Below, piece after piece: positions 1-64,000 of a stretch of 64,000 bases of DNA. The notes beneath the pieces are model-generated. The model was given only the letters and a program-made list of their open reading frames with translations. It was not told the DNA's origin and did not search any database. Positions within the stretch are counted from its first letter, which is position 1, and every line of letters starts with the position of its first letter. The DNA comes from Bryobacterales bacterium (lineage in GTDB: Bacteria; Acidobacteriota; Terriglobia; Bryobacterales; Bryobacteraceae): NCBI GenBank assembly GCA_003135055.1, contig PLDF01000457.1, positions 3,795-67,794 of the forward strand. The letters are read 5' to 3'. A program made the position numbers and the translations under genes.

Positions 1-425
1 CTAGTCCCATAAACGGACAGTTCTCTGCGCCCGCGGCTCCTCTTCCGATCAGCCGTTCGCCGCGCCTCGGATCTTTGACAATTGAATACTCGACAGGCCG
101 ACGCAGGCGAACCCCGATTCCTTCCGCGCCGGCCAGTCGGCGGCGATTAGCCGTCCAACCCCTCGTTTGACGCAGTTACCCGCCACAAACTATTGTCGTT
201 GCTTCACTATTGCCGCTGTCATCACACGAATCACAGTCCACACCTTTCGCGCCCGCAAGCCGGTCGGCGCCCCGATTATCCGATATGCCAAACGACCCTA
301 GTCCCACAAACGGACACTATTCCGCGCCAGTCCAGCCGCCGCCCCCACTCCCGCCAAATTCCTGCCACCCGCCAACAATTTGCCGCCAAGTCCCGCCTCC
401 CGCACTGATAATAAACCACTTCCCC

Positions 426-788
426 ATGGCTCCCGAAATGCATCTTCGTAGCTGCATGCTGGACGATCCGCTCTCCGGAAAACTCGAACGCTACATGGAC
501 CTGCTGAGCGCCCGCCAGAACCTGGTCGCATCCAACATCGCCAATGCCGATACGCCCGGCTACCGCACCCAGGACATCGACTTCCAGGCCGAGTTCCAAC
601 ACGCCATGGGCGGCGCTCCCCAAACCATGCGCCCTGACGGACTGGCAGTCAAGAACGACGGCAACAACGTAAGCTTAGACCGCGAGTCGCAACTGCTCTC
701 GGAAAATGCGATGCGGTTCAGCGTGGCATCGGGCCTGATGCGCGGGCGGATTTCAGCCCTGCGCGCGGCAATTAAGGAAGGCGCATGA
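426..788 (+). CDS. flgB: Flagellar basal-body rod protein FlgB
   Basis: ORF 210..788, likely internal start at 426; RQNLVASNIANADTPGYRTQDIDF rod-protein N-terminal motif; followed by flgC. Confidence 0.9.
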   Translation: MAPEMHLRSCMLDDPLSGKLERYMDLLSARQNLVASNIANADTPGYRTQDIDFQAEFQHAMGGAPQTMRPDGLAVKNDGNNVSLDRESQLLSENAMRFSVASGLMRGRISALRAAIKEGA

Positions 789-1219
789 GTCTATTTTCAG
801 TTCTGTCCATCGGAGAATCCGGCATGGCGGCGCAGCGCATGCGCGCCGAGCTGCTCACGGAGAACCTGGCCAACGCGGAAACCACGCGCACGCCCGAAGG
901 CGGCCCTTACCGGCGCAAGGATGCCGTGTTCGAAACCTCTTCGGCCATTTCGCCGTTTTCCTCGGTGTTCAACGCGCAGATGCAAGCCGGCGGCGGCGTA
1001 GCCGTTTCCGAGATCGTCACCGATACCAGCGCGCCCGAGCGGCGATTCATGCCCGGCCACCCCGACGCCGACGCCGACGGCTATGTAGCCTTTCCGCACA
1101 TCAATCCCGCCGAAGACATGGTGGACCTGATGGGCGCCTCGCGCAACTACGAGGCCAACGTCGCAGCCATCGGCGCCGTGAAAGACATGATCCAAAAATC
1201 CATAGATCTTCTCCACTAA
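785..1219 (+). CDS. flgC: Flagellar basal-body rod protein FlgC
   Basis: Rod motif LLTENLANAETTRTPEGGPYRRKD; ATGA overlap with flgB. Confidence 0.92.
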   Translation: MSLFSVLSIGESGMAAQRMRAELLTENLANAETTRTPEGGPYRRKDAVFETSSAISPFSSVFNAQMQAGGGVAVSEIVTDTSAPERRFMPGHPDADADGYVAFPHINPAEDMVDLMGASRNYEANVAAIGAVKDMIQKSIDLLH

Positions 1220-1317
1220 CCCATGCCAAATCCCAGAGCCTCGCATAATAGACTGCCAGCCAACGTGCCACCACAAGCCAGTTCCAGCAGCTTCTTGAGA
1301 CAGGTTGCCAGCAGCTT

Positions 1318-1376
1318 TGTGGGGCAGGTTGGCAACCTGCGGCCGATTGTTAATCGGCCAACTGCCGGCCCCAGTA
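1318..1376. repeat. Twin palindromic intergenic repeat between flgC and fliE
   Basis: gcaggtt-ggc-aacctgc followed by ggccgatt-gtt-aatcggcc, both perfect stems. Confidence 0.7.
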
Positions 1377-1474
1377 ATCTCCCTGGACCAATGGAGAAAC
1401 GCTGCACGGTTTGCGGCTTACCGCTCCCACCGTACTCGGCGAAACCCACCAACCCCTCCACCGAGCCCTAAACC

Positions 1475-1774
1475 ATGTCGCTTCCCATTCTTCCCGTCTC
1501 CAGCATCGCCCTCCCGGACACGCTTGCCCCCGCCGCCGCAGGCGCCTCCTCCCCCGGCGCGTTCCAAGACGTCCTCAACGGAGCCATTCAACGGGTAGAA
1601 TCGCTGCAAACCGACGCCACCACCTCAGTCCAAAACTTCCTCTCCGGCGAAGGCGGCGAGTTGCACACCGCGATCCTGGCGCAGCAGCGGGCCGACCTCG
1701 GCTTCGACATGTTCCTGCAGGTACGCAACAAAGTAGTCGGCGCCTACCAGGAAATCATGAAAATGCAAATGTAA
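1475..1774 (+). CDS. fliE: Flagellar hook-basal body complex protein FliE
   Basis: Small protein ending HTAILAQQRADLGFDMFLQVRNKVVGAYQEIMKMQM, typical FliE C-terminus; gene order. Confidence 0.9.
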   Translation: MSLPILPVSSIALPDTLAPAAAGASSPGAFQDVLNGAIQRVESLQTDATTSVQNFLSGEGGELHTAILAQQRADLGFDMFLQVRNKVVGAYQEIMKMQM

Positions 1775-1800
1775 GACAGGCCTCCTGGCCTGTCTCTTCT
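1775..1800 (+). terminator. Hairpin immediately after fliE stop, terminator-like
   Basis: gacaggcc-tcct-ggcctgtc followed by tcttcttt. Confidence 0.5.
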
Positions 1801-1909
1801 TTGCCGCGCCACCAGGAAACCAGAAGGCAAAATGTAAACCCCAACCTAAGGTTTTTCCCCGCCCCCGCCGATTAAACCAGTGGCCGCACCATAGCCGGAA
1901 CTCCGAACA

Positions 1910-3595
1910 ATGAAAAAGCTCCTAGCCAATCTCTCGCTGACGCAACGGATCACCATCGCCATCGTAGCGGTGGTAGTCGTTGCGGGCATCTACGGCTTGG
2001 TTCACTGGCAAAAAGAGCAGGATTTCAAGCCGCTCTTCACCGGAGTCTCCCCCGAGGATGGCGCCGCCATCATTCAGAAACTGCGGGAAAGCGGCGTGGA
2101 ATACCGTCTGCCGGAAGGCGGCGGCTCGGTGCTGGTTCCCTCCGCGCGGCTCGCCGAGTTGCGCTTGAACATGGCTGCGGCGGGTCTTCCGAAGACGGGG
2201 CGCATCGGCTTCGAGCTATTCGACAAGACCAACCTCGGCGCCACCGAGTTCACCGAACACATCAACTACGGCCGCGCCCTTGAGGGCGAGTTGGAGCGGT
2301 CGGTGATGTCTCTCGACGCCGTGGAGCAGGCGCGCGTCCATCTGACGTTCGCCAAAGATTCGGTGTTCCTCGAAGCGCAGCAGCCCGCCAAGGCCAGCGT
2401 GCTGGTCAAGGTGCGGGCGGGCGCGCATCTGTCGCCGCAGAACGTTGTCGCCATCAGTCACCTGGTCGCGAGCGCGGTGGAAGGTCTCGCGCCGGAGGCG
2501 GTCTCCGTGCTCGATATGAACGGCAATCTGCTCAGCCATCCCAAAGCCGCCAGCATAGACGGCACGGAGTCTTCCCAGGGTTCGCTCGACTACCGGCATC
2601 AAGTGGAGACCGACCTCATCGCCAAGATCGATTCCACTTTGGAGCCTTTGCTCGGCGCTAACAAATTCCGCGCCGGCGTCTCCGTGGATTGCGACTTCAG
2701 CGGCGGCGAACAAAGCGAAGAAATCTTCGACCCGGCGCGCACCGTAATGGCCAGTTCCCAGCGCACTGAGGATAGCGCGGGCGCGGCCGGCGCCAGTGGC
2801 GTTCCCGGCGCCGCGTCCAGCCTGCCGCGGCCCACCTCGCGCCCCGGCAATAGCGCCTCCAACAAAGTAACTCGCATGACGGAGAACATCATTTACCAGG
2901 CCACCCGCACGGTAAAGAAGACGCGCTTGCCGGCGGGCACGGTCAGGAAAATGTCGCTGGCGATTCTGGTCGATCAGGACCTCACCTGGGAGCCGGACAA
3001 GACCGGATTCAAACGCGTCCTCGCGCCGCCCTCGCCCGAGAAACTGAAAACCATCCGCGATCTAGTGGCGGGCATCACCGGCCTGAACACCGAGCGCGGA
3101 GACCAATTGATCGTGGAAACCTTGCCTTTCGAAAGCACTCTCGCCATCGACCCGCCGGAAAAGATCAAGCCGGCGGCGCCCTCGAAACCGCAGACCCTCT
3201 CCTGGCCTCCCGACGGCAAGACTCTACTGATCGGCGGCGGCGCGGCGGTAGCCCTCATCGTGCTGGGATTTTTAGCGGCCATGCTGCTCCGCGGCGGGAA
3301 GCGGAAAGTCACTGCGTCGGCGGCCAAGGCGCTGCCCGCGGCGGCGGAAGCGGGCCATCCGATGCTCGGCGGCGCCCCAGGGTCGCTCGAAAAGCAGCTC
3401 GAATCGAAGTTGGCCGAACGCGACGCCATGCAGCATCAATTGGAAACGCAAGCGCTCAACGCGCTCAACCTGACGCCTGTGATCACTAAGACCGCCGAGA
3501 TCCTGGCCAAGCATCTCCGCGAAAAAATCAAAAGCGAACCGGATGTTTCGGCGCAAGTCCTGCGCACATGGATCCATGAGAAAGACGACGCTTAG
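1910..3595 (+). CDS. fliF: Flagellar M-ring protein FliF
   Basis: 561 aa, N- and C-terminal TM segments, LERSVMSLDAVEQARVHLTFAKDSVFLEAQQPAKASVLV motif. Confidence 0.95.
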   Translation: MKKLLANLSLTQRITIAIVAVVVVAGIYGLVHWQKEQDFKPLFTGVSPEDGAAIIQKLRESGVEYRLPEGGGSVLVPSARLAELRLNMAAAGLPKTGRIGFELFDKTNLGATEFTEHINYGRALEGELERSVMSLDAVEQARVHLTFAKDSVFLEAQQPAKASVLVKVRAGAHLSPQNVVAISHLVASAVEGLAPEAVSVLDMNGNLLSHPKAASIDGTESSQGSLDYRHQVETDLIAKIDSTLEPLLGANKFRAGVSVDCDFSGGEQSEEIFDPARTVMASSQRTEDSAGAAGASGVPGAASSLPRPTSRPGNSASNKVTRMTENIIYQATRTVKKTRLPAGTVRKMSLAILVDQDLTWEPDKTGFKRVLAPPSPEKLKTIRDLVAGITGLNTERGDQLIVETLPFESTLAIDPPEKIKPAAPSKPQTLSWPPDGKTLLIGGGAAVALIVLGFLAAMLLRGGKRKVTASAAKALPAAAEAGHPMLGGAPGSLEKQLESKLAERDAMQHQLETQALNALNLTPVITKTAEILAKHLREKIKSEPDVSAQVLRTWIHEKDDA

Positions 3596-3610
3596 ATCCG
3601 GAGCCTATCT

Positions 3611-4642
3611 ATGATTCTCAATTCCAAAACGGACGTAGAAGCGCTCACCGGCGTGCGCAAGGCCGCCATGCTGCTCATCGTTCTGGGTGAGCAATCGAGC
3701 GCCGAGATCCTGACCCAGCTTTCCGAAGACGATATCCAGAAGGTCAGCCGCGAGGTGGCCAGGGTTACGTCCATCTCCGCCGATCAGGCCGAGAGCGTTC
3801 TCAACGAGTTTCACCAGATCTCCACCGCCCGCGATTTTATGGCTCGCGGAGGCATCGATTACGCCCGCAAGCTGCTCATGCGCGCGTTTCCGCCGGAAAT
3901 CGCCCGCAGGCTGGTCGACCGGCTGCAAAAAGCCATGGGGTCGGAAGCGGCATCGTTCGACGCCCTTCAAAAGGCCGACCCGCAACTGCTGGCCAAGTTC
4001 ATCCACAGCGAGCATCCTCAGACCATCGCGCTCGTGTTGTCTCATCTGAATTCCTCGGCCGCGGCGGCATTGCTGACGTCTCTGCCGCCGGGAATGCGGT
4101 CGGACGTGGCGCAGCGCATGGCCAGCCTCGACCAGATTTCACCCGAAGTCATCATGAAGATCGCCGGAGTAATCGGCCAGAAACTCAGCGCGTTAGGCGA
4201 ATTCAGCCGCGAATCCTACGGCGGCGTGCGCGCCGTGGCCGAGATGATGAACCGTCTCGATTCCACGTCCAGCCGCGGGATTCTGGAGCACATCGAGGCG
4301 CAGGATACTAACCTGGCGGAGACTATCCGCCACCTCATGTTCGTCTTCGAAGATTTGCTGCTCATCGGCCCCAACGGGTTGAAGGAGGTTACAGCCAAGG
4401 TGGACCGCAAGATACTGACAGTCGCGCTGAAGGGCGCCGGCGAGCAATTGCGCACTATGATACTGGACACCATGTCGGCGCGCGGGGCGGAGATGCTGCG
4501 CGAGGACATGGAAGCCCTGGGTCCCATCAAGATCAAGGAAGTGGAATCGGCGCAGCAACAGATTATCGCCATCGTGCGGCAGCTTGAGTCGGAGGGCGTA
4601 ATCAGCTTGAAGGGTGCGGTGGGCGAACAATATGTCGTCTAA
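3611..4642 (+). CDS. fliG: Flagellar motor switch protein FliG
   Basis: EHPQTIALVLSHL and MFVFEDLLLIGPNGL motifs; gene order. Confidence 0.95.
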   Translation: MILNSKTDVEALTGVRKAAMLLIVLGEQSSAEILTQLSEDDIQKVSREVARVTSISADQAESVLNEFHQISTARDFMARGGIDYARKLLMRAFPPEIARRLVDRLQKAMGSEAASFDALQKADPQLLAKFIHSEHPQTIALVLSHLNSSAAAALLTSLPPGMRSDVAQRMASLDQISPEVIMKIAGVIGQKLSALGEFSRESYGGVRAVAEMMNRLDSTSSRGILEHIEAQDTNLAETIRHLMFVFEDLLLIGPNGLKEVTAKVDRKILTVALKGAGEQLRTMILDTMSARGAEMLREDMEALGPIKIKEVESAQQQIIAIVRQLESEGVISLKGAVGEQYVV

Positions 4643-5351
4643 CGCCTGGCAGCCAAAAGTAGCGGCGCGGCCGGGCGGCCTGCTGGGGCCGCGGTTCGCG
4701 CGGGTCATCGAAGCGGAACGTGAAGGGGAGGTAACGCCGGTCGTCTGGAGACAGGTGGGCGCGGCGGCGCGTAACGCGGAAGCCGCGCGTAACGCGGAGG
4801 CGGCCAGTCCCGATCTGGCGGCGCAGATCCAGCGGATGGAACAGCAGTGCGAGCAGCGCGTCAAGGAGGCGCGTGCCGCGGGGCTGCGCGAAGGCGAAGC
4901 GGCCGCGCGCACCCGCGCCGCGGCCGAAGTGCAGCCGGTGATCGAGAAATTGACGCGCTCCATCGAAGATCTGGCGCAGATTCGCGGGCGCCTGCGCAAG
5001 CAGGCCGAAGGCGACGTCATCAAATTGTCGCTGGCCATCGCGCGGCGCGTGCTGCGGCGCGAGCTGGCCATCGATAATGACGCCATGCGCGGCCTTGTCA
5101 TGGCGGCGCTCGAGAAGCTGCAAGCCCAGGAGATCTGCCGCGTGCGTACCAACCCGGCGCAAGCCGCGGCCGTAACAGCATGCCTGCGCGAGGGGGCGTC
5201 CAACGCCAAAGTGGAAGTAATCCCCGATGGCTCGCTGCAGCCCGGCGGCGTGGTATTCGAAACCAATCAGGGCAATCTTGACGCCTCGGTGGATTCGCAG
5301 CTCGCGGAAATCGAGCGCGGCCTCGCCGACCACCTGCGGAGGCAGTCATGA
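4632..5351 (+). CDS. fliH: Flagellar assembly protein FliH
   Basis: ATG at 4632 overlapping fliG stop; position before fliI; coiled-coil with VIKLSLAIARRVLRREL motif. Confidence 0.85.
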   Translation: MSSNAWQPKVAARPGGLLGPRFARVIEAEREGEVTPVVWRQVGAAARNAEAARNAEAASPDLAAQIQRMEQQCEQRVKEARAAGLREGEAAARTRAAAEVQPVIEKLTRSIEDLAQIRGRLRKQAEGDVIKLSLAIARRVLRRELAIDNDAMRGLVMAALEKLQAQEICRVRTNPAQAAAVTACLREGASNAKVEVIPDGSLQPGGVVFETNQGNLDASVDSQLAEIERGLADHLRRQS

Positions 5352-5509
5352 GCGGCCCGATTTCGCTTGCGCCCTTTAAGGTGGGGCACGCTTCAGCTTG
5401 CCAACCGGCCGGAAGGCCGGGGTTTTTCGACCCTCGCCAGGTCACCGAGCGCGGCCTCGCCGGCCACCTGCGGAGGCAGTCATGAGCCAGCCCATTTCGC
5501 TTGCGCCCT
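5312..5509 (+). repeat. Tandem duplication of the fliH/fliI junction (two 64-bp copies, 5312-5375 and 5446-5509) separated by ~70 bp
   Basis: cgagcgcggcctcgcc(g)accacctgcggaggcagtcatgagc..cc.atttcgcttgcgccct present twice. Confidence 0.9.
5348..5485 (+). CDS. Putative chimeric 45-aa mini-ORF (FliI-like N-terminus, FliH-like C-terminus)
   Basis: MSGPISLAPFKVGHASACQPAGRPGFFDPRQVTERGLAGHLRRQS*; ATGA overlaps at both 5348 and 5482. Confidence 0.4.
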   Translation: MSGPISLAPFKVGHASACQPAGRPGFFDPRQVTERGLAGHLRRQS

Positions 5510-6831
5510 ATTTCGACGAGCTTGAGCGCATCCCGCAGTTCCGCTGGACCGGCCAGGTGACCGAGGTCGTGGGACTGCTCATCGAATCGCGCGGGCCCAG
5601 CGCGGCCATCGGCGATTTCTGCGAAGTGCTCACCTCAGGCGGACGTAGCATCCGCACGCAGGTGATCGGATTCCGCAACGGGCGCGTGCTCTCTATGCCG
5701 CTCGAAGAGATCGACGGCCTCCAACTGGGCAATGAAGTGACGGCGCGCAGCGAAGATGCCCGCGTGGATGTGGGCAGCGGCCTTCTGGGGCGCGTGATCG
5801 ATGGCTTCGGCAAGCCCATGGACGGGGGCCCGCCGATCGTCGCCGAAGATGCGTACAGCCTCTATGGCAAGCCGGTGAGTCCCATGGATCGCGAACACAT
5901 CACCGAACCGCTGGTGACCGGGGTTCGCGCCATCGATGGCTTGTTGCCGTGCGGCAAGGGACAGCGCATTGGCATCTTCGGCGGCAGCGGAGTGGGCAAG
6001 AGCACGCTGCTCGGTTCCATGTCGCGCCACAATTCCGCGGACGTTACCGTGATCGCCATGATCGGCGAACGCAACCGCGAAGTGCGTGCGTTCATCGAAA
6101 ATGAATTGGGCCCGGAGGGACGGAAGAAATCGGTGGTGGTCTGCGCCACCTCTGAGCGGCCTGCGCCGTTGCGCGTCCGCGCATGCTTCGTGGCGCTGGC
6201 GGTGGCGGAGTATTTCCGCGACCAGGGCAAGAACGTGCTGCTGGTAATGGATTCCGTCACCCGCCTCGCTATGGCGCAACGCGAGATCGGCCTCGCCGCC
6301 GGCGAGCCGCCCAGCCAGAAAGGCTACACGCCCTCGGTATTCAACCTGCTGCCGAAAGTGCTCGAGCGCGCGGGGAATTTCAAGCGCGGATCGATCACCG
6401 GGTTCTTCACCGTGCTGGTGGAAGGCGACGATTTCAACGAGCCCATCTGCGACGCCGTGCGCGGCATTCTGGACGGACATTTCATTCTCTCCCGGCAGTT
6501 GGCCGGACAAGGGCACTATCCGGCCATCGACATTCTGCACTCCGTGAGCCGGTTGACATCGGCCATCGCCACGCCCGCGCAGAAGCTGGCCGGGCAGAAG
6601 ATGCGCTCGGCGCTGGCGGCATATCGCGACGCCGAAGATCTGATCCAGCTTGGGGCTTACGTTTCAGGCTCGAATCCGTCGCTCGATACCAGCATTCAAA
6701 TGCGGCCCGATCTGCTGAATTTCTTGCGGCAGGATCACCTTTCGAGCGCGGAGCTTCCGGAAACGCTTTCGAAAATGGAGGCGCTCGCCAAAAAGCTGGA
6801 AGCCGGGACGCTGGTTCCCGCTAAGCGATGA
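5482..6831 (+). CDS. fliI: Flagellum-specific ATP synthase FliI
   Basis: Walker A GIFGGSGVGKSTLLG, GERNREVRAF, MDSVTRLAMAQREIGLAAGEPP motifs; start at 5482. Confidence 0.96.
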   Translation: MSQPISLAPYFDELERIPQFRWTGQVTEVVGLLIESRGPSAAIGDFCEVLTSGGRSIRTQVIGFRNGRVLSMPLEEIDGLQLGNEVTARSEDARVDVGSGLLGRVIDGFGKPMDGGPPIVAEDAYSLYGKPVSPMDREHITEPLVTGVRAIDGLLPCGKGQRIGIFGGSGVGKSTLLGSMSRHNSADVTVIAMIGERNREVRAFIENELGPEGRKKSVVVCATSERPAPLRVRACFVALAVAEYFRDQGKNVLLVMDSVTRLAMAQREIGLAAGEPPSQKGYTPSVFNLLPKVLERAGNFKRGSITGFFTVLVEGDDFNEPICDAVRGILDGHFILSRQLAGQGHYPAIDILHSVSRLTSAIATPAQKLAGQKMRSALAAYRDAEDLIQLGAYVSGSNPSLDTSIQMRPDLLNFLRQDHLSSAELPETLSKMEALAKKLEAGTLVPAKR

Positions 6832-7268
6832 GCGGATTCCATTTTTCGCTGGAAAAGGCGCTGGACCTGCGCCGGCTGCAGCTCGAGCTGGAAGAATCCA
6901 GGTTCCAGCAGCAAGCCGCGGCGTTGCGGGAATTGGACCGCATGCGCGAGGTCATGCGGGCATCGCGGGCCAATGCCGAAGCGCAGGTACGGGCCGGAGG
7001 GTGGGCCCAGGGACTCGACCTGGCCGCGCTGGGCGCCTTCCGGCTGCATGTGCAAGCGAAAGAGAAAGAATTGGCGCAGCGCCGCGTGGAGGGCGAAAAG
7101 AAGCTGGAAGAACGCCGCAACGCCATGCTGGAAGCGCGTCGCCGCTGCCGCCTGCTGGAGCGGTTAAAAGAGCGGCGCAAGGCCGAATGGGAAACTGCCT
7201 TCAACCGCGAGCTCGAAGCGGTGGCCGCCGAATCGTTCCTCGCGCAATGGAACCGCGGGAAGGCATAA
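6828..7268 (+). CDS. fliJ: Flagellar FliJ-family protein
   Basis: Short coiled-coil protein directly after fliI, ATGA overlap. Confidence 0.75.
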   Translation: MSGFHFSLEKALDLRRLQLELEESRFQQQAAALRELDRMREVMRASRANAEAQVRAGGWAQGLDLAALGAFRLHVQAKEKELAQRRVEGEKKLEERRNAMLEARRRCRLLERLKERRKAEWETAFNRELEAVAAESFLAQWNRGKA

Positions 7269-7275
7269 TGAGAGC

Positions 7276-8100
7276 ATGACGCCCGAAGCCGCACTACCCG
7301 CCGTTCCGCTCACCGTTGAAGGGGCCAGCGTACTGCATCAGATGATGCGCATCCGCTGGAGCGCGTGGCGTTCTCTTTCCGCCACCGCGCAAATGGAAGC
7401 GCTCGACGAAGCCGCCAGAGCGCTGGCGCCGATGGAAACTCCGTCCGACGGCCGCCAAAGCGCGCTCTTCTCGCTGCTGGGGCACAAGGGCGATCTGATG
7501 TTTGTCCATTTCCGCCGCAGCTTCGAAGAGTTGAATCTGGTGGAACGCGATCTCTCTCTCCTGCACATCGCCGATTATCTGGAGCCGGTGCATTCGTATC
7601 TCTCGGTAGTGGAGCTGGGGCTCTACGAATCCACCTCGAAGACCTATGCGGCCCTTGCGGAGCGCGGCATAGAGCCGCACTCGGACGAATGGAACCGCGA
7701 GATCGAAGCCGTGCTGGCGAGGCAGCGCGCCGCCATGTCGTCGCGCCTGTGGCCGGAAGTTCCGCCGGCGAAATACATCTGCTTCTATCCCATGGATCGC
7801 CGCCGCGGCGAGCATTCCAACTGGTATACCGTCCCCATGGCGGAGCGGAAGCGCATGATGGAGCTGCACGGCCAGATCGGCCGCCGCTACGCCGGCGAAG
7901 TGCGGCAGATCATCACCGGGTCGATCGGTTTCGACGATTGGGAATGGGGCGTGGACCTCTTCGCCGAAGACCCGCTGGTCTTCAAGAAGCTGATCTACGA
8001 AATGCGTTTCGACGAAGTAAGCGCCGTCTACGCGCTCTTCGGATCGTTCTACGTGGGCGTGCGGGTGGCGGCGGGCGACTTAGGGAAAGTGCTGGGTTAA
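7276..8100 (+). CDS. hemQ: HemQ-type coproheme decarboxylase / chlorite dismutase family
   Basis: KYICFYPMDRRRGEHSNWYTVPMAERKRMMELHGQIGRRYAGEVRQIITGSIGFDDWEWGVDLFAEDP family signature. Confidence 0.9.
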   Translation: MTPEAALPAVPLTVEGASVLHQMMRIRWSAWRSLSATAQMEALDEAARALAPMETPSDGRQSALFSLLGHKGDLMFVHFRRSFEELNLVERDLSLLHIADYLEPVHSYLSVVELGLYESTSKTYAALAERGIEPHSDEWNREIEAVLARQRAAMSSRLWPEVPPAKYICFYPMDRRRGEHSNWYTVPMAERKRMMELHGQIGRRYAGEVRQIITGSIGFDDWEWGVDLFAEDPLVFKKLIYEMRFDEVSAVYALFGSFYVGVRVAAGDLGKVLG

Positions 8101-8111
8101 CTCCCAATTCC

Positions 8112-8127
8112 GTGGCGCACGCGCCAC
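8112..8127. terminator. Palindrome between convergent hemQ and glycosyltransferase genes
   Basis: gtggcgc-ac-gcgccac perfect stem in the convergent gap. Confidence 0.5.
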
Positions 8128-8131
8128 GTTC

Positions 8132-8947
8132 TTATTGCGGCTTGCGGTAATCGCCCCGGCTGAAGTACTTTTCCAGCCATACGTATAGGCAAATGAAAAA
8201 GTAGCGGCTACCCATTTCCTTCAGCTTCAGCTTTGCGTCGCCGGTCCGCCGATTGCGCCATGTGATGGGAATCACCGTCCAACTGTAGCCGCGAACGATG
8301 GTCTTCAGCGGCAGCTCCACGGTGAGATTGAAGTGAGGAGAGATCAGCGGCTTGCATCCCTCGATCACGGTCCGCCGATATGCCTTGAAGGCGTTGGTGG
8401 TGTCGTTCAGCTTGATGTGGAACAGGAAACGGATCATGCCGTTGAAAAGGCGATTGAGGAACAGCTTGAAGACGGGGTAGTCGATCACGCCGCCGCCCTT
8501 CATGAAGCGCGATCCGAACACCGCATCGTACCCCTCGTTCAGCGTCTTCCAGTAGCGCACCACATCGCGGCAGTCGTCGGATTCGTCGGCCATCATGACC
8601 ACCACTGCATCGCCCCGCATGCGCTCCAGCCCATGGATGATGGCTCTGCCGAAGCCATGCTGGCCGCGGTTGGTCAATGGACGCAAGGCCGGTATGGCCT
8701 GAGCGGTCTCGGCGAGAATCTGCGCGGTGCGGTCCGAGCTGCCGTCGTCCACCACGATGATTTCGTGCGGGACGTGGTTCAGGCGCAGTTCGAGATCGAG
8801 ATGCTCCACCGTGGAACGGATGCATCCCTCTTCGTCGCGCGCTGGAATCACCACCGTCAGCAGGCGCAGCTCGTCATCAACGCGCATGGCGGCGTCCGGC
8901 TGTGGCAAGGTGTTCAGCTTCGCTTCCCCTCGCACACATCGAGCCAT
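8132..8947 (-). CDS. Family 2 glycosyltransferase (dolichyl-phosphate mannose synthase-like)
   Basis: LTVVIPARDEEGCIRSTVEHL...IIVVDDGSSDRTAQIL GT-A motif. Confidence 0.9.
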   Translation of the reverse strand: MARCVRGEAKLNTLPQPDAAMRVDDELRLLTVVIPARDEEGCIRSTVEHLDLELRLNHVPHEIIVVDDGSSDRTAQILAETAQAIPALRPLTNRGQHGFGRAIIHGLERMRGDAVVVMMADESDDCRDVVRYWKTLNEGYDAVFGSRFMKGGGVIDYPVFKLFLNRLFNGMIRFLFHIKLNDTTNAFKAYRRTVIEGCKPLISPHFNLTVELPLKTIVRGYSWTVIPITWRNRRTGDAKLKLKEMGSRYFFICLYVWLEKYFSRGDYRKPQ

Positions 8948-9990
8948 TCCGGATGGCTGCGCGCATGCTCCGCGATCTCATCGAGGATGGAGACGAGCGT
9001 GCGCCGCCGTATCCAGCCAAGACGCTGCTGGGCGCGGGCCGAATCCATCACCACCCAGGGCAGGTCGAACGGCCGGACGCTCGAATCGGGCTGGGGCGCG
9101 TGGGCGCCGAATTTCCGGTCGCAGATCGCCGTCAGCTCGGCCAACGACATGGCGTTCGAGGCGCCTCCGCCGGCGTTAAAAATGCGCTCGCCCTTGGGCC
9201 CGGTATCCCGCATCTGCAAAAGCAGCAACTGGGCCAGGTCTTCGGGATGAAACGCGTCTCTGACTTGCAGACCCAATCCACCGAAGCCAATATAACGCAG
9301 CGGGCGTCTGGCGGAGTGTGCGTGCATCCAATAGGAAAAAATGCCCTGCTCGGCAGTACCGAATTGCCCCGCGCCGGCCAGCACGCCGCAGCGGTCGATC
9401 CACACCGGAAAATCGAAGGCGTACCCGTACTCCAAAGCCACCGCTTCCGACGCCAGCTTGGTGCTGCCGTACAAGGAAACCGGAGCCGTCACCGGGAATG
9501 TTTCGGCGATGCCCTCGGCGGTCGCGCCCGGCATCGGCGGCTGAGACGAATCGAGAATGAAACGCCGGCCTTCGGTGCGCAACGGCAGGCTGGCCAGCGC
9601 GGGGATGGAGTACACCCGGCTGCTGCTCAGCAAGATAAAGCCGGCCTTGTGCCGCTTGCAATACTCGAGCAGGTTCAACGTTCCGTGCAGGTTGTGCTCA
9701 ATCAATTGACGGCTGCTCGAACGCCCATCGACGCCCGCCAGTACGCTCGGGTTGGCCGCGGCGTCGATCACCCAGTCCGCCCCCGGCAGGGTCTCAAGGT
9801 CCGACGGCATGCGCGTATCGCCATGCAAGACTTCGATGCCGAGCGCGCGCAGATCGCCGCGGTTTCTTTCGGCGCCGGGCCGCAGAAGATTATCCACGCC
9901 GAAGATGCGAGACCCTTCGATGGCGCTGTGGAACGTGCGCGCGAGCGATGCTCCGGCGAACCCGCAAATTCCCGCAATCAGTATGCGCAT
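8914..9990 (-). CDS. NAD-dependent epimerase/dehydratase (SDR)
   Basis: MRILIAGICGFAGASLARTF Rossmann motif, YGSTKLASE catalytic YxxxK. Confidence 0.88.
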   Translation of the reverse strand: MRILIAGICGFAGASLARTFHSAIEGSRIFGVDNLLRPGAERNRGDLRALGIEVLHGDTRMPSDLETLPGADWVIDAAANPSVLAGVDGRSSSRQLIEHNLHGTLNLLEYCKRHKAGFILLSSSRVYSIPALASLPLRTEGRRFILDSSQPPMPGATAEGIAETFPVTAPVSLYGSTKLASEAVALEYGYAFDFPVWIDRCGVLAGAGQFGTAEQGIFSYWMHAHSARRPLRYIGFGGLGLQVRDAFHPEDLAQLLLLQMRDTGPKGERIFNAGGGASNAMSLAELTAICDRKFGAHAPQPDSSVRPFDLPWVVMDSARAQQRLGWIRRRTLVSILDEIAEHARSHPEWLDVCEGKRS

Positions 9991-11055
9991 TTAGCGACTA
10001 TTACAGCTTGCCAGACGCTGCGACCAGCCAGCCGCGATTTCTTCGAAGATATTCGGCAGCGGCCGCGTGATGCTCCAGGCCGGATAATGCGCCTTCATTT
10101 TCCGCAGATCGCTGTAGTAGCAGATATGGTCGCCGGCGCGGTTCTCAGCCACGTAGGACCAGCGCTGCGGCTTGCCGGTGACGGCCTCCACCATCCGGAA
10201 GGCTTCCAGAACGGAACACGCATTGCCTTTGCCTCCTCCCAGATTGTAGACCTGGGCCACGCGCGGGCTCTTGTAGAATTCGTGCATGAAAGCGGCGACG
10301 TCCTCGGAATGGATGTTATCGCGAACCTGCTTGCCTTTGTAGCCGAAAACCTTATACTCGCGCTCTTCCACGTTGCATTTCACCAGGTAGCTCAGGAAGC
10401 CGTGCAGCTCCACGCCGGAATGGTTCGGCCCAGTCAGGCACCCGCCGCGCAGGCAGCAGGTAGGCATATTGAAGTAGCGGCCGTACTCTTGCACCATGAT
10501 GTCGCCGGCCACCTTGGATGCGCCAAACAGTGAGTGCTTCGATTGATCGATGGAAAATGCTTCCGGAATGCCCTCGTGGTAGGCAGGGTCCGCATAGTCC
10601 CATCGCGTTTCGAGTTCCTGGAGCGGGATGGAGTTGGGAAGGTCGCCGTATACCTTGTTGGTCGACATGTGTATGAACGGCGTTTCCGGGCAAAACTGGC
10701 GCGCCGCCTCCAGCAGGTGGAGCGTGCCCAGCGCATTCACCTCAAAATCGAGGAATGGGATGTCCGCGGCGCGGTCGTGCGAAGGTTGCGCGGCGGCATG
10801 GACGATCAGTGCGGGGCGGATCTCCTTCATCAGCGCCAGAACGCCGGGGCGGTCGCGGATATCGAGATCGCGATGATCGTAGAGCGGAAACTGACGCAGG
10901 CGTTCGAGGCTCCAGCGGGTATCGCCTTCCGGGCCGAAGAAGGTGGCGCGCAGGTTGTTGTCGACGCCGGTCACGCGCCAGCCGAGGCGCGCAAAATAGG
11001 CGGTGACTTCGGAGCCGATCAGGCCACAGGAGCCGGTGACTAGGGCGGTATTCAC
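9991..11055 (-). CDS. NAD-dependent epimerase, CDP-tyvelose 2-epimerase-like
   Basis: [51 protein letters not shown]. Confidence 0.85.
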
Positions 11056-11177
11056 GGAAAGCTAATCATAACGCGTGTGGGGCGGGGTTCTGCCGCCCGT
11101 CCAGGTAGCGCTCGTCACGCTGCTCGGGGCTTTTTGCTCATGCACGGATGATGTCAACATCGGCTTAGGCAGCACCA

Positions 11178-11272
11178 TAAATTTATATATTGTACTAAAT
11201 TTATATAGTCGACTAAGCGCCTATTGACTTCTTCGTGAGTATGTTCTAAATTTAGATAGGAGACTAAATTTA
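11178..11272. promoter_or_regulatory. Array of four palindromic TAAATTTA boxes in two 18-bp-spaced pairs upstream of the AAA+ gene
   Basis: TAAATTTA at 11178, 11196, 11247, 11265; last box overlaps the aggagg ribosome-binding site. Confidence 0.75.
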
Positions 11273-11282
11273 GGAGGCATTC

Positions 11283-12515
11283 ATGGCAAATGCCGGAAAA
11301 AAGGTACGCAACCCCTTCCGGCCCGGAGCCGGCCACATGCCGCCTTACCTGGCTGGCAGGGAGCACGAAACCGACGAATTTCGTCAGCTGCTGGAACAGG
11401 ACGCAATCCTCGCCAATTTGATCCTGACAGGTCTTCGGGGCTTGGGCAAAACAGTACTACTGGAAACGTTTAAACCTATGGCGATTCAGGCCGGATGGCT
11501 CTGGGCGGGCGCGGATCTGTCGGAATCCACCAGCGTTAGTGAAGAAAATATGGCGACCCGGTTGTTAACGGACCTGGCTGTAGTGACTAGCTCCATTATG
11601 ACGGCAATGTCTTACCCCCAACCAGCCGGGTTCACTGGACAACCGCCTAAACCTGTCACTCTAGATTACTATTCTCTCAAAGATCTCTATGACATCACCC
11701 CCGGTTTGGTATCCGATAAGCTCAAGAACGTTCTGGAAAGCGTATGGTTACACGTGGAGGCGACAGGTAAGAGGGGCATTATCTTTGCGTATGATGAGGC
11801 CCAGAACCTAGCCGACCATGCGCCCAAGGATCAGTATCCGTTATCCTTGCTGTTAGACGTTTTCCAGTCTCTTCAGCGTAAGGGTGTCCGGTTTATGCTG
11901 GCGCTGACTGGCCTGCCGACGCTATTCCCAAAACTGGTAGAGGCGCGGACGTTCGCGGAGCGCATGTTTCACGTCGTATTTCTCAATCCGTTGAGCGAGG
12001 GGGAAACCACAGCGGCAATCCGCAAGCCAATTCATAAAGAGAGTTCCCCTGCCAGTTTTTCGGCGGAGTCTGTCAAGACGATCTGGTCAATGACCCGCGG
12101 GTACCCCTATTTCGTTCAATACGTATGCCGCGAAATGTTCGATGTTTGGGTACAGGCCATTGATGCCGGACATCGGCCTCCGGGTATACCTATCAAAGAG
12201 ATCATCAGGAAGTTGGATTCGGATTTTTTCGCGGGAAGGTGGGCTAGGGCCACCGACCGCCAACGCGAATTACTCGGGATCGTTGCCCGCCTGCCAAACT
12301 GCCACTCGGAATTCACGGTGCTGGAAGTTGTCGAAGCCAAGGAAAACCAGGCTCTCAAGAAATCCTTCAGCGGCAGCCATATTAATCAAATGCTCGTGTC
12401 ACTTTCCGATGCCGGCTTGATCTACAAGAACCGCCATGGAAAGTACTCATTCGCCGTCCCGCTTCTGGGGGACTTTATCCGCCGGCAGGAAGACTATGGA
12501 GAACACGTCAGATGA
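11283..12515 (+). CDS. AAA+ ATPase with C-terminal winged-helix-like region
   Basis: Walker A GLRGLGKT, Walker B IIFAYDEAQ, C-terminal SHINQMLVSLSDAGLIYKNRHGKYSFAVPLLGDFIRR resembling a wHTH. Confidence 0.85.
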   Translation: MANAGKKVRNPFRPGAGHMPPYLAGREHETDEFRQLLEQDAILANLILTGLRGLGKTVLLETFKPMAIQAGWLWAGADLSESTSVSEENMATRLLTDLAVVTSSIMTAMSYPQPAGFTGQPPKPVTLDYYSLKDLYDITPGLVSDKLKNVLESVWLHVEATGKRGIIFAYDEAQNLADHAPKDQYPLSLLLDVFQSLQRKGVRFMLALTGLPTLFPKLVEARTFAERMFHVVFLNPLSEGETTAAIRKPIHKESSPASFSAESVKTIWSMTRGYPYFVQYVCREMFDVWVQAIDAGHRPPGIPIKEIIRKLDSDFFAGRWARATDRQRELLGIVARLPNCHSEFTVLEVVEAKENQALKKSFSGSHINQMLVSLSDAGLIYKNRHGKYSFAVPLLGDFIRRQEDYGEHVR

Positions 12516-12553
12516 CCGCCTGGCGGCTGGCTCTTCGGGCAAAGCGTCCGCAA

Positions 12554-12582
12554 ACTACCGGCGGCAAGACCGCCGGCGTTAC
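12554..12582. repeat. Dispersed palindromic repeat (accggcggcaagaccgccggcgttac family)
   Basis: Reverse complement recurs at 21566-21610. Confidence 0.75.
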
Positions 12583-12601
12583 TGTGCCATAATCGCTCCA
12601 G

Positions 12602-13270
12602 ATGTTTCGAACGCCCGCTCTCGCGGTTGCGCTCGCCGCGCTGCTTCTTTCCGCGTGCTCCCATAAGAAGCGCGCGCAGGTTCCGCCGCCCCCGCCATCC
12701 CGCCCGTCCGCTGTGCCCGGCGCCGTCGAAACCGGCATCGCCAGTTGGTACGGCCGCCCCTACCACGGACGCCGCGCAGCCGACGGGGAAACCTATGATA
12801 TGGAGACGCTGGTGGCCGCCCACCGCACTTTGCCATTCAATACCTGGGTGCGCGTCTACAACCTCAACAACAATAAGACCGTCGATGTCCGCATCATAGA
12901 CCGCGGCCCGTTCGTGGATGGCCGCATCATCGACCTTTCTCATGCCGCCGCCCAGGCCATAGACATGATTGGCCCTGGGATCGCGCAGGTCCGCGTCGAA
13001 ATCCTCAGCGCCCCGGCAACCGTGGCGCCCACCGCTTTTGCCGTCCAGGTAGGCGCTTTCCGCGACCGCGCCAACGCCGAGCGTGCCCGCGCCGGGATGC
13101 AGGCCCGCTATGGCCGCGCGCAAGTGGTGTTGGAACAAGGCTTTTGGCGCGTTTTGGTGGGCCAGGAAGCCACCGAAAAGGCCGCCGAGGCGTTGGCAGC
13201 CCGCATCCGGCAAGATTCTCCTGAGAATAAAACCTCCTTCGTCGTACGAATTGACTTGACGCGAACTTAG
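12602..13270 (+). CDS. rlpA: RlpA-family protein: lipoprotein signal, DPBB and SPOR domains
   Basis: Lipobox-like LLLSACSHKK, GIASWYGRPYHGRRAADGETYDMETLVAAHRTLPFNTWVRV..IIDRGPF, C-terminal SPOR-like AFAVQVGAFRDRANAERARAGM. Confidence 0.92.
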   Translation: MFRTPALAVALAALLLSACSHKKRAQVPPPPPSRPSAVPGAVETGIASWYGRPYHGRRAADGETYDMETLVAAHRTLPFNTWVRVYNLNNNKTVDVRIIDRGPFVDGRIIDLSHAAAQAIDMIGPGIAQVRVEILSAPATVAPTAFAVQVGAFRDRANAERARAGMQARYGRAQVVLEQGFWRVLVGQEATEKAAEALAARIRQDSPENKTSFVVRIDLTRT

Positions 13271-13482
13271 CTTGACGCGGACTTAGGAGGTTCTTGATGA
13301 ATTCGACAGCCGCGGCCTTGAGCCACGGTCTGGTGGGCGACTCGCCGCAAATCGGCGCGATCCGCCGCTTGATTGAAAAAGCTGCGCGCAACCGCCTGCC
13401 GGTCCTGCTGCTCGGGGAGAGCGGAACCGGCAAGGAAGTGGTTGCCCGTGGCATCTACAATGCCAATGCCCGCGGACAATTG
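12820..13482 (+). repeat. Copy 1 of a ~660-bp direct repeat (rlpA 3' part plus 5' part of sigma-54 regulator)
   Basis: Gapless alignment by eye to 15621-16283; mismatches scattered, mostly silent. Confidence 0.92.
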
Positions 13483-13497
13483 CCCGCAATCAATTGA
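13297..13497 (+). pseudogene. Truncated 5' fragment of sigma-54-dependent regulator (retains Walker A)
   Basis: [60 protein letters not shown] matches the N-terminus of the intact gene at 16098, then diverges to a stop. Confidence 0.9.
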
Positions 13498-13515
13498 GAA
13501 AAAGCCGTTACGTAG

Positions 13516-13560
13516 TGCGCCCGGAGAGACTCGAACTCCCGGCCTACTGGTTCGAAGCCA
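13516..13560 (-). other. tRNA-Arg 3'-end fragment (anticodon loop, variable loop, T-arm, 3' acceptor strand); attachment-site-like
   Basis: Minus strand: TGG CTTCGAA CCAGT AGGCC GGGAG TTCGAGT CTCTC CGGGCGC A; loop reads anticodon TCG; T-stem GGGAG/CTCTC; 5' half absent. Confidence 0.75.
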
Positions 13561-13778
13561 TCAACGCCTTAGGAATCAACAACTTAGCAATGGGCACATA
13601 GGCTTTGTGATACCCTGCTAGAAGTTGCTGCAAGTTAATAGTAATCAGGATGTTCGGCGGTGCCGGCATTGCAAGAAACTTTCGTTACTCGCAACGGTGA
13701 GCAATGCCTCTATGCACGGAGTGGGACAGAATTGGGCACAGTCACAATTGCGTTTACAGTTGGCAGAGGAGTCAATTC

Positions 13779-14396
13779 ATGAGACACGCTCTCGCGTTCC
13801 TTCTCGTGGCGTCCTTGATGGCGCTCGGTGATCGCGCGCAAGCCCAATCGGGAGCAACGGAAGTGGAAATGGAAGCCGGCGGCCTGAAGTTTACGGTGCA
13901 GGCAGAAATGAAACCGGGCGATTTCGTGGTCAATTTAACGGCGGTACTCCGCAATTTATCAGACAAAGATTGGCGGATGCAGTCTATGCTGATGACCGTG
14001 ACGGGCGATTGCGGAAGGGGTCGCCATCAGTTTAAGTTTACGACCTCCTTTCAGCCGATCGCACCGGGACTTAATACGATTTCCGCTTATGAGCCGGCCT
14101 TTCGGAAAAACGGCTCGTCCTGTACCGTTTATTCGGTCGGACCGGTGAAGTTTGTTGGCCTAGCGCCCGTTGACGACGCCACTCAGGCGTCACTGCGCGC
14201 GCAACGGCAGAACGCCATCGACTTGGAAAAGCTAACCATCGATTTGGCCAAGCTGCACAAAGAACAGCGCGAGAAGGCCGAAGTTAACTGTCATGCGCTT
14301 CACGAGGCCACCGCGGATCGCAAGATGTCCGATCTGACTGTGCGTGAAACCGAGCAGGTGAAGGCGTGTCAGGATCTTGGATTGTATCGGGAGTGA
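13779..14396 (+). CDS. Hypothetical exported protein
   Basis: MRHALAFLLVASLMALGDRAQAQS signal peptide; ORF 13704..14396 with internal start. Confidence 0.65.
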   Translation: MRHALAFLLVASLMALGDRAQAQSGATEVEMEAGGLKFTVQAEMKPGDFVVNLTAVLRNLSDKDWRMQSMLMTVTGDCGRGRHQFKFTTSFQPIAPGLNTISAYEPAFRKNGSSCTVYSVGPVKFVGLAPVDDATQASLRAQRQNAIDLEKLTIDLAKLHKEQREKAEVNCHALHEATADRKMSDLTVRETEQVKACQDLGLYRE

Positions 14397-14552
14397 AAAT
14401 CAAGGTTTCGCTGCTACCCTTCCCCGGACCCCAACGACATAGCCTGAACATTTTCGGATAGTCTTGTAGTAGCCGCCTAGCTCGACGCGGCGAACGCCGG
14501 TTTCCCTGACCGGTTGGCGGCCACTCCACTTCAGGGATTCGCTGAGGGGGCG

Positions 14553-15311
14553 ATGGACAACCTGCCGCTGCTTCCGCGGGCCTTCGAGGATGCCTTTGAG
14601 GCCGAAAAGGCCAACGCGGAATTGGCTTACCTGGATCGCATTCTTGCAGAGCTCATCGATGATCGACGCGCCGCGGCCAAACAACAGAATTTGCTCCGTG
14701 CCGTGTTTTTCGCATATTGCGCTCAGGCAAGGGGCGCTTGCCGGCAGGGTATCTGGACGGTTGCGGAAGCGAGGCGCGCCTCGGATGCGGCGTTGCCAGC
14801 TATCATCGATTACTACTTCGAGCAGTATTTCAGGCGCGATTTCGAGCGTAACCTCGACCGCCGGCTCTCAGATGATGAGGAACGGGACCGCCGTAGCCTG
14901 ATGCCAACGATGGTCAAAACTAGCCCGCAATGGAAACAGCACCGCTTGCAGCTCAAATCGTTAGCCGAAGGCCCTTCGGTTGCCTCACCCGTACCGAGCG
15001 GCGGAAACGGCGAGAATCCGAGCGCATCGAATGCGGAAAACGGGCCGCGTGCAGACGTAGTGGCAACTGTGGCAAACAGGCGCCACGGAACTGACCGACG
15101 CGCGGCGGTTGACGCCTACATCGCGGAAGTCTGCGTCTCAACTGGTAAGAGAATCTCACGGGCTGATATTTGGCGGAAGGCAGGCGACAAAACCCGCACT
15201 GAATTCGAACGATGGGAAAGCTACTTCTATGAGCGACGGGGAGGAAAGCTGAACACATCCGCGGACCGACGGTTCACCAGACTTCTCAGAGAAAAACCCC
15301 ACCTGAAGTAG
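14553..15311 (+). CDS. Hypothetical protein in the insert
   Basis: ORF 14514..15311; charged helical N-terminus, C-terminal AAVDAYIAEVCVSTGKRISRADIWRKAGDKTRTEFERWESYF. Confidence 0.6.
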   Translation: MDNLPLLPRAFEDAFEAEKANAELAYLDRILAELIDDRRAAAKQQNLLRAVFFAYCAQARGACRQGIWTVAEARRASDAALPAIIDYYFEQYFRRDFERNLDRRLSDDEERDRRSLMPTMVKTSPQWKQHRLQLKSLAEGPSVASPVPSGGNGENPSASNAENGPRADVVATVANRRHGTDRRAAVDAYIAEVCVSTGKRISRADIWRKAGDKTRTEFERWESYFYERRGGKLNTSADRRFTRLLREKPHLK

Positions 15312-15371
15312 TTTCCACGCATGGCCACGCATTTCCACGCATTTCCACGCGTTGTGCCACGCTAAGCGTGG
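15312..15371. promoter_or_regulatory. Array of five direct CCACGC boxes plus one inverted box upstream of the HTH gene
   Basis: tttccacgca/tggccacgca/tttccacgca/tttccacgcg at exact 10-bp pitch, then ccacgc-taa-gcgtgg hairpin. Confidence 0.75.
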
Positions 15372-15423
15372 TGCTCAATCCTTCTCTTGGGCAGGCAAAA
15401 ACAGCCACCCGAGAAGGGATCAA

Positions 15424-16071
15424 ATGGTAATGGCAAACAACAGCATTGAAACGCTTCTGAATGAGCATGACGTAGCACGTTTCACCGGGCTTTCCGTGGC
15501 GAGCGTGAGACGTTGGCGGCTTCTTCGTCAGGGGCCGAAGTACCTGAAGATTGGAGCGGCCGTCCGCTACAAGCCCGAGGACATCTCGGCATGGCTCGAA
15601 TCGCGGCCGTCGGGCGGTGCTCACCGTACCTTGCCCTTCAACACCTGGGTGCGCGTCTACAACCTCAACAACAATAAGACCGTCGATGTCCGCATCATAG
15701 ACCGCGGCCCGTTCGTGGATGGCCGCATCATCGACCTTTCTCATGCCGCCGCCCAGGCTGTCGACATGATTGGCACCGGGATCGCGCAGGTCCGCGTTGA
15801 AATCATCAGCACCCCGGCAACCGTGACGCCCGCCGCTTTTGCCGTCCAGGTAGGCGCTTTCCGCGACCGCGCCAACGCCGAGCGCGCCCGCGCCGGGATG
15901 CAGGCCCGGTATGGCCACGCGCAAGTGGTGCTGGAGCAAGGCTTTTGGCGCGTTTTGGTGGGCCAGGAAGCCACCGAAAAGGCCGCCGAGGCGCTGGCCG
16001 CCCGCATCCGGCAAGATTCTCCTGAGAATAAAACCTCCTTCGTCGTACGAATTGACTTGACGCGAACTTAG
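15424..16071 (+). CDS. Chimeric protein: excisionase/AlpA-like HTH fused to RlpA DPBB (partial) and SPOR domains, no signal peptide
   Basis: IETLLNEHDVARFTGLSVASVRRWRLLRQGPKYLKIGAAVRYKPEDISAWLESRPSGG joined in frame to AHRTLPFNTWVRVYNLNNNKTVDVRIIDRGPF... Confidence 0.88.
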   Translation: MVMANNSIETLLNEHDVARFTGLSVASVRRWRLLRQGPKYLKIGAAVRYKPEDISAWLESRPSGGAHRTLPFNTWVRVYNLNNNKTVDVRIIDRGPFVDGRIIDLSHAAAQAVDMIGTGIAQVRVEIISTPATVTPAAFAVQVGAFRDRANAERARAGMQARYGHAQVVLEQGFWRVLVGQEATEKAAEALAARIRQDSPENKTSFVVRIDLTRT

Positions 16072-16283
16072 CTTGACGCGAACTTAGGGGGTTCTTAATG
16101 AATTCGACAACCGCGGCCTTGAGCCACGGTCTGGTGGGAGACTCGCCGCAAATCGGCGCGGTCCGCCACATGATTGAAAAAGCTGCGCGCAACCGTCTGC
16201 CAGTACTGCTGCTCGGGGAGAGCGGAACCGGCAAGGAAGTGGTTGCCCGCGCCATCTACAATGCCAACCCCCGCGGGCGATTT
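15621..16283 (+). repeat. Copy 2 of the ~660-bp direct repeat
   Basis: Aligns without gaps to 12820-13482. Confidence 0.92.
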
Positions 16284-17120
16284 GTGACCATCGATTGCGG
16301 CTCGCTGGTGGGCCCGCTGATGGAAAGCGAGCTGTTCGGCCACACCAAAGGCTCGTTCACCGGAGCCACCGAGAACAAGAAGGGCCTGGTGGAGCTGGCC
16401 GACGGAGGCACCGCCTTCTTCGACGAGATTGGCGACCTGCCGCTTGAGCTGCAGGTCAAGCTGCTGCGCCTGATTCAGGAGAAGGAATTCCGCCCCGTGG
16501 GGTCGCTGCAATGGCGCCACGTGGATCTGCGCGTCATCGCCGCCACCCATCGCGATCTCAAAGCCGAAGTGGCCGCCGGGCGGTTTCGCCTGGATCTCTA
16601 CTACCGCCTGAACGTTTTTCCCATGCGGCTGCCGGCGCTGCATGACCGCAGACAAGATATTCCGCCGCTCATCGAACAGTTTCTCGACGCCGGCCGCGAC
16701 GACGGCCTGCCCGAATTCCACCCCAATGCGGAGACTCTCGCCACGCTGCTGGCCTACGACTGGCCGGGCAACGTGCGCGAACTAAAGCACTGCATCGAGC
16801 GCATGGCCGCCATGCATTCCGAAGGAGCCATGGAAGACGCGCTGCCCTCCGCGCTGCTTTACGCGCGTTCGGCGGCTAGCCTTCACCAACTTTCCGAGGC
16901 GGTGGACGAGAGCCTGCTGAGCGAGGAGTTCCATCCGCGGGCATCGCCGGTGATCTCCATTCCGGAAAGCGAAAAGCTGGCGATTGAGCGCGCGCTGGCC
17001 TCGACGCACGGCGAACGCGGCCGCACCGCCGAGATTCTGGGCATTGGACGCACCACGCTCTACCGCAAGATGAAACAATACAAGCTGGATTGCCACGGCC
17101 TCGCTTCTGCCTCGACGTAA
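16098..17120 (+). CDS. Sigma-54-dependent transcriptional regulator (AAA+ and Fis HTH; no receiver domain)
   Basis: [44 protein letters not shown]-terminal [23 protein letters not shown]. Confidence 0.95.
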
Positions 17121-18178
17121 CGTACGCTCTCGACCCTTCGCCTTCCGGCGTAGCGCTATACTCGCGCGCGATCGCGTTCGGCCTCGCCAAGGCCCATCGC
17201 GATTCGCGCTTCACGTTCTATTTCCGGCCGCATCGCTACTTCAAGTCGTTCGGCGCTCAACTGCCCCCGAATGCGCGCCGCGGCTTCATGGCGCCGATGG
17301 GGTCGCTCTTCCACGGCCTCAATCAGCGCCTGCCGCGGTTTCACTCGGGGCCGGCGGTGGCCACCTTTCACGATCTTTTCGTGCTCACGGGCGAATACTC
17401 CACGCCCGAGTTTCGCGCGCGCTTCGCCCATCAGGCGCGGGATGCGGCCGCGCGCGCCGATATGGTAATCGCCATTTCGGAATTCACGCGCAGCCAGGTG
17501 ATCTCGCTGCTAGGCGTGGAACCGGCGCGGGTGCGCGTAATCCATCACGGCGCCCGCGCGCTGGCTTTTCCGGGCGGGGCTATTCATAGCGGCGCTTCAA
17601 CCGTGACGGCTTTGCCCGATAAGACCGCGCGGCAGAAGGTGATTCTGAACGTCGGGGCCATACAGAAGCGCAAGAACATCGCGCGGCTGGTGGAGGCGTT
17701 CGAAGCTGTGGACCCCGCCTGGCGCCTAGTGCTCATCGGTTCGAGCGGCTACGGCGCGGCCCAGATCCACGCCCGCATCGCCGCCAGCCCCGCGCGCGAG
17801 CGTATCTCGGTTTTAGGATACGTCACGCCGGAAGAGCTCGCCGCGTGGTATGCGCGCGCCATGGTCTTCGCCTTCCCCTCGCTCGATGAAGGCTTCGGCA
17901 TGCCGCTGCTGGAGGCCATGACCGCGGGCACGCCCGTGCTCACCTCGACTCGCTCGGCGCTGCCTGAAGTAGCGGGCGAAGCGGCGCTGCTGGCCGATCC
18001 GGAAGACACCGGCGCCCTGGTTCACGCTCTGCAACGGCTGACGCGGGACGAAGAGCTGCGCGCGCGGCTCTCGCGGCTGGGCGTGGAACGCGCACGGCTT
18101 TTCACCTGGGAAAAAGCGGTGGACCAAACCTGGGAGGTCTACAGGGATCTGCTGGCAATTCGGGGACAGGTTCAATAA
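17090..18178 (+). CDS. Family 1 (GT4-like) glycosyltransferase
   Basis: ILNVGAIQKRKNIARLVEAF, AFPSLDEGFGMPLLEAMTAGTPVLTS; TTG start overlapping the previous gene. Confidence 0.9.
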   Translation: MPRPRFCLDVTYALDPSPSGVALYSRAIAFGLAKAHRDSRFTFYFRPHRYFKSFGAQLPPNARRGFMAPMGSLFHGLNQRLPRFHSGPAVATFHDLFVLTGEYSTPEFRARFAHQARDAAARADMVIAISEFTRSQVISLLGVEPARVRVIHHGARALAFPGGAIHSGASTVTALPDKTARQKVILNVGAIQKRKNIARLVEAFEAVDPAWRLVLIGSSGYGAAQIHARIAASPARERISVLGYVTPEELAAWYARAMVFAFPSLDEGFGMPLLEAMTAGTPVLTSTRSALPEVAGEAALLADPEDTGALVHALQRLTRDEELRARLSRLGVERARLFTWEKAVDQTWEVYRDLLAIRGQVQ

Positions 18179-18447
18179 AAAGCGCGACCAAGAGGGTTGC
18201 GCAAGGACGTCGCGGAGGCTCATTTGTCGTCGGGCAATCGGAGACACCCGCCTTGTGCATTGGGGGTGCGCTCAAGGTCCAAAGTGTACCGAAGACTCCG
18301 ATCTTCATTCCGGCCAGGATGACAGCCCGGAAACGCCCTGATTTGTCTGTCGCCGTCTTGTGATGCCAATCAGGGCTTGCCTGTGCCGGTGTGCCTGTTT
18401 CGCCGATTACGCCAACGACTTTTGGCGTAATGATGGGTAACCACCAG

Positions 18448-18798
18448 TCACTGTTTACCATGTGGGTCGTCATGGAACCAAGCATCACGTAGGCATTTCT
18501 TCCCGCCAGAGGGGAGGGTCTGACCTTGGAAATCCGTAGCGATTTCCATCGTAGGGGCAGATTCCAACTGCTCAACGATGAGCTGGCAAATTCTGGTCTG
18601 GTCAGGGGCCATCCTCAGATAAAAGGGGCCGAAAGTTATCATTTCCAGAGTGATCTGGCCATTGAACCCGGCATGGATAGTGGGCGCGGTGAGGTGGACC
18701 ACAATCCCCAGACGAGCGAGGGAACTACGGCCTTCAACTCGCGCGGCAAGCTTAAAGTCGGGGTGGAGATGCACACGCTCACGAGTGACGGCAAGCAT
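18448..18798 (-). pseudogene. dCTP deaminase C-terminal (dUTPase-fold) domain, truncated or stand-alone
   Basis: LAARVEGRSSLARLGIVVHLTAPTIHAGFNGQITLEM matches the dCTP deaminase signature; frame closed by TAA shortly upstream of the ATG. Confidence 0.75.
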
Positions 18799-18856
18799 AT
18801 GGCAGGGATGTTCGCGGAACGGAGGGAAGATGACTGAACCGTCATCCTGTTATTCA

Positions 18857-19117
18857 TTAGGCGAAAACCAAATCGGACTTTGAAGCCCATGCCCGTGGGC
18901 TATCGGCGCCCGGCATCTCAATCAGGGTCTGATCGCCTTTCTCCGCCACAACATATGCTATTACTCTTCCTTCGACTTCATCGCCGTTGTGCGGTAGCCG
19001 GCTAACTTGGACGTTCACTCGGTCCACCAAAAAGGACGAGTCTTTGATGTTGATATGAAACTCGCTCGAAAAGATGCCTTCTGAAACAGTGCGGGTAGCG
19101 TATATGGTTTTTGACAT
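18857..19117 (-). CDS. Hypothetical 86-aa protein immediately upstream of the dCTP-deaminase-like ORF
   Basis: MSKTIYATRTVSEGIFSSEFHINIKDSSFLVDRV...; in-frame within ORF 18857..19372; TAATGA at its stop. Confidence 0.5.
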   Translation of the reverse strand: MSKTIYATRTVSEGIFSSEFHINIKDSSFLVDRVNVQVSRLPHNGDEVEGRVIAYVVAEKGDQTLIEMPGADSPRAWASKSDLVFA

Positions 19118-19250
19118 TTTCCGGGACGCTCCCACCCATGGGCTTCCACTCGACTTTACTTCATTAGAATACCTCGGAACCGAGCGAAATAGCCGGCAAA
19201 GCCCTGCCCGCCCGGCCAGCGCGACTGGTATCATGAACACCAGAGGCTCT

Positions 19251-20528
19251 ATGTCCGAACCACTCAATCGGCGCGATTTCCTGAAAGCGGCCGCCATCGC
19301 CGCCGGCCCCGCCGTCATCTCCGCCCGCGGCGCCAATGAGAAGATCAACATCGGCTGGATCGGCGTCGGCACGCGCGGTTACGCCGCCCTCGATTGGCTC
19401 CATACCGCCGCGCCCAACGACGTCCGGATCACCGCCATCTGCGATACCTATCAGGGCTACATTGAGCGCGCCCAGGATCGCATGAAAACCGTCTGGGGCA
19501 ACACTCCCAAGGTCTACGCCGATTATCGCGAATTGCTCGCCGACCCATCCATCGACGCCGTCTACATAATGACGCCCGAGCATCTGCACCACGAAATGGG
19601 CGTCGCCGCGATGAAGGCCAACAAGCACATGTATATCGAGAAGCCCTTGGCCCACACCATCGAAGAGGGCTACGACATTGTGCACGCGTGGGAAAAATCC
19701 GGCAAGATCGCGCAGGTCGGCACGCAGAACCGCAGCTCGTCGATTTACAAACGGGCCAAGGAGCTCATCGACAAGGGCATGATCGGCGACGCCCACTTCG
19801 TGCGCGCCTTCTGGTACCGCAACTCGCTGCCCAACGACCCCGCTTGGCGCTACGTCATCCCGCCCGAAGCCACCACCGCCAACACCGATTGGAACCGTTT
19901 CCTGGGCCCCGCGACTAAGCGGCCGTGGAGCCCCGAGCGCTACTTCCAGTGGCGGCTCTACTGGGATTATTCCGGCGGCATTTCCACCGACCTGCTGGTG
20001 CACCAGACCGACATCGTCAACTATCTCTGCGGCAAGACCGTGCCCAAAACCTGCATCGCCTCCGGCGGCATCTATCGCTGGACCGACAAGAACGACGATC
20101 GCGAAGTCCCCGATACCTTCAGCGCCATTTACGAGTACCCCGACAATTTCCAGATCAATTACAGTTGCTACTTCGGTAACGATCACTACGGCTATGGCGA
20201 GCAGATCTGCGGCAATGAAGGAACCATCGAAGTGATGAACCGCCAGGACCTTTACTTCACGCCCGAGTCGTTCAAAGGCAAGCCGCCCGACGCCGTCAAG
20301 TCGCGCGAGCCCATCCACCTCAACGGAAAGGCCGATTTCAACGAGGGCGATGGCGCCATCAGCCATTTCCGCAATTACATTCAGTCGATCCTCGGCAATG
20401 AGAAGCCGATTGCGCCGCCCACCATCGGCCAGCAGGCCGCCATTTCCGGGCACATGGCCACCATCTCCTTCAAGAACCAGAAGAAGGTGATTTGGGACGA
20501 GGCCGCCAGCAAGGTCCATTTCGCGTAG
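19251..20528 (+). CDS. Gfo/Idh/MocA-family oxidoreductase with Tat signal
   Basis: LNRRDFLKAAAIAAGPAV Tat motif; INIGWIGVGTRG, YIEKPLAHT. Confidence 0.92.
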   Translation: MSEPLNRRDFLKAAAIAAGPAVISARGANEKINIGWIGVGTRGYAALDWLHTAAPNDVRITAICDTYQGYIERAQDRMKTVWGNTPKVYADYRELLADPSIDAVYIMTPEHLHHEMGVAAMKANKHMYIEKPLAHTIEEGYDIVHAWEKSGKIAQVGTQNRSSSIYKRAKELIDKGMIGDAHFVRAFWYRNSLPNDPAWRYVIPPEATTANTDWNRFLGPATKRPWSPERYFQWRLYWDYSGGISTDLLVHQTDIVNYLCGKTVPKTCIASGGIYRWTDKNDDREVPDTFSAIYEYPDNFQINYSCYFGNDHYGYGEQICGNEGTIEVMNRQDLYFTPESFKGKPPDAVKSREPIHLNGKADFNEGDGAISHFRNYIQSILGNEKPIAPPTIGQQAAISGHMATISFKNQKKVIWDEAASKVHFA

Positions 20529-20534
20529 GCGTCC

Positions 20535-21569
20535 ATGGCCGCCGCCGCCCGCACCGCGACTCTCGTCACCCGCGCCCAACCGCGGTGGATTATCGGACCC
20601 GGCGTCGACTTATCCCTGGTTATCGGCAGCTCAGCCGCAGGTTACCTCTACTTACTGCTCTATGTGGCGATGCACGTGCCCATCACCTATCTCTGGTGGT
20701 TCTGGTCGGTAGGTCTCGACGGCACTCACATCTTCGGCACCGCCTCGCGAACGTTCTTCGATGGCGAAGCGCGCGCGAAACACCCGAAGTTACTGTTCGG
20801 CAGCCTGCTGTTTTTCTTTTCGCTTGGACCGATCATGGTTCTCGCCGGGCTCAAAGGCTGGCTGGCGCTATTAGTCGGCGTGTGGGCTTACTATCACGTG
20901 GTGAAGCAACACTACGGCTTCATGGTTCTCTACAAGGTCAAGAACCGCGACTTAGCCCGCCTTGATAACAATCTCGACCGTCTGTTTCTCAACGTGATGC
21001 TGATCTTCCCGCCGTTCCACCGCTTCTTCATCAACCATCCTGAGGAGTTAGGGCTGCCCTTCCGCCCGCTGCATAACTTAGCCGCTCCCGCGTGGACGCT
21101 CGTGATCGCCGTCGCCGCGGCGTATCTCGCTCGCCAGGCCGTGCGCTATCGGGCGGGCGATCCTCCCGATATTCCGAAATTTCTGTTGTTCGCGGGCGTG
21201 ATTCCGCTGCACTGGCTCACTTTCGCTTACATGAGCTGGCAGGCCGCGGTGCCCACGGTGACCATCGTACACAACTTGCAGTATCACGCTCTGGTGTGGT
21301 TCCACAATCGCAACCGCTATGGCGGCCCGGATAGCGAACGGAAGCACGGCGCGGTTCCGGCCGCCATCGGCCGCCACTTACTCGCCTATATCGGCATCGC
21401 GCTGGCCTTCAGCGCGCTTTACCGCATCCCCGGCTTTCAACTGGGTAGCTCGAGCGACCTGGCTTTCGGCTTCTTCTGCGGTTTCGGCCTGACGCACTAT
21501 TTCCTCGATAGCCGCATCTGGCGCGTACGCCACGATCCCGGCCTGCGCGCAGCGTTGGGGATGGGGTAA
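20535..21569 (+). CDS. Hypothetical multi-pass membrane protein
   Basis: Several hydrophobic segments; VGVWAYYHVVKQHYGFMVLY and IVHNLQYHALVWFHNRNRYG His-containing motifs. Confidence 0.8.
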   Translation: MAAAARTATLVTRAQPRWIIGPGVDLSLVIGSSAAGYLYLLLYVAMHVPITYLWWFWSVGLDGTHIFGTASRTFFDGEARAKHPKLLFGSLLFFFSLGPIMVLAGLKGWLALLVGVWAYYHVVKQHYGFMVLYKVKNRDLARLDNNLDRLFLNVMLIFPPFHRFFINHPEELGLPFRPLHNLAAPAWTLVIAVAAAYLARQAVRYRAGDPPDIPKFLLFAGVIPLHWLTFAYMSWQAAVPTVTIVHNLQYHALVWFHNRNRYGGPDSERKHGAVPAAIGRHLLAYIGIALAFSALYRIPGFQLGSSSDLAFGFFCGFGLTHYFLDSRIWRVRHDPGLRAALGMG

Positions 21570-21610
21570 CGCCGGCGGTCTTGGTAGCGCCGGCGGTCTT
21601 GCCGCCGGTT
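21566..21610. repeat. Dispersed palindromic repeat (gtaacgccggcggtcttg... with internal tandem copy)
   Basis: Inverse match to 12554-12582. Confidence 0.75.
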
Positions 21611-21680
21611 TATTCTCATCGCGCAACGCACCGGAAAGCGGATTAGATTCGCGGCCTCGCGCCGCTTGCTACTCTGAACC

Positions 21681-22517
21681 TTGATCCCCGAAAAAGCCCG
21701 CTGGCGCCCCACCGCCAGCTATCTCATGGAAACCGAGGCGCACGTCTACGCTTTGGCGATCGCCGCCAGCGTTCTGCTCTCGTTCTACCCCTTCCTCACA
21801 GTGATGGTCTCCTTCTGCCGCAACATCCTGCATTGGCCCGCGGCCGTACAGGCGATCTACATCGCCCTCGACGATTACTTCCCCGGCGATCTCGGCGTTT
21901 TCGTCCGCCACAATCCGCCTCGCCAATCCATTCAGGTCGGCTCCATGCTGCTGCTGTTGCTCACTGCCAACGGCGTCTTCGAACCGCTGGAAGTGGCGCT
22001 CAATCGCGCCTGGCGCGCGCCGCGCAATCGTCCTTACTGGCGCAACCAACTGGTGGCGCTGGGCATGATCTTCGCCTGCGGATCGCTCGCGCTGCTCTCC
22101 CTGATGTTCACCGCGCTCAACCGCAAATGGCTGGGCGATTGGGCCGGCGCGCATGAAAGCGCAGTGTGGCTGAACCTGATCGTCTTCAAACTCGCCGCCG
22201 TGCCGCTTTCCATCCTGGCGCTATTCCTGATCTACTGGATTCTGCCGAACTGCAAGATCGATCCCCGTCACGTTGCGCCCGCCGCCATCCTTGTAGGGTT
22301 GATCCTCGAAGCCCTGAAGTACCTCAACCTCCTGGTATGGCGTCTCATGCAGAACAAAATCAGCGCCGAGTATGGCGTTTTCCAGCATTCCGCCACCATC
22401 CTCCTATGGAGCTTCACCGCCTCGATGATCGTCCTGGCAGGCGCCGAATGGAGCGCCGGGAAAAACCTCGACGCAGAGACGCAGAGACGCGGAGGCAGCG
22501 CAGAGAAAGTACTTTAA
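21681..22517 (+). CDS. YihY/BrkB-family inner membrane protein
   Basis: Multi-TM, SFYPFLTVMVSF, YWILPNCKIDPRHVAPAAILVGLILEALKY; C-terminal DAETQRRGGSAEKVL is repeat-derived. Confidence 0.85.
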   Translation: MIPEKARWRPTASYLMETEAHVYALAIAASVLLSFYPFLTVMVSFCRNILHWPAAVQAIYIALDDYFPGDLGVFVRHNPPRQSIQVGSMLLLLLTANGVFEPLEVALNRAWRAPRNRPYWRNQLVALGMIFACGSLALLSLMFTALNRKWLGDWAGAHESAVWLNLIVFKLAAVPLSILALFLIYWILPNCKIDPRHVAPAAILVGLILEALKYLNLLVWRLMQNKISAEYGVFQHSATILLWSFTASMIVLAGAEWSAGKNLDAETQRRGGSAEKVL

Positions 22518-22563
22518 TGTCCTCTCTGCGCCGATCTCTGCGTCTCAGCGTCTCTGCGTCGAA
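22469..22563. repeat. Inverted dispersed repeat (gacgcagagacgcagagacgcgg...tctctgcgtc)
   Basis: Complementary arms; partial copy at 37310-37341. Confidence 0.85.
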
Positions 22564-22629
22564 AAGACACTCTCCCCTATCTCTCCCCCGTCTCCGGATT
22601 CGCTATCATTAAGACGCTAGGAACTTACT

Positions 22630-22806
22630 ATGAGGGATTGGAAAGCCATCGCCAAAGCCAGCGGTTCAACACTCACCGGCAAAGATCTGGATGCCGTTAC
22701 CCTGCCTTTGGCGACGCTCGAAGAAACCTTCCGTCCCTTGGCCAAGAGTCTGCCTCCCGATCTGGAGCCCTCCGTTGAGTTCCGTATGGAGGCGGACGTC
22801 GAGTGA
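22630..22806 (+). CDS. 58-aa GatC/AtzG (DUF4089)-like small protein upstream of amidase
   Basis: [62 protein letters not shown] overlap with the amidase start; absent from the ORF track because of length. Confidence 0.6.
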   Translation: MRDWKAIAKASGSTLTGKDLDAVTLPLATLEETFRPLAKSLPPDLEPSVEFRMEADVE

Positions 22807-24188
22807 CCATCCGCGAAGCCGCCGATGCAATCCGCGACAAGCGCGTTTCTCCGGTCGAATTAGCCGCCGCCGCTATCTTGCGCATCGGCCGGCTGGATTC
22901 CACTCTCCGCGCCTTCATCACCGTCACCGCCGATTACGCCATGATGCGCGCGCGCCAGGCCGAAACCGAGCTCGCCGGCGGGCGCGACCGCGGACCTCTG
23001 CACGGCATCCCCATCGCCGTCAAAGATCTCTTCGCCATGCGCGGCGTGCGCACCACCGCGGGCTCCAGGATTTTCGAAAACGACGTTCCCGATTTCGATT
23101 CGACGGTTGTCGAGCGGCTCGAAGCCGCCGGCGCCGTGATTCTCGGCAAGCTCAACATGCACGAGCTTGCCTACGGGGTCACGTCCGCCAATCCGCACTT
23201 CGGCATAGTCCGCAATCCGTGGAATACGGAGCGCAGTCCCGGCGGGTCGAGCGGCGGATCGGGCGCGGCCGTCGCCGCGAATATCGTCTTCGGGGCCATG
23301 GGCAGCGATACCGGGGGATCCATCCGTATCCCCGCCTCGTTCTGCGGCACGGTGGGGCTCAAACCCACGTACGGGCGCGTCAGCCGCTACGGCGCAATGC
23401 CGCTGGGGTACTCGCTGGATCATATGGGCCCCCTAACGCGCTGTGTCCGCGATGCGGGTCTTTTCTTGAACGCCATCGCCGGCCGCGACCGCCGCGACGA
23501 CGCTTCTTCGCGCCGTCCGGTGATCGATTTCGTTCCCGGCGACGGCTGTTCGCTCCGCGGCATTCGCATCGGCTTCCCGGAGAATTTCTACTTCGAGCGG
23601 CTTCACCCGGAAGTGGAGTCGGCCGTTCGCGGCGCCATCGCGCGCGCCGAATCGCTGGGCGCGGAAATCAAACCTGTCCGCGTCCCCGATATCGCTGCAT
23701 TGAACGCCGTCGGGCAAGTGATCCTGCTATCGGAAGCTTCGGCCGTCATGGAGCCGTACCTGGAATCTCGCGAACTCTTCGGCGCCGACGTTCTCACGCG
23801 CCTCGATCAGGGCCGCCTCATTCCCGCCACCGATTACATCAACGCGCAGCGCATTCGGCGCGGGCTGCGCGTCGAGTTCGACAAGCTCTGGTCCGGGGTC
23901 GATTGCATCTTTACACCCGCCACTCCCAACACCGCCCCGGGAATCGGTGAGACCACCGTCAACCTGGGCGGCCGCGACGAGGATGCGCGCCTTGCCGCGA
24001 CCCGTCTGGCGCGCGGCATCAACGTTCTTGGGCTACCCGCCCTTTCCATTCCGTGCGGACTCAGTGGATCGGGTCTTCCCATCGGGCTGCAGATCCTGGG
24101 CGCCGCTTTCGACGAGGCCACGATTCTGAGAGTCGGCGCGGCGTTGGAGGATGGAGGAGTGAGTATTCCCCCATGCCCTCTGAGCTAA
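22803..24188 (+). CDS. Amidase signature family protein (AtzE/GatA-like)
   Basis: [77 protein letters not shown]. Confidence 0.95.
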
Positions 24189-24568
24189 GTTCGGCTCGTT
24201 AAATGTGATAGGTATTTTACGTACAAATAGCTTATTTGAGCCCCCTGGAATCCGTTGAATGGTAGCAGCGTCTCTACGCAAATTCATATCCCTGTAATAT
24301 ACTGATTATAAAACTACTTACTAATAGTGTCCGAGTTTTGGAAGTTAACCGGTGTGACGCCGTAACTACCTTCCGCCGGAATAGCCCGCGGCCGATAGGT
24401 TTTAACTCATTGAAAAATAAAGAAATGATCGAATCCGAACCGTGGGTCTCAACGTGCGTTAGCCGGACTATTACGCTAACGGCCAAGTTGTCCCACAAAC
24501 ACGAAGGACAGAAGGTCACAAACTCGAAGTACAGAATAAGGAGAATCCAGGTGTTTGAGAGGAAAGCA

Positions 24569-27500
24569 ATGAGAGTCAGCATGCGGCATTTTGCATTGTT
24601 CGCACTGTTATCCCCGCTCTGCGCAGCCATGTTCGCGCAGAGTATTAGCGGCGATCTTACCGGTACGGTTTTTGACGCCAGCGGCGCAATTGTCGCTAAT
24701 GCCGCTATCTCGGCCAAGAATGATGCGACGGGTGTCGAGACCGGCACTAAATCCACCAATACAGGTGAATACCGGCTGAGCAATCTGCCCGCCGGTAGTT
24801 ACACCATTACCGTTTTGGCCGCCGGATTTAGCCAAAGCCAGACCAAGGGCATTCAGGTTGCGATCAATCAGAGCCAGACCGCCAACTTCACGCTGCAGGT
24901 TGGCGGCACCACTCAAACTGTGGAAGTGATTGAATCCGCCGCCACCATCGATACCACCACCGCGCAAGTGCAGGGTACCTTCAGCGCGGCGCAGGCCATG
25001 GATCTGCCGACGGCTTCTTCGGGCTCCGGCGTCCTCAATCTCTCACTGCTGAACGCGGGCGTGGCTACCTCCGGATCGGTGGGCGCCGGCTCGGGACCAA
25101 CTGTGGGCGGCATGCGTCCGCGCAATAACAACTTCACCATTGAAGGCATCGACAATAACAGCGGCAGCGTCACCGGGCCGATCGTCATGATCCCCAACGA
25201 TTCCGTGGCGGAGCTGACCGTTCTTCAGAATCAGTTCTCGCCTGAGTTCGGCCACTCTTCGGGCGGCCAATTCAACCAGGTAGTCAAGAGCGGTGGCAAC
25301 CAGATTCACGGCTCGGCCTACGAATACCTGGAGAACCGCAACCTCAATGCGGCCGATAACCTGTCCTTCATCGATGGCAACCCGCTGCATCCCCGCTTCG
25401 ATAGCAACCGCTTCGGCGGAACCGTCAGCGGACCTATCAGGAAGAACAAGCTGTTCTTCTTCTTCAATTACGAATACAACCCCATCGGCGGCACGTCGTC
25501 CTCCGGCCTGATCTTCGCCCCGACGCAACAGGGCTACAGTCAGCTCTCCTCGATCCCGGGCATCAACCAGACTAATCTGAGCGTTATGAAGCAGTACCTG
25601 GGCGCGGCTCCGTCGGCAGTGCCGGTGGCAGGTACGCCCTACAGCGCACCCGTCCTCATCTACAATGCGAACGAAAGCCTGGGCTGGACCCCGGCGCAGA
25701 CCGCCGCCGCCGTATCGATTCCCGTCGGGCAGATCTCGATTGCGGCTCCAAGCTACACCAATAGCGAGAACGCCGTGGCGTCTATCGACGACAACATTTC
25801 CGATAACGACAATCTGCGTTTCCGTTTCATTCTCAATCGCAGCGGCTCCATCGACACTGCGGCCAGCCTGCCGGTCTTCTTCCAGATAACGCCCACCAAT
25901 GGCTATGTCACCACCTTTTCCGAGTACCACACTTTCGCGCCAACGCTGACCAACGAGTTCCGGTTGGGGTACAACCGCCTGGCCACCAGTCTTCCGGCCG
26001 GCAACTTCACCTTTCCAGGGCTCGATCAATTTCCCAACATAGTGCTTTACGAATTGGGCGGCGTGAGCATCGGCCCCGACGGCAGCGCGCCCCAGTTCGG
26101 ATTCCAGAACTTGTACCAGTTGACGGACAACGTATCCTGGGTCAAGGGAAATCACAACTTCAAGTTCGGTTTCGATGGATGGCGCATGATCGCTCCGCAG
26201 AGCTTCACCCAGCGCTCGCGCGGCGATTATGAGTGGTCTTACCTTTCCGACTACCTCTTCGACTTTAACCCCGATTATCTGGCGCAACGCTCGCTGGGCA
26301 ATGTGATCTACTATGGCAATCGCTGGTTTGTGGGAGGCTATGCCAACGACACCTGGAAAATCCGTCCCAACTTCACCGTCAATCTGGGTATCCGGCTGGA
26401 GCACGAGACCATTCCGCTCAGCGAGCATACGCAGACGCTGAACGCAGTCTCCAACACGCCGGGAGTCATTATATTCCAGAATCCGCAAGCTCAGCGAATT
26501 AATCCCATGCCGCGCGTCGGTCTGGCATATTCGCCTGGTAAGAGCGGCAAGACGTCTATTCGCGCCGGCTTCGGCGTCAGCTACGACGTGCTGTACGACA
26601 ACCAGGGACTTCTTTCGCTGCCGCCGGAACTCACTACCACGGTGGATGTTACCGGCCTGAACCAGGGAGGATTCCTTGCCAATGGCGGCATCGCTCCCAA
26701 CGCCTCCGGAGTAGCGCTGACACCTGCGCAGCTAAGGGCCGGAACGGGAGCCTACATTAATAACGAAGTCCGCCCGAAAGCGCTGCAGTGGAACATCGGC
26801 ATCCAGCACGTCTTCGCCAATAACTACACTATCGAGAGCCGCTACTTGGGCACGCGCGGCATCGACCTCCCGGTGCAGGATCAGTTGAACCGCCAACCCA
26901 CGGTTACTCCCTCGAACGCCCTGCCGGTATACTTCACCGCGCCAAGCCAGGCTACGCTCAATTCACTCACGAATAACCTTGCCAACCTGACCAACGCTTA
27001 TAACGCAGGAGGAGACATCGTGCCCGGCTACCTGAATGCCGGCTTTACGGGCATCATCACATCGTACCAGCCTTGGGGAAACTCCACCTATCACGGTTGG
27101 GCGAACCAATTCACGCGCCGGTTCTCCAACGGGCTGCAATTCGTCACGGCTTACACATGGAGCCACGCGATTGACGATTCCACAGCCGATGTCTTCAGCA
27201 CCTATGTGACCCCGCGCCGTCCGCAGGACGCACGCAATCTGCGGCCCGACCGCTCCAACTCGGCGCTCGATCACGCCAACCGCCTCACCTCCGAGCTGAT
27301 CTACGACTGGCGGCCCTTCAAGAGCGGCAATTGGATAATGAAAAACATCGTCGGCAACTGGGAGATGGCTCCTGTCTACACTTATCAGACTGGAACGTGG
27401 GCGACCGTTCAAAGCGGCCTCGATTCCAACCTGAACGGCGATACGGCGGGCGACCGCACCATCGTCAACCCCAGCGGGAATAATAACATTGGCTCCGGCA

Positions 27501-27898
27501 CGACCGCGTTAACCAACAGCGCGGGTCAAACGGTGGCGTACCTTGTCAGCAACCCGAGCGCGGGATATGTCGTGGCCCCGAAGGGAACTATCGCCACCGG
27601 TGGCCGCAACACCGCCAGGCTCCGTCCCATCGACGACATCGATATGACTTTCGCTAAGTCATTCGACGTCGGTCACGAAGGCCGCTTTAAGCTGCGGTTT
27701 GACGCTCGCTTCATCAACCTACTCAACCATCCGCAGTATACGGGCGGATTTTTGAGCGATGTTGCCCCCGCGGGTGGCGTCACCAGCGGAGACGTTCACA
27801 ACTTCCTGATTCCGACTACCTCGGTATTCATGAATCCGACGATGGTATTCTCCAGCAATCCGCGTAGCGCGCAAATCGCCGCGAAGCTGACGTTCTAA
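24569..27898 (+). CDS. TonB-dependent receptor, Oar-like, with N-terminal carboxypeptidase-regulatory domain
   Basis: GDLTGTVFDASGAIVANAAISAKNDATGVETGTKSTNTGEYRLSNLPAGSYTITVLAAGF; outer-membrane barrel region. Confidence 0.93.
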   Translation: MRVSMRHFALFALLSPLCAAMFAQSISGDLTGTVFDASGAIVANAAISAKNDATGVETGTKSTNTGEYRLSNLPAGSYTITVLAAGFSQSQTKGIQVAINQSQTANFTLQVGGTTQTVEVIESAATIDTTTAQVQGTFSAAQAMDLPTASSGSGVLNLSLLNAGVATSGSVGAGSGPTVGGMRPRNNNFTIEGIDNNSGSVTGPIVMIPNDSVAELTVLQNQFSPEFGHSSGGQFNQVVKSGGNQIHGSAYEYLENRNLNAADNLSFIDGNPLHPRFDSNRFGGTVSGPIRKNKLFFFFNYEYNPIGGTSSSGLIFAPTQQGYSQLSSIPGINQTNLSVMKQYLGAAPSAVPVAGTPYSAPVLIYNANESLGWTPAQTAAAVSIPVGQISIAAPSYTNSENAVASIDDNISDNDNLRFRFILNRSGSIDTAASLPVFFQITPTNGYVTTFSEYHTFAPTLTNEFRLGYNRLATSLPAGNFTFPGLDQFPNIVLYELGGVSIGPDGSAPQFGFQNLYQLTDNVSWVKGNHNFKFGFDGWRMIAPQSFTQRSRGDYEWSYLSDYLFDFNPDYLAQRSLGNVIYYGNRWFVGGYANDTWKIRPNFTVNLGIRLEHETIPLSEHTQTLNAVSNTPGVIIFQNPQAQRINPMPRVGLAYSPGKSGKTSIRAGFGVSYDVLYDNQGLLSLPPELTTTVDVTGLNQGGFLANGGIAPNASGVALTPAQLRAGTGAYINNEVRPKALQWNIGIQHVFANNYTIESRYLGTRGIDLPVQDQLNRQPTVTPSNALPVYFTAPSQATLNSLTNNLANLTNAYNAGGDIVPGYLNAGFTGIITSYQPWGNSTYHGWANQFTRRFSNGLQFVTAYTWSHAIDDSTADVFSTYVTPRRPQDARNLRPDRSNSALDHANRLTSELIYDWRPFKSGNWIMKNIVGNWEMAPVYTYQTGTWATVQSGLDSNLNGDTAGDRTIVNPSGNNNIGSGTTALTNSAGQTVAYLVSNPSAGYVVAPKGTIATGGRNTARLRPIDDIDMTFAKSFDVGHEGRFKLRFDARFINLLNHPQYTGGFLSDVAPAGGVTSGDVHNFLIPTTSVFMNPTMVFSSNPRSAQIAAKLTF

Positions 27899-28612
27899 AG
27901 AACCGCGCGCGCTTCCGCGATCGGACGTTAGCTGCTCTTGATGCCGGCGTCCGGTTCGCTGAGGCTCAGTACGCCAGGATAAGTCTGGCTGTTCCGCGGA
28001 CCGATAGAGGTAAGCGCCCTCAGTAAGCGCTTGCGCGGAGACTCATCAGCGACATGGCGCTGAGGCTGCGCCGCCGGTTATACCCTTCCTATGGAGAGCC
28101 GCCGCCTCGTCGCTCCGTTGCCAGGGTGGGCCCCTTCACGTGGGGAAGATAGCCAGCTCAGCCACCACCCGCCCCCGGCCGTTTTTGGAAAAGAGGCCGC
28201 CAAACGCACCTACGCTGCGAATGATAAGGCTCGCAATTTCCGGCCTGTTTGCGATCCTGATGGGAGCCCTCCGTTTCAGATGGCCGCCGGAGCCGAGCCG
28301 GGCGTCCGCAGGCCGAAATATACCCGATGGGAAGATCTCCGGCCGGGTGCTGAATGCGCCGTAGTTCCTTTTCCTCGCGCCGGTATTCGCGATACAGCAT
28401 CGCTGATCAGCCGATGGGCGTCAAGCAAATGCCCGCTTAACCTGCCGGAATGGGCGTCGCCCTGTCAACCGAGCGGTGACCACATTTACAAGTTGCCGTC
28501 GGATCCCGCATCGTGACCTCCGTCTCCGGCCGCCTTGCAACGTCTGGAGGCTAGGGCGTATGCTGCATGAAAGCACCCTGTGTAACAGCTTGGTGAACAG
28601 GAGCCGCTCAAA

Positions 28613-29284
28613 ATGAAAGGCGTTTCGGTCGTGATGATCGGGGGATGTGCTTCGGGAACCGGCAACATCCAACTCGCGCTGACGTTGCTGCTGGCGGGTG
28701 GACTTCCCGCTTACGCTCAAGCACCGCCCGATTCGCAGCCTGAACTAGTTGTCTGCGACGATGCCCGCGTAACGCTCGGAGAGTCGAAGCAGGGCGTGAG
28801 AGATGCGCTGTCAGTCTGCTGCCGCCGCAACAGCCTGCCGGCGTTCCTCAATGACGACCGCAATCAGATCGATTTTGAATCCGGAGACGGAAGCCGCAAA
28901 TGCGCGGGCGAGTTGCTATTTGACGGACAGGAACGCCTCGTTTTCGCCATTCGCAATTTCACATACGATCCACTCGATGCGGCGGCGCTCGCGGACAATC
29001 TGTTTCAGGCAGTCGATCGCCTCTTAAACGGAGAGCCTGTCCAGGAAAGCATCACTTGGAAGAACAAATCGGCGACGGGACGGATCAGCTTAGGGAAGCT
29101 ATCGGGCCCGAAAGGTTCCCTTAACGAACTCCGGATAGAGATCGGAGCCCACCTGCTAAGGCTGCAAGGCGCTCCGTCCCAATCGCGGCTTGGCGATAGA
29201 CTCCATTTCGCGTATCTCTCCGACGAGATCGGAGACCCGCGCAAGCACGTCGCGCTGAAGCCCAAGACTCCAGCGCCTAGGTGA
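28613..29284 (+). CDS. Hypothetical exported protein
   Basis: N-terminal hydrophobic segment LALTLLLAGGLPAYAQA; ORF with no better competing frame. Confidence 0.55.
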   Translation: MKGVSVVMIGGCASGTGNIQLALTLLLAGGLPAYAQAPPDSQPELVVCDDARVTLGESKQGVRDALSVCCRRNSLPAFLNDDRNQIDFESGDGSRKCAGELLFDGQERLVFAIRNFTYDPLDAAALADNLFQAVDRLLNGEPVQESITWKNKSATGRISLGKLSGPKGSLNELRIEIGAHLLRLQGAPSQSRLGDRLHFAYLSDEIGDPRKHVALKPKTPAPR

Positions 29285-29831
29285 TTGAGCGTCGCCCGTG
29301 ACTCTGTCGATCTATATACGATTGCTCCGTATCGCTTCGGTGGCGGCGTCGGGGGAGTGTGCCAAACCACCTGTTCGTTGCATTATCCCCATAATGTGTT
29401 TAGCGACGTAGTCGAGCCGGTCACGACGTTTGGCGCGTCGATAAACGCGGACGCGGATAAGCTCCGCGCGGCCGGGAAATTCCATCATCTGCTTGAAGTG
29501 GTCGCCCAGGCGCCGCCGCACTGCGGCGCTGTGTGAGAACGGACACCTCGGTTAGGGATGTTCCTTTCGTCCCGGCTGGATGCTTCGACCTCCGTGATAA
29601 TCGCAAGATACGCTTGAAAGCAAGCGTCCGTTATACAGTTTATTCGCACCCGTGAGGCGCGGAACGTCGATCTCGGCGCAATTGGGGAGACGATTGGCAT
29701 TGAATCGCATTCCTTTTTGCGGATTGGCGATCGGTCTTTTCGCCGGCTCGCTTTGGCGCCTCAGCGCGTCGCTTCGGCAAGCCGCCCCCGCAAATATCGG
29801 ACAATAGAATCGGTGCGCCGCACTCCGCACG

Positions 29832-31052
29832 ATGTCGATCTTCTCAACTCTTCTCCTGATCTTCGGCGTAAGCCAACTCTATTGGGCCTGGCGCGGATAT
29901 TTGTTCGCCGCCGCGCGCATCCGATCGCGCGGCCGGCGGTTGGCTGTGTGCGGGGCGGTTCTGGCGGCCTACCTGATCGAATACCAGATTAACTTCGGCG
30001 CCTGGCGCGAGCGCGGAACGCCCGTGCGCCTGACGATCGGCGAGGCGTTGCTGGCCGCGCCGTTTCTTTGGTGGGCCGCCAGCTCGCTGGTCGCTTTTCT
30101 GGTGGTGATCCTGTTCGCCATCCTGAGAGGAATCGTTAATGGCGTGCGCTTGCTAATCGCCAGGCGGCGCGCAACGGGCCCGGAGATCCGATCGCCGGCT
30201 CGGCGAGATCTTCTGCAACGAACCGCCGCCGTGGCCGCCGGCGCGCCTTTCGTGGCCGGAGCATACGGCCTGCTTTACGGGCGGCTCAACCTCCAGGTCA
30301 CGGCGCAAGCCATCCGCCTGCCACGGCTGCCGCGCGCCTTCGAGGGATTCCGCATTTGCCAGCTTTCCGACATTCACATTGGCCCGTTCATGCCCGCCGG
30401 CGAGATCCGGAAATACGTCGCCATTGCCAACGCGCAAAAGGCCGAGATGATCGTGCTCACCGGCGACTTCGTCACCTTCGACCCCCATACGCAGCAGCCT
30501 GTCGTCGACGCTCTGCGTGGCCTGCGTGCGCCCTTCGGGGTCTACGGCAGTCTGGGCAACCACGATGCATGGGCGGGCGTCGAGGATTCGATTACCGAGC
30601 TATTTAGACAGACGGGCGTGCGGATTCTCCGCGCAGCCAACCTGCCCATCGCCGATCGCGGCGAGTCCTTCAACCTGATCGGAGTGGATTTCCAGAGCGC
30701 GCGACGCTTCGGACCATCCCCACCGGTGAAGCGTCTGTTGGGAAATATCGAAGGTCTCATCGACCGGGATCGTGTCAACATTCTGCTCAGCCACAATCCC
30801 GACACCTTCGACCGCGCCGCGGAGCTCGGGATCGATCTCAGCCTCGCCGGTCACACCCACGGCGGACAGGCTGCCCTGGAATTCATCAGCCCGGAGATCG
30901 CTCCCAGCCGCCTGGTGACGCCCTACGTCGCGGGTTGGTTTCATAAGCCGGGCGGTCAACTGTACGTCAATCGCGGCATCGGCACCATCTTCATTCCGAT
31001 CCGCATCGGCGCGCCGCCGGAGATCACCGTCTACTCCCTTTCCCTGAGTTGA
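29832..31052 (+). CDS. Membrane-anchored metallophosphoesterase
   Basis: LSDIHIGPF, LTGDFVTFDP, GNHDAW, LSHNPD, LAGHTHGGQ. Confidence 0.93.
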   Translation: MSIFSTLLLIFGVSQLYWAWRGYLFAAARIRSRGRRLAVCGAVLAAYLIEYQINFGAWRERGTPVRLTIGEALLAAPFLWWAASSLVAFLVVILFAILRGIVNGVRLLIARRRATGPEIRSPARRDLLQRTAAVAAGAPFVAGAYGLLYGRLNLQVTAQAIRLPRLPRAFEGFRICQLSDIHIGPFMPAGEIRKYVAIANAQKAEMIVLTGDFVTFDPHTQQPVVDALRGLRAPFGVYGSLGNHDAWAGVEDSITELFRQTGVRILRAANLPIADRGESFNLIGVDFQSARRFGPSPPVKRLLGNIEGLIDRDRVNILLSHNPDTFDRAAELGIDLSLAGHTHGGQAALEFISPEIAPSRLVTPYVAGWFHKPGGQLYVNRGIGTIFIPIRIGAPPEITVYSLSLS

Positions 31053-31585
31053 AGCGACTCCGGACTTACTCATCCGATCTAAGCGGGGATTGGTCGACAG
31101 TGGCCGCTGAGTTGCCCTCAGGCGATGAGCGCGACGTTGGTGTTCTGAAATGGGCGTATCGCCGCCCCCTAAGTATGACCTCGTCCTAGTAAGTCCGGCG
31201 CGGTTCGACTATCCCTTATCGCTTGATAGGTGTCCAACTAAATACCGGCAACCCGCAACCAACATCGGCAGATACGCGGCGCGGCCCACGCCGCTTCCGG
31301 ATGCTGTACGAAGGCGTATAGGAGCGGACAAAGTCGCGCAACTCGGCAGAACCTTCAACGCGGCCCTCGGCAGCAAATCCCCTTCACCTCCAACACCTGG
31401 CGCTGACGGCGGCTACTAGGCCCTTGTTTGCGCGAAAGGGTAATGGGGGTCGGAGAACGATATCAATGTCGGCAGCCGTCCGGCCAGCGCGAAGGAACGC
31501 CGGATCTGGGCCCGCAAACTACCGGGGCGCAAATCTTCGAAGCTGCCCCTTGACGCGGGCAGCCGCGGGGCAGACACTGGTCTGC

Positions 31586-32467
31586 ATGGCGGTTCCCCTG
31601 TTTCCAATCATTCGCTGGCGGCTAATTGCGGCCGTCCTGGCGGTCTCCGGCACTCTTTGGACTGCCGACAACGAACATCCGAAGGCCGATAAAGCCGGCG
31701 GCGCGAAGACCGGTGACAAGTCGTCCGGCAATTACAACATCCCTCTGTGGGCGGAAGGCAAAGTGCCGCTCGCCTTGGGCAACGGACCCTTGGACAGCCC
31801 GTTCCTCACCGTCTTTCTTCCCCCGGAAGGTAAGCGCAACGGCGGTTCGGTGATCGTTGCGCCCGGAGGGTCCAACATCATGCTGATGTACGGCGTCGAA
31901 GGACTCGACGTCGCCGAGCGCTACAACAGCTGGGGAGTAACCGCCTTCGTCCTGACCTACCGGCTATCGCCACGCTACGGCGAGAACGTGCGCGTCATGG
32001 AGGGAAAGCGGGCCGTGCAACTGGTTCGCTCGCGCGCCGGCGAATTCAAGCTGGACCCGAATCGGGTCGGCTACATTGGATTCTCCGCCGGCTCGAACAC
32101 GGCGCGCAGCGTAGTGGGAACGTCCGGGCCCGGCGATCCCAATGCCGCCGACCCGATCGACCGCCTCAGCTCGCGGCCCGATTATCTGGTCCTGGTATAC
32201 GGTGTGGGACGCGCATCGCCAGGTGAATCGCTGAAGAGCTTTCCGCCGGTGTTTTTAGTTTCGGCGGCGGCCGATACGGGGCCGGCGCTCGGGAACGCGC
32301 AACTGTTCATGGACCTGACCCGCGCCGGAGCGACGGCTGAGATTCACGTCTATCAGAAGGGACGCCACGGGTTTGGGAGCGGCTTCGGAAGTCCGGAATT
32401 TTCCGACTGGATGGGCCGCCTGGAACTGTTCCTCAAGCTGGACGGCTTCCTTCCGGGGGGTAATTAA
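31586..32467 (+). CDS. Alpha/beta hydrolase, exported esterase-like
   Basis: GSVIVAPGGSNIMLMYG, VGYIGFSAGSNTAR nucleophile elbow, HGFGSGFG. Confidence 0.85.
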   Translation: MAVPLFPIIRWRLIAAVLAVSGTLWTADNEHPKADKAGGAKTGDKSSGNYNIPLWAEGKVPLALGNGPLDSPFLTVFLPPEGKRNGGSVIVAPGGSNIMLMYGVEGLDVAERYNSWGVTAFVLTYRLSPRYGENVRVMEGKRAVQLVRSRAGEFKLDPNRVGYIGFSAGSNTARSVVGTSGPGDPNAADPIDRLSSRPDYLVLVYGVGRASPGESLKSFPPVFLVSAAADTGPALGNAQLFMDLTRAGATAEIHVYQKGRHGFGSGFGSPEFSDWMGRLELFLKLDGFLPGGN

Positions 32468-33367
32468 ATGCAAATGAATAGGCGCCGTCTGGCGCTGACC
32501 GGCGTCATGCTATTCCTGGCCGCGCTGGCGCTCGCATCGGGCCCCGGCGCGGGGTCCGCCCGGGTGGTCAACGACGGTCATGGCGATTACGTCTACGTGC
32601 CGGCGGGAGCGTTTCGCATGGGCGACAATTTCGGCGATGGCGATCCGCGCGAGCGGCCTGTACACGTGGTGGAGCTCGATGCGTTCTATATCGCCAAGTA
32701 TGAGATGACCAACGGCGAGTGGAAGAAGTTCCGCGACGATGCCGGCTATGACGATGTCAAATTTTGGCCAGGCGGGCGAGCGACGCCGAAAGACCAGGTC
32801 CCCTACTGGAACGATGCGCGCAATCACGGAGGCGGAACGCCCGATAGCGGCGACTATCCGGTGCTGGGCGTGAATTGGGATTCGGCCGTCGCTTACTGCA
32901 ACTGGCTCAGCGCCAAAACGGGCAAGAAGTATCGGCTGCCTACCGAAGCCGAATGGGAAAAGGCCGCCCGCGGCGCCGATCAGCGGCGGTATCCATGGGG
33001 AAATTCCATCGACCGTTCCTACGCGAATTATGTCGGCGCGCAGAGCTTCGATACGGGAAGTCTGGTCGGATTCTACGACGGCAGCGCTCATGGCGCCTTG
33101 CAAACGCATAGTAACGCATCGCCTTACGGCGCCTTCGATATGGCCGGCAACGTGATGGAATGGTGCTCGGATTGGTACAGCCGCGATTACTACTCGGTGT
33201 CGCCGCGGAAGAATCCGAAGGGCCCGGCCGCGGGTGCGTACCGCGTGATGCGCGGCGGAACGTTTTTCATGGAGCCGTTCGAGCTGCGGTCTTACGCGCG
33301 ATCGGCTGCGTGGCCTTCGTTTCAGGGCCATCGAATGGTAGGGTTCCGGGCCGTGCGGGAGCCATAA
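32468..33367 (+). CDS. SUMF1/formylglycine-generating-enzyme-like protein
   Basis: YVPAGAFRMGDN, YRLPTEAEWEKAARGADQRRYPWGN, DMAGNVMEWCSDWY, RVMRGGTF. Confidence 0.93.
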   Translation: MQMNRRRLALTGVMLFLAALALASGPGAGSARVVNDGHGDYVYVPAGAFRMGDNFGDGDPRERPVHVVELDAFYIAKYEMTNGEWKKFRDDAGYDDVKFWPGGRATPKDQVPYWNDARNHGGGTPDSGDYPVLGVNWDSAVAYCNWLSAKTGKKYRLPTEAEWEKAARGADQRRYPWGNSIDRSYANYVGAQSFDTGSLVGFYDGSAHGALQTHSNASPYGAFDMAGNVMEWCSDWYSRDYYSVSPRKNPKGPAAGAYRVMRGGTFFMEPFELRSYARSAAWPSFQGHRMVGFRAVREP

Positions 33368-33378
33368 TTGGGGTTCAA

Positions 33379-33420
33379 TGTGGAACAGACGCTTTCGTCT
33401 GTCGACCCGGCGATCTCGGC
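33379..33420. repeat. Dispersed repeat atgtggaacagacgctttcgtctgtcgacccggcgatctcggc
   Basis: Near-identical to 49706-49748. Confidence 0.8.
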
Positions 33421-33490
33421 TGTTGTACCCCAGATCCGTTAAGCGCCCTTGAGCGGTTCATACCGCTAGTTTTGTATCGATAGGAATTAG

Positions 33491-33524
33491 TTGACAGAGT
33501 CAATGATTTAGTTGATTCTGTCAA
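33491..33524. promoter_or_regulatory. Inverted-repeat operator abutting the MarR-GNAT start codon
   Basis: TTGACAGAGTCAA-tgatttag-TTGATTCTGTCAA, arms match with one mismatch. Confidence 0.75.
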
Positions 33525-33525
33525 T

Positions 33526-34464
33526 ATGAGCGTGGACGAGCTGGCGCCGCTGGTGGAGGCGGTGCGGCATTTCAACCGGTTCTACACCCGGCGGATCGGC
33601 GTGCTGCAGGAGGGGCTGCTGCAGTCGCCGTTCTCGCTGGCTCAGGCGCGCGCGCTTTATGAGCTGGCGCACCGGGAGAATCCGGCGGCCAGCGCGCTGG
33701 CGAGGGATCTGGGGCTCGACGCGGGGTATTTGAGCCGTATCCTCAAGGGTTTCGAGAAGCGTGGGCTGGTGCGCAGGTCCCGCTCGGAATCGGATGGCCG
33801 CCAAAGCATTCTTTCGCTCACCGCCAAGGGGCGGCGCGCCTTCGCCGCGCTGGATGCGCAGTCGAGCGATGAAGTGCGCGGCATGGCCGGGAAGCTTGCG
33901 CCCGCGGACCGCGGGCAATTAGCGGGCGCGATGCAGACCATCGAGCGGCTGCTGGGCGGCGATACCGCCGCCGCGGCGCCGGTTCCTTATGTGCTGCGGC
34001 CGCACCAGCCGGGCGATATGGGATGGGTGGCGCACCGGCACGGGGTCTTGTACGCGCAGGAGTATGGATGGGATGAAAGCTTCGAGGCCCTGGTGGCGGA
34101 GATCGCGGCGAAGTTTATCCGCGGGTTCGACCCACAGCGCGAGCGCTGCTGGATGGCGGAACGGGCCGGCGAAGTGGTTGGCTCGGTGTTCCTGGTAAAA
34201 CGGTCGAAGAACGTGGCGCAGCTTCGGTTGCTGCTGGTGGAACCGGGCGCGCGCGGCTTGGGAATCGGGCGCCGGCTGGTGGAGGAGTGCATCCGCTTCG
34301 CGCGGCAAAGGGGTTACCGCAAGATCACGCTGTGGACCAACGACGTGCTAACCGCGGCGCGGACGATCTACGAGCGGGCGGGCTTCCGGCTGGTGGAAGA
34401 GAGCCGCCACCATAGCTTTGGCAAGGATCTAGTGGGGCAGAACTGGGAGTTGGATCTGGAGTAA
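33526..34464 (+). CDS. MarR-type HTH fused to GNAT acetyltransferase
   Basis: ARDLGLDAGYLSRILKGFEKRGLVRRSRSESDGRQSILSLTAKGR; VEPGARGLGIGRRLVEECIRFARQRGYRKITLWTNDVLTAARTIYERAGF. Confidence 0.95.
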   Translation: MSVDELAPLVEAVRHFNRFYTRRIGVLQEGLLQSPFSLAQARALYELAHRENPAASALARDLGLDAGYLSRILKGFEKRGLVRRSRSESDGRQSILSLTAKGRRAFAALDAQSSDEVRGMAGKLAPADRGQLAGAMQTIERLLGGDTAAAAPVPYVLRPHQPGDMGWVAHRHGVLYAQEYGWDESFEALVAEIAAKFIRGFDPQRERCWMAERAGEVVGSVFLVKRSKNVAQLRLLLVEPGARGLGIGRRLVEECIRFARQRGYRKITLWTNDVLTAARTIYERAGFRLVEESRHHSFGKDLVGQNWELDLE

Positions 34465-34614
34465 AGGTCTCCACCTTGGGAACGGCTAGCACGGTATTTT
34501 CATGAAAGATCGTGATGATAGCGATTGATGGTCTTCGGTTCCCAAAGTATCGAAGAGACCATTAATTCAATGGCTGGGGCGGCTGAATTGATTGGCCCGG
34601 CACGTGCCCTTTCG

Positions 34615-35279
34615 ATGGGCATGCGCGTTCGGTTTTTTCTTACAGGCACTGTTGGATTTCTATTCCTGAGCGGCTATCCAGCGATCGCTCAGCCTTTTGC
34701 GATTGGAGGAGAGGGCGGACTCCGGACCACCGGCGACGTCAGCGGCACTCTCAGCCCCGAGTCGAAACGCTACATCGTGGGGCCAAGAGTGGAAGTCCGG
34801 CTTCCGCTGCATCTGTCGCTTGAGTTTGACGCGCTCTATCGCGACATCGGATTTAGCGGCTACGTCAGCGGGTGTTGCTCAACTCTGCGACGCGAGAGCG
34901 CGACAACTCCTGGGAGTTTCCAATGATCGTGAAGTACCACTTGCCCGGCGTGGCGCGGCTGCATCCGTTCGCCGGCATCGGCTACGCGCCGCGCACGGTG
35001 TCTGGAAACGACGTTTCCGCCGGGAACAATTTGGACGTCGGGACAGGCGTCATGACATACTACTCCAACGTGCACTCGAAGGTCAGCTATCCCGTGACGC
35101 AGGGCCTGGTGGTTTCGGGAGGGGTGGAATTCGGCGCGCACCACGTGCTCATCTCGCCGGAGCTGCGCTACGTCCACTGGAACCAGCCGTTCCTCAACAG
35201 CGAGGGCGGCGACGGGAGCTATCAGTACCATTCGCCCCAAGACGAGTTGTTTGTGCTGGTGGGCATCGCGTGGCATTAG
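34615..35279 (+). pseudogene. Outer-membrane beta-barrel-type protein interrupted by a frameshift
   Basis: N-part (ORF 34525..34926) and C-part (ORF 34872..35279) join at about 34869: ...GFSGYVSG / VLLNSATRERDNSWEFPMIVKYHLPG... Confidence 0.75.
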
Positions 35280-35922
35280 AGCCATGTCGAGCGGAAAACG
35301 GTCTGAAGACCGAAACTCTGGAATCGAAGGACTTCCGTGGACTGTGTAGGAATTCTTGGGTGGCTCCCGATCTGGCAATTTGAAAAACCAGTACACGCCA
35401 TCAAAAGGAATCTTCAGCGTTTGTTCGGACTGATTGTGCCCGCGTCCCGATTGGGGCCGAGCTAACCCTCCCCTTGCCCGTCATCATCGCTGTCATCGGT
35501 TGTCACTCCGGCACAGTATCATCGAAGAGCTTTATAAGTTATTTAATCTGGCACCCTGTTGTGCCGGCCATCACCGCGACGCATGCCGGACGAATTCCGT
35601 CTCATTGCCCATCGCCACCTGATTTTGTCCGTCGCTCACCGCCCCTTCTTCGGTTGCCCTCAACAAGCATGGGACTCTGACCGGGCGCGCCGGGAAGTCA
35701 ACAGCCGCCCGCTCCAGGACTCCGTGTAAGGCTGTGTGACTTCCCGTCTCATCCGCCCGGTCCTGTCGCTCCCATCTTGAGCGCAACCAAACGCAAAGGA
35801 ACTGACGATGACGACAGAACAGAATAAATCGCCGCCAGCCCACACACCCGTTCCTTGGACGATGCAGCCCCTGGAGGCATCATCGTCGGCGAAGAGAAAG
35901 GGATAATGTTCGTTCTCTGAGA

Positions 35923-36285
35923 ATGGAGGAATCAGGCCGCTATTCCTGGCGCCTGAAACGTAATCCGATTCGGTTCAGCGCTGGGCAGAAACTGGATTTC
36001 GTGGTCCGCTCCTTGCTGGCCGCATCCTCGGTTGATCCGAATACTATTTACTGTTTACGTAAGTTGAATTCCAAGAAAAAGACACGGCAACTTGTGACGA
36101 TGCAGGGGCGGCTTACCCCGACCGGGATGTCGACCAACACGAATCTAGTAGGGGTCGCGCTTCCGGTGGAGTTCTCGAAGTATGGAGGCTCATCTTTCAA
36201 GATGACTACGGCGGAACTCGCGCCCGGAGAATACGCAGTCGGACATCCATACGGCCCAGCGGTCTTTTGCTTTGGAGTGCAGTAG
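35923..36285 (+). CDS. Hypothetical protein, possible C-terminal fragment of a larger exported protein
   Basis: 120 aa ending ELAPGEYAVGHPYGPAVFCFGVQ. Confidence 0.5.
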   Translation: MEESGRYSWRLKRNPIRFSAGQKLDFVVRSLLAASSVDPNTIYCLRKLNSKKKTRQLVTMQGRLTPTGMSTNTNLVGVALPVEFSKYGGSSFKMTTAELAPGEYAVGHPYGPAVFCFGVQ

Positions 36286-36472
36286 CGAAAGGCTCGTCAA
36301 CGCACTTTCAGCCACTGCCCGCGGAACCGCACAGAATAGCTCGCTCCGCAAGAGGAAGGGCAGTGGCAACCGGCGCGAAAGGATCGATGCCGCCCACCGG
36401 AAATAGATCCACGACAACACTTCAAACTTCGACGGCGAGAAGAACAAGATGCAAAGCGAGGGGAGACGCCCT

Positions 36473-36898
36473 TTAAGGCATTCGCAAGCGCCGGGTCACT
36501 TCGGGTCCGCATTGCGCATAGTGCCGGCCGTTCCAGCTGTAGATGGCTTCGGCCTGCGCTTTGATGGCGCAATGCGCAAGCATGGCGTCGTAGATACCGC
36601 CGCCGGCGATGCCCAATGCGGCCGAGGCTTCCAGTGCATCCGCGTATTCATCGCCGTCCAGCGCAACGATGGAAAGCCGTTCCCGTATGTTACCTATGAA
36701 CAGCATGGCCTGCTCGCCGCTGACACGGCGCTTGCCTGGCATCCGGGTCAGCGTGGAGTAAACTTCGGCCAAGCTGTGTGCGCCACAGCAGCCCGTTACT
36801 TTCTCAAATTGGATGAAGAGCGCCAGACTTGACTGATGGTGGACATGATCCCCGTAAAACACCGGCACAAGGACCGACGTATCGAAAAACCCCTTCAT
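36473..36898 (-). CDS. vapC: PIN-domain toxin (VapC family)
   Basis: MKGFFDTSVLVPVFYGDHVHHQSS; AHSLAEVYSTLTRMPG; GIYDAMLAHCA. Confidence 0.88.
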   Translation of the reverse strand: MKGFFDTSVLVPVFYGDHVHHQSSLALFIQFEKVTGCCGAHSLAEVYSTLTRMPGKRRVSGEQAMLFIGNIRERLSIVALDGDEYADALEASAALGIAGGGIYDAMLAHCAIKAQAEAIYSWNGRHYAQCGPEVTRRLRMP

Positions 36899-37170
36899 TC
36901 GCCCTTGCCGAGGTTAGCCAAATCGCGGTCCGCGCGGATCTGCCGCAGCATCTCATCCGTCGCCGAAGAGGGCAGAGGCTGCCCGGTGTGAAATACCCAG
37001 ACGCCGTGCTCCTTCGTAAGTGGTCCCGTCCCACGGACCGGGCGCAGGGTGATCTGTTCTCCCGCGCTCTCCATTTCCAGAGCGTCGCCGGCTCCCAGAT
37101 GCAACTCTTCCCGCAGCGGTTTAGGGATAACGACGCGGCCGGCTTTATCGATCACGAGGCGGGTGTTCAT
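36895..37170 (-). CDS. vapB: AbrB/MazE-type antitoxin (VapB family)
   Basis: MNTRLVIDKAGRVVIPKPLREELHLGAGDALEME; overlaps the toxin start. Confidence 0.88.
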   Translation of the reverse strand: MNTRLVIDKAGRVVIPKPLREELHLGAGDALEMESAGEQITLRPVRGTGPLTKEHGVWVFHTGQPLPSSATDEMLRQIRADRDLANLGKGE

Positions 37171-37309
37171 TCTGGTGCAACACTGTGGGTTGACCCATCG
37201 GTCAATACCATTGTACATGACATGGCAAGCACAGTTCCCCGAAGCCAGTCATTCGCAACACCGCCCGCAATGTAGTTTTCTCCAATCCTCATGCCCTTAT
37301 ATCTCGAAA

Positions 37310-37341
37310 CTCCGCGCCGATCTCAGCGTCTCTGCGTCGAA
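37310..37341. repeat. Partial copy of the 22469-22563 repeat
   Basis: ctccgcgccgatctcagcgtctctgcgtcgaa. Confidence 0.7.
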
Positions 37342-37413
37342 CCCGAATCGTCCAACCACAATAATCCAAACCAACTCCACAAACTTGGCTTCGTTCCAAT
37401 CGAAACCCGGCAC

Positions 37414-37788
37414 TCACGCCCCAGGCGTCTCCGCTCCCAACTCATCTCCCACCTGCGTCCCCGTCTTCTCCGCCGCCCCCGCCGGCAATTCCAGAATGGA
37501 ATGCGCGCTCAGGCACGCCGACATGCGCCACGGCTTCACCGCGTGCCTCACCTTTTTTACCTTGCGATCCTTGCTCAGGTACACCAGATCGATGGGGAAT
37601 TTCATGAAGAACGTGTGTACCGATTCGCAGGGAACGATCCACAATCCCTCGCCCGGCGCCAGCCGTTCGTGCTTCAGCAGGCCAGTCCGCCGTTTGGCGC
37701 TGGTGTCGGCAAGGTCGATGGAATCGCCCAACACGGTGTTGCGCGTCAGATTGGTGATCCGCAGCCTCAAACATGCAGAATAGCGCAC
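37414..37788 (-). CDS. DUF192-family protein
   Basis: SAKRRTGLLKHERLAPGEGLWIVPCESVHTFFMKFPIDLVYLSKDRKVKKV; likely GTG start at 37788. Confidence 0.85.
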   Translation of the reverse strand: MRYSACLRLRITNLTRNTVLGDSIDLADTSAKRRTGLLKHERLAPGEGLWIVPCESVHTFFMKFPIDLVYLSKDRKVKKVRHAVKPWRMSACLSAHSILELPAGAAEKTGTQVGDELGAETPGA

Positions 37789-37940
37789 CTCCGGTTTTCC
37801 AGTCACAGGACTTTCGAAAATCTTTAACGGCGCAGAACCCTTGCCTGCGCCACAACTTAGCCGCCGCAACGCCTTCGGAACCAGCGTCTCGGGCGCATTC
37901 CACTCTGTAAACTGAAGTCGGCAGGAAAGTTCCGCCGCCA

Positions 37941-37975
37941 ACCCGCGCCCATTCGGACGCGGGTTTCCCTTTTTT
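37941..37975 (+). terminator. Intrinsic-terminator-like hairpin and T-tract in the 5' leader of the 37985 gene
   Basis: acccgcg-cccattcgga-cgcgggt followed by ttccctttttt, then ggagg and ATG at 37985. Confidence 0.6.
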
Positions 37976-37984
37976 GGAGGTATC

Positions 37985-39298
37985 ATGATTCGCCGTTCTC
38001 CGTTCGCCGTGGTGTTGCTGGCTTGCTATGCTCTCGCTGCGCCGGTACTCACAACCATTCAAGACGTGCTCTACAAAGCCGATGGAACACCCTTCAACGG
38101 TACGTTGACCATCAGTTGGAATAGTTTTCAAGCGGCCGACAATTCCGCCATTGTGATGCAGCAGATCACCGTCAAAGTGATCAACGGCAATCTGCGCGTG
38201 CAGTTAGTCCCCAGCGCCACTGGCACTCCCCCCATCGATTATTCGGTCACTTACAACAGCGACGGGCGCATCCAGTTTCAGGAGATGTGGTCGGTCCCTG
38301 CCAGCGCCACGCCGCTTCGGCTCCGCGATGTTCGCGTGGCCTCCACAGGCTCGGCTACCGGCGGCGGCGGCACTGGTGGCAGTAACGGCACCGGCACAGG
38401 CTCCCTCACCGGTCCCATTCCCGAATCGCAAGTCACGGCGCTGATTAGCGACCTGGCCGCGCGACCCATCAAAGGCCCGGCCTTCGCCGCGGGCCGCGCG
38501 GCGGTAGTCGATGGCTCCGGCCTCGTGGAATCGGCAACCGGCAACGCCACCGACTGCATGCATGTGGATGGCTCTTCCGGACCCTGCGGCGGCGGCGCGC
38601 CCACATTTGTGGATGGCGATCTGCCCACGGGAATCGTCGATGGCTCCAACGCGACTTTTGCCCTTACCGCCGTGCCGGCGCCTTCCACCAGTCTTTCGTT
38701 TTACCGGAATGGCATGCTGCAGAAGCCGTCGGTCGATTTCACCGCCACCGGCAACAGCGTCCAGTTCCTCACCGGCGCCACGCCTCAGCCAGGCGACACG
38801 CTGCTCGCCAGCTATCGCACGGGTGCCGGCGCCGGCGCCATTACCGGTTCGTTTTCCAGTTTCTCCACCACGCAAGTGCTGTGCAGCGGCATGGGCGCTA
38901 CCGGCAGCGCCAGTTCGCTGACCAGCCTGGGAACCTGCTCGATTCCCGCCGGGCTACTGTCGCCAGGCGACCGCCTGGAGATCCGCTTCGACTACGCGCA
39001 CAGTGGGACGGCCGGTGGATTTTCCATCGAAGTTCATTGGGGTTCCACCACCATCGTGCATCGCGATGCGCTGCTTACGGAAACCCTGCTCGCCGGCCGC
39101 GCCGATGCCGGCATTCTCGCTGCCAGCGCTCAGTTGAGCTCGGAGACGTGGGGCGGTTCCACATTGGCGTTCAGCGTGACCGCGGTGGCCGCCGCCGACG
39201 CCTTTGCCAACGGAATCACCGTCGATTTTCGCGGGCTGACGGCCAATGGCGGCGACACCCTGACGCTGACCAACTTCACCGTGGTGCGGGTCCCCTAG
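37985..39298 (+). CDS. Hypothetical exported protein with phage tail/fibre-like module
   Basis: Signal peptide; GGGGTGGSNGTGTG linker; FVDGDLPTGIVDGSNATFALTAVPAPSTSLSFYRNGMLQKPSVDFTATGNSVQFLTGATPQPGDTLLASYR. Confidence 0.7.
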   Translation: MIRRSPFAVVLLACYALAAPVLTTIQDVLYKADGTPFNGTLTISWNSFQAADNSAIVMQQITVKVINGNLRVQLVPSATGTPPIDYSVTYNSDGRIQFQEMWSVPASATPLRLRDVRVASTGSATGGGGTGGSNGTGTGSLTGPIPESQVTALISDLAARPIKGPAFAAGRAAVVDGSGLVESATGNATDCMHVDGSSGPCGGGAPTFVDGDLPTGIVDGSNATFALTAVPAPSTSLSFYRNGMLQKPSVDFTATGNSVQFLTGATPQPGDTLLASYRTGAGAGAITGSFSSFSTTQVLCSGMGATGSASSLTSLGTCSIPAGLLSPGDRLEIRFDYAHSGTAGGFSIEVHWGSTTIVHRDALLTETLLAGRADAGILAASAQLSSETWGGSTLAFSVTAVAAADAFANGITVDFRGLTANGGDTLTLTNFTVVRVP

Positions 39299-39345
39299 CC
39301 TTGACTTCCATTTTGGCGGTACAATTCTGCCAGGGGACTCGTACG

Positions 39346-40002
39346 ATGCGAACTCTTGCCGGCTTCTCCATGGCGCTGCTGTTTTCCGGCGCCCTGTTTG
39401 GGCAGTATCATTTTGGCGCACCGATTTTCACTGCCGGCAACGCCGTTTTCCCGGCCGGCACCGCGGCCACCAACCCAGGCATCCAGCGCTTCAGTTCGAA
39501 TGCGGGTCACCCAGGCGCTGCCCGCCGCGCGCCCGTTACTACCGGCACTGGCGCCGTCGCCGTTCCGTACGCTTATCCCGTCTACGTTGGCAGCGGCTAT
39601 ACCGACGGATCTTACGCGGGAGCCGGATCGTACTCAACGGCCCCCGTAACCGCCACGTCCAGCCTCGTCGTGGTCTATCCGCCGCAACCCGCGCCGGTGA
39701 TCATTAACCAGTTCGGCCCTGGCGCCATGCCGCCGTCGGGCGGTGATCGGGAACCGGTCAGTCCTTATCAACCTTCGACGGATCGGGGAGACGATCAAGA
39801 CTCCGCCGACCATTACCTGATCGCCCTCAAAGACCATACGATTTACTCGGTGGTGGCCTATTGGGTGGATGGCGACACACTACACTATTTCACCGCCGGC
39901 AACGTGCACAACCAGGCGTCGCTCTCGCTGGTGGATCGCGATCTCACCGCGCGCCTGAACAAAGAATCCGGCCAGGAAGTCAATCTCCCCGCCGCGAAAT
40001 AG
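39346..40002 (+). CDS. Hypothetical exported protein
   Basis: MRTLAGFSMALLFSGALFGQYHFG signal peptide; DHYLIALKDHTIYSVVAYWVDGDTLHYFTAG. Confidence 0.75.
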   Translation: MRTLAGFSMALLFSGALFGQYHFGAPIFTAGNAVFPAGTAATNPGIQRFSSNAGHPGAARRAPVTTGTGAVAVPYAYPVYVGSGYTDGSYAGAGSYSTAPVTATSSLVVVYPPQPAPVIINQFGPGAMPPSGGDREPVSPYQPSTDRGDDQDSADHYLIALKDHTIYSVVAYWVDGDTLHYFTAGNVHNQASLSLVDRDLTARLNKESGQEVNLPAAK

Positions 40003-40027
40003 TCCTACCCAAACCTGTAACCAGCCG

Positions 40028-40075
40028 TGGCGCCACACACAATCGTGTGAACGCGTCTTCGCTCGTATGAACGCC
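40028..40075. repeat. Diverged copy of the gtggcgcacg...cgtgtgaacgcg repeat
   Basis: gtggcgccacacacaatcgtgtgaacgcgtcttcgctcgtatgaacgcc. Confidence 0.6.
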
Positions 40076-40080
40076 GACAG

Positions 40081-41847
40081 TCACTCCCACTCAATCGTCC
40101 CAGGCGGCTTATGCGTAAGATCGTAAAAAACGCCCGCCACCTCAGGCATCGTCATCAGTTCCGAACAGATCCGTCCTAAGAGCCCCGCATCCATCCCGAC
40201 CGATTGCGCCGTCATGCCATCCACCGAATGCACAGGCCGAAGCACTACCGATTCCGGCGCCTCCACCGTCCCCAGCGGAATCAAAATCACCGGGAACTGC
40301 CACACTTTATGCTCATAGCCTGTCTCATGCGAAATGCGGCGGACAATAGCGTCGGCGCGGCGCAGCGTGGCGATGCGGTCCGGCGTCAACCCGCACGCGC
40401 GCACCTGCATTTGCCCCAATGGCCCACGCGTTTCGACCACGGCTACTACCCGATTCATCCCCACAATCCGGTTGGTGAGCGCCGTGGCGCGCTCGTGGTC
40501 CAACGCGTCCTCGTGGTCAAAGGCCTCAATCGCCAGCACCGGCGCATAGCTGCGCGAATCGCCCAGCACGCCGACCGACTTCAAGGGAAGCACGAACCCA
40601 TCTTCAGTCGCGCGCACCGGCGCATCCACTTCCGAGCAAAGACAGCGAATCGCCAGCCCCGGTCCGGGAAACGGATGCCGGTCCAGCAGCTCCGCGGGCA
40701 ATTCCAGCTCGCGGCCCACCTCGCGCACCTCGTCTTTGTAGAACGATTTCAGCGGCTCCACAATGCGCCCGCACTCGATCAGTTTCTGAATCCCAGCCAC
40801 GCGGTTGTGATGCGTCTTGATCACATCCGCATGTTTGGTCCCGCCCGATTCGATAGTATCGGGATAGATCGTGCCCTGCCCCAGAATCCAGTTCTCGTCC
40901 AGCAGATGCCGCGACGCAATGATCCGCTCCTGCACGCGCACAAACTCTTCGCCGATGATATGCCGCTTCGTTTCCGGATCGGTGACGCCCGCCAGCGCGC
41001 CCAGAAACTGTTCCGCGGCATGTTCCACCGTCACGCACGGCATATTACCCACGAATTCCGTCTCGCCTTCGCGCATCAAGCCGGTATCCACGTAGACGCC
41101 GCGCACGCGCCCGGCGCCCAGCGCGCGTGTACACAGCGCGAATGCGACGGTGGAATCCACGCCGCCGCTCACGAAGAAAAAGACGTTACGATCGCCCACG
41201 CAGTCGCGAATCTCCTGTTCCAGCGCGGGGGCGCGCCGCCGCGGGTCCCAATCCTTCTCGCACCCGCACACGCGGAAGACGAAATTCGAAAGGTACTCCT
41301 GCCCGCGCGCGGTGTGGACCACCTCAGGATGGAACTGGACGCCGTAAAATTTCCTCGCGGGCGCGGCGATGGCCGCCACGGCGCACGTTGCCGTGCTGCC
41401 CGTCACCGCGAAACCGTCGGGCAATGCCGCCACGGCGTCGCGATGATTCATCCACACCTGTTGACTGCCGGCGAGCCCGGCGAACATCGGGTCGGCAGTC
41501 CGATTCATCTCCAAGGTGGCCAGCCCGTACTCGCCCTTGTCGCCCTTGCGCACCGTGCCGCCCAAGTTGTACGCCATAATTTGCTGACCGTAGCAGATGC
41601 CCAGCACCGGGCTGCCCAGCGTGAAGATAGCCGGGTCGACCGTGGGGCTCGCCGGGTCGTAAACGCTGCTCGGGCCGCCCGAGATGATTATGCCCTTCGC
41701 GCCGGCCAGACCGGCGGCCGGCGTCTCGCTGGCGCACACCTCGGCGTACACGCCAAGCTCGCGGACCTTGCGGGCGATCAGATGGCAGTACTGTCCGCCG
41801 GCGTCCAAAACCACAATTTGCGCTGCTTGGCTCAAAGTAGGCTTCAA
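40081..41847 (-). CDS. guaA: GMP synthase (glutamine-hydrolysing)
   Basis: VLGICYGQQ, FHPEV, FFVSGGVDSTVAFALC, C-terminal DLTHKPPGTIEWE. Confidence 0.97.
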   Translation of the reverse strand: MKPTLSQAAQIVVLDAGGQYCHLIARKVRELGVYAEVCASETPAAGLAGAKGIIISGGPSSVYDPASPTVDPAIFTLGSPVLGICYGQQIMAYNLGGTVRKGDKGEYGLATLEMNRTADPMFAGLAGSQQVWMNHRDAVAALPDGFAVTGSTATCAVAAIAAPARKFYGVQFHPEVVHTARGQEYLSNFVFRVCGCEKDWDPRRRAPALEQEIRDCVGDRNVFFFVSGGVDSTVAFALCTRALGAGRVRGVYVDTGLMREGETEFVGNMPCVTVEHAAEQFLGALAGVTDPETKRHIIGEEFVRVQERIIASRHLLDENWILGQGTIYPDTIESGGTKHADVIKTHHNRVAGIQKLIECGRIVEPLKSFYKDEVREVGRELELPAELLDRHPFPGPGLAIRCLCSEVDAPVRATEDGFVLPLKSVGVLGDSRSYAPVLAIEAFDHEDALDHERATALTNRIVGMNRVVAVVETRGPLGQMQVRACGLTPDRIATLRRADAIVRRISHETGYEHKVWQFPVILIPLGTVEAPESVVLRPVHSVDGMTAQSVGMDAGLLGRICSELMTMPEVAGVFYDLTHKPPGTIEWE

Positions 41848-41883
41848 ACCTCGATGGTAGCAAGCGTTCGCTTATGGCCAAGC

Positions 41884-42894
41884 TTACTTCTTCGCGTATG
41901 CCTTTTCGAACTTATTGCGGCTGTTGAATACCTTGAACGAGCCATCTTTTTCGGCCGTGAGCTTGATCCATTTGCCCTCGCAGACTTCCTCCACGTTGGC
42001 GATAAACGAATCGTTCGAGTTGTTGTCCTTGCCCGCCGCGATGGCGTAATGAATCTGCCACAGGTCCACCAAGCCGGGGCTGCCATGCAGCGTCTGAAAC
42101 ACCAGCGGGCTTCCGCCCTTGCGCGCGCCGTTATTCATGATGGCCACGCGCGGCTGCAGCGCGCGCACGAACGGCATGGAGCTCGATTGATCCAGACCGT
42201 GGTGCGAAACCAGGTACACATCCACCGCGCCGATCTTGTTCACCGGGCATGCGAGCTGGTAGTCCTTGTCCATCGTCAGGTCGCCCATGTCGATCATGCG
42301 GAAGCTGCCGAACGAAATCAACATGCCGACGGAGTGCGAATTTTCCGTGGCGTCCGCGGCCGGCTGCGCGAAGCCATCGCACGCGGGGTTGGGCTGTCCG
42401 GCGCCCGGCAGCGGCGCGGCGATCAGGTCGCCGTTCGACGAGAGCACTTTTACGTCGAGACCCTTGATAGGAATGGCATCGCCGGGCTTCACCAAAATAT
42501 GTTTGCCCTTGTCGCGGAAGGCGCTGTACTCGTTGAAGAGGACGATCGCGGCTTTATCGGTCTCCGAGTTCGCCCCGTGATCCACAAAATTCACGATCGG
42601 CATCTTGCCGGCAAGCTGCTGCACGCCGCCCACGTGATCGGCGTGGAAGTGCGTGATCACCAGGTAATCGATCTTCTTCACGCCCCCCAATTTCGCCGCG
42701 GCCGCGATGCGGTCGGCGTCGCGGCGATTGAAGCCCGCCCAGCCGGCATCCACCAGCATCGATTCGCCGCTGGGCGAGACGAAGAGCGTAGCTTGCCCGC
42801 CTTCCACGTCGATGGAGAAAATCTCCAAACTCCTGGCCGCCGGCAGCGCAGCCGCGCACGCGAGCAGCAACATGGCTGGAAACAGCGATTTCAT
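41884..42894 (-). CDS. ComEC/Rec2-like exported metallo-beta-lactamase-fold hydrolase
   Basis: SMLVDAGWAG, VITHFHADHVGG, SHHGLDQS; signal peptide from start at 42894. Confidence 0.9.
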   Translation of the reverse strand: MKSLFPAMLLLACAAALPAARSLEIFSIDVEGGQATLFVSPSGESMLVDAGWAGFNRRDADRIAAAAKLGGVKKIDYLVITHFHADHVGGVQQLAGKMPIVNFVDHGANSETDKAAIVLFNEYSAFRDKGKHILVKPGDAIPIKGLDVKVLSSNGDLIAAPLPGAGQPNPACDGFAQPAADATENSHSVGMLISFGSFRMIDMGDLTMDKDYQLACPVNKIGAVDVYLVSHHGLDQSSSMPFVRALQPRVAIMNNGARKGGSPLVFQTLHGSPGLVDLWQIHYAIAAGKDNNSNDSFIANVEEVCEGKWIKLTAEKDGSFKVFNSRNKFEKAYAKK

Positions 42895-42979
42895 GGCGAA
42901 ATGGTAGCACGCGTCGAGCCTGGTTAAGCTAGCTTGGCTAAGCTCGGTACGTCGACGCCGACTATGCCACAATTCATCC

Positions 42980-44020
42980 GTGAAGCTCGCGATCATTGGA
43001 TATGGCAATGTGGGCCGCGCGCTGGCGCAACTGCTCCAGCGGAAGCGCGCGGATTTTCCATTCACCATCACCGGCATCCACACGTTGCGGCACGGTACGG
43101 CCGTGGATCCGGCCGGTCTGCCCGATGCCCCTGAGTTCGGCCCGCGCATGGCGTCGGTAGAGGAATTCCTCGATGCCGCGCGCGCCGATACCGCCGTGGA
43201 GCTGACCACCCTGAATCCATCCAGCGGCGAACCGGCGATCTCGCATATTCGCGCCGCCTTCGCCCGCGGCATGCACGTGGTCACTGCCAACAAGGGACCC
43301 ATCGCGCATGCCTTCGCCGATCTGCGCGACGAAGCCGCGCGGGCCTCGCTCGGCTTCCGCTTCGAATCGGCAGTGATGGATGGCGCGCCCGTCTTCAATT
43401 TGTGGCATTCCAGCCTGCCCGGCGTCCAAGTGCTCGGCTTCACCGGAGTCTTGAATTCCACGTCCAAGGTGGTGATTGAAACCATGGAGCGCGGCGGCAG
43501 CTTCGACGAAGGCCTCGCGGCCGCCCGCCAAATGGGCATTACCGAAGGCGATGGCGCCTACGACATTGAAGGCTGGGATTCCGCCGCCAAAGCCGCTGCC
43601 CTGGCCAACGTGTTGATGGATGCGCGCACCACTCCACAACAGGTTTCGACGCGCGGCATTGCGCGCCTTACCCCGATGCGCGTACAAGAGATGGCGCGCC
43701 AGGGCAAGACCGTGCGCCTGATCAGCCGCGGACGGCGCGACAAGAGCGGCGTTGCATTGCGCGCCCGCGCCGAAGTGCTCGACCGGAACGACATACTGGC
43801 CGCCACGCCGGGCACTACGAACATGATCCTATTCCACACCGACTTAATGGGAACCTTCGGCACAGTATCCATCGAGCCGAAAGTAGAACAGACGGCCTAC
43901 GGCGTATTCAGCGACCTGGTGAATCTGATGTGGGGCAGCCAATCCTGGCTGCCGCCGGCTTTCAGCCGGCGCTTTTCGTCTGCGGAAGCGCCGCCGGCCG
44001 CCAGCGGCCGCCCGAAATAG
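42980..44020 (+). CDS. hom: Homoserine dehydrogenase
   Basis: LAIIGYGNVGRALAQLL, HVVTANKGPIA, GVLNSTSKVVIETMERGGSFDEGLAAARQMGITEGDGAYDIEGWDSAAKAA. Confidence 0.93.
   Translation: MKLAIIGYGNVGRALAQLLQRKRADFPFTITGIHTLRHGTAVDPAGLPDAPEFGPRMASVEEFLDAARADTAVELTTLNPSSGEPAISHIRAAFARGMHVVTANKGPIAHAFADLRDEAARASLGFRFESAVMDGAPVFNLWHSSLPGVQVLGFTGVLNSTSKVVIETMERGGSFDEGLAAARQMGITEGDGAYDIEGWDSAAKAAALANVLMDARTTPQQVSTRGIARLTPMRVQEMARQGKTVRLISRGRRDKSGVALRARAEVLDRNDILAATPGTTNMILFHTDLMGTFGTVSIEPKVEQTAYGVFSDLVNLMWGSQSWLPPAFSRRFSSAEAPPAASGRPK
43930..43970. repeat. Dispersed palindromic repeat inside the hom 3' end
   Basis: gtggggcagccaatcctggctgccgccggctttcagccggc; inverse copies at 55794 and 58471. Confidence 0.85.
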
Positions 44021-44033
44021 TTTGCACCGTGCC

Positions 44034-44080
44034 GTGGCGCACGCACTCATGCGTGCAGCGTTCACACTCGTGTGAACGCG
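44034..44080. repeat. Dispersed double-hairpin repeat
   Basis: gtggcgcacgcactcatgcgtgcagcgttcacactcgtgtgaacgcg; copy at 58331-58377. Confidence 0.85.
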
Positions 44081-44093
44081 ACATGTTTCACGC

Positions 44094-47000
44094 TTACCGC
44101 TTCCGCACCTCCAACTGGACCGGCCGCGCGACCGAACTAACCTCCGGGTCATAATACTCATAAACCCGCGACGCAAACGTCTGCACCCGAATAGGATACT
44201 TAGCCCGCAAACGAAAATGCAGTGTCACTTCACCGCCGGCAGCAATGGAATCGAAGTAAAGTATAGCTTGCGTGGCGGTCAGGCTGAATTTTTCCAGACG
44301 CCCGCTCTTCTGACTGGCGCTCTTCTCCACGAACTCCTGCAAATCCTCGCTGAGCAGATCGAACCCTGGAGGAATTCCTAAGTCGACCATTACCATGTTC
44401 GCCGACTTAGTCAAGTTATTACGGATGGCCGCCGTGGCAGTGGCAATATCGTCCTGCGAGAGATGCATCCGGTCATAAGCTACATCGATCGAAAGGGCCT
44501 CGCTGGCAGGTTTCTGAGTCCAGGGGAGAAAGTAACGCCCAGCCACCTGATAAGCGAGACCGCCTTTTCCATCGAACCGGATATCCACCTTGTTTGCGCC
44601 GCTGGAATCGACGTTCTTGAATACGAACTGGTGGAGCAGGTCGTTGTTGTCCGGAGTGAGAGTCAGTGTCTCGACCGGCTTGCCGTTCAGCGAGATCTCG
44701 ACTGACCCGCGAGCGTCCGCCCCACCCTTCTCACTGGCCAGCAGCAGTGCCCGAAGCGCGAGGATGGTCGCCTGCGTCGATCCCCATGCGCCGGAAGCGT
44801 CCTTTTTGGAGGTGATATACGCGATGGCTTTGCGCGCTGTGGCCGAGTCTTCGCCCCACTTGAGCAAGGCTTGGACAGCCAGTCCGGTGGTTTCAATACT
44901 GGCGCTGGCGCCGGTGGCATAGACACTGGTCTCTTCCGCGTTCCACCATACCTGCTCGTCTTTCTCGGTGCGGGCGTCGAGCAGCAGCCGCGCCGCCTGA
45001 TTGATGAACTCCCGGTCTTTGCCGTCGGCGGCAAAGTTAGCCAGAACGGCAAGAGTGTATGAATCCATCTTCTCACTCATGTTCTGTTGGACGAACTGCT
45101 TAGCCTTCTCGACTGCCTGTCCGTCGTAACCCGTATTTTGCAGTGACCAGGCGATGTAAGCGGTAATGCGCAGCACGTTGGAGTTGTAGCGATTGGTAGC
45201 GCCTTCGTTGATAAAGCTGGCGTCCGGCTTCCAGCTTCCGTCGGGCTGCTGTTGCGAGGCAAGCCACTGCTGCGTGCGCTGAATGAGTCGCGGGTCCACA
45301 TCGTAAACCTTGGACATATCGGAGAATTCCATCAGGCCGTAGGATGTAAGAATCTTGTTGGCGGGCGCCTGGCCGAACCAGGAAAACCCTCCGCCAGGCA
45401 CTTCAAACGTCAATAGCCGCTGATAGCCGTTGGCGATGTATCCCTCGGCCTTGGCGTGTACGTCGGAAGTCAGCTTATTGGTGCGCTTCATGTAGTCGAG
45501 CGCCAGCACGTTGGGGTAAGTGCTGGAGGAAGTCTGCTCAAAGCAGCCGCCCGGCATGCGCAGAATGCTATCCATGCCTTCGATCACTTGACTCAGCGGG
45601 CCGGGATACAGCCTGACTAAGACCGTGCCGGCGCCGGGGATAGCAGCGGCGGGGAAGCTCAACTCGTGATGCACGGCCGGGTCGCGGCCGTTAGACAAAC
45701 CCGGGGCGCGGCCGTTTAACACAGCCGCTTCCAGGCGGCCATTGAATACAGTGGTCTGCTCGCGGCCGTTGGGCACTACCTCGATCTCACGGACCACGAT
45801 GTCGGCGCGATTGGCGCCGGACCCCGAGGGCGCCCCCAGGCGCGCGGAGAGTGTCAGCTTGAATTTGCCGATGCGCTGCGCTTCCAGCGTGAACTGCGAC
45901 GCACCGACGCGGCCGCCTTCGACAGCAATGGTCTTTTCGGGGACGTCATCGATCAGGGAATACCAATCGCCGGACTGTAGTTGCAGGCTGACGTTGCCAG
46001 CCGCGCCGGAGTAGTTATACGCCGCAACGGGAATGGAGACGCGGTCGCCTTGAGTGACTGTGACGGGCATATCGAGATCGACGAAGAAATCCTGGAACAC
46101 TTTGATGCTGGACGTTCCGCTGCCCAGTGCGCCGCGCGTTGTGGACGCCAGCATCGCCATGCGCCAGGTGGTGATGGAGTCGGCCAGAGGGATGGAGATG
46201 CTCGCGCGGCCGTCGTGATCGGTGATGATTTCCGGATTGATGTAGAGCGCTTCGGGGAAGTAGGAGCGCACGTGCGGCGCGGCAGCGCCGGGGGCGCCTC
46301 CGAGAATACCGCCTATCATGCCGCCGGCGACTCCACCACCACGGCCGGAGCCAAATCCACCACCAGTACCCACGGCGACGCTCGCGGCCGTAACGAACAC
46401 CATGTGTGGCATAGCCGCATCGAAGCCTACGGGTTGGGGCGTCTCCTTGGGAAGTATTCTCCCCACCTTGAACTCGCGGGCTGGCAGCATCGACAGACTC
46501 GCGGAAAGCACGGCCCGATTACGCACCTTGAGAGTGAGCTCGCGCGACTCCTCTCGGAATCCAGGGGAAGACACTTCAACTTCGTAGTCGCCTGCCGCCA
46601 GACCCGCCAGATCAAACTCGCCAGAGGCGTCCGGTCTAGCCGTGCGCGTCTTTCCTGTGGAGACGCTACGCACCTTCACGCTGGCGTCCACAATCGCGGC
46701 TCCCGTCTGGTCCTTGACTGACCCTGCGATCTCCGCGAAACCGTTGAATGGGCCGCGATCATGTTCGATCTTGATGCCGATGACGCCGCCCTCTAGGGCC
46801 GTGCCCGATGGACCTGCAATCTTTCTGATGCTGACTTCCAGATAGCCGACCATGTCATCCGCAGTATCGAAGCGCTTATCCGGGCCCGCGCTGCGCACCA
46901 GGTACATCTGCTGTGGATTCCAGGACGCGTGCTCGACATGCAGGTTAGTGTCCCAGGCATCGTGAACTGCCGGCGCGGCGACTTGCGTCAGGTCGATTCC

Positions 47001-49451
47001 GTCGCCAGTGTCCGGATACGCGTGCGTGAGCTTTGCGGCGAGTTGGGCGACTTGCTCCTCGAAACGCGCGTGGTAGCGCTGAGAATACGCAGCATACTTC
47101 GTCCGTGGCACGGTCCTTCCGACTTCCGTCTCAAACTTGTTAGTGCTCACGATCTCCGTCGCCGAGAACAAGGCGCGGGCTGCGAGGTTCTGTTGCTCCG
47201 CATTCGATTTCACCGCGGGCTCCACGACGCCATTCATGCCGATCGAGTGAATCTCATACCGCGGCTTCATGACTTCCTGCTCCAGATAGAAGAAAACCTT
47301 AGCGAAGCCGGGCTGCTTTTCAGCCAACGCAAACACCGCCTCATCCACCACCTGCAAGCCCAACGCCGCCTGCACGCCTTCGCCGCGCGAGTTAGTCACG
47401 CGGAAACTGACACGCGCATCGTCGCCGGGCTTGTAGACCGGAGCGTCTACCGCAGTCTCGATCTTCAGCTCATCCGCAGGCTGCACGAAGACCAGGCGGT
47501 GATCGCCCACCGGGCGCGCGTCGCGGCCAAACAGGTAGGCGTTGCAGTCGAGAGTGCCGGCCATCTGCGGCGTGGCCGTGAGAGAGATCTCCGCTTGGCC
47601 GTTCACGATATCCAGGCCGCGGGTCAGGACGGTTTGCCCGTCCTTGACGATATCCACGTAGGCGGCGCCGCGCTCTTTGGTGGAGAAGACTCGCAACTGA
47701 ATGCGATCTCCGGCGCGATACACGGCGCGCTCCGTGCGCAGAAGAATCTGGTCCGCGCCGGTCCGGGATTGCAGCGGCACGGTACTTAGTGCGTGGTTCC
47801 CTTCTTTGTCGGTTGCGTCTATATGCAATACATCCCGCAATACATCGGCTCCATCATCGGCATTGAAGCGAATCACGGCGACTCCGCCCTCATCGGTTGT
47901 GACTGTCTGGTCGGTCTTTCCCGCCACATGTACCGCGACATCGGCCCTGGCAGGCGTCCCGTCGGGATAAGAGGTAAGAATGAAGACCTGGTTTTCGAGA
48001 TTGGGAATCAGCGTACCTCCTTCCGGCACGGCAGTGACAATCAGAGCCGATTCGCAGACGGTGATTGGCTCGCCGTGGGCCTCGGAATGGCCGGCCGAAT
48101 CCTTCACCGTGGCCTCGATCAGCACGCGGGCCACCCCCTGACTCAGCGGGCGCCCCGCGAAGTAAGTGGGCAGCGGCAAGTCGAAGCGATAGGCCCCATC
48201 CGCATCCGTCTTGCCATGAACGGACCCTGCGTCGAACTGTGCGACGTCCATGCCGGACGCTTTGATTGCGATCTCCGCTGCGTCTACCGGCTTGCCAAAA
48301 AAGTAGTTGGCGCGGACGGTGCCGGTCACGTGGTCGCCCGGCCGGTAACCGCGCTTCGCCTTGCTATCCTTCTCGCCGAATTCCACTGCCACCTTGAACT
48401 TGGGCAGCACATACCGTTCCACGTTCAGGGCGATCTCCGCCTTGCTCGCGTGGCCGGCTTCGGCGGTATCCATCAGCGCGCGGAGATGGTATGTACCGAG
48501 ATTGACCTCATCGGCCAAGGCGAACTCCGCCGAAGCGATTCCGAACTGGTCGGTCTGCGTCGCCTTCTTGAAGACCTTGTTGCCGCGGGAGTCGTCCACT
48601 TCAAAGGTGAGCTTGCGGCCGGCGGTGGCTTCATGATTGGCCCGTTCCAATGCCAAGGAGCGCACGTGGATGGTCTGGCCCGGCTGGTAAATCGGCTTTT
48701 CAGTAGTGAGAAGAATGGAGGCTTTGTCTTCGAGGCGCACCGGTTGGGTGAATTCGGCGGACCCGATGGGAGTATCCACCACGTAATGCAATTGGAAAGC
48801 GCCCACGCCGCCAGCGGGAAACCGGAATTGCGCCTCGGTGGTTCCCCGGCGATTCAAGCGTCCATCGAATAGAGCCACCGGCTTCTGGCCTGGACTTACT
48901 AAGTCGATTCGCAGTGAGCTGGAGCCGGTAATCGGGTCATTTGTCGAATCCGTGACGACAACTCGCACTGCCGCCGGTCCGCCGCTCAGGTAGGATTGTT
49001 GACCCAGAATGTGGATCACCGGGGTGCGCAGGATCTGCGAGATAGACTCCGTACCCTGGAGCGCCGCGGTCTTTTGGCCGCTGTATGCAAAGCGATAGCG
49101 CAGGCGATGCCACGCAAGATCCTCGACGGCTATCGCTTTCGTAAGTTTGAGATCTTCCTGCCACCAGCCTTTACCGTCGCTAACGGTGACGCTTTGTTCC
49201 ACACGTCCCAGGACCCCATCTTCGGGGTCCAGGACTTCCACCGTAAGCGCGCCCGCGCCCGCGTGAGGCGCGTGGTAAGGAATGGTGGTGCGCAAGACGC
49301 CGAGCGAGTAAGTGGCGACGGTAGAATCGCCGGTTGGAGATTGCGTTGTCTGGAAGGATTCTACTAACCCCGCGGAGGCGACGATCAGTAAAGCTGTGGG
49401 GAAGAGGAATTGGAATCTCGACGGCTTAATGGATCCGTTGTGGATCTGCAT
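44094..49451 (-). CDS. Alpha-2-macroglobulin-family protein with thioester motif and internal carboxypeptidase-regulatory-like domain
   Basis: MPGGCFEQTSSSTYPNVLALDYM thioester; EKPIYQPGQTIHVRSLAL; SVKDQTGAAIVDASVKVRSVSTGKTRTARPDASGEFDLAGLAAGDYEVEVSSPGF. Confidence 0.95.
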   Translation of the reverse strand: MQIHNGSIKPSRFQFLFPTALLIVASAGLVESFQTTQSPTGDSTVATYSLGVLRTTIPYHAPHAGAGALTVEVLDPEDGVLGRVEQSVTVSDGKGWWQEDLKLTKAIAVEDLAWHRLRYRFAYSGQKTAALQGTESISQILRTPVIHILGQQSYLSGGPAAVRVVVTDSTNDPITGSSSLRIDLVSPGQKPVALFDGRLNRRGTTEAQFRFPAGGVGAFQLHYVVDTPIGSAEFTQPVRLEDKASILLTTEKPIYQPGQTIHVRSLALERANHEATAGRKLTFEVDDSRGNKVFKKATQTDQFGIASAEFALADEVNLGTYHLRALMDTAEAGHASKAEIALNVERYVLPKFKVAVEFGEKDSKAKRGYRPGDHVTGTVRANYFFGKPVDAAEIAIKASGMDVAQFDAGSVHGKTDADGAYRFDLPLPTYFAGRPLSQGVARVLIEATVKDSAGHSEAHGEPITVCESALIVTAVPEGGTLIPNLENQVFILTSYPDGTPARADVAVHVAGKTDQTVTTDEGGVAVIRFNADDGADVLRDVLHIDATDKEGNHALSTVPLQSRTGADQILLRTERAVYRAGDRIQLRVFSTKERGAAYVDIVKDGQTVLTRGLDIVNGQAEISLTATPQMAGTLDCNAYLFGRDARPVGDHRLVFVQPADELKIETAVDAPVYKPGDDARVSFRVTNSRGEGVQAALGLQVVDEAVFALAEKQPGFAKVFFYLEQEVMKPRYEIHSIGMNGVVEPAVKSNAEQQNLAARALFSATEIVSTNKFETEVGRTVPRTKYAAYSQRYHARFEEQVAQLAAKLTHAYPDTGDGIDLTQVAAPAVHDAWDTNLHVEHASWNPQQMYLVRSAGPDKRFDTADDMVGYLEVSIRKIAGPSGTALEGGVIGIKIEHDRGPFNGFAEIAGSVKDQTGAAIVDASVKVRSVSTGKTRTARPDASGEFDLAGLAAGDYEVEVSSPGFREESRELTLKVRNRAVLSASLSMLPAREFKVGRILPKETPQPVGFDAAMPHMVFVTAASVAVGTGGGFGSGRGGGVAGGMIGGILGGAPGAAAPHVRSYFPEALYINPEIITDHDGRASISIPLADSITTWRMAMLASTTRGALGSGTSSIKVFQDFFVDLDMPVTVTQGDRVSIPVAAYNYSGAAGNVSLQLQSGDWYSLIDDVPEKTIAVEGGRVGASQFTLEAQRIGKFKLTLSARLGAPSGSGANRADIVVREIEVVPNGREQTTVFNGRLEAAVLNGRAPGLSNGRDPAVHHELSFPAAAIPGAGTVLVRLYPGPLSQVIEGMDSILRMPGGCFEQTSSSTYPNVLALDYMKRTNKLTSDVHAKAEGYIANGYQRLLTFEVPGGGFSWFGQAPANKILTSYGLMEFSDMSKVYDVDPRLIQRTQQWLASQQQPDGSWKPDASFINEGATNRYNSNVLRITAYIAWSLQNTGYDGQAVEKAKQFVQQNMSEKMDSYTLAVLANFAADGKDREFINQAARLLLDARTEKDEQVWWNAEETSVYATGASASIETTGLAVQALLKWGEDSATARKAIAYITSKKDASGAWGSTQATILALRALLLASEKGGADARGSVEISLNGKPVETLTLTPDNNDLLHQFVFKNVDSSGANKVDIRFDGKGGLAYQVAGRYFLPWTQKPASEALSIDVAYDRMHLSQDDIATATAAIRNNLTKSANMVMVDLGIPPGFDLLSEDLQEFVEKSASQKSGRLEKFSLTATQAILYFDSIAAGGEVTLHFRLRAKYPIRVQTFASRVYEYYDPEVSSVARPVQLEVRKR

Positions 49452-49659
49452 ACTGCGTCTCCGTGAATCTCTTGCTACAGTGGCGCTTAAAGCGCCACTT
49501 ACTGTGGCCCGGGAACTGCGTCAAAAGAGCAACTTACGCAGGCTGATGCATGCGCTGCCTACAGCCCAATGCATTTCTATGTCCTGTCTGGTTGCTCAGG
49601 CGATGGTTAGCGCTATTTGGTTACTTAAGTTCGTGCCCTCAAAAGCTGTCAATCGGTTG

Positions 49660-49685
49660 GCAGGCGAAAGCGCCTGCCCCACAAG
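49660..49685. repeat. Short palindromic intergenic repeat
   Basis: ggcaggcg-aaag-cgcctgcc followed by ccacaag. Confidence 0.6.
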
Positions 49686-49705
49686 AATGCAAACTATGCG
49701 CGCCA

Positions 49706-49748
49706 ACGTGGGACAGACGCTTTCGTCTGTCAACGCGGCGATCTCAGC
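49706..49748. repeat. Second copy of the gacagacgctttcgtctgtc repeat
   Basis: acgtgggacagacgctttcgtctgtcaacgcggcgatctcagc. Confidence 0.8.
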
Positions 49749-49820
49749 AATTCCTTCACAGCTTCTGACCGTGAGGGAGCGATTGCCGCTGCTAGAGAGT
49801 TGGACTACCGGGGCGAGCTA

Positions 49821-50849
49821 TTAGTTCCCGCTGCGCTTTAACTGTCCGCACGCCGCGTAGATATCGAGGCCGCGAGGCTTGCGCACAAAGCAGGGGAACG
49901 ATCGGCGTATAATTTGCTGAAAACTATCCACGCGCGCCGGGTCCGGGGTTTCGAACGGAATCTCCGGACCGGGATTGAGAGCGATCAGGTTCACTTTGCA
50001 GTTCAAGTTAGCTAGCAGCTTCACCACGCGGCGCGCGTCGGCGTCGGTATCGTTGACGCCCTTGAGCAGCACGTACTCAAACGTCAGCTTTTCCCACGGG
50101 CGCAGCGGATAAGCTTTGCAGGCGTCGATCAAATCCTTCAAATGATACTTGCGCGTGATGGGCATCAATTGCTCGCGCGTCTCTTCGGTGGATGCGTTGA
50201 GTGAAATTGCCAGCTTGGGGCGGACCGGCTCGCGGCCCAACTCCGCGATGCGGGGAATGATGCCCGAAGTGGAGACCGTGATGCGCCGCGGCGAGAGCGC
50301 GAAACCATGCGGGTCAAGCAGGATGCGCGTGGCCTTGACCACGTTCGCCAGATTCAGCAGCGGCTCGCCCTGGCCCATCATCACGATGTTGAGCCGCCCG
50401 CCATCGTGCCGCAGGCGGTTCTCGCGTGCTATCAGCAACACTTGCCCTACGATTTCGCCGGCGGTGAGGCTGCGCTCAAGACCGAGCAGCGCCGTCATGC
50501 AGAACTTGCAATCCACCGGACACCCCACCTGGCTTGAAATGCAGATGGTGTCGCGCTCGCCTTCGGGCATGAGCACGGTTTCCACCGTGAGGCCGTCGTC
50601 AAGCTTCAAGAGGTAGCGGCGGGTTCCGTCGGCCGATTGGTAAAGCCGCGAAACGGCCGGCAAACCCACTTCATGGCGCAACGCAAGATCCTGGCGCAGT
50701 CCGGCCGGCAGCGTGGAAATTTGTATTAAATCCGACGCCTGGCCACGGTAGACGCCTTCGTAGAGTTGCCGAGCCCGGTATGCTGGCTGGTCTGAGCCAA
50801 GGGCCTCGCGCAGATCCGCCAGGTCCATGCCGACGATGGGTTGAGGCAT
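49821..50849 (-). CDS. rlmN: Dual-specificity 23S rRNA/tRNA adenosine-C2 methyltransferase RlmN
   Basis: [52 protein letters not shown]. Confidence 0.96.
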
Positions 50850-50931
50850 TAATTTTAGTGTACCTGTATTGGCGCGGCCCGCCGCGAGGTGCTACAAATG
50901 AATGAGACACTCTTCGCCTTTTTTCGAAATG

Positions 50932-52215
50932 ACATCACCTATCAGTCCCGCGAGGGACATCGAGATGACAACGCTGGCCAATGGGCTGCGCGTGATCACC
51001 GAGGCAATGCCTCACGTCCGGTCGGTCTCCGTGGGCATCTGGATCGGCAGCGGGTCGCGCCGGGAATCCGCGGAACAGAACGGCCTGTCGCACTTCATCG
51101 AGCACATGCTATTCAAGGGTACCGGCAAGCGTTCGGCCGAGGATATTGCGCGGTCGGTGGATTCCATCGGCGGCAATCTGGATGCGTTCACCGCCAAAGA
51201 GCTGGTGTGCTACAACACCAAAGTGCTGGACGAGCATCTATCGCTGGCGTTCGACGTCCTGGCGGATTTGGTGCTCCATCCGATGTTCCGCGAGGAGGAT
51301 ATCGAGAAGGAAAAGGGCGTCATCCTCGAAGAGCTCAAGATGGAAGCGGACAGCCCGGATTATCTGGTCCACGAGATTTTCTCGTCGAATTTCTGGAAGG
51401 ACCACCCGCTGGGCAAGCCTATTTTGGGGACGCGCGAGACCGTGAAGAAGTACGACCGCGCGATGGTGCAGAGCTTTTACTCCTCCATTTACGCGCCGGT
51501 GAACATGCTGATCACGGCGGCCGGTAATCTTGCGCACGACCGCATGGTGGCCCTGGTGCGCCAGCATTTCGAAGAGGTAGCGCCGGGCGAGCCGCTAGGC
51601 GCCGACCCGGTCCCTGGCACGCATGCGCGCATCGCGCTGCGAAATAAGAAGGCGCTGGAACAGGTGCACATGTGCCTGGGCGTGCCGTCCTATCCGCTGC
51701 CGCACGAAGAGCGGTTCGCCTGCTACGTGATGAATACGCTGCTCGGCGGCGGAATGAGCTCGCGCTTATTCCAGAACATTCGCGAGCGGCAGGGGCTGGC
51801 ATACGCCGTGTTCTCGGAGTTGAACCCGTACCGCGATACGGGGTGCCTTTCCATCTATGCGGGCACGTCGATTGAATCGGCGCCCAAGGTGGTGCAGTCG
51901 ATTCTGAAAGAGTTCCGCCAGCTCAAGGAGCAGGCCGTCAACGACGAAGAATTGCGGCGCGCCAAGGACCATCTGAAAGGCTCGCTGATGCTCAGCCTGG
52001 AATCGACGGGCAGCCGCATGTCGAACCTGGCGCGGCAAGAGATGTACTTCAGCCGCTTCTTCACCCTGGACGAGTTAGTGGAAAGCATCGAACTGGTAAC
52101 AGCCGCCGATGTGCAGCGGATCGCGCAGACGTTTTTCGATCCGAAGCAGATTGCGCTCACGGTCCTGGGAAATCTTGAAAACTTCAAGATCGGACGCGAA
52201 GATCTGGCCTGTTGA
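50932..52215 (+). CDS. M16-family zinc peptidase
   Basis: SVGIWIGSGSRRESAEQNGLSHFIEHMLFKGTGKRSA (HxxEH). Confidence 0.95.
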   Translation, partial: TSPISPARDIEMTTLANGLRVITEAMPHVRSVSVGIWIGSGSRRESAEQNGLSHFIEHMLFKGTGKRSAEDIARSVDSIGGNLDAFTAKELVCYNTKVLDEHLSLAFDVLADLVLHPMFREEDIEKEKGVILEELKMEADSPDYLVHEIFSSNFWKDHPLGKPILGTRETVKKYDRAMVQSFYSSIYAPVNMLITAAGNLAHDRMVALVRQHFEEVAPGEPLGADPVPGTHARIALRNKKALEQVHMCLGVPSYPLPHEERFACYVMNTLLGGGMSSRLFQNIRERQGLAYAVFSELNPYRDTGCLSIYAGTSIESAPKVVQSILKEFRQLKEQAVNDEELRRAKDHLKGSLMLSLESTGSRMSNLARQEMYFSRFFTLDELVESIELVTAADVQRIAQTFFDPKQIALTVLGNLENFKIGREDLAC

Positions 52216-52255
52216 GCCGTTATAACCGTTATAATCGGCTGCTATCGTAGATCGC

Positions 52256-52609
52256 TCACGGCCGCTGCTGCAACTGACGCTGGATATCGGCGACTTTAGT
52301 GTAGAGATCGTCGATGGCGCGTTGCTGCGCGGCTTGCGTGGCGGCGAAGTGGCTGTCGAAGCGTTCCCCTTCGGTGAGGGACTTGCTCATCCCCGCGGTC
52401 TGGAGCATGATGGCATGGAGGTGGGTCTCGAGGCGTTCGGTGCGGCGGTCGACGGTATCGAAGCGCTTGTCCACCTGTTCGAAGCGACGCTGCATTTCCT
52501 CGCGCAGATCCGACAGGTTGCCGATGAGGGCCGCGGCGAAGCCCTCCAATGCGGCTTTCAGTTCGGCCTTCAGTTCGGCTTTGGTAACTGGCTGCTGATC
52601 AGGCGTCAT
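52256..52609 (-). CDS. Small coiled-coil protein
   Basis: MTPDQQPVTKAELKAELKAALEGF...DLREEMQRRFEQVDKRFDTVDRRTERLETHLHAIML. Confidence 0.65.
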   Translation of the reverse strand: MTPDQQPVTKAELKAELKAALEGFAAALIGNLSDLREEMQRRFEQVDKRFDTVDRRTERLETHLHAIMLQTAGMSKSLTEGERFDSHFAATQAAQQRAIDDLYTKVADIQRQLQQRP

Positions 52610-52716
52610 GGAATGGCGGCTCCTTTTCGATAATACCTCGCTTGCCTTCCTCGCGAACGGCAGAATGTTGGCGCTCCGCTCTGGGCGCAGCCTGCATGGC
52701 AAGTTATAATTTCCTC

Positions 52717-53181
52717 ATGCAGGCAACATACGACGATGCAAATCTGATCTTGAAACTCTACGAATTACGCCGCGAAGAGACGCTTCGCAAGGCGCGTGCC
52801 TGGTTCGGGGCCAATTTCAACGCGGCCAGCGCCGAAGAGGTTATGCAGAAATATCCTCCGGGCAGCCCGGAAAACACCAACATCCGAATGGTAGTCAGTT
52901 ATTGGGACATGGTGGCTTCGTTTGTCACCGCGGGCGTTCTCAACCAGGAGTTGTTCTTCCAATCGGGCGGCGAATTGCTCTTTGTCTGGGAGAAGCTGCG
53001 GGGAATCGTTGACACATTCCGGCAGATGACGAAGAACCCGCAGCAATGGGCCAATCTGGAAACGGTGGGCAACGCATATATCAAATTCGTTGAATCGCGC
53101 GGACCGGAGGCCTTTGCCGCCTTCCAGGCGATGATGAAGGCGGTCCCAGCATCCGAATCCGCGGCCGCCGCCAAACCGTAA
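52717..53181 (+). CDS. Conserved hypothetical protein
   Basis: MQATYDDANLILKLYELRREETLRKARAWFGANF; good coding context before the DHS-like gene. Confidence 0.75.
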   Translation: MQATYDDANLILKLYELRREETLRKARAWFGANFNAASAEEVMQKYPPGSPENTNIRMVVSYWDMVASFVTAGVLNQELFFQSGGELLFVWEKLRGIVDTFRQMTKNPQQWANLETVGNAYIKFVESRGPEAFAAFQAMMKAVPASESAAAAKP

Positions 53182-53190
53182 TCCGGCTTC

Positions 53191-54450
53191 ATGTCTTCGG
53201 ATCCCTCTCACGAATCGCACTCCGCCCGCCGGTACGTTCGCGTCCGGCGGGTGGATGAATGCTCGACTCTCGACGAGCTTTTCACCCATTGCCTGCCGGC
53301 GTTCGGCGGCGCATACCTACGGCGCATTTACCAGATTCTGGATCGCGCCATCGGCATGGGCTGCCCGCTGACACTCGCCATTTCGGGACCGGTTACGGTT
53401 TCCGGCCAGCACCAGACGTGGCTGCTGCCGCTGCTTGAGACGGGCTGGGTGGCCTATCTGAGCACCACCGACGCGGTTTGCTATCACGATGGGCACCGGA
53501 GCCTGGACGCCTACAAATCGGGGCCGATTCACGAGGTACCGATTTTTGGCGACGACGGCGCTCTGCGCGACGAAGGCACCATTCGCGTCACCGACATGGC
53601 TTTCGACGAAGGCGTACTGCTGGATCAGGACCGGTTCCTCACCGCCGTGCTGGCGCGTCCCGAATTTCAGCGCAAGATGACCGGGACCGAGCTGCGCTAT
53701 CTGCTGGGCAAATACTACGACGCGCAGGAAACGCACAATGGCGTGCAGCAGGGGTTGCTTTCCACCTGCCGGCGCTATGCGATTCCGGTCTTCGTGGGCG
53801 CGCCGGGCGATGGCAGCGTGTTTTTGAATTCCATGAAGTTGTGGGCCATGCGTCATGCCGGAATCATTCCGGAGTACGGCTTCGAGCTGGACCTGCACGC
53901 CGAAGTCTACGAGGCCTGCGCGTATCATCGCTGGGGATTGTTCGATAACCCCGTGCAGGCGCTGGGCACGTTGATTCTGGGCGGCGGTGTTCCCAAGAAT
54001 TACAACCTGCAGCCGGAGCCGGCGTTGGGGCAAGTGCTGGGATTGCCGAACGTGCGCGGCTACCTCTTCGACGTGCAGATAGTGACGGCGCCGGTGACCG
54101 ATGGATCGCTCTCTTCGTGCCCGCCGGCCGAAGCGGTGACTTGGGGCAAGGTGGATAAAGATACTTACTTGCAGACTACTGAGAGTATGCAGTCCGATTA
54201 CTCCATCGTGATGCCCTTTCTGATCAAGGCACTGCTGGAAAACCGCGCGCGATATGAGGCGATGGTGAATGCGGAAGGCGAAGAAGCGGTATTCGCCAGA
54301 GAGCCGAAGGCGCGCGGATATTTGCGGGACCGCGCGGGTTATAGGCTATATGATATGCGCGGGGAGTTATGCGAGCGGCTGACTGCGGACGTGCGGAATA
54401 ATCGAGAGTGGCTGCTGGAGAGTCTGGCGTATCCGCTGGCGGGTGAGTAG
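53191..54450 (+). CDS. Deoxyhypusine synthase family protein (bacterial, possibly polyamine-modifying)
   Basis: VFVGAPGDGSVFLNSMKLW, GGGVPKNYNLQPEPALGQVLG, TAPVTDGSLSSCPPAEAVTWGKVD with Lys at the DHS catalytic position. Confidence 0.88.
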   Translation: MSSDPSHESHSARRYVRVRRVDECSTLDELFTHCLPAFGGAYLRRIYQILDRAIGMGCPLTLAISGPVTVSGQHQTWLLPLLETGWVAYLSTTDAVCYHDGHRSLDAYKSGPIHEVPIFGDDGALRDEGTIRVTDMAFDEGVLLDQDRFLTAVLARPEFQRKMTGTELRYLLGKYYDAQETHNGVQQGLLSTCRRYAIPVFVGAPGDGSVFLNSMKLWAMRHAGIIPEYGFELDLHAEVYEACAYHRWGLFDNPVQALGTLILGGGVPKNYNLQPEPALGQVLGLPNVRGYLFDVQIVTAPVTDGSLSSCPPAEAVTWGKVDKDTYLQTTESMQSDYSIVMPFLIKALLENRARYEAMVNAEGEEAVFAREPKARGYLRDRAGYRLYDMRGELCERLTADVRNNREWLLESLAYPLAGE

Positions 54451-54546
54451 GGCAAGGCGCCAACCGGAAGATCAAGACCTTGTGGATGCGCCTCTGTTAT
54501 TCCGCCAGGGTCAAGCGCTATTTCGCTGCCATGCTATATTTGCCTC

Positions 54547-55143
54547 GTGAGGCTGGCAGCCTGTCTTCTGACTCTCGGCATTTGCTTCCCAGCCGGCGCT
54601 CAAGACGAGCCGGCTGTCAAATTCGGCACTACGGTCGTAATTAATTCCGGCTTCCGCGGCCTTGTGTATCACATCCGCCGCGGCTCCCAGCGGCTGCCCG
54701 ATTTCCGTAAGCTGAAGCCGGCCGGCGCCATCTACGCTCCGGCGCTGAACGTTCCGCCGCAGAGTTTTCGCGCCGGATTCCCCGGCGTCACCAAACGGTT
54801 CGAATGGTTTGCGATCGACTACACCGCGCGATTCTGGATCGAAAAGCCGGGTGCGTACCGTTTCGCGCTGGTCTCCGACGATGGCTCGCGGCTTTACATC
54901 GACGACCGCGAAATCATCGACAACGACGGCATCCATTCCGCCCAACGCCGGGCCGGCAGCGTGGAGCTAAGCGGCGGAATCCACCAAATCCGCGTGTCCT
55001 ATTTCCAAGGACCGCGCGACGAGGTCGCTCTGATCCTGCAAGTCGCCGGCCCCGGGGATCGCTTCCGGGTTTTTAGCACGGACGAGTTCAAGCCTCCCGC
55101 GAACCCCGACGCTTGGACGTTTCCGCCGCAGGTCAAGAAGTGA
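54547..55143 (+). CDS. Exported PA14-like domain protein
   Basis: FAIDYTARFWIEKPGAYRFALVSDDGSRLYIDDREIIDNDGIH; signal peptide; GTG start. Confidence 0.8.
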   Translation: MRLAACLLTLGICFPAGAQDEPAVKFGTTVVINSGFRGLVYHIRRGSQRLPDFRKLKPAGAIYAPALNVPPQSFRAGFPGVTKRFEWFAIDYTARFWIEKPGAYRFALVSDDGSRLYIDDREIIDNDGIHSAQRRAGSVELSGGIHQIRVSYFQGPRDEVALILQVAGPGDRFRVFSTDEFKPPANPDAWTFPPQVKK

Positions 55144-55189
55144 AAAAGCTCGCCACTTCCGCTTCATCAGCGCGCGTTACTATAGACCC

Positions 55190-55723
55190 ATGGAACTCAC
55201 CGGCAAGAAAATCGCGATTCTGGTCGACAACATGTACCAGGAAATGGAAGTCTGGTATCCGCTGTACCGTTTTCAGGAAGCCGGAGCCACCGTGGTGACT
55301 GTCGGCGCCAAAGCCGGCGAGACTTATACCAGCAAGCTCGGATATCCGGTGAAGTCCTATCTGTCCTACGCCGACGCCAAGGCCGCCGCCTTTGACGGAG
55401 TGATCGTGCCCGGCGGATACGCGCCCGATCACATCCGCCGTCATCCCGCGGCCAACACGTTCGTGAAGGAGATGGACGCGCAGGGGAAGATAGTCGCCGC
55501 CATTTGCCACGGTCCGTGGGTCCTGTGTTCCGCCGGTGGCATGCTCAAAGGCCGCAAGGCAACCAGCTTCTTCGCCATCAAAGACGACGTGGTGAACGCC
55601 GGCGCGCACTGGGTGGACGCCGAGGTGGTGGTGGACAAGAACCTGGTCACCAGCCGCAAGCCGGAAGATCTGCCGGCGTTCTGCAGAGCGACGATTCAGG
55701 CATTGGCCGGCGGTCAAAAGTAG
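55190..55723 (+). CDS. DJ-1/PfpI-family protein
   Basis: KIAILVDNMYQEMEVWYPLYRFQEAGATV, DGVIVPGGYAPD, VAAICHGPWVLCSAGGMLKGRKATSF. Confidence 0.95.
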   Translation: MELTGKKIAILVDNMYQEMEVWYPLYRFQEAGATVVTVGAKAGETYTSKLGYPVKSYLSYADAKAAAFDGVIVPGGYAPDHIRRHPAANTFVKEMDAQGKIVAAICHGPWVLCSAGGMLKGRKATSFFAIKDDVVNAGAHWVDAEVVVDKNLVTSRKPEDLPAFCRATIQALAGGQK

Positions 55724-55793
55724 AGTTCACAAGAGCGAGGGACTGCCCCTGGCGGGAGCGTCTCTTGCGGCAAACCGTCGGGAGCACAGCCGA

Positions 55794-55842
55794 AGAGAGC
55801 CGGCTGAAAGCCGGCTGCAGCCAGGATTGGCTGCCCCACAAG
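55794..55842. repeat. Dispersed palindromic repeat (agagagccggctgaaagccggctgcagccaggattggctgccccacaag)
   Basis: Near-identical at 58471-58519, inverse at 43930. Confidence 0.9.
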
Positions 55843-58281
55843 TTATTCCTCCCGTAACGCCACCATCGGATCCACCCGCGTAGCCCGCCGCGCCGGCACA
55901 TAGCACGCCGCCAGCGCTACTATCGCCAGAAACACCGGCGCCGCCGTGAACGCCGCCACGTCGTGCGCGCTCACTCCGAATAGCAGGCTCGCCATCACCC
56001 GCGTCAACGCCGCTGCGCCAATCAACCCGCACGCAATCCCCGTGCCCGCCAGTCCCATTCCGCGCCGCACTACCATCTTCAGAATGTTGCCGCGCGACGC
56101 TCCCAGAGCGATGCGTACGCCGATATCGTGCGCGCCCCGCGTCACCAGATACGAAATTGCGCCATACACGCCGATCGCCGCCAGGATCATCGCGAATACA
56201 GCGAAGGCGCCCAGCATCGTGGCCGCGAAGCGCTGCCGCGCCAGCGAGTCGTACATGCGGTCGTCCATGGTTCGCACATCGTAAACCGGCACATCGCGGT
56301 CGAGCGCGTGCGCCGCGCGCACCATGGAGCTTGCCAGACTGCCCGGGTCGCCAGAAGTCCTCGCCACAATGTACAGGCTGTTGGAATTTGGCGGGAAGTG
56401 CACCACCATGCGCGTATCCGTATCGAGACCGTACTGCTTCACCACGCCCACCACGCCCACAATAATGTACGGCTTCTTGGGATCGAACCAGACGTGTTTG
56501 CCCACCGCGCCGCCTTGCGGCCAGAACCGCTGCGCCATTTTCCGGTCGATGATGGCCACTGCCTGTCCATCGGGCGTGTCATGGGCGTCGAAGAAGCGAC
56601 CCTCGATCAGCGGCACTTCCATGGTGTGGAAATACTGCGCCGTCGCCTCGCGCAGATCCACCTGCAGCTCCGGCTGGCTGGCGGATTTCGTGTAGCCTTC
56701 CACTTCGATGCTGCCCCAGCCCACCGACGGCGTAAATGGCAGCGCGGACACTCCGCCCTGCGATTTCACGCCGGGCAGCCGCATGATGTTGTCGCCCAGC
56801 TCGCGGTAGAATTGCGCCGTCGCTTTGTCGTCGCGGTACTTGGGGCCGTTCGCGGAGACACGCATGGAAATCACGTGATCCGGATTGAAGCCCGGCGGCA
56901 CGCCTTCAAGGCGCACGAAGCTGCGGATCAACAATCCCGCGCCAATCAGCAGCATTAATGAGAGCGCCAGCTCCGAAATCACCAGCGCGCCGCGCAACCG
57001 GTTGCGGGGACCGCTTGCGAAGCCGCCATCTCCTTGCGTCGAGCGGCCACCGGATCTCAAAGCGGTATTCAGATCCGCCCGCACCGCGCGTATCGCAGGC
57101 GCAATCCCGAAAACCAGGCCCGTGAGGATCGAGATGCCAAACGTAAACGCCAGCACCGTTCCATCGATCCCGATGGCATCGAGGCGCGGAATGTTGCCTG
57201 GATGAATCGCCCGCACCACCGACAAGCTCCAGAACGCGATCGCCAATCCCGCTGCGCCGCCCAAAACGCCCAGCAGCACGCTTTCGCTTAATAACTGCCG
57301 CACCAGCCGTGCCCAAGAAGCGCCCAGGGCCGTGCGGATGGCGACCTCCTTCTGCCGCGCCGTGGCGCGCGAGAGCAACAGATTCGCCACGTTGGCGCAA
57401 GCGATCAGCAGCACCAGCGCCACCGATCCCAGCAGCACCAGCACCGCGCGGCGCACATTGCCCACCACTTGCTCGATCAAGGGAACCACGCTCACCGTGA
57501 ACGTGGGGTCGCGCTTATCCTGTTCGCGGATGCGCCCGGCGATGATGCTCACATCGGCCTGCGCCTGGGCCATGGTGACGCCCGGCTTCAATCGCGCGGT
57601 CAGATTGAAATTCTCATTGCCACGGTCGCGGACGGCATCCGCGCCCAGCGGCAGCGCCATGTAGATATCCGAACGCTCGTTGCCGCCGACAGTCTGCATC
57701 ACCTCGTTGTTCAGCATGAACTCCGGCTGCATCACGCCTACAACCGCGCAGGGTTTTCCGTTGAGAATGATGTTGCGCCCCACGATGCCCGGGTCGCCGC
57801 CAAACAACCCCTTCCAGGTTCCGTAACTCAGTATCGCCACCGCCGGCTTGCCCGGCTTATCCTCATCGGGAAGCAGCAGCCGCCCCATCAGCGGCTTGGC
57901 GCCCAACATATGGAAGAGCGGCGACGACGTGCGCAGCACCTGCACCCGCTCCGGTTGGTCGCGGCCCGTGAGCGTCATGCTTCCGCCCTGCGAAATCGCC
58001 ATCTCGCCGAACACGCGATTCTGCGTTTGAATATCGATGAACTCGCCCGGCGACGGCCAGTCTTGCGGAATTCCCAGCCCCGGCGAGCGCAGCCACAGCA
58101 CCGCCAGCCGGTCCGGATTCGGATAGGGCAGCGGCTTCAGCAACAGCGCGTTCACGACGCTGAAAATTGCGGTGTTGGCGCCGATCCCAATCGCCAGAGA
58201 GAGCACGATGACCAGAGTCAGTCCCGGGCTCTTGAACAACGTGCGAAACCCGAAGCGGAAATCGGAGAGAATCGAGCGCAT
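55843..58281 (-). CDS. ADOP/MacB-type ABC transporter permease
   Basis: [86 protein letters not shown]. Confidence 0.95.
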
Positions 58282-58330
58282 ATTTCTTCTTGGACGCAGC
58301 CTCCGCTCGCAGGTTAGCATCCGCCGCGTT

Positions 58331-58377
58331 GTGGCGCACGTACTCGTGCGTGCAGCGTTCACACTCGTGTGAACGCG
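58331..58377. repeat. Dispersed double-hairpin repeat, copy 2
   Basis: gtggcgcacgtactcgtgcgtgcagcgttcacactcgtgtgaacgcg. Confidence 0.85.
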
Positions 58378-58470
58378 TTTTTAGCCGGTGCGAAGCATGC
58401 GTTCAAGCGAGCGGGGGATGATCCCCAGTGGGAACTCTCTGGTGGCAGAAACCGACGGGTGCGCAGGTCC

Positions 58471-58519
58471 AGAGAGCCGGCTGAAAGCCGGCCACAGCCA
58501 GGATTGGCTGCCCCACAAA
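58471..58519. repeat. Dispersed palindromic repeat, copy
   Basis: agagagccggctgaaagccggccacagccaggattggctgccccacaaa. Confidence 0.9.
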
Positions 58520-58539
58520 GCATGTTAGCATCCGCTCTA

Positions 58540-59610
58540 ATGGCTGATGAGTTAATCGAGGCGATCCGCAGCGGCAAGCTCGCCGCCGTGCGCGCTGCCG
58601 TCAAAGCCAACCCGGAAGCGGCGCGCCATCCGAAGTACATGGGGGCGGCCGGACGTCTGGGCTCATTGCCCGTAATTCAGTTACTGCATCGCAATGGGTC
58701 CGGCCTCAACGCCTCTTACAAAAATTACTGCGCGCTAAGCAACCTGATCCAGGAGAACCCTCATGCCGCGGCGGATGGCAAAGCCGGTCCGGAGCGCCTC
58801 GCGTGCCTCACCTGGCTGCTCGAACAAGGCGCCGACCCCGAACAGCTCTCCGCCTGGCCGCCTGCGCGCGCCATAATTATCGCGGCCTTCGTGGGGCAGC
58901 CCGAGTACGTCAAGGCGCTGCGAAAAGGCGCCAGAATCGATGGCTTCGCCGCCGCCGCATTGGGCGATATCAAGCTGGTAGAGAAGACCCTCTGCGCCGA
59001 CCCGGATTTCGTCCGCGCCCGCGATCACGGCGTTCTTACCGCCTTGCAGTGCGCGGCTGGCTCGCGGCTTCCAGGCGCGAAGACGCTCGCCGTTGCCGCC
59101 CTGTTACTCGACGCCGGCGCCGATGTCGCCGCGGAAACGCAATCCTGGGGGCATCCCGTGGATGCAATATACTTCGCCGCTTCCTCCAAGAACCTGCCGA
59201 TGTTCGAGCTCTTCCTGAAGCGCGGGGCCAATGCCAGCAGCGCGCTGGGGCCCGCCTTGTGGAACGCCACGCTCGATTTCGCCGCGATCGCCATCGAGCA
59301 TGGCGGCGACCCGGACCGCGCCGCGCATGAAAAGAAACCGCTGCTCAATAACCTCATCTGCTGGGGCCAGATTCCGCAGACCATGTGGCTGCTTGCGCAC
59401 AACGCCAGCCCCAACATCGCGGACGTGGAAAACGGCTGGACCGCCGTCCATCAGGCCGCCTCGCGAGGCAACGCGAGCATCATGCGGGCCGTGCTCGATG
59501 CCGGCGGCGATCTTGGACGCCGCGACAAGCAAGGCCGCACGCCCATCGATGTCGCCCGCCTGATGGGCCGCGATAAGCTGCTGGCGTTGATGTCGGCGGC
59601 GGCGCATTGA
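58540..59610 (+). CDS. Ankyrin-repeat protein
   Basis: NIADVENGWTAVHQAASRGNASIMRAVLDAGGDLGRRDKQGRTPIDVARLMGRDKLLALM; likely start 58540, the upstream part of the ORF is repeat. Confidence 0.88.
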   Translation: MADELIEAIRSGKLAAVRAAVKANPEAARHPKYMGAAGRLGSLPVIQLLHRNGSGLNASYKNYCALSNLIQENPHAAADGKAGPERLACLTWLLEQGADPEQLSAWPPARAIIIAAFVGQPEYVKALRKGARIDGFAAAALGDIKLVEKTLCADPDFVRARDHGVLTALQCAAGSRLPGAKTLAVAALLLDAGADVAAETQSWGHPVDAIYFAASSKNLPMFELFLKRGANASSALGPALWNATLDFAAIAIEHGGDPDRAAHEKKPLLNNLICWGQIPQTMWLLAHNASPNIADVENGWTAVHQAASRGNASIMRAVLDAGGDLGRRDKQGRTPIDVARLMGRDKLLALMSAAAH

Positions 59611-61013
59611 GCATACCATTGAGCAAACCAGTGAGCGGCGCATTGAACAACCCAGTGAGCAAACCCCGCCGGCAGCTCGGCTTCTTCGACGCCACCATGA
59701 TCGTGATGGGCGGCATCGTCGGCTCGGGCATCTTCATCAACCCGTCCGTGGTTGCGCGCCATTTGCACACTTCAGCGCTGATCCTGGGCGTTTGGCTGAT
59801 GGGCGGCGCACTGGCCATGCTGGGCGCCTTCATCTGGGCGGAGCTAGCCACGCGTCTGCCCGGCGCCGGCGGACAGTATCTATACTTGCGTGAAGCCTAT
59901 CACCCCATGGTCGCGTTCGTATACGGATGGGTGCTGCTGCTGGTCACTCAGACCGGCGGCATGGCCGCGGTGGCCGTGACCTTCGCGCATTATTACCGCG
60001 AGCTGACCGGCATAGGGTGGAGCGATAGCGCCATCGCCGCCACCGCGCTGCTGTTGCTCACCGCCATCAACTGTTTCGGCGCGCGCGCCGGCAGCAACGT
60101 GCAGAGCGCGCTCATGCTCATGAAGACCGGCGCCATCGCCGCGCTGGTGCTGGCGGGAATTTTCTGGGGCGGCGGGCATGTTCACGCGGCTCCGCTGCTT
60201 GGTCGCCCGGTTTCCTTCGGCTTGATCGGCGCCATCGGCGCGGCCACGGTCCCGGTGGCGTTCGCTTACGGTGGATGGCAGACCGCCAGCTTCGTCGCCG
60301 GTGAGATGCGCGACCCGCGCCGCGATCTTTCACGCGGCCTCATCGCGGGCGTCGCCGGAGTGGTGCTGCTTTATCTGTCGGTGAACTTCGTGTGCGTAAA
60401 GGTGCTGTCGCCTGCTGGTCTCGCCGCCACGTCCACGCCCGCTTCGGCCGTGATGCGCGCCGCGCTTGGCTCCCGGGGCGCACAGTGGATCGCCATCGGC
60501 ATCGCCATTTCCACGCTGGGATTCCTGAGCCAGGGAATTCTCACCGCGCCCCGCGTCTATTACGCCATGGCGCGCGACGGCCTGTTTTTCGAATGGGTGG
60601 GACGTCTCTCGGCGCGCACTGGCGCTCCCGTGGTCGCCATCGTGTTGCAGGGCGTCTTCGCCACCGTAATCGCGCTGCTGGGCAAGTACGAGCAGATTCT
60701 GAATTACGAAGTGTCAGTCGATTTCATTTCCTTCGCGCTGACGGCCGCGTCGCTTTTTGTTTTTCGCTCGCGCGAGAGATCGCAGCCTATGGACCAGGCC
60801 GTGAGCCAGGCCGTTGTCCCGCGCCACTTATCCGGAATCTATCGCGCGCCGGGCCATCCCTACACCACCGGTCTCTTCATTTTCGCCTGCGCCGCCATTG
60901 TTGCCAGCACATGGGCCGCGTCGCCACTGAACAGCGTCATCGGTTTCGGGATTCTGCTCACCGGCATTCCCGTATATTTGTATTGGAGCCGCCGCTCCAA
61001 AACTTGCGCATGA
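59607..61013 (+). CDS. APC-family amino acid permease
   Basis: RRQLGFFDATMIVMGGIVGSGIFINPSVVARHLHTSALILGVWLMGGALAMLGAFIWAELATRLPGAGGQY. Confidence 0.95.
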   Translation: MSIPLSKPVSGALNNPVSKPRRQLGFFDATMIVMGGIVGSGIFINPSVVARHLHTSALILGVWLMGGALAMLGAFIWAELATRLPGAGGQYLYLREAYHPMVAFVYGWVLLLVTQTGGMAAVAVTFAHYYRELTGIGWSDSAIAATALLLLTAINCFGARAGSNVQSALMLMKTGAIAALVLAGIFWGGGHVHAAPLLGRPVSFGLIGAIGAATVPVAFAYGGWQTASFVAGEMRDPRRDLSRGLIAGVAGVVLLYLSVNFVCVKVLSPAGLAATSTPASAVMRAALGSRGAQWIAIGIAISTLGFLSQGILTAPRVYYAMARDGLFFEWVGRLSARTGAPVVAIVLQGVFATVIALLGKYEQILNYEVSVDFISFALTAASLFVFRSRERSQPMDQAVSQAVVPRHLSGIYRAPGHPYTTGLFIFACAAIVASTWAASPLNSVIGFGILLTGIPVYLYWSRRSKTCA

Positions 61014-62086
61014 GACACAGACACTCCGACTACATGCAATGGGCCAAGACGCAGAGCCGCGCCCGATTCAACCTGGCCACCAGCGGCGTTGGGCCGTTTC
61101 CGTTGCGCGAGATGCCGTTCGATTTCTCGAGCCTCGAAATCAACGGCGACAACACCTATGGATACGCGCCGCTCAAGAACGCCATCGCGCGCAAACACGC
61201 CGTGGACCCCGATTGCATTTTCACCACCGAGGGCACGTCCATGGCGAACTATGTCGCCCTGGCGACGCTGCTCGAACCCGGCGACGAGGTTCTTATCGAG
61301 CAACCCGTCTACGGCCTGCTGCTCGATGCGGCTGCGTATATTGGCGCCGGCATCAAACGCTTCGCGCGCACCGAAGAGAGCGGCTGGGCGCTCGACCCCG
61401 CGCAAGTCCGCCGCGCGCTGTCGCCCAATACCAAGCTGATCGTAGTGACCAATCTGCACAATCCGTCGAGCGTCCTGACTGCCGATTCCGTCTTGTATGA
61501 GATAGCCGACCTCGCCGCGAGTGTGGGCGCAATGCTACTGGTGGATGAAGTCTATCTCGACGCAGTCTACGAAAACACGCCGCGTACGTCGTTCCACCTG
61601 GCCGGCAATATCGTGGTCACCAGCAGCCTGACGAAAGTCTACGGCGTCAGCGGCCTGCGCTGCGGCTGGATTCTGGCGCAGCCCGATCTCGTCCGCGCCA
61701 TGTGGCAGCTCAACAATCTCTTCGCCGCCACTGCCGCTCATCCGGCTGAGATCATCGGCGCCGCCGCATTCGAACACCTTCCCATCTTGCTCAATCGCGC
61801 CCGCAAGGTAGTGGACGCGGACCGCGCCGCGCTTCATCTGTTCCTCGATTCGCAGCCGAAAGTAACGGCGGTGCGCGCGGAGTTCGGAACCACGTCATTT
61901 CTGCGCTTAAACGAGGGCGGCGCCGATGAATTCCTGACTCGCCTGCGCGCCGAATACGAAACCTCCGCCGTGCCGGGACGCTTCTTCGAAATGCCCGATC
62001 GTATTCGCATCGGGATGGGCGTCAATCATGAGATGTTCGTGGAAGGTTTGCGGCGGTTCGCGCAGGCGCTGGGTAGTGGATCCTAA
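61010..62086 (+). CDS. PLP-dependent aminotransferase class I/II
   Basis: TTEGTSMANYVALATLLEPGDEVLIEQPVYG, LHNPSS, VDEVYLDAVYE, VTSSLTKVYGVSGLRCGWI; ATGA overlap. Confidence 0.95.
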   Translation: MRHRHSDYMQWAKTQSRARFNLATSGVGPFPLREMPFDFSSLEINGDNTYGYAPLKNAIARKHAVDPDCIFTTEGTSMANYVALATLLEPGDEVLIEQPVYGLLLDAAAYIGAGIKRFARTEESGWALDPAQVRRALSPNTKLIVVTNLHNPSSVLTADSVLYEIADLAASVGAMLLVDEVYLDAVYENTPRTSFHLAGNIVVTSSLTKVYGVSGLRCGWILAQPDLVRAMWQLNNLFAATAAHPAEIIGAAAFEHLPILLNRARKVVDADRAALHLFLDSQPKVTAVRAEFGTTSFLRLNEGGADEFLTRLRAEYETSAVPGRFFEMPDRIRIGMGVNHEMFVEGLRRFAQALGSGS

Positions 62087-62315
62087 TCCACCTGAAAGGA
62101 GAACAGATCGACAAACGCCGGTCCACTCACTTACTTGGAAATCGAATTCCCGCGCCCCGCCGAAGTGCAGTTCTCAATCGCCCACTCGACGTTCTGCGGG
62201 GATACCCCCAATACAGTGCGACGCACACACACGGCGCTTATTGCGCCGGCCCACAAATCTCGCACTCGATAGCGTCTTCTTGATCTGCTGATTAGCCGAG
62301 GCGTAAGATAAGGCA

Positions 62316-63023
62316 ATGCATTGTCATGTAGTCGGCGTAGACGGCTGCAAGGCCGGCTGGATCGCCGCGGAGTATGACCCCGACGCCAGGCGGCTAACCT
62401 TCACGACCCATGCCGACTTTTCGTCTCTCCTGCTCGCGTTTGTTGATGCAGCCAGCATCGCCGTCGACATACCGATCGGCCTGACCGAATCGTTTCAGCC
62501 CCGCCGCTGCGACCTGCTCGCGCGTCGACTTATTGGATCTCGATCGAGTAGTATCTTTCCGGCGCCGGACCGCCGGCTGCTTCGGTTCCCGACTTACTCG
62601 GAAGCATCCGCCTTCTCCCGTGAGAACTCCGGCAAAGGACTCACGCGCCAAAGTTTCGCCATCTGCGGTAAGATCGCCCAAGCGGATTCCGCCATGTCTC
62701 CGGAACTTCAGTCGCGGGTTTTTGAGATTCATCCCGAAGTATGTTTTTGGGCCGCCGCAGGTCGCCGCCAGCTCAGTCACCCAAAGCGTAAAGCGGCCGG
62801 GTTCGAAGAACGGCGAGCGATCCTGGAACAAGTGTTTATTGGAGTCGGGATTCCGGCACGGCGTGAAGCAGAGGGGCTGTTGCATGGTGCTGGATCGGAT
62901 GATGTTTTGGACGCTACAGTTGCCGCGTGGACGGCATGGCGGCATGCCAGAGGCCGATGCGAGCGCGTTTCGGAATCACCGGAACTTGACACCCGGGGGC
63001 TGCGAATGGAAATGGTGTATTGA
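62316..63023 (+). CDS. DUF429-family protein
   Basis: VVGVDGCKAGWIAAEYD, IAVDIPIGLTES, RVFEIHPEVCFWAAAG, DDVLDATVAAWTA. Confidence 0.88.
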   Translation: MHCHVVGVDGCKAGWIAAEYDPDARRLTFTTHADFSSLLLAFVDAASIAVDIPIGLTESFQPRRCDLLARRLIGSRSSSIFPAPDRRLLRFPTYSEASAFSRENSGKGLTRQSFAICGKIAQADSAMSPELQSRVFEIHPEVCFWAAAGRRQLSHPKRKAAGFEERRAILEQVFIGVGIPARREAEGLLHGAGSDDVLDATVAAWTAWRHARGRCERVSESPELDTRGLRMEMVY

Positions 63024-63052
63024 TAAGGCATCGGATCGCATGTAGGAGGATT

Positions 63053-63844
63053 GTGAAAGTTCGAGCACTTCTGAGCATCGGTACAGCCGCTCTGGCTTCC
63101 TGCGGGCTGTTTGGCCAGTCTGCGGCAAGCCAGCCGGCGTTTGAGGTGGCTTCGGTGAAGCCCTCCACTCCGGAGGACAGAGTTATCGGGCTGTTCACTT
63201 ATCCCGGAGGCAGAATTACCGCGACGAATTACACTCTGGAAATGCTGATGGAAGAGGCATACAGCGTCCAGCGCTTTCAGATTTCGGGCGGCTCGCGATG
63301 GCTCGGCGACGACCGGTATAACATTGTGGCGAAGCCGCCGGCGTCATCGAAATCGAGCAGGTCGATGCCGCCCTATGAGAAGGCGCCTCCCAACGACGAG
63401 CAGTTACTGATGCTGCAAACGCTGCTGGCGGATCGTTTCCACTTACAGTTCCACCGCGAGATGAAAGAAGGCCCGGTGTATGTGCTGACAGTCGGTAACA
63501 AGGCGCTGAGGTTGACACCGGCCAAGAGCGCCGACGATTTTCCCTGGGTGGGACGCCCCGGCGGGGGCGGAACCGTATCCGGCAACGGCGTGGCCGGTAC
63601 AAATGCGTCCATGCAGCTTTTGGCTACACGCCTGACCGGTTATTTGCGCCGTCCGGTGCTGGACCAGACCGGGCTGAAGGGCGCTTTCGACTTCAAGTTC
63701 GACTATGCGGCGGACGACAATCAACCTGATGTGATTGCTTCGATCTTCGCCTCGATTCAAGGGCTCGGGCTTAAGCTGGAAGCGGCAAAGGGTCCGGTTG
63801 AGACTCTCGTCATCGACCACGCGGATAAGCCGGCGGAGAATTAA
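63053..63844 (+). CDS. TIGR03435-type exported protein
   Basis: PAFEVASVKPSTPE, ITATNYTLEMLMEEAYSVQRFQISGG, RFHLQFHREMKEGPVYVLTVG, PVLDQTGLKGAFDFKFDYA; GTG start after taggagg. Confidence 0.92.
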   Translation: MKVRALLSIGTAALASCGLFGQSAASQPAFEVASVKPSTPEDRVIGLFTYPGGRITATNYTLEMLMEEAYSVQRFQISGGSRWLGDDRYNIVAKPPASSKSSRSMPPYEKAPPNDEQLLMLQTLLADRFHLQFHREMKEGPVYVLTVGNKALRLTPAKSADDFPWVGRPGGGGTVSGNGVAGTNASMQLLATRLTGYLRRPVLDQTGLKGAFDFKFDYAADDNQPDVIASIFASIQGLGLKLEAAKGPVETLVIDHADKPAEN

Positions 63845-63915
63845 AAGTGGGGCGGGCCCATGGCCTGCCGTGTCCGCGCCGCTCAGAGCGCTCGGAGTCC
63901 AGCTCTGGACACGAC

Positions 63916-64000
63916 CTACATCAGGATCAATCCGCGCCGCAGCCCGCGCGTTACAGCTTCCGTCCGGCTGGAAGCATTCAACTTCCCCATCACCGACGCC
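63916..64000 (-). CDS. C-terminus of LuxR/NarL-type response regulator, truncated by window end
   Basis: Minus-strand ...ASVMGKLNASSRTEAVTRGLRRGLILM*. Confidence 0.7.
   Translation of the reverse strand, partial: ASVMGKLNASSRTEAVTRGLRRGLILM

Follow-up and report, generated by a model that had tools for sequence, protein, structure and literature searches.

The window, i.e. the whole stretch of 64,000 nucleotides that was analysed, belongs to a Bryobacteraceae-like genome (Acidobacteriota) of 10.7 Mb in 515 contigs with an estimated contamination of 9%, which is probably a MAG. It contains an integrative element that was truncated and now occupies 13497-15618; in this insert an att remnant of a tRNA-Arg gene is followed by an accessory gene, an int-alpA RNA, a gene that we named UP, an array of short repeats and an AlpA-like HTH_17 gene. 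The features of the locus and its borders are the following:

12818-13496, plus strand: first copy of a segment of ~660-680 bp (rlpA'-sigma54 activator') left of the element, 94% identical to the second copy
13515-13560, minus strand: attachment-site remnant at the left element end, identical over 46 bp to the 3' end of the tRNA-Arg(TCG) of the genome
13704-14396, plus strand: accessory gene, 230 aa, with a probable signal peptide and no family match
14470-14536, plus strand: int-alpA RNA (Rfam RF02996), 41.4 bits against a gathering score of 35.8
14553-15311, plus strand: UP gene, 252 aa, ATG at 14553; the N-terminal part is variable and the C-terminal domain helical (type A, IWRKAGDKTRTEFERW); UP is the proposed array reader
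15312-15351, plus strand: four 10-bp direct repeats, TTTCCACGCA / TGGCCACGCA / TTTCCACGCA / TTTCCACGCG, the first base directly after the UP stop codon
15357-15371, no strand assigned: dyad CCACGC-TAA-GCGTGG, i.e. a fifth repeat and its inverted copy; among relatives the dyad changes together with the repeat motif
15378-15420, plus strand: second hairpin, in whose stem the Shine-Dalgarno sequence for the HTH is paired; most relatives have a similar hairpin
15424-15612, plus strand: coding segment of the AlpA-like HTH_17 (excisionase-type), likely starting at ATG 15424 or 15430, its natural C-terminus lost
15619-16071, plus strand: rlpA copy, truncated to the SPOR/DPBB part of the lipoprotein and joined in frame to the HTH ahead of it
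15619-16297, plus strand: second copy of the segment of ~660-680 bp (rlpA'-sigma54 activator'), forming a direct repeat around the element

The duplicated tRNA 3' end at one end is what is found in tRNA-targeting elements with a tyrosine integrase. No integrase is present among the ORFs scanned at 13497-15618; the relatives have one, and the copy in the window is truncated, with its integrase and replication genes gone. The flanking direct repeat contains the 3' part of rlpA and the 5' part of a sigma54 activator gene, and its first copy ends in a broken sigma54 gene. Such a repeat would result if a circle with a homologous segment had integrated, or from a duplication, and the duplication or the truncated element itself may also be an assembly error, i.e. 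a join in a mixed genome. At the truncation the HTH runs into the second rlpA copy, resulting in an ORF of 239 aa (15424-16071 of the window) that consists of the AlpA-like HTH and the C-terminal half of the RlpA lipoprotein. This is the "fusion gene" of the preliminary description; it is a by-product of the junction and irrelevant to the array. As the operon downstream of the HTH is lost, the array switch proposed below is probably vestigial in this genome and part of the remnant. The product of the accessory gene is probably secreted. Beside the insertion, an AAA ATPase gene (11283-12515) matches PHROG 6841 (1e-55, unknown function), so that mobile-element cargo may extend leftward.

The array directly adjoins the stop codon of UP (15309-15311). 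CCACGC is found on the plus strand at 15315, 15325, 15335, 15345 and 15357 and on the minus strand at 15366-15371, exactly where the preliminary description had placed the repeats and the hairpin with the fifth copy. TRF calls the array at 15312-15350 with a period of 10 and 3.9 copies, and nowhere else in the 64 kb are there four copies of one hexamer that are evenly spaced by 7-15, a pattern seen in none of 60 Markov-simulated windows. As a single word, CCACGC is not enriched in the window (76 vs 68.7 expected). The HTH gene, said to start about 50 bp downstream, has its start codon (15424 or 15430) 52-58 nt past the dyad. The three-copy CCACGC pattern occurs only once in the 10.7 Mb of the source genome, namely in this array, and the exact triple is absent from the 60 related genomes searched. 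Since the exact triple motif is thus confined to the window, it is the architecture that is conserved, and not the motif.

This architecture can be followed through the relatives, whose loci carry L-numbers here, the window being WIN. Among 250 genomes from the order, 89 contain HTH relatives, and 62 loci including the window have an ORF (UP) that ends 55-200 nt before the HTH. At 19 of these 62 loci the stretch after the UP stop has a periodicity of 9-12 bp (p<=0.01), compared to none of 62 control stretches inside UP, and the lags are mostly 10 or 11. The common layout comprises the UP gene, repeats of 10-11 bp from near the UP stop, often a matching dyad, and then the HTH_17 gene; examples of arrays are TCTCCTCGCC in four copies in L044, TTTCCCCGCA in L049, TTTCTTCCGGA in L109 and TCTGTCCCAT in L045. 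Downstream of the HTH follow a primase (CHC2 or Prim-Pol) together with DUF3987, or an AAA protein, and then a tyrosine integrase, often with a tRNA gene. Each element contains one cluster of the repeat motif, which differs between elements, and the copies within an array change in concert. The expectation that a one-turn array precedes the excisionase-like HTH in related elements therefore holds for the layout, but not for the CCACGC triple itself. In L127 (G128) the UP gene and a CCTCGC array are ~1.1 kb apart, and in L128 (G227) the array is split and no HTH is seen; both are possible insertions inside the cassette.

The preliminary description had assigned the array to the HTH protein, which would bind the one-turn repeats cooperatively and thereby autoregulate its own gene or set the direction of excision. 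The adjacent gene does encode an excisionase-type HTH (HTH_17 31 bits; PHROG 66 excisionase 2.9e-8), direct repeats of 10-11 bp are typical sites of excisionase-type proteins, and the arrays directly precede the HTH gene. Precedents are Apl of phage 186, which has seven direct repeats at its own switch region and five at att (PMC7498355), the MerR-like BldC, a protein of 68 residues that binds 9-bp direct repeats with a loose consensus (PMC5859096), and AlpA of a Gram-negative PICI, which activates its own expression (PMC6092414). With the Apl switch region, and with wHTH arrays of the RdfS/BldC type, the locus shares direct repeats of about one turn (10 bp in the window, 10-11 bp in relatives), an adjoining excisionase-type HTH gene and a switch between the integrated and the excised state. 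However, the motif here goes along with the larger upstream protein instead of the excisionase. Across 51 loci, array similarity correlates with similarity of the UP C-terminus when the HTH is controlled for (partial Mantel r 0.77, permutation p 0.0005, p values of this kind being optimistic because the 51 loci share ancestry), whereas its correlation with the HTH, given UP, is r -0.09. Pairs of loci with alike HTHs and unlike UPs have an array similarity of 0.153, which is nearly that of unrelated pairs (0.136), and the recognition segment GLSVASVRRWR of the HTH is almost unchanged across elements with different motifs that change in concert. The HTH of L039 is 92% identical to that of the window, yet both its UP C-terminus and its array are different, and L106 and L117, with HTHs only 57% and 54% identical to that of the window, have the same UP type and CCACGC repeats. 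Moreover, the array is ~1.75 kb away from the att remnant in the window, and relatives have their integrase and tRNA at a distance of 2-3 kb on its downstream side; as Apl also has a second, non-att site, a site of this kind away from att is conceivable. In all arrays pooled, a TTYC core is enriched (TTCC 78 vs 46 expected), which the HTH could read loosely. Taken together, the HTH is an unlikely though still conceivable reader, and since the motif tracks the UP C-terminus, the array is suggested by sequence covariation to be recognised by UP rather than by the downstream HTH. What stands of the original proposal is a one-turn-spaced protein-recognition array before the excisionase-like HTH of an integrative element; the HTH as its specific reader is not supported.

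The relationship between UP and the array extends to single bases. Type A, the type of the window, was found at 14 loci in 257 genomes, and the third base of CCnCGC is A in one UP subgroup (WIN, L046, L106, L117), C in a second (L042, L049, L126) and T in a third (L047, L048, L099, L127, L128), where L046 has imperfect repeats and L042 shifted ones. In all 12 type-A loci readable for both, base 3 sorts with the three UP subgroups, which is one of 27,720 arrangements, although this figure is no clean probability, given that the alignment was divided into subgroups by eye and that the loci have common ancestors. This amounts to a natural specificity table, with three subgroups of one putative DNA-binding domain and three one-base site variants (CCA, CCC or CCT followed by CGC). 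The pairing of the dyad is also kept through the motif changes (column pair 6-16: UA5/AU4/CG2).

As UP and the array are adjacent, co-inheritance could yield part of this signal, and in the extreme the repeats would be a functionless tandem duplication that is merely passed on together with UP. UP, array and leader indeed form partly one block: a correlation with UP is also seen for the leader that separates the array from the HTH (partial r 0.65), and the correlation of array and UP persists at 0.63 when the leader is controlled for. A functionless duplication is nevertheless improbable, because periodic arrays with unrelated motifs are found at the same place in many elements, including other families of the phylum, and because the copies change in concert and so do both arms of the dyad. 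Arm-type sites of lambda-type integrases can be direct repeats spaced 10 bp, and the repeats might be considered as arm-type integrase sites of an attP. This reading is the least probable of all, since the arrays lie at the wrong end, with integrase and tRNA 2-3 kb further downstream in intact relatives, and do not track the integrase: L047 and L048 have the array and the UP type in common while their integrases are only 24% identical, and L035 and L048 have integrases that are 63% identical next to unlike arrays. Likewise, replicases that are 46-75% identical adjoin unrelated arrays.

UP itself has no Pfam domain and neither a helicase nor a known initiator domain. For its C-terminal type A no relative exists in Pfam or the PDB, where a profile search gave chance matches only; AlphaFold predictions are of low confidence (pLDDT 49 for UP, 67 for the C-terminal domain) and gave no fold match. 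The C-terminus is absent from the phage and plasmid collections and from the viral contigs searched. None of the libraries searched contains the type-A domain family, and the one named relative of the UP protein is from a Bryobacterales MAG. The C-termini of the UPs of several other elements match Cro/C1-type HTH families. From the position of the type-A domain and from the HTH domains that replace it in other elements we infer that it binds DNA.

Architecture, recurrence and covariation were computed; from them we infer that UP binds the array, in which direction it regulates, and whether the site is an operator or an origin. On balance it is rather probable, though far from certain, that UP recognises the array as its cognate site and that both together are the control switch of the integrative element. 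The exchangeable C-terminal DNA-binding domain of UP would read the element-specific part of each 10-bp unit, here CCACGC, contacting the repeats on one helix face plus the terminal dyad. UP bound at the array would then most likely control transcription of the operon for the AlpA-type excisionase, primase/helicase and integrase; less probably, this contact would serve to initiate replication of the element.

In the latter case the array would be a replication origin, with iterons bound by UP as the initiator, and the primase and the DUF3987 helicase would supply the rest of the replisome, similar to SaPIs, PICIs and PLE. In PICIs, origin iterons are located immediately 3' of the initiator gene (PMC6092414), and the array is located immediately 3' of UP, the gene whose protein type it follows. 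CHC2 primase or Prim-Pol and DUF3987 are encoded downstream, each element has a single array, and a co-diversification of motif and initiator would be expected. The replication module of PICI/SaPI (AlpA or Xis, Pri-Rep, ori iterons) further shares with these elements the AlpA-type gene, the primase/helicase genes, an integrase by a tRNA in relatives, short iteron-like repeats located 3' of the gene for a DNA-binding protein and element-specific motifs. On the other hand, there is one repeat cluster per element and not two sets flanking an AT-rich stretch, UP is no helicase or primase-helicase initiator, and the array precedes alpA, fronting an operon with its own leader hairpin like a promoter-control site. 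The RepA protein of the V. cholerae PLE is similar in being satellite-encoded and in having ori iterons in a non-coding region, but it belongs to the RepA_N family with 13-bp inverted sub-repeats, to which UP has no detectable relation. We therefore regard an origin as possible but doubtful, and as this reading shares the contact of UP and array with the preferred one, the two are not exclusive. Between the two uses of the contact, we lean somewhat towards a transcriptional switch by UP over an origin with UP as initiator. The module resembles the Apl switch region or the origin iterons of satellites, but has the defining features of neither in full. A literature search of limited coverage found no paper describing the UP-array module, which is weak evidence of novelty.

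A transcriptional switch by UP would be framed by RNA elements on both sides. The int-alpA RNA ends 16 nt ahead of the UP start codon in the window; the spacing to the ORF is 15-16 nt in the window, in L034/L046 and in L039, and the RNA is also found upstream of the UP start in L034, L039, L042, L045 and L135-L164. When int-alpA RNAs were taken as an independent starting point, most had the start codon of an UP-like ORF 13-27 nt downstream, and because of this position the int-alpA RNA is probably the 5' leader of UP. Rfam files RF02996 as an sRNA gene, whereas here it is placed like the leader of a protein gene; the match of the window element is above the gathering score. With that, an orphan RNA gets a probable place before one particular gene, and its function becomes accessible to tests. 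A paper of 2017 reportedly describes the int-alpA RNA. ORFs led by int-alpA with an HTH end have arrays after them, and this extends to further families of the phylum (L194, L197 and L198, with 10-11 bp repeats of ACCACCG, CTGCACC and CCTGCAC), and those without a recognisable HTH end are mostly without an array. In L141 the int-alpA RNA directly precedes the integrase gene.

On the other side, the second hairpin (15378-15420) is stronger than the array dyad and takes in the ribosome-binding site ahead of the HTH. Hairpins covering the Shine-Dalgarno sequence have z scores of -1.3 to -7 in relatives, calculated from single-sequence folds; MAFFT/RNAalifold did not recover the hairpin as a consensus, which is due to indels that misalign it. 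The hairpin suggests a second, translational layer of control on alpA, in which it would probably gate translation. In the type of L071, L091, L108 and L109 the stem extends to the HTH start codon. No sigma-70-like promoter was found, and a two-block EM promoter search returned the repeat core and no promoter. TTG[AC] words show no overall enrichment and cluster 70-79 nt before the HTH start, which is a weak signal.

More tentatively, acidobacterial integrative elements may carry exchangeable self-recognition cassettes, each consisting of an UP with one of many DNA-binding C-termini and its own phased array. Such a cassette would be inserted between two conserved parts, the int-alpA leader RNA and the AlpA-primase-integrase operon. 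The array may then be read as a switch by two proteins, and a joint site with UP on the variable half and the AlpA-type HTH on the shared TTYC half is possible. If this is true, elements would fall into immunity or incompatibility groups according to their cassette type. The comparison also provides a simple marker for finding, and possibly for compatibility-grouping, integrative elements in a soil phylum with little-studied mobile elements. One member, L035, lies on an IMG/VR contig classed as viral and has an HTH relative, a Prim-Pol/DUF3987 replicase and an integrase, and its upstream ORFs on the opposite strand resemble terminase subunits by eye. Based on this classification and these ORFs, part of the element group may be phages or satellites.
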